In this document: positions 1 through 27,082 of the stretch, one piece after another | Layout of the letters: the number at the start of each line of letters is the position of its first letter | Position numbering within the stretch: position 1 is the stretch's first letter | Origin: a virus | Virus record (IMG/VR): IMGVR_UViG_3300007511_000120 | Location: 1-27,082 of that record | Length of the DNA: 27,082 nucleotides | Direction: 5' to 3' (one strand) | Position numbers and translations under genes: made by a program | The notes under the pieces: model-generated | What the model saw: only the letters and a program-made list of their open reading frames with translations | What the model was told of the DNA's origin: nothing | Databases searched by the model: none

Positions 1-1
1 C

Positions 2-67
2 TTCCAGATTGAAACTCTGGAACAACAGAAAGACAGTCAGGATACACGAAGAACTTCTAGTTTTTAG
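2..67 (+). CDS. C-terminal end of an upstream gene (partial)
   Basis: An open frame enters from the left edge and ends at TAG 65-67, giving a hydrophilic 21-residue tail (FQIETLEQQKDS...). A strong promoter starts 9 nt after the stop, as expected at the end of a gene. Another frame stays open to position 93 but would run through the promoter. The fragment is too short to identify. Confidence 0.4.
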   Translation, partial: FQIETLEQQKDSQDTRRTSSF

Positions 68-75
68 AAAAAAAC

Positions 76-104
76 TTGACATCCGATAGAAAAATTGGTA
101 TTAT
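76..104 (+). promoter_or_regulatory. sigma70-type promoter P1
   Basis: TTGACA at 76-81 and TATTAT at 99-104 are separated by 17 nt. The match to the host housekeeping consensus is strong and resembles T4-type early promoters. Transcription would start near 111 and run through a long structured leader into the gene at 280. Confidence 0.8.
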
Positions 105-110
105 ATAAAT

Positions 111-279
111 GTGAGTTGAGAGAGAAAGAATTTTGAAGATCGGAGCCCCTCCGTCAGCGGGGGGTGTGGGAGTAGCACGACTGCCCAGAGTGAGAGAAAC
201 TTTCATTTACTGAAAGTATTTAACATTAATAATCGAAACTCAAAAAACTACTTTTCTCAATCTTATCGAAAGGAACGAT
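111..279 (+). other. long structured 5' leader
   Basis: About 170 nt separate promoter P1 from the first start codon, with no convincing ORF. Three hairpins are visible. The first is GC-rich, around 148-165, with loop TCAG. The second is TGGGAGT paired with ACTGCCCA around 168-187, with one bulge. The third is a perfect 7-bp hairpin, ACTTTCA (199-205) with TGAAAGT (211-217). The GC-rich part contrasts with the AT-rich flanks, suggesting a conserved RNA element or a small ncRNA upstream of the early operon. No T-run follows any hairpin, so none is an obvious terminator. Confidence 0.5.
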
Positions 280-528
280 ATGAAATTATTCAGCGACTAC
301 TACGGAAAACTTAGTGTTCCAGAACTCCGTGAAGAACTTGATTTTATGAAATATGAAATAGAGTATGCCATCTCTGATGAACATGAGAAATCCTTCTCCC
401 GTCAATACGATGAGATATTAGACCTCATAGAACTCAAAGAGGGAAGGGATTATGGTTATCGGTGGCCGGAGTGTTACGTAAGAGGGTCTGAAATTGAAAG
501 ACTTGCAATTTGGGAGCAAATTTTATGA
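280..528 (+). CDS. small early protein, unknown function
   Basis: An 82-residue acidic protein that I do not recognise. The start is supported by an AAAGGAA ribosome binding site just upstream. The sequence is rich in Glu, Tyr and Arg, with a predicted helical middle part (about residues 12-52), and has no cysteine pairs or membrane segment. It is the first gene after promoter P1 and its long leader. Its position heads a run of tiny early genes, which in T4-like phages often act on host functions. That role is inference from position only. Confidence 0.75.
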   Translation: MKLFSDYYGKLSVPELREELDFMKYEIEYAISDEHEKSFSRQYDEILDLIELKEGRDYGYRWPECYVRGSEIERLAIWEQIL

Positions 529-585
529 TGAAATTCAAATCCAGTAAATAATTATTCTGGTGTCTGAATAACCGAAAATAAACAC

Positions 586-614
586 TTGACATTCTTGTTT
601 GGATTTGATATACT
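586..614 (+). promoter_or_regulatory. sigma70-type promoter P2 (repeat cassette copy 1)
   Basis: TTGACA 586-591 and TATACT 609-614 are spaced 17 nt apart. The surrounding stretch from about 578 through the start at 657 is nearly repeated at 1452-1531, including the leader element TTTTCGGAGA that carries the ribosome binding site. Confidence 0.85.
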
Positions 615-656
615 ATAAGTGAACAGTTAAGAGAAACCTCTTTTCGGAGAAACAAT

Positions 657-1025
657 ATGGCATTTGCTGATTCTAGTACTTATTTTAATGTGGGGGATGG
701 TTCAATTATAGGATCATTCGAATCCAAAGAAACTGGTAAACTTTTTGAGTATTCTGAAGCCAAAAACGCAGATTGGGGAACATATGCAGATTATGGCCTG
801 AAGGATGAATATGTTCATCGGGTCTGGGTGTCTACCCCTTGGAAAATGGACAGGGGATTTCGCATGGCAAAAGTTTTGAAAACTGTAGTTTATATTCTTC
901 TGGATGAGGATGATGAAGGTGAGCCTGTGATTGAGAAATGGAAAATCAAAAAACATAATGTCTATCCAAGAGAGAAGAAGCATTACTGGGCTGATTATGG
1001 TTTGAGATCAGAATATATTCCCTAA
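657..1025 (+). CDS. early protein with internal repeat, unknown function
   Basis: A 122-residue protein translated from ATG 657 behind CGGAGA. An internal near-repeat is visible: an ADYGLKDEY-type segment near residue 45 recurs as ADYGLRSEY at the C-terminus. The protein is rich in Trp, Tyr and charged residues and has no membrane segment. It is alone behind promoter P2, and the next promoter begins right after its stop. I do not recognise the family. Confidence 0.75.
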   Translation: MAFADSSTYFNVGDGSIIGSFESKETGKLFEYSEAKNADWGTYADYGLKDEYVHRVWVSTPWKMDRGFRMAKVLKTVVYILLDEDDEGEPVIEKWKIKKHNVYPREKKHYWADYGLRSEYIP

Positions 1026-1032
1026 TAAACAC

Positions 1033-1061
1033 TTGACTTCTCGCCCCACCTGTGATATAAT
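1033..1061 (+). promoter_or_regulatory. sigma70-type promoter P3
   Basis: TTGACT 1033-1038 and TATAAT 1056-1061 are spaced 17 nt apart. The upstream AATAAACACTTGAC block is shared with P2 and P4, but the rest of the leader differs. It drives the small genes at 1127 and 1278. Confidence 0.85.
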
Positions 1062-1126
1062 ACAGTTGTATTGTTAATGATAACTCTTTCCCAAAAATGG
1101 AAATGGAGAAACCGAAAAAAGAGTAT

Positions 1127-1276
1127 ATGAAGGTAAAAGAAACAAAAACCCGAAGGTCATCCGATATGTATTCGGTTGAATCGGCGATTGACGCCGGTAT
1201 TGAATTTAAACGGACCTCTCACAAGGTAGTCGGTGAAGTGGTACTTAATGGTAAAACCTATAAAATTCTTGGTTAA
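1127..1276 (+). CDS. small basic early protein, unknown function
   Basis: A 49-residue Lys-rich protein starting MKVKETKTRR, ending at TAA 1274-1276. The same frame offers earlier ATGs at 1097 and 1103, which would add 8-10 residues. No start has a textbook ribosome binding site, although AAAAGAG lies just before 1127. The composition suggests a nucleic-acid-binding or host-interacting peptide, but nothing more can be said. Confidence 0.55.
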   Translation: MKVKETKTRRSSDMYSVESAIDAGIEFKRTSHKVVGEVVLNGKTYKILG

Positions 1277-1277
1277 T

Positions 1278-1451
1278 ATGGAAGAATATTTTGTGTTTGA
1301 TGTGGATAGAAATTTTACTGGTGAGGTGATCTCCACTACAGAAGAAGAAGGTTATATTTTTGATGAACTCAGAGATATTTCTTCTGAAAATCTTATGAAT
1401 GGATATCCTGCAGCTGTAGAGATGGTTCATTATGATATAGGAATAATTTGA
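1278..1451 (+). CDS. small acidic early protein, unknown function
   Basis: A 57-residue acidic protein (MEEYFVFDVD...) starting one base after the previous stop, which implies translational coupling. The frame extends upstream to 1233 through a GTG codon, but that would overlap the preceding gene heavily, so ATG 1278 is preferred. Promoter P4 follows 9 nt after the stop. Not recognised. Confidence 0.6.
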   Translation: MEEYFVFDVDRNFTGEVISTTEEEGYIFDELRDISSENLMNGYPAAVEMVHYDIGII

Positions 1452-1459
1452 ATAAACAC

Positions 1460-1488
1460 TTGACATTCCTGTTCAGATTTGATATACT
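1460..1488 (+). promoter_or_regulatory. sigma70-type promoter P4 (repeat cassette copy 2)
   Basis: TTGACA 1460-1465 and TATACT 1483-1488 are spaced 17 nt apart. The region matches the P2 cassette over the promoter and again over the TTTTCGGAGA ribosome-binding leader. It starts the operon that runs from 1529 to about 3366. Confidence 0.85.
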
Positions 1489-1528
1489 ATAATTGTTGAG
1501 TGAGAGAAAACCTTTTCGGAGATTGAAT

Positions 1529-1711
1529 ATGTGGGTATCAGAAGTTAAGACAAAAGAGAAAGGACTTGGTTCTTTCATACATCGTGAAACCTTTAAGACT
1601 CTTGATGAGGGTCTTGAATGGGCAAGGGAACTTGCATTTAAGATCGCCGATAAAAGTGATCGTTGGACTGATGAAGATTTAGTTATGAACCATTTTGAAT
1701 TAGGAAAATAA
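1529..1711 (+). CDS. small early protein, unknown function
   Basis: A 60-residue protein from ATG 1529 behind CGGAG. It contains an amphipathic helical segment (about residues 23-42) and is mildly charged. A longer reading from 1493 would start inside the leader before the ribosome binding site and is rejected. It overlaps the next gene by one base (TAATG). Not recognised. Confidence 0.7.
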   Translation: MWVSEVKTKEKGLGSFIHRETFKTLDEGLEWARELAFKIADKSDRWTDEDLVMNHFELGK

Positions 1712-1845
1712 TGGAAATTGAACTTATTGGTTGGATTAGTGAGGATATGAGTGATGAGGAAATCATCGCCATGATTGATGAAATTGAGGCTGAAGAAGCA
1801 GCCCGTGAAGAACTTGCAGATCACGCAATGAATTTTGAGGTATAA
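1711..1845 (+). CDS. very small acidic protein, unknown function
   Basis: A 44-residue, very acidic protein (MEIELIGWIS...EEIIAMIDEI...) whose ATG overlaps the previous stop as TAATG, implying coupling. It consists of one or two predicted helices rich in Glu and Asp. Such acidic mini-proteins are common early products in T4-like phages. The real translation start and function are unproven. Confidence 0.6.
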   Translation: MEIELIGWISEDMSDEEIIAMIDEIEAEEAAREELADHAMNFEV

Positions 1846-1846
1846 T

Positions 1847-2092
1847 ATGGATGATTTTGAACGTGGTAAAAGAGATATGATGTTGGAAATGGCAAAGGAA
1901 GATTTGACAGAGGTTGCATCTAGAATTGCCGTTATGGAACATGATCTTGATGGTGCCCGAAGGACAAAGTGGGAATTAGTCAATAAGATTCGTCTTCTGG
2001 AAAATCCAGAAGCACTTGATTGTTTAGATAGTGGAGAACCATTGACTCTCCATGAAAAACTTAATATCATCAAAGAAGGATTTACATTATGA
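1847..2092 (+). CDS. small helical protein, unknown function
   Basis: An 81-residue protein, mostly charged helix with coiled-coil character over about residues 3-50. ATG 1847 lies one base after the previous stop, with GAGG at 1837-1840 as ribosome binding site. It ends in an ATGA overlap with the next gene. Not recognised. Confidence 0.7.
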   Translation: MDDFERGKRDMMLEMAKEDLTEVASRIAVMEHDLDGARRTKWELVNKIRLLENPEALDCLDSGEPLTLHEKLNIIKEGFTL

Positions 2093-2337
2093 ATAAAGGT
2101 GTAGAAACAAAACTCATTAAGAATGTAATGAATACCCTTATGACTTCTAAGGGCCGAACTTTTGTTCACAATCCCCGAAGTAAGTTTAATGTCAGGCGTA
2201 AGATTAAAGATGTTCGTTTGGCTTTTGGTAATAGTGTAGAATTAACTTTCTTTCGCCCATTGCCTGGGAAGACAAGTAAGTTATTTACAGTTGCACCTGT
2301 TACTGATAACTTTCAATCTTTTACAATTATAGATTAG
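2089..2337 (+). CDS. small basic protein, unknown function
   Basis: An 82-residue Lys/Arg-rich protein with an ATGA overlap with the previous gene and AAAGAAGGA upstream. The sequence alternates basic stretches with beta-prone segments in the second half. The net positive charge would suit nucleic-acid binding, but no known motif is visible. Confidence 0.7.
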   Translation: MNKGVETKLIKNVMNTLMTSKGRTFVHNPRSKFNVRRKIKDVRLAFGNSVELTFFRPLPGKTSKLFTVAPVTDNFQSFTIID

Positions 2338-2344
2338 GAGAATT

Positions 2345-2521
2345 ATGAATTCAGCACAAATCGCAAGTGATATTGCAAAGGCACTTATCGCAGAGAAGAA
2401 AATGAAATTGAATGTCCGTGTCGATGAGATTGCGAAAGAAAAAGGAATGTCAATTGTAGAACGAGCAAAGTTTCGAGCACGTGCTATTGATGCACTAGAT
2501 AGAGGTGAGTTGGTTTTATGA
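2345..2521 (+). CDS. small helical protein, unknown function
   Basis: A 58-residue protein from ATG 2345 behind TAGGAG, ending at TGA 2519-2521 in an ATGA overlap with the next gene. It is Ala- and Lys-rich and predicted all-helical (MNSAQIASDIAKAL...ERAKFRARAID). The layout could suit a small DNA-binding or adaptor protein. Not recognised. Confidence 0.7.
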   Translation: MNSAQIASDIAKALIAEKKMKLNVRVDEIAKEKGMSIVERAKFRARAIDALDRGELVL

Positions 2522-2757
2522 CTGTAAATATTGGTGATTTAATTAGACTTTCTGGAAAGACCAGACATGGTAAGAATCGCATTAAAGAACACGGTGATGT
2601 TACTGAAGTGATTCATACAAAGGAAAGTAAATTTTGTGTAACACATAAACACGGAGATTCTTGGAGATGGATTGACTTACCTGAAGATGAGCACATGAAT
2701 TGGTCAATGATTGAGGCCAACGATAGTAATCACATTGAAACCTTTGAAGAAGGATAA
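2518..2757 (+). CDS. small beta-rich protein, unknown function
   Basis: A 79-residue protein with an ATGA start. The opening pattern (MTVNIGDLIRLSGK) and alternating beta-prone segments resemble small SH3-like barrels, but this is a visual impression. It is rich in His and Trp in the middle. It sits in the P4 operon between other tiny genes. Confidence 0.7.
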   Translation: MTVNIGDLIRLSGKTRHGKNRIKEHGDVTEVIHTKESKFCVTHKHGDSWRWIDLPEDEHMNWSMIEANDSNHIETFEEG

Positions 2758-2759
2758 TT

Positions 2760-2927
2760 ATGGATGTTAAGTATGTAATTTCTATACCTCTAGATGGTGA
2801 AGAAACAGGAGAAACTATGGAATGTGGTTTTCCTGATACAGAAAATATGTATGGTTTTTTGAGTATGTTAGAAGAGGATGGATACGATGTGTCACGAATC
2901 TCAATTCCAGAAGGAACATTAGTATGA
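2760..2927 (+). CDS. small acidic protein, unknown function
   Basis: A 55-residue acidic protein starting two bases after the previous stop and ending in an ATGA overlap with the next gene. A beta-prone start is followed by an acidic helical part and a short C-terminal strand. Not recognised. Confidence 0.65.
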   Translation: MDVKYVISIPLDGEETGETMECGFPDTENMYGFLSMLEEDGYDVSRISIPEGTLV

Positions 2928-3172
2928 GTAATGTATATGACAGTCATCGACACAATGAAGTGATTTTATGGAATATTTTTCATAAATGTGGAATAAAACC
3001 TCAAGAAGAGGAACAATGGATGGTAGATGCTATATTTAAAATAGCGGAAGAGATGCGAGAAGCCTCAGAAGCAGGTTTTGCGGATGCTAAACAATCATAT
3101 ATATACCACTATGAATCTAAACTTGAAAATTATAGACAACGATTGAAAACTATTGATAAGGAATCAAAATGA
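2924..3172 (+). CDS. small helical protein, unknown function
   Basis: An 82-residue protein, largely helical and charged, with a Glu/Ala-rich stretch near residues 36-52 and a C-terminal basic helix. The ATGA start and an ATGA overlap with the next gene show tight coupling. Not recognised. Confidence 0.7.
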   Translation: MSNVYDSHRHNEVILWNIFHKCGIKPQEEEQWMVDAIFKIAEEMREASEAGFADAKQSYIYHYESKLENYRQRLKTIDKESK

Positions 3173-3366
3173 AAAAGAAAAAGACTAAATTAGAACTTGA
3201 AGTTGTAGAATCAGATGGTAAAGAAATAACTTTTAAAGTTGTTGAAGAAGAACCTGAACACGTAAAAGATGAACGTAAGGTAGATGAAGCAATAGAAAGA
3301 ATGTATATTAGAAATCAACAAGATATGTTTGATGATGAAATGTGGAATTGGAGTGGTTTAAGGTAA
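3169..3366 (+). CDS. small charged protein, unknown function
   Basis: A 65-residue protein starting MKKKKTKLELEVVES, with a Lys-rich head and a Glu/Asp-rich body ending in a Trp pair (MWNWSG). The ATGA start follows the preceding gene. It is the last clear member of the P4 operon; a hairpin follows shortly after. Not recognised. Confidence 0.65.
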   Translation: MKKKKTKLELEVVESDGKEITFKVVEEEPEHVKDERKVDEAIERMYIRNQQDMFDDEMWNWSGLR

Positions 3367-3380
3367 TATGTCAGATCTTA

Positions 3381-3405
3381 AGGTGGTCAAATATTGTGAC
3401 CACTT
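3381..3405 (+). other. hairpin between early genes
   Basis: AGGTGGTCA (3381-3389) pairs with TGACCACTT (3397-3405), giving 9 bp with one G-T pair and a 7-nt loop. No T-run follows, so it does not look like a simple intrinsic terminator. It lies within the gap between the genes at 3169 and 3426 and may be a pausing, processing or protein-binding site. Confidence 0.4.
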
Positions 3406-3425
3406 CAATTAAAATAAAAATCAAG

Positions 3426-3731
3426 ATGAGCAAAATGTCAAATAAAGAAATTTCTCAAAAAATAATTGAATCTCTTCGTAACATAGCACACGAAAACGGA
3501 AAGATGACTTCTCCTGCAGCGGGCATAGATACTAATGGAAAATCTAAAAAGGGAAAATCCTATGAGGGTTTTACTTTTGGAATTTCTGCAAGAATGGATG
3601 GTGAAGTTAGAGTATTTGGAAAGAATTTTATATTAATTAATTGGCAAGCGGGTAGACATTTACAAAATCAAGTTTGTCGTAGTTTAAATGAAGCAGAAAG
3701 TTGGTTTCGTTCAGAAGCTTGGGCGGAGTAA
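3426..3731 (+). CDS. unknown protein upstream of tRNA-Leu
   Basis: A 101-residue protein with a helical N-terminus, a Gly/Lys-rich loop near residue 40, and a beta-rich C-terminal half. ATG 3426 or ATG 3435 may be the start; neither has a strong ribosome binding site. A longer reading from 3342 would overlap the previous gene and cross the hairpin, so it is not used. The tRNA gene follows 27 nt downstream. Not recognised. Confidence 0.65.
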   Translation: MSKMSNKEISQKIIESLRNIAHENGKMTSPAAGIDTNGKSKKGKSYEGFTFGISARMDGEVRVFGKNFILINWQAGRHLQNQVCRSLNEAESWFRSEAWAE

Positions 3732-3758
3732 TTTAATTGGTGTGTAAAACATCTCTTG

Positions 3759-3845
3759 GCCTGGGTGGCGAAACTGGTAGACGCAAAGGACTTAAAATCC
3801 TTCGAGGTAATCCTCATGCCGGTTCGAGTCCGGCCCCAGGCACCA
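3759..3845 (+). tRNA. tRNA-Leu (anticodon UAA)
   Basis: The acceptor stem GCCTGGG (3759-3765) pairs with CCCAGGC (3835-3841), followed by an encoded ACCA end. The D-arm is followed by the anticodon stem AAGGA/TCCTT with loop CTTAAAA, placing TAA at 3793-3795. A long variable arm (CGAGG...CCTC) is the hallmark of a class II leucine tRNA. The T-arm is GCCGG-TTCGAGT-CCGGC. It reads TTA codons, which suits the AT-rich phage genes. Confidence 0.97.
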
Positions 3846-3874
3846 TCAGTAGATAAAATTGATGATAAAATAAA

Positions 3875-3902
3875 TTGACAAATTAAAAACGTAAGGTATA
3901 AT
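3875..3902 (+). promoter_or_regulatory. sigma70-type promoter P5, upstream of gene 62
   Basis: TTGACA 3875-3880 and TATAAT 3897-3902 are spaced 16 nt apart. Transcription would start at about 3908-3911, on or next to the ATG at 3909, so the mRNA would be leaderless or nearly so. Confidence 0.75.
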
Positions 3903-3908
3903 ATAATT

Positions 3909-4316
3909 ATGGGACCATTTGAAATTATAAAAGCTATAAATGAAGGTAAGGATATCATGAAAGATAATCCTTTAGTAGAGGGAGATTATATTCCTTTTTT
4001 GACTAATAGGGGATTATCGTTTTTTCAAGATACTATTATACAAGTCAATGAAATGAATAGGTTACATTTTCTTGATAATAAACTCCAATTCGACTATTTA
4101 CTAAATAACATTAGACCAAGAAAACGGTGGTCTAAATGGTTGAAACCAGAGAAGATTGACAATCTAGAACTAGTCAAAACATATTTTGGTTTCGGTAATG
4201 AAAAAGCAAAGGATGCTCTTGAAATTCTCACAGTTGAGGATATTGAAGAGATTAAAAGCAAACTTAGCAAAGGTGGAGTGGAGAAAAATGACTATAAATA
4301 TAGAGGAAATGATTGA
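3909..4316 (+). CDS. 62: DNA polymerase clamp-loader small accessory subunit, gp62-like
   Basis: A 135-residue protein matching T4 gp62 in two places that I recall. The N-terminal PFEIIKAIN corresponds to T4 FFEIIGAIN. Residues near 74-90 (LLNNIRPRKRWSKWLKP) match T4 LMAAVPRGKRYGKWAKL, including the RKRW-x-KW core. In T4, gp62 joins four gp44 ATPase subunits to load the gp45 sliding clamp onto primer-template DNA. The protein is shorter than T4 gp62 (187 residues). Homology supports ATG 3909 even though it coincides with the predicted transcription start. ATG 3957, with AAGGA upstream, is the alternative. Gene 44, normally next door, is not in the window. Confidence 0.85.
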   Translation: MGPFEIIKAINEGKDIMKDNPLVEGDYIPFLTNRGLSFFQDTIIQVNEMNRLHFLDNKLQFDYLLNNIRPRKRWSKWLKPEKIDNLELVKTYFGFGNEKAKDALEILTVEDIEEIKSKLSKGGVEKNDYKYRGND

Positions 4317-4701
4317 ATGTTCACTAAATGAACCTGATGATTTTCTAAAAATACGAGAGACATTAACAAGAATTGGAGTTGCTTCAAGAAAAGATAAGAC
4401 TTTGTTTCAATCATGTCATATATTACATAAACAAGGGCGATATTTTATTGTCCATTTTAAAGAATTATTTGCACTTGATGGTAAACCAACAAATTTTTCA
4501 GAGAATGATCAAGCGAGAAGAAATACTATTGCAAACTTATTAGCAGAATGGGAACTTATCAAATTGATAAAACCTAGTCGTTCTGCTGAATTAACAGTTC
4601 CATTAAATCAATTAAAGATATTATCTTATAAAGAAAAAGATGAATGGAGCTTAACTGCTAAATATAATATTGGAAGCAAAAAGAATAATGAAATAGAGTG
4701 A
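4288..4701 (+). CDS. regA: RegA translational repressor
   Basis: A 137-residue protein aligning closely with T4 RegA. MIECSLNEPDDFLKIRETL matches T4 MIEITLKKPEDFLKVKETL without gaps. The following CHIL..Q/KG.Y.IVHFKE segment and a WxLIxxI segment also match. RegA binds AU-rich translation initiation regions of early mRNAs and represses them. ATG 4288, with GGTGGAG upstream, is taken as the start. The T4-equivalent methionine is ATG 4309, whose GAGG is only 2 nt away. The gene overlaps the end of gene 62, as expected from the T4 order 62-regA-43. Confidence 0.93.
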   Translation: MTINIEEMIECSLNEPDDFLKIRETLTRIGVASRKDKTLFQSCHILHKQGRYFIVHFKELFALDGKPTNFSENDQARRNTIANLLAEWELIKLIKPSRSAELTVPLNQLKILSYKEKDEWSLTAKYNIGSKKNNEIE

Positions 4702-4708
4702 GTAGAAT

Positions 4709-5251
4709 ATGACAGCAAAATCTAAAACTATATCGTTGAAATTCTATAAATTAACCGAAACAGCTAGATTACCAGTATTTTCTACTGAAAATTCTGCTTG
4801 TTTTGATTTTTATGCGGATTTACCAGCAGATGTAAAAGTACAGTATTATAACCCCGTAACGAATAAACAGTTACCAAGGGGCTTATCATTTGATATAAAT
4901 AGTAAAAGAAACTATATACAATTAAACAATATGGAGCGAATACTGATTCCTTTAGGGCTTATCGCAGATATTCCAAAAGGTTATTCGGTTCGACTTCATT
5001 CACGGTCTGGCTTGGCGTTTAAACAGGGAGTTTATCTAGCGAATTGTGAAGGGATCATAGATTCAGATTATATTGATCCTATCTTTGCAATGATTACAAA
5101 TATTAGTAATGTACCAGCACGGATTTATGATGGAGACAGAATATGTCAAGGCGAACTCGTCAAATGTGAAAAATATACATTAGATGAGATTGATGAACCA
5201 CCTACTCAAAAGACAAATAGAGATGGTGGATTTGGTTCAACAGGTACATAA
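4709..5251 (+). CDS. dut: deoxyuridine 5'-triphosphate nucleotidohydrolase (dUTPase)
   Basis: A 180-residue trimeric-type dUTPase, which hydrolyses dUTP to dUMP and pyrophosphate, keeping uracil out of DNA and feeding dTMP synthesis. All five motifs are visible: I around ACFDFYAD (30-37), II HSRSGLAFKQG (97-107), III GIIDSDY with the catalytic Asp (115-121), IV GDRICQGE (142-149) and V RDGGFGSTG (171-179). It is longer than the usual 145-150 residues because of an insertion at about residues 39-75, between motif I and the core. It lies 7 nt after regA and is probably co-transcribed from promoter P5. Confidence 0.96.
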   Translation: MTAKSKTISLKFYKLTETARLPVFSTENSACFDFYADLPADVKVQYYNPVTNKQLPRGLSFDINSKRNYIQLNNMERILIPLGLIADIPKGYSVRLHSRSGLAFKQGVYLANCEGIIDSDYIDPIFAMITNISNVPARIYDGDRICQGELVKCEKYTLDEIDEPPTQKTNRDGGFGSTGT

Positions 5252-5284
5252 AAATGTATTTTAATTTTTAATAGGAGATATTCT

Positions 5285-5506
5285 ATGTTAGATAAGGCAA
5301 TAAGCTGGATTCGTAGTCTTACAGAAGCGGGTCTTGCATTAATCGCACTTGGAGTAGTTTTACAAATTATTTTCGGGGCTGCAGTTCCATTTTTAGGAAT
5401 TGATGTTATTGGTTCAGTAGTTGGATTAGTTAAACAACTTGGGGCCGAAGGACTTGTCGGTTTAGTTGCAGTATGGGTACTTTGGGGAATTTATTCCAAA
5501 AAGTAA
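5285..5506 (+). CDS. small two-span membrane protein, possible holin
   Basis: A 73-residue protein behind AATAGGAG. Two hydrophobic spans are visible, about residues 14-38 (Leu/Ile/Val/Gly/Ala-rich) and 54-70, joined by a short loop with Lys and Gln. The N-terminus has an amphipathic start and the C-terminus ends in two lysines. Size and topology fit class II holins, and an M15 peptidase lies 2.3 kb downstream. The gene sits behind early replication genes, however, so holin is only a suggestion. Confidence 0.8.
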   Translation: MLDKAISWIRSLTEAGLALIALGVVLQIIFGAAVPFLGIDVIGSVVGLVKQLGAEGLVGLVAVWVLWGIYSKK

Positions 5507-5511
5507 AGTAC

Positions 5512-5539
5512 TTGACAAATTCAAATTATATGATATAAT
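5512..5539 (+). promoter_or_regulatory. sigma70-type promoter P6 for the ncRNA
   Basis: TTGACA 5512-5517 and TATAAT 5534-5539 are spaced 16 nt apart. The predicted start is near 5546, followed by no translatable gene but by a GC-richer structured region ending at a T-run. Confidence 0.85.
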
Positions 5540-5545
5540 ATAATT

Positions 5546-5804
5546 ATAAGTGATATATATAATATGAAATAAAAAAAGGGTGAACAAAGAGTTGACGGAC
5601 TCTGGATATACTGATAATAACCTTGTCGAGAGCCGAGGTAGTCAGACAGTTCACAGATGGTGCTGAGGCTACCCTTCTGGTAACAGAAGGGGGTCACATT
5701 CCGCATGCCAGCGGAGGTTCTGGTTCGGAGGGTACAGCTAACGGAAGTTCGTTCCCCAATGTTGTAGGTACGCCGAGTCCTACTATCCACCTCACCCTTT
5801 TTTT
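5546..5804 (+). ncRNA. structured non-coding RNA, unknown class
   Basis: A stand-alone unit of about 255 nt between a strong promoter and a terminator-like 3' end. The ends close in a perfect 13-bp helix: seven A plus GGGTGA (5571-5583) with TCACCC plus seven T (5792-5804), so the 3' T-run doubles as helix strand and transcription stop. Inside are AGAGT/ACTCT (5588-5603), ACCTTG/CGAGGT (5620-5639), an 8-bp hairpin CCCTTCTG/CAGAAGGG capped by a GNRA loop GTAA (5672-5691), TCCGC/GCGGA (5700-5715), GGAA/TTCC (5743-5755) and GTAGG/CCTAC (5764-5783). The region is much more GC-rich than its flanks. It lacks tmRNA, RNase P, SRP and 6S signatures that I know. ORFs across it lack ribosome binding sites and protein-like composition. 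Confidence 0.8.
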
Positions 5805-5812
5805 AATTTTAG

Positions 5813-5820
5813 TATAAATA
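5813..5820 (+). promoter_or_regulatory. T4-type late promoter for hsp20
   Basis: TATAAATA is an exact match to the T4 late promoter consensus, recognised by the phage sigma factor gp55 with gp33 and the sliding clamp. It lies in the gap after the ncRNA, 93 nt before the hsp20 start. Transcription would start near 5827, exactly at the first base of the leader hairpin. Confidence 0.65.
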
Positions 5821-5826
5821 ATTTTT

Positions 5827-5920
5827 GAGGTTGTCCATAGTGGAAACCTCATTAACATAACGATTCGTCTAGCGAAAGAGGGTCGTTTATTTTATTAACC
5901 TCGCTTTATAAGGAGGATTT
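5827..5920 (+). promoter_or_regulatory. structured hsp20 leader, possible RNA switch
   Basis: Two hairpins precede the ribosome binding site. GAGGTT-g-TCCA (5827-5837) pairs with TGGAAACCTC (5841-5850), giving 10 bp with one bulge. AACGATTCG (5859-5867) pairs with CGAA (5873-5876) and TCGTT (5883-5887) around a bulge AGAGGG. A second AACCTC (5897-5902) duplicates the 3' arm of hairpin 1, and its CCTC can also pair with GAGG inside the AAGGAGG ribosome binding site (5910-5916). Alternative pairings could hide or expose that site. Confidence 0.45.
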
Positions 5921-6403
5921 ATGGTACAATTTCGCGCATCGCATGTTCCCATGAATTTTGGGGATATAGAAAAGGCCCTTGGATTTTCTGTAGGGTTTGA
6001 TCAAATGTTTGACAGATTACTTGGTGATTTTCAAGTAAATGTTGCAAACAATTCCACTAACTTTCCACCATACAATATCCGAAAAGATGGAGATACTAAG
6101 TATTATATCGAAATGGCAGTTGCCGGTCTTTCGGAAGATGATTTGGAAGTTGAATTGAAGGATGGAGTTCTTTCTATTAAGTCAAAAACCCCTTCAACGG
6201 GTGTGGAAGAAGTGACTTATGTTCATCGTGGCATTGCACGAAGACAATTTGAACGATCTTTTACTTTGAGTGATGATGTTCTAGTGAAAGGTTGTGAATT
6301 AATCAATGGAATGTTAACCATAGAATTAGAAAAGGTTATTCCAGAAGAGAAGAAGGCTCGTAATATTCCAATTGGAAGACCTGAAGTGAAAAAAATCAAC
6401 TAA
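5921..6403 (+). CDS. hsp20: Hsp20-family small heat shock protein
   Basis: A 160-residue small heat shock protein, an ATP-independent holdase that keeps unfolding proteins soluble. The alpha-crystallin domain spans about residues 48-140, with the typical VAGLSEDDLEVELKDGVLSI segment and the conserved GMLTIELEK strand (130-138). A C-terminal IPI motif (149-151) fits the IxI anchor used in oligomer assembly. Viral Hsp20 is common in T4-like marine phages and is thought to assist virion assembly. The ribosome binding site AAGGAGG is strong but may be controlled by the leader. A strong terminator follows. Confidence 0.95.
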   Translation: MVQFRASHVPMNFGDIEKALGFSVGFDQMFDRLLGDFQVNVANNSTNFPPYNIRKDGDTKYYIEMAVAGLSEDDLEVELKDGVLSIKSKTPSTGVEEVTYVHRGIARRQFERSFTLSDDVLVKGCELINGMLTIELEKVIPEEKKARNIPIGRPEVKKIN

Positions 6404-6426
6404 CATTCATTTTAATATGATGATGC

Positions 6427-6464
6427 GCCCACTAGTTTTTGAAACTAGTGGGCTTTTTTGTTTT
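6427..6464 (+). terminator. strong intrinsic terminator after hsp20
   Basis: A perfect 12-bp stem, GCCCACTAGTTT (6427-6438) with AAACTAGTGGGC (6442-6453), has a 3-nt loop and is followed by TTTTTTGTTTTT. It isolates the hsp20 late unit from the genes downstream. Confidence 0.95.
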
Positions 6465-6513
6465 TAGGGAAATATGAAAAAAATAATTTATATAATTATT
6501 ATATGGAACAGTT

Positions 6514-6711
6514 ATGGAATGCTCTGAAATTAATTGTAAAAATATAGGAACTATTAACGTGGTTAACATATGGACTCTTTGTTCAAAATGTTATGATAAA
6601 TGGCTCAATCCAGGTCAAAAAGGTATTCATTTACCTCATCCTACAAATAAAATAAAGCATAAAGAAAATAATAGTGGTGAAGTATTCATGTTTGGACCAG
6701 ATGCAATGTAA
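6514..6711 (+). CDS. small zinc-ribbon-like protein
   Basis: A 65-residue protein with cysteines arranged C-x4-C (Cys3, Cys8) and C-x2-C (Cys23, Cys26), suggesting one bound zinc. The rest is basic, with a Pro/His-rich stretch (HLPHPTNKIKHK) and a short acidic end. ATG 6514 has only a weak ribosome binding site. It overlaps the next gene by 11 nt. A role in nucleic-acid or protein binding is plausible, but no family is recognised. Confidence 0.65.
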   Translation: MECSEINCKNIGTINVVNIWTLCSKCYDKWLNPGQKGIHLPHPTNKIKHKENNSGEVFMFGPDAM

Positions 6712-6859
6712 AGAGATAGGGCATAATGAATTATACAAAATGGGATTTGATGGGGCTTCAATTGCTCTATTGAGAAGATTAACTCCTGAACAATTTCAAA
6801 AATTATTTGAAATTTTACAGCAATTTCAAGATGAAAATACTAATGTCAATAAAAAATGA
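6701..6859 (+). CDS. small helical protein, unknown function
   Basis: A 52-residue protein beginning MQCKEIGHNEL. Two helices are predicted, with a LTPEQFQKLFEIL segment near the middle. ATG 6701, with TTTGGA upstream, is preferred over the GTG at 6674, which would extend the overlap with the zinc-ribbon gene. It ends in an ATGA overlap with the phosphatase gene. Not recognised. Confidence 0.55.
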   Translation: MQCKEIGHNELYKMGFDGASIALLRRLTPEQFQKLFEILQQFQDENTNVNKK

Positions 6860-7254
6860 TTAAATCTCATGTAAAGAAAGATGATATGGTAATTGCGAAA
6901 ATACAAAAGAAAAAAATAATTTATGTAGATGTAGATGGTACAATTTGCCATAATCCAGAATTATCAACTTTTGAAGATCAAGTAATAGACTATACAAAAG
7001 CAGCACCATTGGGAGATAGGATTAGATATATAAATGAATTGTATGATGAAGGACATAGAATTGTATATTGGACGGCGAGAGGGTGTAAATCAGGAATAGA
7101 CTATACAGAACTAACCAAAAATCAATTAAACGAGTGGGGCTGTAAATATCATGATGTAGAAATGGGGAATAAACCTCATTTTGATATGTATATTTGTGAT
7201 AAATCTTATAATTGTGAAAGTTATTTTCATCATAAAAAATCAAATTTACCATGA
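6856..7254 (+). CDS. HAD-superfamily phosphatase-like protein
   Basis: A 132-residue protein with HAD motifs. Motif I is DVDGT (25-29), with nucleophile Asp25 and acid Asp27. Motif II is the Thr in YWTARG (71-76). Lys106 and Asp110 in GNKPHFD lie in the motif III/IV region. It lacks room for a cap domain, so it is a minimal HAD acting on a phosphorylated small molecule or a polynucleotide end. Similar short phage HAD proteins are common but mostly uncharacterised. The ATGA start couples it to the previous gene. ATG 6886 is a possible later start. Confidence 0.85.
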   Translation: MIKSHVKKDDMVIAKIQKKKIIYVDVDGTICHNPELSTFEDQVIDYTKAAPLGDRIRYINELYDEGHRIVYWTARGCKSGIDYTELTKNQLNEWGCKYHDVEMGNKPHFDMYICDKSYNCESYFHHKKSNLP

Positions 7255-7424
7255 AAAATAAATCAAAAAAAAGTCCAGATAGTATGTTGTTTTTGGAAAT
7301 GCTCATGGAAGCAGGCCATACTCCAAAAGCAGTAGTAATAGCTAATACAAAAAAAGAAGAAGAGATATATAATATAGATGAAGAACGTGAAGAATATTTA
7401 AGAAATCTTCCATTCGGAGACTAA
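7251..7424 (+). CDS. small charged protein, unknown function
   Basis: A 57-residue protein with an ATGA start inside the end of the phosphatase gene. A Lys-rich head (MKNKSKKSPD) is followed by a Met/Leu helix and a Glu-rich C-terminal part. Not recognised. It ends at TAA 7422-7424, before an 80-nt gap that leads to the next ribosome binding site. Confidence 0.6.
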   Translation: MKNKSKKSPDSMLFLEMLMEAGHTPKAVVIANTKKEEEIYNIDEEREEYLRNLPFGD

Positions 7425-7504
7425 ATTGTGTAATAACGAATATTGCAATTGTGAGATCAGAAGAAAATCCTCGCAGATGTGAATAATAATATTGGAGAAA
7501 AATT

Positions 7505-7810
7505 ATGTTACCATTGGCTGGTATGTTGTTCAATGTGGTTGCCGGTCTTGTAGTTGACAAAGCCCAAGACTTAGCCGAAGACCATGTTGCAAAAATGATA
7601 GATGATATTCTTCCTGAAAAAGCGAAGAAACAATTGGATAAAATTATTAAGGATGATCCTACACACGTATATGACAATGCAAAAGATGCTTTGGTAGGAG
7701 CAGTAGAGGGTAAACTTCCTGTAAAAATGAAAGATGGGAAATTACTACCGATAGAGATGACCGTTACAGTTAGATTTGATCCTAATACACAAAAGTTGGA
7801 GGTAGTATAA
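7505..7810 (+). CDS. unknown protein next to the M15 peptidase
   Basis: A 101-residue protein behind ATTGGAG. The first 18 residues are hydrophobic (MLPLAGMLFNVVAGLVV), then comes an amphipathic Lys/Asp-rich helical region, then a beta-prone C-terminus. The hydrophobic head could be a membrane anchor. Its stop overlaps the M15 start as TAATG, so the two are translated together and may work together in lysis or in the virion. The function is not known to me. Confidence 0.75.
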   Translation: MLPLAGMLFNVVAGLVVDKAQDLAEDHVAKMIDDILPEKAKKQLDKIIKDDPTHVYDNAKDALVGAVEGKLPVKMKDGKLLPIEMTVTVRFDPNTQKLEVV

Positions 7811-8280
7811 TGAGATTATCAAAGAATTTTTGGTTAAATGAACTTATTAAGAGTCCAACTGCGGATAGATATGGTATTTCAAATGATCCTTCAATGGAAC
7901 ATCTAGTAAATCTTACTGTATTAACACATAAGATTTTACAACCTGTACGAGAACAATTTGGTGTTATAACAGTTAATTCAGGATATAGATCTCCCGCATT
8001 AAATTCTAAAGTGGGCGGATCTAGTAAATCACAACATTGTCATGGAGAGGCGGCAGATTTTGAGCAAATGGGAACTCCAAATGCAGAAGTCGCAAAGTGG
8101 ATATCTAAAAATTTGGAGTTTGATCAATTAATTTTGGAATTTTATAACCCGAAGCAAGGAGCAAACTCAGGATGGGTCCATTGTTCTCACAAAAAAGATG
8201 GTTCAAATCGTGGAAAAATATTGACGGCAATGAGAATAAACAAAAAGACTGTTTACAAGCCGGGATTAATTTTACGATAG
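7810..8280 (+). CDS. M15-family zinc peptidase, candidate endolysin
   Basis: A 156-residue peptidase of the M15A type (D-Ala-D-Ala carboxypeptidase or L-Ala-D-Glu endopeptidase), which cuts peptidoglycan stem peptides. The key pattern is SGYRSPALN (57-65), then S-x-H-x-x-G-x-A-x-D (74-83) giving zinc ligands His76 and Asp83, Glu110 near the active site, and GWVH with third ligand His124. There is no signal peptide, so export would need a holin or the protein acts from the virion. The length fits the family. It overlaps the upstream gene by one base and precedes a promoter gap. Confidence 0.93.
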   Translation: MRLSKNFWLNELIKSPTADRYGISNDPSMEHLVNLTVLTHKILQPVREQFGVITVNSGYRSPALNSKVGGSSKSQHCHGEAADFEQMGTPNAEVAKWISKNLEFDQLILEFYNPKQGANSGWVHCSHKKDGSNRGKILTAMRINKKTVYKPGLILR

Positions 8281-8349
8281 CATTATTGGTTAAAATATAT
8301 TTACAAGTCCTATTTCTAATAGGAGCCTTCCGTTCGCGAAGGTCATGGG

Positions 8350-8378
8350 TTGACAAACATATAAAGTTGTGTTATAAT
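8350..8378 (+). promoter_or_regulatory. sigma70-type promoter P7 for the DNA polymerase gene
   Basis: TTGACA 8350-8355 and TATAAT 8373-8378 are spaced 17 nt apart. The predicted start near 8385 gives a 53-nt AU-rich leader before ATG 8439. The stretch 8281-8349 before it holds no gene, only a weak 5-bp hairpin (CCTTC/GAAGG). Confidence 0.85.
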
Positions 8379-8438
8379 AGATTAGATGAGTTAGAAAGTA
8401 ATTACGATTATTCAACCCGAAAACAATGGTATAAATAA

Positions 8439-10919
8439 ATGCCAGATCAAAAGTTCTACACAAATGTTGTTTGTCTAGGTGATTTCATATTTGAAAGGGG
8501 TGTAAAGAATGGTCGCCCCTTTAATGCTAAACATGAATTCCTTCCTACATTATACGTTCCTACCAAAAATAAAACAGAATGGCGCACTTTAAATGGTAAT
8601 CCTGTTGCTCCTGTAACATGGGGATCTATTAAAGAAACCCGTGAATCTTTTAAAAAATATGAAAATGTTCAAAATATGGAAATTTATGGCCATACAAATT
8701 TTTCCTATTCTTTCTTATCAGAAGAATATCCAGAAGAACATATAGGCTATAACCTTGAACATATCAGTAAAATGTATATTGATATTGAGGTAGGATCTGA
8801 GAGTGGATTTCCAGATCCACAACTTGCTTCTGAAGAAATTACTGCAATTACTATTAAAATGAATGATAATATTGAAGTTTGGGGTTGTGGAGATTTTATT
8901 CATGGAGATGAAGTTCAATATAATCATTGTAAAAATGAAAAAGAATTATTAGAACAATTTGTGTTATTTTGGCAACAAAATTGTCCTCATGTAATTACTG
9001 GTTGGAATATTAAAATTTTTGATATTCCATATTTATGTAATCGTATTCGTCAAATATTGAGTGATGCCTGGGTCAAGAAACTTTCTCCTTGGGGATTTGT
9101 AAAATCTCAAACTATTTTTGGTATGGGCGGTAAGGAACTACAAGCATACGAGATTTATGGTGTATCTGAAATTGACTATTTAGAAGCATATAAAAAGTTC
9201 ACTTATATAAATCAAGAATCATATAGATTGGATCATGTTGCTTATGTAGAATTGGGAGAAAAGAAATTAGATTATTCTGAGGTGGCCACTCTTCATGAAT
9301 TATATAGAACTGATTATCAGAAATTCATAGAATACAATATTCAAGATGTGTTATTGGTAGATCGGCTTGAACAGAAGATGAAACTATTGGATATGATCAT
9401 GTCACTTGCATACTTATCCAAGTGTAATTTTTCTGATGTATTTGCTCAGACAAGAATGTGGGATTGTATTATTTTTAATCATCTTTTGAGAGAGAAAGTT
9501 GTAATTCCACAAAAGAAAAAAGAACAAAAGGGAGATGCTTATGAAGGTGCTTATGTAAAAGTTCCTCAAACTGGAAGGCATGAATGGATTGTGAGTTTTG
9601 ATTTGAATAGCTTGTATCCTCATTTAATTATGCAATATAATATTTCACCAGATACTATTCTTGGTAAGTGGCAAGATGAGATAGGGGTTGCGGGATTATT
9701 GAATAAAGAATATGATACTTCTCTTTGGAAAGAAAAAGATATAACGGTTACTCCAAATGGATCAGTATATCGTAGAGATTTTCAAGGATTTCTTCCAAAA
9801 CTGATGGAGAAGATGTATACTGATAGAGTCAAGTACAAGAAGATGATGTTGGCTGAACAGAAAAAGGGGAAGAACGCGGATTCTAATAAATTGGCTCAAT
9901 ATTTTAATATGCAATTCAATCTCAAGATTGCTCTTAATTCTGCATATGGTGCAATGGGAAATCAATGGTTTCGGTTTTATGATGAACGAAACGCAGAAGC
10001 AGTTTCTGTTGCTGGACAGTTATCTATTCAATGGGCCGAGAAAACAGTAAATGAATATCTTAATAAAACACTAGATACAGAAAATGTTGATTATATTGTT
10101 GCTTCCGATACTGACTCTTTATATGTTCGTCTTGATGATCTTGTTTCTAGAGTTGGTCTTACCGATAAAGAAAAGATCGTTAACTTCTTGGACAAATCCT
10201 GTGGAAGAATAGAAAATGTAATTGCAAAATGTTATGAAGAATTGGCAAAGTATGTAAATGCATATCAACAAAAAATGGTGATGAAGAGAGAAGTAATTGC
10301 TGATGTTGGTATTTGGACTGCAAAGAAACATTATATTTTAAATGTTCATGATTCTGAGGGTGTTCGATTTGAAGAACCTAAACTCAAGATTATGGGTATT
10401 GAAGCTATCAAGAGTTCTACACCAGAACCATGTAGAAAATCTCTAAAAGAGGTTTTTAATATTATTGTATCGGGTACTGAAGATGAGGTTATTGACTATA
10501 TTGAAACTTTCAAAGAGAAATTTTATAGTTTAAGAATGGAAGATGTAGCATTTCCAAGATCAGTCAAGGGGTTGAATAAGTATAAAGATTCATCCACGAT
10601 TTATCGGAAGTCAACTCCGATTCATGTAAAAGGATCTTTGATTTATAATCATATGTTATCAAACAAAAAACTATCTAAGAAATATCCAAGAATTCAAGAA
10701 GGCGAAAAGATCAAGTATGCATATTTGAAAGATCCAAATCCAGCAGGAGATAGAGTCATTTCGATATTGAATACTCTTCCTGATGAATTTGAATTGGAGA
10801 AATATATAGATTATGATACTCAATTTTCAAAGTCTTTTATTGAGCCTTTAAAAGGCGTATTAGATGTAATTGGGTGGGAAACAGAAAGAAAGTCTAGTTT
10901 GGAATCATTTTTTTCATAG
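8439..10919 (+). CDS. 43: family B DNA polymerase, gp43-like
   Basis: An 826-residue replicative polymerase with 3'-5' proofreading. Exonuclease motifs are YIDIE (Asp115, Glu117), GWNIKIFD (Asp195) and YNIQD (299-303). Polymerase motif A is DLNSLYP (388-394), B is KIALNSAYG (Lys496, Asn500, Tyr503-Gly504) and C is SDTDS (Asp557, Asp559). The length is close to that of marine T4-like gp43 and somewhat below T4's 898 residues. No stop, frameshift or intein is seen. The start context (GGTATAAATAAATG) has no Shine-Dalgarno sequence, and the N-terminal KFYTNV pattern agrees with related polymerases. Translation may be controlled by RegA or gp43 itself, as in T4. Confidence 0.98.
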   Translation: MPDQKFYTNVVCLGDFIFERGVKNGRPFNAKHEFLPTLYVPTKNKTEWRTLNGNPVAPVTWGSIKETRESFKKYENVQNMEIYGHTNFSYSFLSEEYPEEHIGYNLEHISKMYIDIEVGSESGFPDPQLASEEITAITIKMNDNIEVWGCGDFIHGDEVQYNHCKNEKELLEQFVLFWQQNCPHVITGWNIKIFDIPYLCNRIRQILSDAWVKKLSPWGFVKSQTIFGMGGKELQAYEIYGVSEIDYLEAYKKFTYINQESYRLDHVAYVELGEKKLDYSEVATLHELYRTDYQKFIEYNIQDVLLVDRLEQKMKLLDMIMSLAYLSKCNFSDVFAQTRMWDCIIFNHLLREKVVIPQKKKEQKGDAYEGAYVKVPQTGRHEWIVSFDLNSLYPHLIMQYNISPDTILGKWQDEIGVAGLLNKEYDTSLWKEKDITVTPNGSVYRRDFQGFLPKLMEKMYTDRVKYKKMMLAEQKKGKNADSNKLAQYFNMQFNLKIALNSAYGAMGNQWFRFYDERNAEAVSVAGQLSIQWAEKTVNEYLNKTLDTENVDYIVASDTDSLYVRLDDLVSRVGLTDKEKIVNFLDKSCGRIENVIAKCYEELAKYVNAYQQKMVMKREVIADVGIWTAKKHYILNVHDSEGVRFEEPKLKIMGIEAIKSSTPEPCRKSLKEVFNIIVSGTEDEVIDYIETFKEKFYSLRMEDVAFPRSVKGLNKYKDSSTIYRKSTPIHVKGSLIYNHMLSNKKLSKKYPRIQEGEKIKYAYLKDPNPAGDRVISILNTLPDEFELEKYIDYDTQFSKSFIEPLKGVLDVIGWETERKSSLESFFS

Positions 10920-10927
10920 GGGGAATT

Positions 10928-11137
10928 ATGAATATTTGGGTGGAGTATTGGGAAAAGCCGCCAAATAAAACATTAAATAATCATGCACAGATGAGAGAAA
11001 ATGCTAAATGGGTTAATCCTGATCCTAAAGATATACGAAAAAGATTTTGTCAAAGTAGAAAAGAAGCCTCGTCATTTGCACAGAGTATGCAAAATCAGGG
11101 GTATTTTGTATTAATTAAAACAGATGGAGTTGTATAA
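10928..11137 (+). CDS. small protein after the polymerase, unknown function
   Basis: A 69-residue basic protein behind AGGGGGAA, starting MNIWVEYWEKPPNK. It is rich in Asn, Lys and Trp, with a helical middle and a beta-prone C-terminus. Its stop overlaps the next gene as TAATG. It lies in the polymerase-uvsX transcription unit. Not recognised. Confidence 0.75.
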   Translation: MNIWVEYWEKPPNKTLNNHAQMRENAKWVNPDPKDIRKRFCQSRKEASSFAQSMQNQGYFVLIKTDGVV

Positions 11138-11313
11138 TGTATGGTATAGGAGATATTGACTTCGGAGGTTGGACCGATAAAGACCTTGTAAATTTAAAAC
11201 GGGAATTAAAATTTACAAGGGAAGAGGATATTGAATATTCCGATAGAGTACAAATAAATTATAGAATAGCGCAAATAAACGCAGAATTAATGAAAAGGAA
11301 TATACATGAGTGA
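11137..11313 (+). CDS. small protein upstream of uvsX, unknown function
   Basis: A 58-residue protein ([17 protein letters not shown]...) whose ATG overlaps the previous stop. An acidic Gly-rich head is followed by a charged helix of about 40 residues. It overlaps the uvsX start by 8 nt, so it is probably translated together with the recombinase gene. Not recognised. Confidence 0.65.
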
Positions 11314-12346
11314 TTATTTTGATGGTTTGTTAAAAGCAACTGGTAATGAATTTGGTTCAAAGGTTTCGGATGGAGTTGAAGCAGGAGATGTTTCAAGTTA
11401 TGTAGATTCAGGAAGTTATATTTTAAATGCATTAATATCAGGAGATATTTATGGTGGAATTCCTTCTAACAAGATTACAGCATTGGCAGGAGAAACTGCA
11501 ACTGGTAAAACTTTCTTTGCATTGGGTATGGTTAAACAGTTTCTTACAGATAATCCTAGCGGTGGTGTTCTTTACTTTGAGTCTGAATCTGCTCTCACTA
11601 AAGACATAATTGAAAGTAGAGGAATTGATTCCAATCGGATGATAATTCTTCCTGTTACTACAATTCAAGAATTTACTCATCAGGCAGTTAAAGTAGTAGA
11701 AAATCATACTGAAGAAAGACCATTAATGATGTGTCTAGATTCTCTTGGAATGTTATCAACAACAAAAGAAGTCGGTGATATTTCAGAAGGTAAAGAGACT
11801 AAAGATATGACAAGAGCACAACTCGTTAAAGGTTGTTTTCGTGTTTTAACTTTAAAGTTGAGTAAAGCAAAAATTCCATTATTGGTTACAAATCATACTT
11901 ACAAACAAGTTGGTACAATGTTTCCAACTGATGTAATGGGCGGCGGAAGTGGAATACAGTATGCAGCATCTACAATTATTTTCCTTTCCAAGAGAAAAGA
12001 AAAAGAAGGTACTGATGTTGTTGGAAATGTAATACATTGTAAAAATTACAAATCCAGATTAACCAAAGAGAACAAAATGGTAGATGTTCTTTTAAGATAT
12101 GATCAGGGTTTGAACAGGTATTACGGGCTTCTTGAACTAGCAGAAGACGCCGGTATCTTTACTAAAGTATCTACAAGATACGAAATGCCTGGTGGTGCCA
12201 AAGTTTTCGGAAAAACTATTTTGAGTGAGCCTGAAAAATATTTCACTAAAGAAATACTTGATAAATTAAATGTTCATGCAAAAAAAGTTTTTATGTATGG
12301 TGAACATGATGTAGAAAGTGAGGTTAATGATGAGCAACAAAGTTGA
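11306..12346 (+). CDS. uvsX: UvsX-like RecA-family recombinase
   Basis: A 346-residue strand-exchange protein of the UvsX branch of RecA/RAD51. Walker A is GETATGKT (62-69), a catalytic-type Glu lies in YFESESA (90-96), and Walker B is LMMCLDSLG ending around Asp145. A glycine-rich segment MGGGSG near residue 212 fits DNA-binding loop L2. UvsX drives recombination-dependent replication and repair, loaded by UvsY in T4. It sits between the polymerase and helicase genes, as in T4. Confidence 0.96.
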
Positions 12347-12677
12347 AAATGCTTTTTGGGATACCGATGAAGCACAATATAAAATTATTGATAATCCAAA
12401 TAATCCTGAAGATAAATCTTTATGTATACTTGTTCAAGATGCATCTCCGTTTGATGGTGCGGTAATCAAGTATACAAAATTTAAATTAGAAGAACAAGAT
12501 CTAGGAGTAGAAACTATAAGATGTTCGTATGAATATGACATAGAAGTTCCACCTCATGATTTAGGTTATGAAATATCAGATAAGGATGGTGAAGAATTTG
12601 AAAGAAGATTAGGCATATGGGTATTAGAAATACTACAAACACAAATGAATAGGAAGATGAATGCAACAAAGGATTGA
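12330..12677 (+). CDS. unknown protein in the T4 gene 40 position
   Basis: A 115-residue acidic protein between uvsX and gene 41, the slot held by gene 40 in T4. ATG 12330 (MSNKVENAF) with GAGG at 12320-12323 is the best start; an ATG lies 3 nt earlier. The protein has alternating strands and a C-terminal helix ([18 protein letters not shown]). I see no convincing similarity to T4 gp40. It overlaps both neighbours, so it is part of the replication operon. Confidence 0.8.
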
Positions 12678-14079
12678 ATCTTTAATACTTAGAAATTTAA
12701 TACATAATGAAGAGTATTCCAGAAAAGTATTACCGTTTTTAAAAGACGAATATTTTATGGAAAATACAGATAAGTTGTTATATAAACAAGTTGACAATTT
12801 TATCAATAAGTATAATAATTTACCAACAAAAGAAGCTCTAGTTATAGAATTAGATGATACAGAACTCAAGGATGAAGAATTTGAAAATGTAACTGGACTC
12901 ATCAATCAATTAGAATTAGAAAAAAATGAGCAGTCGGATATTCAATGGTTATTGGAAACAACAGAAAAATTCTGTCAAGATAAAGCAATCTACAACGCAG
13001 TCGTTCAATCTATCGGAATCTTGGATGAACCCGAAAAATCTAAGTCTAACAAGGGTGCTATTCCTGAGCTTCTTACCAATGCTCTTTCTGTTAGTTTTGA
13101 TCCTCATGTTGGGCATGATTACCTTCTGGATTCTGATGATCGTTATGATTTCTATCACAGAGTTGAAAAGAAAATTCCTTTCGATTTGGAATTTTTCAAC
13201 AAAGTAACTCAAGGTGGATTATCTTCCAAAACATTGAATGTTGCTCTTGCTGGTACTGGTGTAGGAAAATCTTTGTTTATGTGTCATGTGGCCTCTAGTG
13301 CATTATCTCAAGGAAATAGTGTTTTGTACATTACATTGGAAATGGCAGAAGAAAGAATCGCAGAACGTATTGATGCAAATTTATTAAATATTAAATTGGA
13401 TGATTTAAAGAGTTTACCAAAGTCGATGTATGATAAGAAAATAGAGGATTTGAAGAATAAAGTTTCTGGTAGATTAATTGTAAAAGAATATCCAACGGCA
13501 GCAGCAAGTACAAATCATTTTAGAGCATTGTTGAATGAATTAAATCTTAAAAGGAATTTCAAACCAGATATTATATTCATTGATTATATTAATATTTGTG
13601 CATCATCCAGGATTAGACCTGGTCAATATGTAAATTCTTATAGTTATATTAAGTCTATAGCAGAAGAACTGCGTGGATTAGCAGTAGAATTTGGTGTTCC
13701 AATTATGTCAGCAACACAAACAAACAGACAAGGATTTCAGAATACAGATGTGGGATTGGAAGATACTAGTGAATCTTTTGGGCTCCCTGCAACAGCAGAC
13801 TTTATGTTTGCACTTATATCCAATGAAAAATTGGAAGAAGCAGGTCAAATGTTAATTAAACAATTAAAGAATCGGTATAGTGATCCTACTACAAATAAGA
13901 AATTTTTAGTTGGGATTGATAGAGCAAAAATGAAATTATCTGATTTGGGAGATCAATCACAGTCTGGATTGGTAGATACTGGTAAAGAAGAAGACGATGA
14001 CGATACTCCTGCATTTGATAAGGCAACTAAAGGTCGAATGAAGAATAAAAAAGACTTTGGGGAGTTTAAATTTGAGTGA
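12661..14079 (+). CDS. 41: replicative DNA helicase, gp41/DnaB-like
   Basis: A 472-residue hexameric helicase that unwinds the fork 5' to 3' and works with the primase. An N-terminal helical domain (about 1-110) is followed by a RecA-type core with Walker A AGTGVGKS (197-204), a TLEMAEERIAER segment (225-236) typical of DnaB motif 1a, Walker B IIFIDYINI (Asp308), and a SATQTNRQ motif near 350. The acidic, Lys-rich tail after about residue 445 resembles the gp41 C-terminus used for partner contacts. It overlaps the preceding gene by 17 nt. Confidence 0.96.
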   Translation: MQQRIESLILRNLIHNEEYSRKVLPFLKDEYFMENTDKLLYKQVDNFINKYNNLPTKEALVIELDDTELKDEEFENVTGLINQLELEKNEQSDIQWLLETTEKFCQDKAIYNAVVQSIGILDEPEKSKSNKGAIPELLTNALSVSFDPHVGHDYLLDSDDRYDFYHRVEKKIPFDLEFFNKVTQGGLSSKTLNVALAGTGVGKSLFMCHVASSALSQGNSVLYITLEMAEERIAERIDANLLNIKLDDLKSLPKSMYDKKIEDLKNKVSGRLIVKEYPTAAASTNHFRALLNELNLKRNFKPDIIFIDYINICASSRIRPGQYVNSYSYIKSIAEELRGLAVEFGVPIMSATQTNRQGFQNTDVGLEDTSESFGLPATADFMFALISNEKLEEAGQMLIKQLKNRYSDPTTNKKFLVGIDRAKMKLSDLGDQSQSGLVDTGKEEDDDDTPAFDKATKGRMKNKKDFGEFKFE

Positions 14080-14401
14080 TGATAAAGTTGTTAATTTAGC
14101 AGAATATAGGAAAGAAAGAAATAAAGGTACACCGATTTCCCCCCTAAAGGCGTTCAAGCCTGATCATTATTACATTTATCCTGAAATGGGAATAATGATC
14201 CATGTCCTTTTCCTTACGGATAAGAGTATAAAACATTCTGGACAAGCAATATATGTTATGGAAGACCAATTCGGTAATTTCTTTGCTGATTTAGTCGAAG
14301 AAGAATCCTGTATTGGTTGGCATGAACTAGAAAAAGAGGTTTTTCTTCATGCAGCAGATAAAAATAGAGAACCAGATCCACCAGAACCACTAGTAGGATA
14401 G
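14072..14401 (+). CDS. unknown protein after the helicase (TTG start)
   Basis: A 109-residue protein whose first sensible start is TTG 14072, with GGGGAG at 14059-14064 spaced 7 nt away inside the helicase gene. No ATG lies near the N-terminus, so TTG initiation is likely. The start reads MSDDKVVNLAEYRKER, a NLAEYR-type opening common in small phage and bacterial proteins, followed by a beta-rich domain (about 30-85) and an acidic, proline-rich tail. It closes the replication operon; the late promoter follows. Confidence 0.75.
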   Translation: MSDDKVVNLAEYRKERNKGTPISPLKAFKPDHYYIYPEMGIMIHVLFLTDKSIKHSGQAIYVMEDQFGNFFADLVEEESCIGWHELEKEVFLHAADKNREPDPPEPLVG

Positions 14402-14409
14402 TTTAGAAT

Positions 14410-14417
14410 TATAAATA
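14410..14417 (+). promoter_or_regulatory. T4-type late promoter for the packaged-protein module
   Basis: TATAAATA exactly matches the T4 late consensus. It lies in the gap between the replication operon and the 14455 gene. The predicted start near 14424 leaves a 30-nt leader with AAGGGA before ATG 14455. It marks the switch from early/middle to late genes. Confidence 0.7.
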
Positions 14418-14454
14418 TATCAGTAAAGTGTATAATCTGATTAAGGGATAAGTA

Positions 14455-16275
14455 ATGATTAAATCTTTTACAAATTATTCTGAACAAAAATTATTTTTAG
14501 ATGATCTAGTAGAATTTAGTATTCATGAACCAAAATATGGTGTTGGACAACAAGTAGTTGTAAAAACTAATAAACTTGATTCTATATCTGATTATTTGGG
14601 AATTAAGGTTGATGCTTCAACGATATTGACAAAAGCTGCACCAGATCCAAATGCTCCTGAAATATGGGTAGGAACAGGAGAAGGAGAAGAAGTATATCTT
14701 GAAACTGGTGGAAAAACATATCATTTGTTGGGTGCCGCATCTAGCCTTAAATCATATTTTAATGGTTATAAAGATACTCCTGGAATATCATGGAAAGCAG
14801 ATTCAATTGAAACAGGTCAATGTTTAGGGCTGTATATTGATGCAAATGGAATGTTAGAGAAGATAGGTCAGGCTGGGGGAACTCCATCTACAAGTGTTAC
14901 AGATTCAATAAAGAAAAAGATAACCGCTGCATTTCAAAATGGTCAAGATTGGGATATGGGTGGAGTAGGTAAAATTTCTGAAAAGTTAGACAAAATTAGT
15001 TTAGGTGATATGACTCAACTTTTGGGATTAGCCGCAGGAATGCAATTATATTGGGAAAAAATAGGAAAATCTAGAGTTGGTGGTACACCAAATATAATTC
15101 ATGGAAAAATTAAAGAGTATTATACTGCTGAAGAAGGAAATCCTGCAGTTGAAGTACGTGGTTCAAAAGAAAATACTGCAGATACAATTATTTCCAATGT
15201 AAGTGCTTCTGAACTAATTGCAGCAATGAAAGGATCACCAGTTGAATATGATAAGGGTGTTTGTTTTATAAAAGGAACAAAAATTAAATTTCTTCAAGTA
15301 TCATTAAAAAAGGCAAAGGGAGCAGCACAATTAGGTAAAATCACCTCAATGTTACAAACAAAATACAATTTACCAAAATATGAGGTAATGTTGCAAACTT
15401 TATTGGATGAGGGATATTTGGATGAAGGATTCAGAAGTTTTTTTGGTGGCGTTTGGAAAAAGTTATCAGGATTAGTAGATAAAATTAAAGGATGGGTAAA
15501 AGGATTGGGAAAGAAATTATCAAAGAAATTTGATAGAAAAGTTAAAAGTGATTTAGGTCAACTTCAAAGGGTATTTGATAAAATGCCAGGACCGAAAGTT
15601 AATCTAAAAGAAGCATTTGTATTTGATGAACAGGGGTTGATATGTGAAGGATTAAATGTAGAATTACAAAAATTAGATGTTCCTAAATTAAATGTGGTCA
15701 GACAAGGAATTGAGGATAGATTATTTGATTTTGCAAGATCTGCTAGAAATCCAGAATTTACATATAAGAAAACAGGAGGTTTAGGAAAAGGAAATCTACC
15801 AGTAGAAGATAGATATAAATTATTTTCAAATTATACAGGTGTTTATGTTTTTAATGAAGTAATTTCTGCTAATATGGGAAATATGGAAAAATTAAAAGAT
15901 GAAATGATAGCTATGCAGAAAGAAATGTTATTTGGAAAAACAACATTACCCGTATGGAAAGTATATGGTATTGGAGGGGGTGGAGATCCCTGGGAAGAAT
16001 TGGGTGGTGCTAAAGAATTTGAAGAAGGTAAACAAACTGCATTTGCAGGATTAATTGGTGCTATTGTAGGATTTCATGCAAATAGTCAAGGTGGAGATTA
16101 CTATGCACTTGAAAGTTCATTTTTATTTAATGTAGATCCAGAAGGACTTCCCACATATACATTAAATCGTATGGGAACAAATCAAGGAGGATCATCCTTT
16201 TCATTTGTATTTGAGGGATCGACAACTATTTCTAATAAGAAATTTATAGAAAAATATGGTAAGGCTAGTAAATAA
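14455..16275 (+). CDS. large late protein with basic amphipathic segment, candidate internal head protein
   Basis: A 606-residue protein of unknown family. The N-terminus MIKSFTNYSEQK resembles the F-x-x-F/Y-x-E capsid-targeting-like segments of neighbouring gene products. In the middle is a pair of L-D-E/G sites (317-320 and 322-325), then a Lys/Trp/Gly-rich amphipathic stretch (GVWKKLSGLVDKIKG and on, about 331-365), then an L-K-E/A site (384-387). These sites match the (L/I)xE rule of the T4 prohead protease. The N-terminal part is Gly/Thr-rich and beta-prone, and the C-terminal 200 residues look globular. A late promoter precedes it and the next gene overlaps its stop. Packaging is inference. 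Confidence 0.8.
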   Translation: MIKSFTNYSEQKLFLDDLVEFSIHEPKYGVGQQVVVKTNKLDSISDYLGIKVDASTILTKAAPDPNAPEIWVGTGEGEEVYLETGGKTYHLLGAASSLKSYFNGYKDTPGISWKADSIETGQCLGLYIDANGMLEKIGQAGGTPSTSVTDSIKKKITAAFQNGQDWDMGGVGKISEKLDKISLGDMTQLLGLAAGMQLYWEKIGKSRVGGTPNIIHGKIKEYYTAEEGNPAVEVRGSKENTADTIISNVSASELIAAMKGSPVEYDKGVCFIKGTKIKFLQVSLKKAKGAAQLGKITSMLQTKYNLPKYEVMLQTLLDEGYLDEGFRSFFGGVWKKLSGLVDKIKGWVKGLGKKLSKKFDRKVKSDLGQLQRVFDKMPGPKVNLKEAFVFDEQGLICEGLNVELQKLDVPKLNVVRQGIEDRLFDFARSARNPEFTYKKTGGLGKGNLPVEDRYKLFSNYTGVYVFNEVISANMGNMEKLKDEMIAMQKEMLFGKTTLPVWKVYGIGGGGDPWEELGGAKEFEEGKQTAFAGLIGAIVGFHANSQGGDYYALESSFLFNVDPEGLPTYTLNRMGTNQGGSSFSFVFEGSTTISNKKFIEKYGKASK

Positions 16276-17495
16276 TGTTTGCATTCTCTTCATACTTAAC
16301 TGAACAAAAGAATCTCCACATGGAGCATATCGAAGATGAGGTATTGAATGGTGGAGTAAATGGAACAAGAGCAGCAATAAACTTTCTTCAGGGTTTACGT
16401 GATATGCTCGCGGGTAATGCTTCATCCCCTGTAAATGTTACAGTTAAGTGGGACGGAGCCCCTGCAATATTTGCTGGTACTAATCCAGAAAATGGACAGT
16501 TTTTTGTAGGCACAAAAGGTGTATTTGCTAAGAATGCAAAAATAAATTATACTGAAGAAGATATTGATAGAAATCATAGTGGAGGATTAGCCTCTAAACT
16601 AAAAATAGCATTAAAAGAATTGTCTAAAGTAAATATTCAAGGTGTGCTTCAAGGGGATATGATGTATTCTTCAGAAGATATAGAAAAAAAGACAATAGAT
16701 GGTAAAAGTTATTTAACATTTCAACCGAATACTATAGTTTATGCGGTTCCGGAAAAATCTCAATTAGCTGCTAAGATCTTATCTTCTAATATGGGGATAG
16801 TATGGCACACTACTTATACTGGTGATACGATGGAAGATATGGTCGCGTCATTTGGGGTTGCTTCTGGGGCCTTCCGTGAAACTAGTTCAGTTTGGCAAGC
16901 AGATGCATCATTCAAAGATCAGTCTGGTACTGTGACAATGACTAAAGATGAAACTGATGAGATTACAGCAATATTGAGTGAAGCAGGAAAGTTGTTTAGA
17001 AGAATGGATTCTGGAACATTAACTATGATTGCAGAAGATCCAAAAACAGCAGAATTAATAAAAACCTTTAACAATACTAAAGTAAGGGCAGGTGAACCAA
17101 TAAAGAATGTAAAAAAACATACCGCAGAACTGATCGCATTTGTATATGATAGGCTGAAAAATGAGGTAAATAAGGTGAAGAGGGAAGCTTCTAAGAAAAA
17201 TAAACAAGATCAAATGGATAGATATGTTGGGTTTTTAAGGAGTAAGTCTAAGGAATTGGTTAAGATATTTGTCATGCAAAACATTCTTATTAAGGCAAAA
17301 CTTTTGATTCTAAAAAAATTACAAAGTATTAAGGGATTAACTAAGACATTTATAAGAACATCAACCGGATATAGAGTTACGGCACCAGAAGGTTTTGTGG
17401 CTATTGATACTTTAAAGGGGGGAGCAGTTAAGTTGGTAGATCGACTAGAATTTGCACACCAAAATTTCAACGCAGCAAAGAATTGGGATAAATAA
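16275..17495 (+). CDS. ligase-like nucleotidyltransferase-fold protein (DUF6267-type)
   Basis: A 406-residue protein resembling a family common in marine T4-like phages that I recall as DUF6267. VKWDGAPAIF (57-66) holds a K-x-D-G motif (Lys58, Asp60, Gly61) like the adenylated lysine motif of DNA and RNA ligases. A conserved-looking LHMEHIEDEVLNGG lies at 14-27 and a VLQGDMMYSSEDIE segment near 123-136 could match a ligase motif III region. The N-terminus FAFSSYLTE/Q (2-11) resembles a capsid-targeting sequence with an L-x-E cleavage site. A Lys-rich helical part lies around 285-325. Real ligase activity is unproven. Confidence 0.82.
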   Translation: MFAFSSYLTEQKNLHMEHIEDEVLNGGVNGTRAAINFLQGLRDMLAGNASSPVNVTVKWDGAPAIFAGTNPENGQFFVGTKGVFAKNAKINYTEEDIDRNHSGGLASKLKIALKELSKVNIQGVLQGDMMYSSEDIEKKTIDGKSYLTFQPNTIVYAVPEKSQLAAKILSSNMGIVWHTTYTGDTMEDMVASFGVASGAFRETSSVWQADASFKDQSGTVTMTKDETDEITAILSEAGKLFRRMDSGTLTMIAEDPKTAELIKTFNNTKVRAGEPIKNVKKHTAELIAFVYDRLKNEVNKVKREASKKNKQDQMDRYVGFLRSKSKELVKIFVMQNILIKAKLLILKKLQSIKGLTKTFIRTSTGYRVTAPEGFVAIDTLKGGAVKLVDRLEFAHQNFNAAKNWDK

Positions 17496-17533
17496 AAAAC
17501 ATTTTATATTGATATGATTCAAGAAAGGTTATT

Positions 17534-17764
17534 ATGAAATATGGGAAATATGATAGATTTCATTTAGAAGAATTGATTCAAAAAGTGTGGAGTTTGTCGG
17601 AAGATTTAGATACATTACTTTGGAAAATGTATGATGATCCAATTCCACCTACTGAAGATGAGATGTGTAATTCAATCATAGGATTATCAGAATTACATAA
17701 TATACGCTGTAGAAGATTATGGGAATGTTTTGAAGAATTAGTACACGAAGGAAATATTATATGA
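17534..17764 (+). CDS. small acidic helical protein, unknown function
   Basis: A 76-residue protein behind AGAAAGG, mostly helical and acidic, with two cysteines (CNSIIG and CRRLWEC regions). A GATAAATA box at 17487-17494 could be a weak late promoter, but it coincides with the preceding stop codon. Not recognised. Confidence 0.7.
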   Translation: MKYGKYDRFHLEELIQKVWSLSEDLDTLLWKMYDDPIPPTEDEMCNSIIGLSELHNIRCRRLWECFEELVHEGNII

Positions 17765-17788
17765 AACATTCAAAGAGTTTTCTGAAAA

Positions 17789-18580
17789 ATGAAAACTTTT
17801 AAACAACATATATCTGAAGCTCAAGCACTTTTTAAGACTGATAGCATGATATTTACCAACTTAGAAAGTCCAGCATTAATTCTTTCTCCATCTATGATAG
17901 AAAGAGTATTTGATCAAGAACGAATTGAGGCATGGCACGTTACAGATATAAATGGATTAAAAGGACTTCAACGAATAGAAGGTAAGAAATCATCTATATC
18001 AGTATTGACCGAAATAGAATCAGGTAAGATTAAGATATTTTCTATGGGAGTAGAAACGGATGGTGGTTATTGTGTTAAACTTGAAGGGAATTTACTTTTG
18101 TCCTCAGATATTGATGTATATTCAGAAAGATTAGAGGGGGGCCGAAGAGCTATTGCAGTCAGCGCTCAAGATTATCCTAGCTTATATAAAGACATGATGA
18201 AGATGATAAAAAGTATGTGGGATAAATTTGGGTTTGAACAATATACGGGTGATGAATATGTAACTGCTATGGATTTTAATAAATGGGGAATGGCACTTAA
18301 AGGAAAACAAAAAGCTCAGTTTATTAAAGAATATATTGATAATTCTGAAATTATATTAAAGAAGAACAAAAAGGCAAGAGAAGAATTGAGAAAAATGGGT
18401 AGACATAAATTTTCAACGTATAATGAAAGTGTAGTTAATCAAATTAAGATAAAAACTATATACGTAATTAATAATAATACGATAGAAAAATTTGGATCAC
18501 AGTATCAGGCCGCAAGAAAGTTATTTAAGAATGTTCTTGAAGTAACATCAAATCGTATGGGGGAGATCATAAGTAAATGA
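17789..18580 (+). CDS. candidate packaged internal protein with ADP-ribosyltransferase-like features
   Basis: A 263-residue protein starting MKTFKQHISEA, which matches the T4 internal-protein capsid-targeting sequence MKTYQEFIAEA at 7 of 11 positions, including the I-x-E/A cleavage site after residue 10. After this tag comes AWHVTDINGLKGLQRIEGKK (about 48-67) and SISVLT. The H-x-T then I-x-G then S-x-S/T pattern recalls the PARP/KptA/ART fold, where a His or Arg is followed by an S/T strand. No clear catalytic Glu is assigned. The C-terminal third is Lys-rich and helical. T4 packages an ART (Alt) in its head, which makes the idea attractive but unproven. Confidence 0.8.
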   Translation: MKTFKQHISEAQALFKTDSMIFTNLESPALILSPSMIERVFDQERIEAWHVTDINGLKGLQRIEGKKSSISVLTEIESGKIKIFSMGVETDGGYCVKLEGNLLLSSDIDVYSERLEGGRRAIAVSAQDYPSLYKDMMKMIKSMWDKFGFEQYTGDEYVTAMDFNKWGMALKGKQKAQFIKEYIDNSEIILKKNKKAREELRKMGRHKFSTYNESVVNQIKIKTIYVINNNTIEKFGSQYQAARKLFKNVLEVTSNRMGEIISK

Positions 18581-19620
18581 AAACAGTAGCATTTGTATTC
18601 GGAAGATTTAATCCACCAACAATAGGTCACGGGAAGTTATTAGATGCGTTAAAAGCAACTGCCCAAAGAGAGAGGGCAGATTATTATATATTTACTAGTC
18701 ATTCTCAAGATGCAAAGAAGAATCCTTTATCTAAGAATACTATTTTTCGATTTATGTCAAAAATGTTTCCTCAATTTAGGAAAGCGTTTAAACACGAATA
18801 TAAAGGTGAAATAAGGAATGTTTTTGATATTGCTAATAATTTTCATGGAGAATATGATAAACTTATCATGGTTGTAGGTAGCGATAGAGTTTCAGACTTT
18901 GAGCGTATACTAAATAAGTATAATGGAATAAAGGCTCAACACGGATTTTATGATTTTAAAGAAATTCAAGTAGTTAGTGCTGGTGATCGTGATCCAGATG
19001 CAGAAGGTGTAACTGGAATGTCAGCCTCTAAAATGAGGGCAGCAGCAGTCAAAGGAGACTTTGATTCTTTTAAATTGGGAGTTCCAGCAATTATGAGTGA
19101 TAAAGACACAAAGGATATGATGAATGCAGTAAGATTAGGTTTAAAATTGGATGCTATAAGAGAAGGTATGAAACGTAGAAGAGGAATACAGGAACCCGTT
19201 GTAATTGAAGATAATTCAAGAACAATAGAACCAACAGAATTAACATGGCAAGGATATGAAACAATAAGTTTATCTACTTGTGCTGAAGCCTTTGATTTAT
19301 TTGATGAGATTGTTAATAGTATTGGATTTTCTACTTTTACTACACCAGAACAAGCATACCTCAAAGAATCATTGATTCTAGTTGATAAGTGTCTTACAAT
19401 TGCTAATTCACCTAAAGAAATCATAGAAGAAAAAGATGTTCAAGATTATTTAAAATTTTCACAGAAAGCAATAAAATTACTAGAGTCTGTTGGAAAACGA
19501 ATAGGAATTCCATTTGATTATTCGTTTTTGAATAAACTTCAAGTTGAGGTTATTGAAGAAGAAATTAAACCAAAGAAATCTTTCACACAATTTATTGGAG
19601 AAGTACATGGCAACCGATAA
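18577..19620 (+). CDS. cytidylyltransferase-fold nucleotidyltransferase with targeting-like tail
   Basis: A 347-residue protein. The N-terminal domain (1-190) is a cytidylyltransferase-like enzyme: FGRFNPPTIGHGKLL (8-22) holds the T/H-x-G-H active-site motif, VVGSDRVSDFE (99-109) fits the GxD region, and MSASKMRAA (148-156) is the ISxTxxR-type nucleotide-binding loop. Such enzymes make NAD, coenzyme A or CDP-lipid intermediates; NMN adenylyltransferase is the nearest guess. The C-terminal domain (about 210-325) is helical and unknown. The last residues KSFTQFIGEVHGNR contain a capsid-targeting-like F-x-x-F-I-x-E segment. It has an ATGA start and overlaps the next gene by 14 nt. Confidence 0.9.
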   Translation: MKTVAFVFGRFNPPTIGHGKLLDALKATAQRERADYYIFTSHSQDAKKNPLSKNTIFRFMSKMFPQFRKAFKHEYKGEIRNVFDIANNFHGEYDKLIMVVGSDRVSDFERILNKYNGIKAQHGFYDFKEIQVVSAGDRDPDAEGVTGMSASKMRAAAVKGDFDSFKLGVPAIMSDKDTKDMMNAVRLGLKLDAIREGMKRRRGIQEPVVIEDNSRTIEPTELTWQGYETISLSTCAEAFDLFDEIVNSIGFSTFTTPEQAYLKESLILVDKCLTIANSPKEIIEEKDVQDYLKFSQKAIKLLESVGKRIGIPFDYSFLNKLQVEVIEEEIKPKKSFTQFIGEVHGNR

Positions 19621-21988
19621 TTTACTAAGCGTAATCGCCAGTCTTGTCAAGAGAGAAGGTCGGATTGCTAAAGAGGAATCCAAAAAGGCGAAGGACGCAG
19701 TAAAGGCAGCAAAAGAGGCTGAAGAAGAGGACGAAGATGAAGATCCTGTAGGTGATGGTGAATCTGATGCAAAGGCAGCAGAAAAAGAACCAGCACCAAA
19801 ACCAGATGATGAGGAAGAACCAGAAGACGATAAAACAGGTGAAGGTGATACTAAACCTACTGGTCCTGATCCTGCATTAGTAGCACAAGTTGCTAGAATC
19901 GTCAAACAAGAAATTGAAGACGAAAAGAAAGAAAAGAAGGAAAAGGAAATTAAAATTTCTGGTAAAAAAGAAAAAATTGACACTAAACCAACAATAAAAC
20001 AAGAGGATAAAATGAAAGGTCGAATGACATTTAAAGAAGCAATTGCGGCTTCCATATTAGGAACTGATAAGATATATGAAGGATATGAAGGAGCAGTACT
20101 TAACATTCTTGATACAGCAGGCATTAGAGGGCCGTTGGGTTATGAACCATTCTTTGAAAATGGTAAACTTTATGTTGAAAGAGGATCAGAAAAAGAAGCA
20201 AAACAAGCTCTTAAAGACGATGGTTCTATCAGAAGAATACCTAAAATTGTTGGTGAAGAATTGGCACCAGAAGAATATCTTCAAATGGAAGCAGTTTCAG
20301 TTGATGGTAGATTAAAAGGTTTCAAAGAAGCACTCAAGAGATTGACTTATGAAAAAATTAAGGCAATGAAAGAGAAGGAAGAAGTTGAGATTGATGAAAC
20401 TATTGAAGTTCCGGAGGGATTGAGTAAAGAAGATGCAGCAGCATTTATGGCAGCAGCATCTGCGGCCAAAAGAGCCGGTAAAAAGAAATTTAAACTTGGT
20501 GGAAAAGAATATCCTGTTACTATCAAGGTAAATATTCCTTCAAAAAAAAATGAAGATTTAACTACCGAGGAAATTGCGGTAGATGAAGCAAGGAAAACTG
20601 CAAAAGATATTGGAATGGAATGTCAAGAATGTGGTAAGAAATTTCGTGCTAAACTTTCTACATTACAATATGGAAAGACCAAATGTCCAAAATGTAAGAG
20701 TACAGATATAGATTTTTCATATGGTGAATCGGTTGAGGTCGAAGAAGCACGATCAAAAGAAGATGAGTTGGAATTAGCAAAAGTGATTGCAGCGTGGAAG
20801 AAAGCAGGAGGAAAAATTAAAAAATTACCACCTGGCAGAAAGTTCCAAAGTTTGTTTGGAAAAGGATATAAACCTAAGAAACAACCACGCCAAGCAGAAG
20901 AAGTTGAGATCCAAGAACATTGTGGAGAATGTGAATTTGGATTAGAAGAAAGAGCAAAATATGATCTTTATCACAAGACATTTTCTGCAGCAATGCAACA
21001 TGCATATGATGTGGCCAAGAAACAGGGTTATATTGTAGATCCAGATGAAATCGACAATAAGGTTGCAACAGGACCAAGAAAACCATCAAGTGGTAAGACT
21101 AACCGATACATTTTGGGAACAGATAAGAAGAAAAATCTTCATGTCCAAGTTGCAAACTTAGATAACAAACGATACGAACTCAATATGTACATTGAGGGAG
21201 TTGAGATTGACGAGAAGTTCAAAAAAGGTAAGTATACACTTAGAGATGGAAACACCGGTAAGGTGATTGCAACATATAATTCTGGTGCACAAGCTGCAAA
21301 AGAAATGCATAAACTTTTGGATAGTGGTAAATATGATGAATTAGAAGTAAAAATGGAAGAAGTTGAACCCATCGAAGAGGCAGACCGAAAAGCATTAAAG
21401 AATTTTTCTAAAGAACTTTCTGATTATGCAAGAAAGAGTGGTGGAATCGATAAAGCAGATTTTGAGAAGGTTGCAAAGATTGCAGATTCTGGTAAAATGC
21501 CAAAGAAGAATGATATTCCAGATGATACAGATCCAAGAGATTTTGTATTAATGATGATGATGAAATATTTTGAAAAGAGAGAATTGAAAATGTATAAAGG
21601 ATTATCACCAACATTCGATTCTTGGTTAAATGAGTCTGTTCAAATGACAAAAGTGAGAAGGCTTAGAACTAAGATAAATGAAGCATTAGATAGAGAAGCA
21701 GTCCGTGAATTACAATTATATATTGAAAATGATTCAGACTTATACAGAAGACAGATAATACCAATAGTTAAAAACATTCAAAGAAAAATGAAGTCTGGTA
21801 AGTATGACCATACAAAAGCACCTAAACTTTGGATGTATTTAGTAGATAACGGTGCAAAGAAATATGTGAAAGAATTTGGTGGGGATGTGAAGTCCATGTT
21901 CCCTAAAGATGTTCGACATTCAGTTGCAGTTAATATGGCAAATGAATACCGTGCAGAAATAGAATCTCAAGGTGGAGAAATGTACTAA
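19607..21988 (+). CDS. candidate prohead-processed polyprotein with zinc ribbon
   Basis: A 793-residue late protein from ATG 19607 with TTGGAG upstream; a reading from 19544 lies inside the previous gene. The first 135 residues are acidic Lys/Glu/Ala low complexity. Next come MKGRMTFKEAIAASIL (136 on), a zinc ribbon C-x2-C...C-x2-C (Cys339, Cys342, Cys360, Cys363), a domain starting KYDLYHKTF (about 451-530), a short beta domain after KGKYTLRDGNTGK, and a helical C-terminal domain (693-793). Domains are separated by recurring linkers of the form E-E-V-E-I-x-E. Each linker ends in an (I/L/V)xE site like those cut by T4 gp21, for example 262-264, 435-437, 534-536, 589-591 and 690-692. Confidence 0.85.
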   Translation: MATDNLLSVIASLVKREGRIAKEESKKAKDAVKAAKEAEEEDEDEDPVGDGESDAKAAEKEPAPKPDDEEEPEDDKTGEGDTKPTGPDPALVAQVARIVKQEIEDEKKEKKEKEIKISGKKEKIDTKPTIKQEDKMKGRMTFKEAIAASILGTDKIYEGYEGAVLNILDTAGIRGPLGYEPFFENGKLYVERGSEKEAKQALKDDGSIRRIPKIVGEELAPEEYLQMEAVSVDGRLKGFKEALKRLTYEKIKAMKEKEEVEIDETIEVPEGLSKEDAAAFMAAASAAKRAGKKKFKLGGKEYPVTIKVNIPSKKNEDLTTEEIAVDEARKTAKDIGMECQECGKKFRAKLSTLQYGKTKCPKCKSTDIDFSYGESVEVEEARSKEDELELAKVIAAWKKAGGKIKKLPPGRKFQSLFGKGYKPKKQPRQAEEVEIQEHCGECEFGLEERAKYDLYHKTFSAAMQHAYDVAKKQGYIVDPDEIDNKVATGPRKPSSGKTNRYILGTDKKKNLHVQVANLDNKRYELNMYIEGVEIDEKFKKGKYTLRDGNTGKVIATYNSGAQAAKEMHKLLDSGKYDELEVKMEEVEPIEEADRKALKNFSKELSDYARKSGGIDKADFEKVAKIADSGKMPKKNDIPDDTDPRDFVLMMMMKYFEKRELKMYKGLSPTFDSWLNESVQMTKVRRLRTKINEALDREAVRELQLYIENDSDLYRRQIIPIVKNIQRKMKSGKYDHTKAPKLWMYLVDNGAKKYVKEFGGDVKSMFPKDVRHSVAVNMANEYRAEIESQGGEMY
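20003..20014 (+). other. internal in-frame ribosome binding site and ATG
   Basis: GAGG at 20003-20006 lies 5 nt before ATG 20012, in frame with the 793-residue protein (residue 136, MKGRMTFKEA). Translation from here would give a form without the acidic low-complexity head. It may also be a relic of a separate gene. Confidence 0.4.
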
Positions 21989-22251
21989 TGGAAAAAAATA
22001 TGGATTTATTCGGTGGAAGATCAGAAGCCGAAAGAATGAAAAATGTGGCAAACGCAATTTATGATGTTGTTAATCCTAAACAAGAAGAACCAGAAAATTC
22101 TGAAGTTCAGGTGGAAACAGCAGAAACTGAACCAGTTGAACCTGAAACAAATCCTGTTGTTGATTTAGTAGGAAAAGCTATATCTTTTCATAAACCAAGG
22201 GGTATCTTTATGCATACGGTGGGCAATAATGGAAGACCAGAATCAGAATGA
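21988..22251 (+). CDS. small acidic protein, unknown function
   Basis: An 87-residue protein with a TAATG start on the stop of the polyprotein gene. The middle is a Glu/Pro/Thr/Val low-complexity linker (about 30-58), between a helical head (MDLFGGRSEAERMKNV) and a short tail. It overlaps the next gene by 23 nt. Not recognised. Confidence 0.7.
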   Translation: MEKNMDLFGGRSEAERMKNVANAIYDVVNPKQEEPENSEVQVETAETEPVEPETNPVVDLVGKAISFHKPRGIFMHTVGNNGRPESE

Positions 22252-22438
22252 ATCGGAAAGCACTTTAGAAGTTGTTGAAGAAAGATTGAAAATGATTGAT
22301 AGTTTAATACAAAAGTTTTCAGGATTTCCAGATGTTCAACAATCTTTAAAAGAAGCAAGGGAATCGCTTTTAGAAAGTGAGGAAGAAATTATGAATTATT
22401 ATGATCTTACAGATTTAGCGAAAACTAAATTAAACTAA
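22229..22438 (+). CDS. small coiled-coil protein, unknown function
   Basis: A 69-residue acidic protein that is almost entirely helical, with heptad-like Leu/Ile/Val spacing over about residues 13-53. It may be a small structural or chaperone-like head component, given its late position. Not recognised. Confidence 0.65.
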   Translation: MEDQNQNESESTLEVVEERLKMIDSLIQKFSGFPDVQQSLKEARESLLESEEEIMNYYDLTDLAKTKLN

Positions 22439-22484
22439 ATATAGCATAATGATAACATTTTTAAATTTTTAATAGGAGAACACA

Positions 22485-23102
22485 ATGCCTTTATGGGGAA
22501 CAGCTCATGCCTCAGCAACTAATAAGCCCAAGTGGTTGCCAACGGATGAGGATTCAGATTATACCAAACAAGATTCATACGCAACTAATAATGGTTGGGT
22601 AATGAAAGCTGGTACAAAAGGACAGGGCAACGATAATACTGATGCAGATCCTGAAGTTCTAGTTGCAATAGGAGGGCTTGCGGGAACAGATGCATCTACT
22701 GGACTTAGAACTGCAACTGTTACAGCAATGAGATTTATTGTAGGAACAACTGATAATACAGATTTAACTGCTAATGATGCAAATGCAGAAATCCAAGTTG
22801 AAATTACATGGGATGAAGCTGTTACAGTAACAGGATCACCTCAAATTACTATTGCTAATAATGATGCTTCGGGTGGTGGATATACTGCACCATTACTTAC
22901 ATATACGGCAACTGGCTCAACTGCAAATAGAAAACGATTTATTAAAACAAGTTGTGGTATAGGTAATACTGATGTTCTGACATTAGGTGGAACAAACATT
23001 GCACTTAATGGTGGAACAATTAAAGATACCGCTTCTGGAACTGTTGATTCTTCATTAGTATTGACAGGATTATCAGCTGTTGTAAGAACAGTATCATCGT
23101 AA
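22485..23102 (+). CDS. virion structural protein with Ig-like domain
   Basis: A 205-residue protein behind AATAGGAG. The N-terminal part (MPLWGTAHASATNKPKWLP) and Gly/Asp/Thr-rich region to about 65 resemble marine T4-like virion proteins that I recall. The rest is beta-rich. The segment VEITWDEAVTVTGSPQITI (about 105-123) matches a bacterial Ig/SwmB-type repeat. There are almost no predicted helices. A decoration or fibre-associated role on the capsid or tail is likely but cannot be fixed. Confidence 0.8.
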   Translation: MPLWGTAHASATNKPKWLPTDEDSDYTKQDSYATNNGWVMKAGTKGQGNDNTDADPEVLVAIGGLAGTDASTGLRTATVTAMRFIVGTTDNTDLTANDANAEIQVEITWDEAVTVTGSPQITIANNDASGGGYTAPLLTYTATGSTANRKRFIKTSCGIGNTDVLTLGGTNIALNGGTIKDTASGTVDSSLVLTGLSAVVRTVSS

Positions 23103-23127
23103 TAATTAATAATATTTGGAGAATATA

Positions 23128-23484
23128 ATGGCTGACTTAGGTAAAATGTCTAAGAAGCAACTTGAAACCTATGCCAGAGAAGAGTTGGGTATTGAGTTAG
23201 ATCGAAGGCATACTAAAAAACAGTTAATTTCAACTGTTGAAAAACATTTAAAGGCGAAGAAGTCTCAACCTAAAGTTGTAAAAGTTGTAGAACCGCCTCC
23301 GGCACCTAAAAAGTCGGAGGCAAAGCCTTCTGAAGTTAGAAAAATTATACAAGAATTGTCTCTTCTTAGAAGAGATGCGTCCATAGTTTGGGATGAAATC
23401 AAAGATGATACACGTTCCGATGAGGATATAAGAGAACTTTGTCGTGCCAAAGGTTTTGGTACTTTAGTACAAAATATCTCTTAA
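23128..23484 (+). CDS. SAP/LEM-like domain protein
   Basis: A 118-residue protein from ATG 23128 behind TTGGAG. MSKKQLETYAREELGIELDRR and the following TKKQLISTVEKHL (7-43) have the helix-extended-helix pattern of SAP, HeH or Rho-N domains, which often bind DNA or RNA. A Lys/Pro-rich linker (44-70, PKVVKVVEPPPAPKK) leads to a second helical domain (71-118) rich in Arg and Asp. It lies among late virion-type genes, so it may touch DNA in the head. Confidence 0.8.
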   Translation: MADLGKMSKKQLETYAREELGIELDRRHTKKQLISTVEKHLKAKKSQPKVVKVVEPPPAPKKSEAKPSEVRKIIQELSLLRRDASIVWDEIKDDTRSDEDIRELCRAKGFGTLVQNIS

Positions 23485-23500
23485 TTTATTTTTTATAGTT

Positions 23501-23581
23501 GCGTCTATAGCATTCCCTTTCGTTAGATACGGAGCTATAGCGCATTTTACTTAACGGTGACGAGTCCCGTCACATAGCCGT
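23501..23581 (+). promoter_or_regulatory. structured 5' leader of the 23593 gene
   Basis: The gap holds two strong hairpins and no ORF. GCG-t-CTATAGC (23501-23511) pairs with GCTATAGCGC (23534-23543), giving 10 bp with one bulge, and TCC/GGA continues inside the loop. ACGG TGACG (23554-23562) pairs with CGTCAC (23568-23573) and, across a 4-nt bulge, with CCGT (23578-23581). The ribosome binding site TAGGAG follows directly. The segment is GC-richer than its flanks. Confidence 0.55.
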
Positions 23582-23592
23582 AGGAGATAAAC

Positions 23593-24054
23593 ATGGCTGA
23601 TAAGAAAATTACCGCACTTAATGCGTCAACCGCATTAAGCACAGATGACCTGTTTCACGTTGTCGATGATCCTAGTGGAAGTCCCACAAATAAAAAAGTA
23701 ACAGCAGCCAATGTCTTTAACAAGATTCCTGGTTGGGTTGGTTTTGCTGATACACCTCAAGCATTGACTGCAGCGGGTGCAGTAAGTATTACTACTACAA
23801 TTACAACTGTTGCCTCAAGTGCAGCGATTGCTCTTACATTAGCAAATGGAACTCAAGGACAAATTAAAGTCATTTGTTTCATTACTGATGGTGGAGATGC
23901 TACACTTACACCAGCAACTATGAGTAATGGTACTACCCTTACTTTTGCTGATGCCGGAGATGCTGCAATTCTAATGTGGATTGGAGCTGCAGGATGGCAC
24001 GTTGTAGGTGCCTGGGGTCCTGGAACACCTGGTGCTGGTCCAACTATTGCATAA
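23593..24054 (+). CDS. virion structural protein, beta-rich
   Basis: A 153-residue protein behind GGAGATAA. The opening ITALNASTALSTDDLFHVVDDPSG with NKKVTAANVF (5-43) is a recurring N-terminal module in phage tail-fibre and structural proteins. The C-terminal part is Thr/Ala/Gly-rich beta sequence (about 50-150), ending in a Gly/Pro tail. A structured leader precedes it and a strong terminator follows, pointing to a highly expressed late virion protein. Confidence 0.85.
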   Translation: MADKKITALNASTALSTDDLFHVVDDPSGSPTNKKVTAANVFNKIPGWVGFADTPQALTAAGAVSITTTITTVASSAAIALTLANGTQGQIKVICFITDGGDATLTPATMSNGTTLTFADAGDAAILMWIGAAGWHVVGAWGPGTPGAGPTIA

Positions 24055-24070
24055 TAGTTGACAGTTTTAG

Positions 24071-24099
24071 GGGGAGAAGTCAACCTTCTCCCCTTTTTT
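24071..24099 (+). terminator. intrinsic terminator
   Basis: GGGGAGAAG (24071-24079) pairs perfectly with CTTCTCCCC (24085-24093) around loop TCAAC, followed by six T. It ends the transcript of the 23593 gene. Confidence 0.95.
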
Positions 24100-24121
24100 A
24101 TTATTTTAATTGGAGTATATT

Positions 24122-24364
24122 ATGAGTAAAACGATTTCTTCTGAAGAACTACGTGCAGAACGTAGTAAATTAGAAACTGACAGAGCAGTATTGAATGAAA
24201 GATTACAAGCACTTAATGCGGATCGTGAAACAACTATAGCAAGATTGTCAATGGTTGCAGGAGCCTTACAAACAATTGAAGGTTTCATAGATAGAATTGA
24301 TCCAGAAGTTCATCCAGAAGATGAAATTGATATGTCTTCAAAGGCAGATCAAAATGAGGTTTGA
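24122..24364 (+). CDS. small coiled-coil protein, unknown function
   Basis: An 80-residue protein from ATG 24122 behind TTGGAG. Residues 6-55 form a long Arg/Glu/Leu-rich helix with coiled-coil spacing, and the tail is acidic. It overlaps the next gene by 11 nt. Not recognised beyond its fold. Confidence 0.75.
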   Translation: MSKTISSEELRAERSKLETDRAVLNERLQALNADRETTIARLSMVAGALQTIEGFIDRIDPEVHPEDEIDMSSKADQNEV

Positions 24365-24752
24365 TGATCTTAATGAGGGCAATTTCCTTCTATATGCAAT
24401 GAAAGAATATAGTAATGTTCAATGTACTGATGTTGAAGAATTTTACGATGATTTGAAAAAAATCAAATATATTAAAAGGCTTTTTAACATATATGTCAAA
24501 GATGGTCAATTAAAAGAAAGATTGATCTTAAATCATTTGATCATTTTTTATAATGTATTTTCTGTAGAAGCTGGAACGCGTATATTATTTTACAAAATTG
24601 AAAAAGAGTTTTGGCCAATATTAAAAACCTTTTTAATTTATTTGGATAGAATGCCTGACAAAATAGATCCGGTTTTGGGTGAACAAATATTATCAACTAA
24701 TATTCCATTAGAAGATAAAGTAATATCAAGATTACGAAAAATAAAGGTGTAA
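24354..24752 (+). CDS. conserved T4-like marine phage protein
   Basis: A 132-residue protein from ATG 24354; the reading from 24297 lies inside the previous gene. The start MRFDDLNEGNFLLYAMKEY and the later EEFYDDLKKIKYIKRLF (about 27-43), with a LILNHLIIFYNVF segment (about 57-69), match a protein that I recall as widespread in T4-like cyanomyophages and linked to the head/neck gene cluster. It is all-helical. The function is unknown. Confidence 0.85.
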   Translation: MRFDDLNEGNFLLYAMKEYSNVQCTDVEEFYDDLKKIKYIKRLFNIYVKDGQLKERLILNHLIIFYNVFSVEAGTRILFYKIEKEFWPILKTFLIYLDRMPDKIDPVLGEQILSTNIPLEDKVISRLRKIKV

Positions 24753-27082
24753 ATGGCAGAATTAAAAGAAGGTATGGTTACGGGAGCAATGAACTTATAT
24801 TTCATTTATAAGTTTTTGCGAATATTAACTACTCCTTGGGAAAAGACAGAAGCCTTTGAATTGGGTATCATTGATGATAATGGGAACATTCTCAAGAAGA
24901 AGAAATCCTTAAAGTCCATCAAGGAGAAAGAAGCATATACCATGATGCACCGTTTAGTATGGAAACTTAAAAGGTTGATGGAGAAAGTTCCTTTTGGAAA
25001 GACTAGATTAGCATCATACGCTGCCGCACTATGGTTGATTAAAGAAGGACATTCTTTTAAAGGAGATGACAAACAACTACAAGAATCTGTATTAGATTTC
25101 ATAGAATCTGATTGGGAAAACGAAGCCCGTATACTTAAAGAAAAATATGAAGGTGATCTCAGTAAGAAAACTTATAATGAATTTTTTACATTAGGGGTGT
25201 CCAAACCCACTAAACAAGATATTCAACGATATTTGGATCAATTGGGAAATGCAGTAAGATTAGTGTCAAATAAAGATATAATAAAAAATATCAAAAACCA
25301 CTTCAAAACTATTAAAAGTTTAAAATTAACTAGTAATGGAAGACAAGTATTAGCATTTGAGGAATTTGAAGATGTTGAAGAGGTGGCACCGCCAGGTTGG
25401 GAAGGAACTGTTAAAGCAATGAAGAAAAATAAGAAAATCAACAATCCATATGCTTTAGCATGGTGGATGAAAAATAAAGGAATGAAACCTCATATTCCAG
25501 AACAAGATGAACTTGAAGCAATGCTAGAAGAAATGGACCCAACAGATCATGTATCTAAAAATGATGAAACTGGAATGTGGTGTGTATATAATAAAAATGG
25601 TGATAAAGTGCAAGAATTCGATTCAGAGGAAGAAGCAAATAAATGGGCTATAGATAATCACGATGAATTGATGGAACAGGCAAATACATCTCATGTATAT
25701 GTAGGCATAAGAAGTTGGGATAAAACTTCTAATCTCCGCCCTAGCATTCGATATGGATCAGGAAAAACAAAAGACTTGATACTAATCAAACCAATAGAAA
25801 GTGATTTCTTCAATGAGAACCTAAAACAGTATATTAATTCACCTTATGATTTTCTAGAAGAACTCAGACTACATATAAATTTTCAGATATTGATAAAAGA
25901 TAAAGGTGCTGAAAAGAAAATGGTAGATGCTATTGTAAAAAGAAAGCCGTATCTGGTTTTAGGTTATAATGGAGATAGTGTTTATGCAGTAGATAAAAAT
26001 GAAAATAAACTTAAACAAACATTACAAAAATATAAAGTTGATGAAGTGGTAGAAGATACAAAAATGGTTAAACAAGGAGAAAATAAAATGATAAAATTTT
26101 CTGATTTTCTAACAGAAGGTAGACCAAAATTAGATCCTGATTATGTTCCATCTTATACTACTACGGATAAACAGAGGGCCACTCTCGTCGCTGCCCAACA
26201 GCAAAAATATACTTTAAGAGATATTGAGGCACTTGCTCGTAAATATAAAGTAAAACTCGATGGCACACCAGCAGGTGGTAAAGATTGGGATTGGGATTGG
26301 CAAATAGCAGTTAGGGGTGGTATAGTTTTAGGATACGAATATAGATCTAATTCTATGTCTGTATCTGGATGGAAATGGGATAACAAAAAAGTAAAAAAAT
26401 ATATTGACAAGTGGGAGCCAGAGCATTCAACTCCAAGAGATATGAAACCGATGGGAGGTAAAATACTTTTACGTGGATTTGAAACTGCCTTTGATTTAAT
26501 TGGTCTTGGAGAAGACTTTGTTTCTATTGGTGATGTATTAGATCAAGTAGTATTAGAGGCTGAACTCCAAGATCTTGCAGAAGAAATTCAAAAGTTAGAA
26601 GAGCGAAGACAATCATATTCAAATTTCATTCCTTTTCCACAAAAAGTTTTAACTGATTTTGCAAAACGCGCAAAGAAATCAGGAATGTCATTTGATCAAT
26701 ATGAGAAGTTTGTAAAAGGAACTTTCAAGGATGGAGCAGATTCCCGAAATGCAATTATCTTTGGTAGAGAAATTTTTAAAGATAAAGAAGATGGTAGGAA
26801 AAAATTCTCTGGAGCACAAGCAAAGAAAGACAATGAAGCCAGACGTGCTGCACAGAGAAAGAGATTGGGTCTTGAAGAAGTTGAGATTGAAGAAAATGTT
26901 ATTCTTGCTGAAGAAGTTTCAGTAAAAGACTATAATTCTCTAAAAAAGGGTGATATTATTACAATAGATTTTAAATCTGCTATGTCAACTGGTAAATCAA
27001 CATTTAGAGTAACTCCTAAAAATATAGTTGGTAAACCAAAAGTAGGAAAAGTTACATTACAAAATATCAAAAACCCTAAAGG
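24753..27082 (+). CDS. very long late protein, runs off the window (fused internal-protein genes?)
   Basis: A single open frame of at least 776 residues from ATG 24753, one base after the previous stop, with no stop before the window end. Residues 1-200 are helical and basic. GWEGTVKAMKKNKKI (215-229), followed by NPYALAWWMKNKG, is a small repeat-type domain that I recall from other marine phage proteins. At residue 446 a new segment begins, MIKFSDFLTEG, a capsid-targeting-like sequence with an L-T-E/G site and its own ribosome binding site. Later (I/L)xE sites include I712-E-E and L718-A-E within another E-E-V-E-I-E-E linker. It looks like two internal-protein genes joined in frame. Confidence 0.85.
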   Translation, partial: MAELKEGMVTGAMNLYFIYKFLRILTTPWEKTEAFELGIIDDNGNILKKKKSLKSIKEKEAYTMMHRLVWKLKRLMEKVPFGKTRLASYAAALWLIKEGHSFKGDDKQLQESVLDFIESDWENEARILKEKYEGDLSKKTYNEFFTLGVSKPTKQDIQRYLDQLGNAVRLVSNKDIIKNIKNHFKTIKSLKLTSNGRQVLAFEEFEDVEEVAPPGWEGTVKAMKKNKKINNPYALAWWMKNKGMKPHIPEQDELEAMLEEMDPTDHVSKNDETGMWCVYNKNGDKVQEFDSEEEANKWAIDNHDELMEQANTSHVYVGIRSWDKTSNLRPSIRYGSGKTKDLILIKPIESDFFNENLKQYINSPYDFLEELRLHINFQILIKDKGAEKKMVDAIVKRKPYLVLGYNGDSVYAVDKNENKLKQTLQKYKVDEVVEDTKMVKQGENKMIKFSDFLTEGRPKLDPDYVPSYTTTDKQRATLVAAQQQKYTLRDIEALARKYKVKLDGTPAGGKDWDWDWQIAVRGGIVLGYEYRSNSMSVSGWKWDNKKVKKYIDKWEPEHSTPRDMKPMGGKILLRGFETAFDLIGLGEDFVSIGDVLDQVVLEAELQDLAEEIQKLEERRQSYSNFIPFPQKVLTDFAKRAKKSGMSFDQYEKFVKGTFKDGADSRNAIIFGREIFKDKEDGRKKFSGAQAKKDNEARRAAQRKRLGLEEVEIEENVILAEEVSVKDYNSLKKGDIITIDFKSAMSTGKSTFRVTPKNIVGKPKVGKVTLQNIKNPK
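26076..26090 (+). other. internal ribosome binding site and ATG of a nested reading
   Basis: GGAG at 26076-26079 lies 8 nt before ATG 26088, in frame (residue 446) with the long gene. It starts MIKFSDFLTEG, the position where a capsid-targeting tag would be functional. It could produce a separate shorter protein or be the retained start of a fused gene. Confidence 0.55.

Follow-up and report, generated by a model that had tools for sequence, protein, structure and literature searches.

The window analysed here, a stretch of 27,082 nucleotides of viral DNA (IMG/VR record IMGVR_UViG_3300007511_000120), carries genes for a clamp loader, a RegA-type translation repressor and a dUTPase, followed by a structured stretch, the small heat shock gene hsp20 and a DNA polymerase gene (Table 1). 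At the start of the structured stretch, TTGACA (5512-5517) and TATAAT (5534-5539) stand 16 nt apart and match the sigma-70 consensus perfectly; three such promoters occur in the window (at 3875, 5512 and 8350), against a mean of 0.125 and a maximum of 2 in 200 dinucleotide shuffles. Further on, A7GGGTGA (5571-5583) pairs with TCACCCT7 (5792-5804) in a perfect helix of 13 bp, or 14 bp counting T5570-A5805. Perfect 13-mer arms 150-260 nt apart are found as two overlapping pairs in the window, which are this closing helix counted twice, and are absent from 36 of 40 shuffles. By the pairing, the RNA is predicted to be the loop of its own terminator, the 3' strand of the closing helix bearing the T run. 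GC content climbs to 0.49-0.56 across 5600-5799, and the segment 5550-5806 folds at -87.1 kcal/mol compared with an average of -69.7 for shuffles (z -3.74; 0/200 shuffles as low), the opposite strand folding less well (z -2.22; 4/200 shuffles as low). The original prediction had described such a promoter, an end-to-end helix doubling as a T-run terminator, and a GC-richer, structured and non-coding stretch with an 8-bp stem under a GNRA tetraloop, and the analysis bears it out on each of these points. Just upstream, 5285-5506 encodes a 73-aa hydrophobic protein that is conserved at this position in related loci and has no Pfam or PHROG match.

Table 1. Features of the window, with their positions and the basis of each assignment
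Feature	Position	Strand	Basis
Clamp loader	3909-4316		
RegA-type translation repressor	4186-4701		phrog_242
dUTPase	4709-5251		
Sigma-70-type promoter TTGACA-16-TATAAT	5512-5539	+	12/12 consensus; 11-12/12 in 17/18 clade copies
Closing (terminator) helix, 5' arm A7GGGTGA	5571-5583	+	Sequence; helix kept in clade alignment
First manA hairpin, GAGTTGACGGACTC type	5588-5603	+	Compensated changes, clade alignment columns 17-32
manA RNA, full-length Rfam model (1-192)	5589-5793	+	49.3 bits, E 8.5e-12, cut-off 55.2
P1 5' strand GGATA, partner TATCC 5784-5788	5604-5608	+	Clade alignment columns 33-37 with 219-223
8-bp hairpin CCCTTCTG-GTAA-CAGAAGGG, GNRA tetraloop	5672-5691	+	Sequence, clade alignment
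Closing helix 3' arm and T7 terminator tract	5792-5804	+	T runs of 4 or more in 18/18 clade copies
hsp20 mRNA leader, three hairpins, the last covering the Shine-Dalgarno sequence	5826-5920	+	30 leaders; fold z -2.52
hsp20 (small heat shock protein), downstream neighbour	5921-6403	+	PF00011 E 8e-17, phrog_432
DNA polymerase	8439-10919		

It had also been held that no known RNA class fits this stretch. That claim does not hold. A permissive Rfam search returned manA RNA (RF01745) over the full length of the model, at 49.3 bits and thus below the family's own cut-off; neither the window nor any of 19 hsp20 loci yielded manA at the gathering cut-off. When 11 loci of the same clade were scanned with Rfam, nine gave manA matches of 44.4-59.2 bits, two of them reaching or passing the cut-off of 55.2 (L082 at 59.2 and L086 at 55.2 bits) and seven falling at 44.4-54.5, while L085 and L107 had no Rfam match at E <= 0.001. 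The permissive search found no other family with a meaningful score on the RNA's strand, which leaves the suggestion of a host-mimicking RNA unsupported.

Nucleotide searches of phage records with the window RNA gave only promoter-like or short chance matches, and relatives were therefore taken from IMG/VR, using 80 hsp20-centred loci together with two sequence patterns (31 and 29 stretches). Six coding chance matches to the first pattern (L091, L103-L105, L109 and L110) and three incomplete copies (L090, L098 and L107) were left out. The resulting clade set comprises 18 distinct complete copies, the window included. Compensatory changes in homologues had been named beforehand as a test of the structure, and they do occur: 27 of the 72 consensus pairs of the clade alignment show compensated changes and very few are broken, and unpaired bases are conserved as well. 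In P1, four of five pairs have two-sided changes. The stretch is overlapped by mechanical open reading frames at 5623-5817 (+) and 5521-5790 (-), which could be taken for a small protein gene; we regard this as having next to no probability, given the single-base indels and compensated changes within the clade and the full-length match to an RNA family. Judged from the alignment, the stretch is non-coding.

A covariance model built from the 18 clade copies only, which by construction spans 5573-5805 in the window, found 62 of the 100 manA-candidate loci listed as L111-L210 and 9 of the 35 candidates L211-L245, compared with none of 50 hsp20 loci lacking manA; apart from these it matched the window and, in L071, a partial manA. 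The 38 of L111-L210 that it missed include S-CREM1 (a 9.6-bit fragment), whose manA scores 96.6 bits with the Rfam model. A joint alignment of 53 sequences, fitted to the structure of the model, has 94.3% of its pair cells paired (99.6% in P1) and two-sided changes in 68 of the 72 pairs; none of 500 shuffles comes near this, and slid controls are only 41-49% paired. The Rfam match, the recovery by the clade model and the covariation together identify the window RNA, at the level of sequence, as a divergent branch of manA with an extra enclosing helix.

In the 2010 description by Weinberg et al. (PMC2864571), manA is reported from T4-like cyanophages and marine metagenomes, is catalogued as certainly cis-regulatory and probably a riboswitch, and has ibpA chaperone genes among its neighbours. 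The window RNA resembles the family as described there in its whole-length match, the order of its helices, its marine phage source and its ibpA/hsp20 neighbourhood. It differs from the Rfam family in that the sequence of its clade diverges and straddles the cut-off, in the extra enclosing helix that bears the terminator, and in that the evidence for this clade points to an RNA gene rather than to a 5' UTR element.

A near-perfect promoter lies just upstream of 17 of the 18 copies, and the enclosing helix is present in all 18. (Helix lengths of 6 bp printed for L084, L085 and L102 are a script artefact, an earlier TCACC having been taken.) The -10 box stops 8-10 nt short of the GGGTGA of the closing helix in 16 of the 18, which places the predicted start at the 5' strand of that helix in most copies; in the window, the distance is 38 nt. 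In L106, the copy without a promoter, the enclosing helix measures about 18 bp when checked by eye (23 bp by automatic extension) and could be a processing stem.

The position upstream of hsp20 is not always filled by manA. We tabulated 79 hsp20 loci, 73 of which have at least 330 nt of upstream sequence; among these 73, manA is present in 8, a promoter without manA in 49 and no such promoter in 16. A hairpin and T run, detected with a simple pattern, occupy 27 of the 49 promoter-only slots, and in L059 the closing stem AAAGGGTGA...TCGCCCTTT remains with a four-base loop. Clade copies also occur away from hsp20 (L106 and L251), and one contig has manA near one end (L251, 250-482) and a short-hairpin slot at its hsp20 (L065). 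One might see in these slots an early terminator or insulator between operons whose loop merely holds a decaying manA, as in most hsp20 slots the promoter is there and manA is not, a short hairpin often standing in its place. We consider this very improbable, because manA is under clear selection, with two-sided changes in 27/72 pairs across the 18 copies, few broken pairs and conserved unpaired bases. The promoter and short hairpin of the manA-less slots may have a use of their own. Two further observations concern the region upstream of hsp20. Tandem tRNA-like repeats, GCGAGTAG...CTGCTCGCTCCA, lie upstream of hsp20 in L060-L062 and L066; ARAGORN calls no tRNA in them and they were left uncounted. 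Several loci (L063, L082, L083 and others) have a conserved open reading frame of 43-54 aa between manA and hsp20, ending where the hsp20 leader starts, which is absent from the window.

The leader of hsp20 is a second structured element. Across 30 related leaders, 14 of 24 pairs show two-sided (compensated) changes, and in all 30 a CCUYG-CUU strand of the last hairpin pairs with AAGGAGG, leaving one G unpaired. The leader is conserved both with and without manA, and a similar hairpin precedes hsp20 in P-SSM2. In ROSE thermometers, a UYGCU-type strand is paired with the Shine-Dalgarno sequence. According to PMC4166951, they always accompany small heat shock genes; like them, the leader found here places several hairpins ahead of a small heat shock gene and sequesters the ribosome-binding site in the final one, and unlike them it belongs to a phage. 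By this analogy, we put it forward as a candidate ROSE-like RNA thermometer, separate from manA. The Rfam search of 5500-5930 gave no ROSE or other thermometer family at E <= 10, and our literature search, covering mainly open-access sources, returned no title on RNA thermometers upstream of hsp20 in phages. The T4-type late promoter TATAAATA (5813-5820) was also weighed as a separate start for hsp20 and not taken as evidence: the motif occurs 5 times in the window compared with 4 expected, and only 19 of 53 slots contain NATAAATA.

We also analysed copies of the cyanophage type, for which a pattern scan gave at least 120 viral stretches and 13 from genomes. Once truncated rows had been dropped, 120 distinct rows with enough 3' sequence remained, S-CREM1 and ACG-2014f included; 111 of these were kept and 9 were discarded as chance matches. 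Redundancy among near-identical loci was reduced only where the core was identical, so that counts on the listed matches are neither exhaustive nor independent, including the 93 of 105 listed copies with a promoter of at least 10/12 just upstream (29 of 1980 random positions). In several loci (L121, L125, L126, L151 and others), the -35 TTGACA of this promoter lies in the loop of a terminator-like hairpin, GAGGG-TTGACA-CCCTC with a T run behind it, and the upstream terminator thus overlaps the manA promoter. The 3' flanks of the 111 copies among the matches listed were sorted into 11 that are tRNA-adjacent, 55 with a T tract (a loose rule with a random rate of 12.9%), 38 that lack both a tRNA and a T tract and have an open reading frame starting a short way on, and 7 others. 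By a stricter measure, T5 within 14 nt after P1, 36 of 111 listed copies qualify, compared with 30 of 1991 positions taken at random and 13 of 451 positions that follow an ORF. These T tracts may be attenuators rather than gene ends. In L126, L128, L129, L135, L139, L170, L172 and L209, manA has just 3' of it a recurrent element, AGACCTAAGATGCAACTC...GAGTGGGGCAGATGGTCT with a T run behind, which looks like a conserved hairpin or a second terminator.

The genomic company of manA bears on whether it acts in cis. Its neighbours include pstS, the major capsid gene, gp32, regA with purL and hsp20, ferredoxin, ribonucleotide reductase with transaldolase, and tRNAs; with simple ORF calling, the genes flanking manA in 100 loci among the matches listed fall into 39 families on the downstream side and 47 on the upstream side. 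Of the downstream neighbours listed, 99 of 104 run in the same direction as manA, compared with 80 of 97 for the upstream neighbour and 630 of 723 for all long open reading frames, and a gp32-like family lies directly downstream in 19 of the 100 listed loci. Such downstream genes, together with the 38 of 111 listed copies that look like 5' UTR elements, are the reason for keeping a cis role as a rival: manA would be the aptamer of a riboswitch or attenuator, the closing helix its terminator, and a ligand would decide on read-through into hsp20. This would agree with the cataloguing of manA as cis-regulatory and a probable riboswitch with ibpA neighbours in PMC2864571. In the window, hsp20 lies downstream, beginning 117 nt past the T tract, with a terminator in between; P-SSM2 has the order regA, manA, purL, hsp20, and the promoter and short hairpin are kept in hsp20 slots that lack manA. 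Against such a role, the leader of hsp20 is unchanged where manA is missing, and the neighbours are unrelated between phages whereas copy number is constant at one: each of 14 complete cyanophage genomes (P-SSM2, P-HM2, S-CREM1 and others) has exactly one manA. The sole antiterminator-like pairing, ACCTCA 5789-5794 with TGAGGT 5826-5831, borrows one side of a leader hairpin whose conservation is just as strong in loci lacking manA, and was set aside for that reason. Moreover, a manA that sits inside a tRNA array has no mRNA that it could control. We therefore regard the riboswitch as unlikely, though considerably less so than the insulator, and some loci may have a manA that acts in cis.

These tRNA-adjacent copies are the strongest argument for an RNA gene. 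In S-CREM1, manA occupies the gap between tRNA-Leu and tRNA-Asn, and in ACG-2014f (KJ019037, L112) it lies between tRNA-Arg(TCT) at 2406-2479 and tRNA-Asn(GTT) at 2693-2764, both of which are unannotated in the record. In L228, L122, L173 and L162, the last base of the tRNA directly precedes manA with no gap, and L143 combines a long tRNA array, manA and a tmRNA (116.6 bits). The L143 tmRNA, at 1705-1955, is of the cyanobacterial type, and the permuted tmRNA family also matches it at 80.1 bits. All 13 tRNA-neighbour loci that were scanned together, out of 15 (S-CREM1 and L111-type rows being scanned separately), have manA above the cut-off. The nearest parallel known to us is offered by rnaC and rnaD of T4 (species 1 and 2 RNA), which we take to be stable RNAs of the phage tRNA cluster; they are annotated beside tRNA-Arg, much as manA occurs within cyanophage tRNA arrays. 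At 139 and 119 nt, respectively, they are a parallel to manA and not members of its family: with filters off, the clade model gave at best 6.3 bits over 20 nt, which is not meaningful, and the Rfam search reported no manA in them at E <= 10, so that no homology was found. Outside phages, the Bifidobacterium plasmid pMP7017 is reported (PMC10832533) to have a region of 20 tRNA genes in which manA and a tmRNA lie about 1.4 kb apart. That copy resembles phage manA in its tRNA and tmRNA company, and differs from the RNA-gene reading in being called cis-regulatory by its authors (PMC10832533). A search of plasmids with the S-CREM1 manA gave no match.

We consider it probable, at roughly 0.7, that manA RNA works here as a free-standing RNA gene. 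Family membership, the fold, the promoter, the terminator, the varied neighbourhoods and the tRNA company of relatives can be read from the sequences; from these we infer that the RNA accumulates separately and acts in trans. Transcription would begin at the sigma-70-type promoter, and would stop at an intrinsic terminator made by pairing between the two ends of the RNA. The product would be a discrete RNA with the manA fold inside the closing helix, of about 260 nt here and about 235 nt in most relatives (about 230-260 nt overall). The RNA might then bind a protein, ligand or ribosomal partner in early phage takeover, in a manner tied to translation. The connection with translation is a tentative proposal, made because relatives sit inside phage tRNA and tmRNA arrays. 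In the literature on manA RNA that we found, mainly open-access, none treated manA as an RNA gene and none stated a function for it.

The clade represented by the window shows where the Rfam manA cut-off loses members, and it offers a terminator-closed form of manA with predictable ends. The cyanophages with a single copy, P-SSM2, P-HM2 and S-CREM1 among them, make the idea of an RNA gene directly testable. More speculatively, marine T4-like phages may carry manA as an RNA gene, one copy each, whose stable product acts in trans and helps to reshape host translation together with phage tRNAs and tmRNA; its ends would come from its own promoter and terminator, from the processing of adjacent tRNAs or, as in L106, from a long enclosing helix. 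If it is indeed an RNA gene and not a leader, its role would have to be sought in the binding partners of the RNA and not in the neighbouring genes.

What the first reader, a model, noticed from the sequence alone, without database searches (positions are those of the whole stretch)
14455..27082. A late module of candidate capsid-packaged, ejected proteins marked by T4-like targeting sequences
The 17789 product starts MKTFKQHISEA, very close to the T4 internal-protein tag MKTYQEFIAEA. Related segments occur at FAFSSYLTEQ (16275 product), KSFTQFIGEV (C-terminus of the 18577 product), KFSDFLTEG (inside the 24753 product) and SFTNYSEQ (14455 product). In T4 this tag directs proteins into the prohead and is removed by protease gp21 at (L/I)xE. 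The module follows a late promoter and includes enzymes unlike structural proteins. The inference is an arsenal of enzymes injected into the host with the DNA.
Basis: partly seen in the sequence, partly recalled or inferred. Interest (0 to 1): 0.88.

Follow-up and report, generated by a model that had tools for sequence, protein, structure and literature searches.

The report
Capsid-tagged injected enzyme module, marine T4-like phage
This marine virus of bacteria puts a short T4-style "pack me into the head" address on a run of unrelated enzymes, and related viruses are already known to carry one of these enzymes in their particles, so it probably delivers a ready-made enzyme kit into the host together with its DNA.

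Summary
Two window proteins (16275, 17789) carry the T4 capsid-targeting signature in exact register (F4, Y/H7, I/L8, E10). A third copy, "inside" the 24753 ORF, follows its own Shine-Dalgarno and ATG (26088). The 14455 tag and the C-terminal 18577 tag are variants: their relatives keep the targeting aromatics but lack (I/L)xE.

In 148 related loci, 94 of 1740 non-redundant proteins from 29 unrelated families carry the strict tag, against 1.4 expected; internal methionines show 3 of 6389. Packaging has experimental support in relatives: the tagged nucleotidyltransferase (NMNAT) was found by mass spectrometry in S-SM1 and S-SCSM1 virions. gp21 is absent from this fragment but present in every complete relative tested.

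I add three inferences. DUF6267 (16275) looks like an RNA-ligase-type nucleotidyltransferase. The 17789 product resembles ADP-ribosyltransferases (weak match). The 19607 and 24753 products are mosaics of domains whose order varies between phages, joined by EEVE(I/L)xE linkers that fit gp21 cleavage sites, suggesting cleavable cargo polyproteins.

Not shown: actual cleavage, location inside the head, and ejection.

The parts
14410..14417 (+). TATAAATA octamer (T4-type late promoter candidate) in the gap before the module
   Evidence: 5 in window vs 4.0 expected, so weak.
14455..16275 (+). 606-aa protein with variant tag MIKSFTNYSEQ; homologues MKTFINFSEN; the more distant positional homologue L003:2124 has a full tag (LDFRDYLIEE)
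16275..17495 (+). DUF6267 protein with tag MFAFSSYLTEQ; predicted RNA-ligase-like covalent nucleotidyltransferase (KxDG, EGxV, K)
   Evidence: Pfam; tag conservation; motifs; fold.
17789..18580 (+). 263-aa protein with tag MKTFKQHISEA; family often repeated in tandem in relatives; weak ADP-ribosyltransferase-fold match
18577..19620 (+). Cytidylyltransferase/NMNAT-like nucleotidyltransferase; tag-like KSFTQFIGEV at the C-terminus instead of the N-terminus
   Evidence: relatives in S-SM1 and S-SCSM1 carry N-terminal tags and are virion proteins.
19576..19605 (+). C-terminal tag-like KSFTQFIGEV; GGAG 19597-19600 within it is also the Shine-Dalgarno of ATG 19607
19607..21988 (+). 793-aa mosaic (polyprotein-like) product with five EEVE(I/V/P)xE-type linkers at nt 20378-20398, 20726-20746, 20897-20917, 21194-21214, 21356-21379
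24753..27082 (+). 776-aa mosaic ORF, cut by the contig end; N-terminal domain is a separate protein in Melnitz and HTVC008M; linker EEVEIEE at 26874-26894
26075..26117 (+). Shine-Dalgarno AGGAG (26075-26079) and in-frame ATG 26088 starting MIKFSDFLTEG: tagged gene start fused in frame to the upstream ORF

Best explanation
The block after the gp41 helicase is a capsid-cargo module. Short N-terminal capsid-targeting sequences of the T4 type (aromatics at positions 4 and 7 for docking on the scaffold core, I/L8-x-E10 for cutting) recruit unrelated enzymes into the prohead. The phage's gp21 protease then removes the tag, and the enzymes leave the head with the DNA at infection. The cargo is skewed to nucleotide and RNA-end chemistry: an NMNAT/cytidylyltransferase, a DUF6267 ligase-like enzyme and an ADP-ribosyltransferase-like family in the window; in relatives also a CCA/poly(A)-polymerase-type enzyme, a zeta-like kinase, a NT5C-type nucleotidase and a RimK ligase. 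I infer a pre-loaded RNA-repair and NAD/ADP-ribose kit that acts before the first phage transcripts. The two large products are fusions of such cargo, probably cut by the same protease at (I/L)xE linkers. Shown here: the tag, its enrichment and its constraint pattern. Shown by others: virion presence of tagged NMNATs. Inferred: head location, cleavage, ejection and cargo function.
For: Tag enrichment of 94/1740 vs 1.4 expected, in 29 unrelated families; N-terminal versus internal Met, 94/1740 vs 3/6389; still 42 vs 1.1 with the two query families removed. In 23 members of the 17789 family position 4 is F 23/23, 7 is Y/H/F 23/23, 8 is L/I 23/23 and 10 is E 22/23, while 6 and 9 drift; these are the T4 determinants (PMC9026906). 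DUF6267 tags keep the pattern in most phages of the window's branch. S-SM1 T4-GC190 starts MKKFSAFLNEA and was detected in virions (PMC3037559). S-SCSM1 NMNAT starts MKSFLQFLKEA and was detected in CsCl-purified virions (PMC9602691); four neighbours are also annotated as virion proteins. gp21 in Melnitz, HTVC008M, S-SM1 and four contigs and in the close relative G009. gp23 of these phages has matching candidate sites: FLSE|A, FLGE|I, ILTE|T, FMTE|A.
Against: No peptide evidence that any tag is cut. Virion mass spectrometry does not place proteins inside the head or show ejection, and the S-SCSM1 authors allow for carry-over. Many homologues lack the tag (DUF6267 17 of 49 and cytidylyltransferase 8 of 42 tagged by the strict pattern), so targeting is not universal. 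HTVC008M has the module but no strict tag. The window's own gp21 is beyond the contig. Enzyme assignments rest on motifs and weak fold matches.
Confidence: 0.77

Rival explanations
1. The tagged proteins are packaged but are scaffold or core fillers consumed during head assembly, like gp67/gp68, and are not delivered effectors.
For: T4 core proteins are cut by gp21 and mostly lost from the head; the long acidic mosaics resemble core proteins.
Against: The bodies are conserved enzymes with invariant active-site-type motifs, and tagged NMNATs persist in mature virions (PMC3037559, PMC9602691).
Confidence: 0.12
2. The segments are a chance or low-information pattern: short hydrophobic-aromatic N-termini common in AT-rich phage genes.
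For: The motif is short, and two of the five cited copies are poor.
Against: More than 60-fold enrichment over shuffles and about 115-fold over internal methionines; constraint at exactly positions 4, 7, 8 and 10.
Confidence: 0.03
3. The mosaic products are injected whole as polyvalent proteins; the EEVE(I/L)xE linkers are flexible spacers, not cut sites.
For: Polyvalent multidomain phage proteins are predicted to be injected (PMC5512222); no cleavage data exist.
Against: The linkers keep (I/L)xE; at one homologous junction a full tag (window FSDFLTE|GRP, L108 FSKFITE|GRP) and a minimal site (L106/L094 VDITE|GRP) replace each other.
Confidence: 0.45
4. The proteins are virion-associated on the tail or outside of the head and the tag serves another docking site.
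For: Published proteomes do not resolve position in the virion.
Against: The tag equals the T4 prohead-core signal residue by residue; gp23 of the same phages carries the same kind of site.
Confidence: 0.08

Closest known systems
T4 internal proteins IPI/IPII/IPIII and Alt with their capsid targeting sequences, processed by gp21
   Same: 10-residue N-terminal tag in the same register, gp21-type protease in relatives, unrelated bodies sharing one tag, cargo including an ADP-ribosyltransferase-type enzyme (Alt in T4; 17789 family here, weakly).
   Different: Larger and more varied cargo, in a contiguous block after the helicase gene; enzymes of nucleotide/RNA chemistry; a tag variant at a C-terminus; fused mosaic products.
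NMNAT/cytidylyltransferase virion proteins of cyanophages (S-SM1 T4-GC190, S-SCSM1 ORF91)
   Same: Same family as the 18577 product; N-terminal tag found here in S-SM1, S-SCSM1 and seven other cyanophages.
   Different: No packaging signal is mentioned in the passages of these papers that I read; in the window the tag-like segment is at the C-terminus.
Polyvalent proteins (Iyer et al. 2017, PMC5512222)
   Same: Multidomain proteins of shuffled domains predicted to be injected with DNA.
   Different: No embedded peptidase was found; small domains joined by uniform linkers that fit the head protease gp21.
phiKZ/SPN3US ejected head proteins with propeptides cut at xxE
   Same: Inner-head proteins processed by a gp21-type protease.
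   Different: Their propeptides are mostly long (over 100 residues), not a 10-residue T4-type tag.

Membership tests
T4-type capsid targeting sequence (CTS) proteins | N-terminal ~10-residue tag with determinants at residues 4, 7 (targeting) and 8, 10 (processing) | tested here: met
   16275, 17789 and the 26088 start in exact register; 23-member family constraint. 14455 and the C-terminal 18577 segment meet it only in part.
T4-type capsid targeting sequence (CTS) proteins | Same tag on unrelated bodies | tested here: met
   29 unrelated body families.
T4-type capsid targeting sequence (CTS) proteins | gp21-type prohead protease encoded by the phage | tested here: inconclusive
   Not in the 27-kb fragment, but present in nine related or reference genomes including G009.
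T4-type capsid targeting sequence (CTS) proteins | Protein present in the purified virion | not testable with these tools
   For relatives, published mass spectrometry shows it: S-SM1 (PMC3037559), S-SCSM1 (PMC9602691).
T4-type capsid targeting sequence (CTS) proteins | Tag removed after E10 and body ejected into the host | not testable with these tools
   Needs N-terminal peptides and an ejection assay.
Covalent nucleotidyltransferase (RNA/DNA ligase) superfamily, for DUF6267 | Motif I KxDG, motif IV EGxV, motif V lysine invariant | tested here: met
   K58, D60, G61, E372, G373, V375, K386 invariant in 27 sequences.
Covalent nucleotidyltransferase (RNA/DNA ligase) superfamily, for DUF6267 | Ligase fold | tested here: inconclusive
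   Best second-look hits are almost all RNA ligases (6vt3 Z 7.5, 176 aligned, 3.9 A; T4 Rnl1 6.7), but Z is below 8, Foldseek E is above 0.1 and a PDB sequence-profile search found nothing.
ADP-ribosyltransferase (ART) fold, for the 17789 product | ART fold | tested here: inconclusive
   Nine of the top ten second-look hits are ART-fold (DarT Z 5.1, 119 aligned, 4.3 A; CteC 4.8; Tpt1 4.5; TreTu 4.0); Z is low and Foldseek gives no significant match.
Polyvalent proteins | Several disparate domains in one polypeptide with domain shuffling | tested here: met
   Permuted domain order between phages.

The most novel reading that the evidence does not exclude
Marine T4-like phages build cleavable cargo polyproteins: tagged genes fuse in frame, the tag decays to a bare (I/L)xE site, and the head protease gp21 cuts the fusion inside the prohead into many small injected proteins, alongside a pre-loaded RNA-repair and NAD/ADP-ribose kit.
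Probability: 0.42. Interest if true: 0.88.

Novelty: new variant of a known kind. Interest (0 to 1): 0.74.

Why it matters
A packaging address that can be read from sequence turns many unnamed marine phage genes into testable injected effectors. It gives a mechanism for the repeated, unexplained finding of NMNATs in cyanophage virions, names a likely enzyme class for DUF6267 (matched in 466 phage records), and predicts exact cut sites that existing virion proteomes could confirm.

Tried and rejected
Near-identity DNA search of the module against deposited phages found nothing, as did the 14455 protein. PDB sequence-profile search with DUF6267 gave no relative. Foldseek alone gave no significant hit for either model; only the second-look aligner grouped ligases and ART folds. 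The own-genome search for gp21 is uninformative because the record is just the window. I rejected the late-promoter statement as evidence. I rejected the reading of the 26088 tag as purely internal because of its Shine-Dalgarno. I rejected counting SFTNYSEQ as a full tag. A search of the held paper library found no description of capsid targeting sequences in marine T4-like phages and none of DUF6267; that library lacks most subscription journals.
Full report
What the window is. The record is a 27,082-bp viral contig and the window is all of it. It carries gp43, UvsX and the gp41 helicase and then the block in question. Its relatives are T4-like marine phages: Methylophilales phage Melnitz, Pelagibacter phage HTVC008M and cyanophages. 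The same block follows the helicase in Melnitz, HTVC008M and S-SM1.

The tags. T4 IPII/IPIII begin MKTYQEFIAEA. In T4, residues 4 and 7 direct packaging, and residues 8 and 10 direct processing by gp21, which cuts after (L/I)xE (PMC9026906). The 16275 product (MFAFSSYLTEQ) and the 17789 product (MKTFKQHISEA) match in exact register. The segment in the 24753 ORF is MIKFSDFLTEG at ATG 26088, with AGGAG at 26075-26079. It is a tagged gene start joined in frame to the ORF upstream. The C-terminal KSFTQFIGEV of the 18577 product is the only strict C-terminal case in the whole set; homologues read FTQFSGE or FTKFSGE. The 14455 segment is a variant whose close homologues read MKTFINFSEN. A more distant homologue in the same gene position, L003:2124, has a full tag.

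Is it more than chance? I collected 148 loci mainly through homology of the bodies, not of the tags. Among 1740 non-redundant proteins 94 carry the strict pattern at a start codon, against 1.4 in shuffles (maximum 5), in 29 unrelated body families. Internal methionines show it 3 times in 6389. With the two query families removed the count, on a smaller set, is 42 of 1355 against 1.1. Within the 17789 family, positions 4, 7, 8 and 10 are fixed in type while 6 and 9 drift. DUF6267 N-termini keep the pattern across phages whose tags otherwise differ. The locus L002 shows a run of six tagged genes.

Protease and cut sites. gp21-type protease genes are found in Melnitz, HTVC008M, S-SM1, T4 and four contigs, and in G009, a 134.5-kb contig that carries a close copy of this module. 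The gp23 N-termini of these phages hold FLSE|A, FLGE|I, ILTE|T and FMTE|A. These sites are assigned by position, not measured.

Are they in the virion? For the window phage this cannot be tested. In S-SM1, T4-GC190 was detected in purified virions (PMC3037559). The GenBank record shows that T4-GC190 is the nucleotidyltransferase beginning MKKFSAFLNEA. In S-SCSM1 the NMNAT was detected in CsCl-purified virions, and the authors note the same for two other Synechococcus phages (PMC9602691). It begins MKSFLQFLKEA, and seven more cyanophages carry such a tag on this protein; P-HM2 does not. In the S-SCSM1 record four neighbouring products are also labelled virion proteins. One of them, gp280, holds an EEVELDE linker and shares a module with the mosaic proteins found here. 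Mass spectrometry does not show that the proteins are inside the head or are ejected.

The cargo. DUF6267 has invariant KxDG, EGxV and a late lysine, the motifs of ligases and capping enzymes (my knowledge of that superfamily). Its model (pLDDT 80) is matched best by RNA ligases, with Z up to 7.5 over 176 residues; Foldseek alone is not significant. The 17789 model (pLDDT 79) is matched best by ADP-ribosyltransferase-fold enzymes, with Z only 4 to 5. The 18577 product is a cytidylyltransferase/NMNAT-type enzyme. Tagged proteins of relatives include a poly(A)/CCA-polymerase-type enzyme, a zeta-like kinase, a NT5C-type nucleotidase and a RimK ligase. An RNA-repair and NAD/ADP-ribose kit is my inference; head-packaged ARTs and Nudix enzymes have been proposed for other phages (PMC9503650).

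The mosaics. The 19607 product and the 24753 ORF consist of small domains whose order changes between phages. They are joined by E[EDSAG][VT]E[ILV]xE: 31 copies in 17 proteins against 0.1 in shuffles. Ends of homologous blocks lie within 12 residues of such a site, or of a tag, in 35% of cases against 12% at random; the blocks are not independent. At one junction the window reads FSDFLTE|GRP, L108 reads FSKFITE|GRP without a start codon, and L106/L094 reads VDITE|GRP. I read this as free tagged gene, fused tag, bare cut site. No cleavage data exist.

Verdict. The system is a known kind; its size, its cargo and the probable cleavable fusions are new as far as I could check.

Noticed in passing
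L081:82-1131 (Melnitz MZ577097): A RimK-like ATP-grasp protein starts MTQKFSQFITEE, a full capsid tag; a RimK-type ligase may be injected.
   Followed up: partly
window 16275-17495: Pfam DUF6267, matched in 466 phage records, looks like an RNA-ligase-type nucleotidyltransferase.
   Followed up: partly
window 19597-19609: The Shine-Dalgarno GGAG of the 19607 gene lies inside the codons of the C-terminal tag-like segment of the 18577 gene.
   Followed up: no
L092, L093, L108, L142: Members of the 17789 family stand close together, two to three per phage, most with their own tag.
   Followed up: partly
L161:21627-21836 (S-SCSM1 gp279): A 69-aa virion protein ends in KKRTFKEFLEYIE, a possible C-terminal tag like that of the window's 18577 product.
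   Followed up: no
L132:18562-19275, L120:16541-17216: Two adjacent proteins resembling A-type iron-sulphur carriers (GGGCSGFTY, GGCSGWKY) follow the tagged genes.
   Followed up: no
L013:15909-18158: Tagged protein joining a cytidylyltransferase domain and a zeta-toxin-like kinase in one 749-aa chain.
   Followed up: no
window 3759-3845: tRNA-Leu (taa) gene.
   Followed up: no

Follow-up and report, generated by a model that had tools for sequence, protein, structure and literature searches.

The closest described systems are the internal proteins IPI, IPII, IPIII and Alt of bacteriophage T4, in which each precursor bears a single cargo and the propeptides are terminal. The T4 prohead protease gp21 cuts at L/I-x-E, and T4 genetics assigns residues 4 and 7 of the capsid-targeting sequence (CTS) to targeting and residues 8 and 10 to processing (PMC9026906); the T4 ipII and ipIII products both start MKTYQEFIAE↓A (AF158101; arrows mark scissile bonds, here and, as candidates, below). 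Processing in T4 is prevented by an Asp at position 10 of the CTS. T4 gp22, gp67 and gp68 are single precursors with several LxE cuts, gp67 having an acidic tail, but most of the resulting fragments leave the head, and they are not conserved domains that have been shuffled. The prohead protease of SPN3US and phiKZ cuts long head-protein propeptides at several motif sites (PMC10052503); in SPN3US, 13 of 14 sites remove N-terminal propeptides and the remaining one is the C-terminal site of the protease itself, with no report of several cargo domains being released. Polyvalent proteins (Iyer et al. 2017, PMC5512222) are multidomain, thought to be packaged and injected, and likened by their authors to the polyproteins of eukaryotic viruses. 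Their release is ascribed to embedded peptidase domains, whereas a prohead protease would act in trans at the locus described here. The processing chemistry and targeting of T4 and the cutting of precursors into peptides (gp22, gp67) are thus known already; the open-access literature that we searched has no account of multi-cargo prohead-protease polyproteins built from shuffled modules in T4-like phages or cyanophages.

We analyzed a window of 27,082 nucleotides, the viral DNA of IMG/VR record IMGVR_UViG_3300007511_000120 from position 1 to 27,082. The phage is T4-like, with genes for DNA polymerase, UvsX and a gp41-type helicase upstream of the ORF studied here, and the best matches of its DNA polymerase are cyanophages at about 52% identity. 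The ORF (19607-21988, plus strand) encodes 793 amino acids from an ATG with a GGAG ribosome-binding site a few nucleotides 5'; it is open in three assemblies, and the metagenome contigs L001 and L002 reproduce the window copy at 99-100% identity. It probably encodes a modular internal-head cargo polyprotein of a marine T4-like phage, one that would be directed to the prohead core and processed there by a gp21-type protease.

The resemblance to the T4 internal proteins lies in T4-type CTSs in marine relatives (MKTFKQLIAE↓V, MKSFKQIRE↓A, MKNFKTFIE↓A), the hydrophobic-x-Glu motif, diverse cargo and plastic loci. Unlike them, the window ORF has several modules, internal sites and no N-terminal CTS, and for lack of that sequence we propose that it works like the T4 internal proteins without classing it as one.

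A chain of modules joined by recurring linkers

The ORF divides into the following modules.

19607..20398, +, N-terminal module, residues 1-264, ending EEVEIDE↓T; homologues in L003, L161, L040, L004, L008 and L085
20399..20587, +, module B (LSKEDAAAFMAAASAAKRAGKKKFKLGGKEYPVTIK), residues 265-327, ending EEIAVDE↓A
20588..20746, +, zinc-ribbon module (CQECGKKF...CPKC), residues 328-380, ending ESVEVEE↓A
20747..20917, +, module D, ending EEVEIQE↓H
20918..20950, +, HCGECEFGLEE spacer, residues 438-448, separating two candidate sites and also preceding other modules (L020, L164)
20951..21214, +, KYDLYHKTF module (module E), residues 449-536, predicted beta-alpha-alpha-beta-beta-beta, ending EGVEIDE↓K
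21215..21379, +, module F ([FW]KKGKYTLRDGNTGKVIATYNSG), residues 537-591, ending VEPIEE↓A
21380..21634, +, helical module G, residues 592-676, ending FDSWLNE↓S
21683..21985, +, helical module H, residues 693-793, entered here at TKINE↓ALDR...; standalone homologues begin MKNFKTFIE↓AVDK...

This division agrees with the original prediction, which had described a zinc ribbon, a KYDLYHKTF domain, a beta domain (here beta-rich, 541-586) and a helical domain (here the C-terminus). The N-terminal module consists of a helix (4-39), an acidic low-complexity stretch (about 41-85), a folded alpha/beta part (about 160-217) and a second helix (237-256); the N-terminal helix and the acidic stretch are candidates for prohead core entry, and the module is possibly a core-binding leader. 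Few modules are named by Pfam and PHROG scans; the zinc ribbon has weak HypA/zinc-ribbon Pfam matches at 334-380, and neither Pfam nor PHROGs gives a peptidase or enzyme domain in the polyprotein. A tblastn search of cultured phages with the zinc ribbon, module B, module H and the MKTFKQLIAE leader gave no match.

Nine candidate cut sites had been listed from the sequence, and all nine motifs are in position: 264 IDE, 327 VDE, 380 VEE, 437 IQE, 448 LEE, 536 IDE, 591 IEE, 676 LNE and 692 INE. Five more [LIV]xE motifs, outside that list, end at residues 158, 217, 270, 701 and 756. Since the protein is 12% Glu, bare motifs are not enriched ([LIV]xE, 14 observed against 16.3 in shuffles; [LI]xE, 8 against 11.2), and we discarded both counts as evidence. 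The recurring linker between modules is enriched. The extended pattern E[EDGSKT][VITAM][EDQKN][ILVM]xE, or about E-x-[VI]-x-[IVL]-x-E, occurs five times (EEVEIDE, ETIEVPE, ESVEVEE, EEVEIQE and EGVEIDE) against 0.11 expected (0/2000 shuffles), and the 33 remaining called ORFs of the window all lack it. Comparable candidate linkers are EEIEIDE in gene 20 and EEVELDE in gene 21 of Melnitz EXVC044M, and EVENVEE in SSM1_191. Across whole genomes of two complete relatives, the strict linker motif shows no excess in G001 (2 against 2.3) and a slight one in Melnitz (5 against 1.9), suggesting that elaborate linkers are a trait of some lineages. The evidence for the cut sites is their placement and not their raw count.

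Predicted structure

An AlphaFold2 model (36-row alignment, pTM 0.29) has separate folded pieces at about 160-217, 274-310, 450-531, 541-586 and 690-787, with low-confidence stretches between them. Six of the nine listed sites (327, 380, 437, 448, 536 and 591) fall in segments with predicted pLDDT below 50; none of the five motifs outside the list does, all of them lying in better-modeled regions. In the same model sites 676 and 692 lie inside a predicted long helix and 264 lies outside the low-confidence segments, so that these three appear less secure. The alignment is partly misplaced in N-terminal fragments, and we therefore use the model as supporting evidence only. Site 692, despite the predicted helix, has the strongest comparative support. 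The KYDLYHKTF module is modeled with a mean pLDDT of 72. Neither the whole model nor this module had a significant fold match in PDB or BFVD; a rank-4 "internal head protein" match in BFVD (E=0.07) was left unused.

Candidate sites mark module boundaries in relatives

Searching IMG/VR with the modules, we found many marine T4-like contigs in which their order and partners differ; the proteins concerned reach 1442 amino acids. The KYDLYHKTF module is present at at least 180 IMG/VR loci and in about 60 contexts among marine T4-like phages; the cultured phages in the collection that carry it are Melnitz methylophages only. At the nearest Glu upstream of this module, P3 is L, I, V or M in 44 of 45 contexts against a background of 26%, P1' is Ala in 25 of 45 against 8%, and P2 is often Asp. 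These junctions thus show the pattern of a gp21 substrate, L/I-x-E before the scissile bond and often Ala after it, although V, common here at P3, falls outside the strict T4 L/I consensus. Control motifs at the same junctions ([LIV].D, [LIV].K, [AGS].E, Ser at P1, charged or polar P3) are not enriched.

Homologues whose linkers lack xE sites would have spoken against the original prediction, and most keep them. Contexts and junctions are related by descent, so that the counts are not independent and the p-like values overstate independence: [LIV]xE lies within 12 amino acids upstream of the KYDLYHKTF module in 78% of 41 distinct contexts against 24% when shuffled (0/2000), and across 85 related proteins internal homology begins at such a motif in 43% of cases and ends at one in 61%, against 20% and 26% for rotated sites (0/500). 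The signal is absent from the next 12 residues upstream (20% against 16%) and from two segments tested within the module (0%). Most of the site-less exceptions belong to one protein family of about 200 amino acids, in which the KYDLYHKTF module is C-terminal and preceded by NAAKSATG.

The proposal that prohead-protease-type sites mark the module boundaries thus survives the KYDLYHKTF, 85-protein and CTS comparisons; sites 448, 676, 692 and 264 are less secure than the others. The nine sites, by the same token, are credible through their placement and to unequal degrees, with their number alone carrying no meaning.

This placement bears on a scaffold-type reading, in which the protein would be a core component like T4 gp22, gp67 and gp68, with cleavage mainly clearing space and most fragments leaving the head. 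We consider it unlikely. T4 gp22 is rich in LxE, gp67 is annotated as a precursor to internal peptides, and the N-terminal region of the window ORF has an acidic low-complexity stretch; however, unlike a disposable scaffold, the modules have conserved folds (the zinc ribbon, the alpha/beta KYDLYHKTF domain) and are also encoded elsewhere as CTS-bearing ORFs of their own, and [LIV]xE stands at module boundaries rather than throughout.

Internal junctions correspond to capsid-targeting sequences

Compared across loci, small conserved modules are shown, at the level of sequence, to be joined by hydrophobic-x-Glu linkers followed by Ala, Gly or Lys, and the same modules form separate ORFs elsewhere, with CTS-like leaders ending at the same residue. 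The KYDLYHKTF module follows an N-terminal leader in MKSFKQIRE↓AKSSSG-YDLYH (L114, L122, L124) and an internal linker in ESVELEE↓AKSSSG-YELYH. Module H follows MKNFKTFIE↓AVDKDMVIELKLYIEN in L012 and others, compared with TKINE↓ALDREAVRELQLYIEN in the window, and module D has the leader MKSFNEFLE↓D in L162. Across the CTS-like ORFs of all loci retrieved, 156 of 206 internal homologues have hydrophobic-x-Glu at the corresponding junction; random positions give 51, and no more than 71 in any of 500 trials. In some fusions an internal CTS can still be recognized: L048 has SPLKSFNQLTE↓GWKKGKYK, and in L010 the frame continues from a sigma-70 region 4 domain, itself CTS-tagged, into MQNFKTFIE↓A and module H. 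A GAGG lies 5' of the internal Met in L010, where independent initiation is possible.

Standalone homologues of modules D, E and H carry CTSs, and so do some of the polyprotein relatives. The window ORF itself lacks an N-terminal CTS, starting MATDNLLSVIAS / MATDNLLSVIASLVKREG, and this counts against the cargo-polyprotein reading. The excess of CTS-like N-termini found with a loose pattern (7 against 3.2 in G001, 8 against 2.8 in Melnitz, 2 against 0.8 in the window) is only modest and is therefore not used as proof. Most internal linkers keep the processing residues P3 and P1 and have dropped the targeting residues, suggesting one targeting event for many cargoes.

The same residues weigh on a second alternative, somewhat less probable than the scaffold reading: a multidomain protein of the polyvalent kind, acting in the virion or in host takeover, that stays uncut, with EEVELDE stretches as flexible linkers derived from fused CTS-bearing genes. 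Many-domain polyvalent proteins are known in phages (PMC5512222), the [LIV]xE count is no higher than chance, and some homologues lack the site. Relics of fused genes, however, should retain the targeting residues too, the preferences at P3 and P1' fit gp21-type cleavage beyond mere acidity, and the protein has no detectable peptidase domain of its own.

Genomic setting and virion evidence

Several neighbors of the polyprotein ORF carry CTS-like sequences.

16275..17495, +, DUF6267 protein with the CTS-like start MFAFSSYLTE↓Q
17789..18580, +, neighbor ORF with the CTS-like start MKTFKQHISE↓A
18577..19620, +, cytidylyltransferase-like neighbor, overlapping the polyprotein start, with the C-terminal CTS-like KKSFTQFIGE↓VHGNR

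The corresponding locus of cultured cyanophages comprises gp41, a GC71/DUF6267-like gene, the cytidylyltransferase T4-GC190, multi-module ORFs and gp61. T4-GC190 and the ORFs next to it in S-SM1, S-SM2 and S-PM2 resemble our locus in position, with a CTS-like N-terminus in S-SM1 and S-SM2, but the downstream multi-module ORFs have few modules in common with the window ORF. The S-SM1 T4-GC190, orthologue of the cytidylyltransferase in the window, starts MKKFSAFLNE↓A, and mass spectrometry of purified S-SM1 virions detected it together with gp21 (PMC3037559). This detection is the sole experimental anchor and concerns the neighbor, not the polyprotein. The 27-kb window fragment contains no recognizable gp21; the complete relatives G001 and Melnitz encode a gp21-type protease (Peptidase_S77), and their gp23 has VFMTE↓AA or FLSE↓AA at the expected place.

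That the protein is an unpackaged, early non-structural one whose linkers have no proteolytic role is very improbable: its ORF does lie among replication genes (gp41 upstream, DNA polymerase and UvsX among the window neighbors) and outside the head gene cluster, but the equivalent S-SM1 locus encodes a virion protein detected by mass spectrometry (PMC3037559), and several window neighbors and relatives have CTS-like N-termini.

A probable cargo polyprotein and its possible functions

As a cargo polyprotein, the precursor would be built into the prohead core, and the phage's gp21-type protease would cut the linkers during head maturation. Some seven or eight small proteins would then stay next to the DNA in the capsid and enter the host with it, like T4 IPI-III and Alt. 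Such a chain may have evolved by fusion of separately targeted cargo proteins. Whether the modules are also shuffled host-takeover cassettes (zinc ribbons, SutA-like RNAP-binding peptides and others), carried in one chain by one targeting event, released in the capsid by the prohead protease and ejected jointly, is an evenly balanced proposition.

If the reading is right, tailed phages share a polyprotein economy familiar chiefly from eukaryotic RNA viruses, the head protease doing the processing. Large hypothetical proteins encoded at this marine T4-like locus could then be divided at their predicted cut sites into mature cargo units, so that their functions become tractable, and the arrangement would offer a natural design for bringing several proteins into T4-type capsids via one targeting signal.

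The family of module D matches PF20661, the SutA RNAP-binding domain, in 13 of 16 members at E<=0.1 (best 4e-6), short of the curated cut-off of 29.3 bits (maximum 27.9 bits among the matches listed); the window copy alone matches at E=0.096, and SutA is the top PDB match of the module D profile (E=0.005). The RNAP-binding domain of SutA binds the RNAP beta protrusion (PMC9300723). The zinc ribbon adjoins module D, and by analogy with T4 Alt the pair hints at a role in early transcription takeover, which we regard as a lead. If the cargo reading holds, SutA-like RNAP binders would be among the candidate injected effectors, as would the CTS-tagged sigma-70 region 4 domain of a relative.

Module boundaries

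The KYDLYHKTF module (polyprotein residues 449-536) is preceded by an [LIV]xE site in most contexts. One exception is a set of ~200-aa proteins (L111, L127, L101 and similar) that start with MKRWSEVSPYSGLEE and carry the module at their C-terminal end without the upstream site.

CTS-like sequences in related phages and neighboring genes

In L010, a protein (9271-10089) tagged with the T4-type capsid-targeting sequence (CTS) matches sigma-70 region 4 (Pfam E 1e-14); after this domain the same reading frame continues into another CTS and then module H, the helical module of polyprotein residues 693-793. HAD-like proteins (DMDGVLADF) have CTS-like starts in L011 (MKSFKTFVTE, 3947) and L064 (MKKFKEFILE, 3173), suggesting from these starts that they are packaged enzymes in related phages.

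A family sharing the [VA]WHVTD/VFHxTDxxG motif includes one window protein (17789-18580) and two L018 copies adjoining the cargo cluster (15627-16481 and 17665-18555); the window protein begins with a CTS-like sequence, as does one of the L018 pair. Further along the window, a 122-aa protein (23116-23484) weakly matches PHROGs of Inh, the inhibitor of the T4 prohead protease, at E 2e-5; since direct comparison with T4 Inh aligned only 46 residues, the likeness possibly reflects just a shared helical motif.

The cytidylyltransferase-like protein (18577-19620) has a CTS-like C-terminus, KKSFTQFIGE↓VHGNR (↓, presumed gp21-type cut), and its L018 relative ends in RKTFTQFSGEMYGL. In other relatives the CTS is N-terminal (MKTYRKFIIE↓A in L015 and MKSFRQFISE↓A in L013). 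PHROG 455 is a single 764-aa profile spanning both DUF6267 and the cytidylyltransferase, so some phages apparently carry these two cargo-like genes as a fusion.
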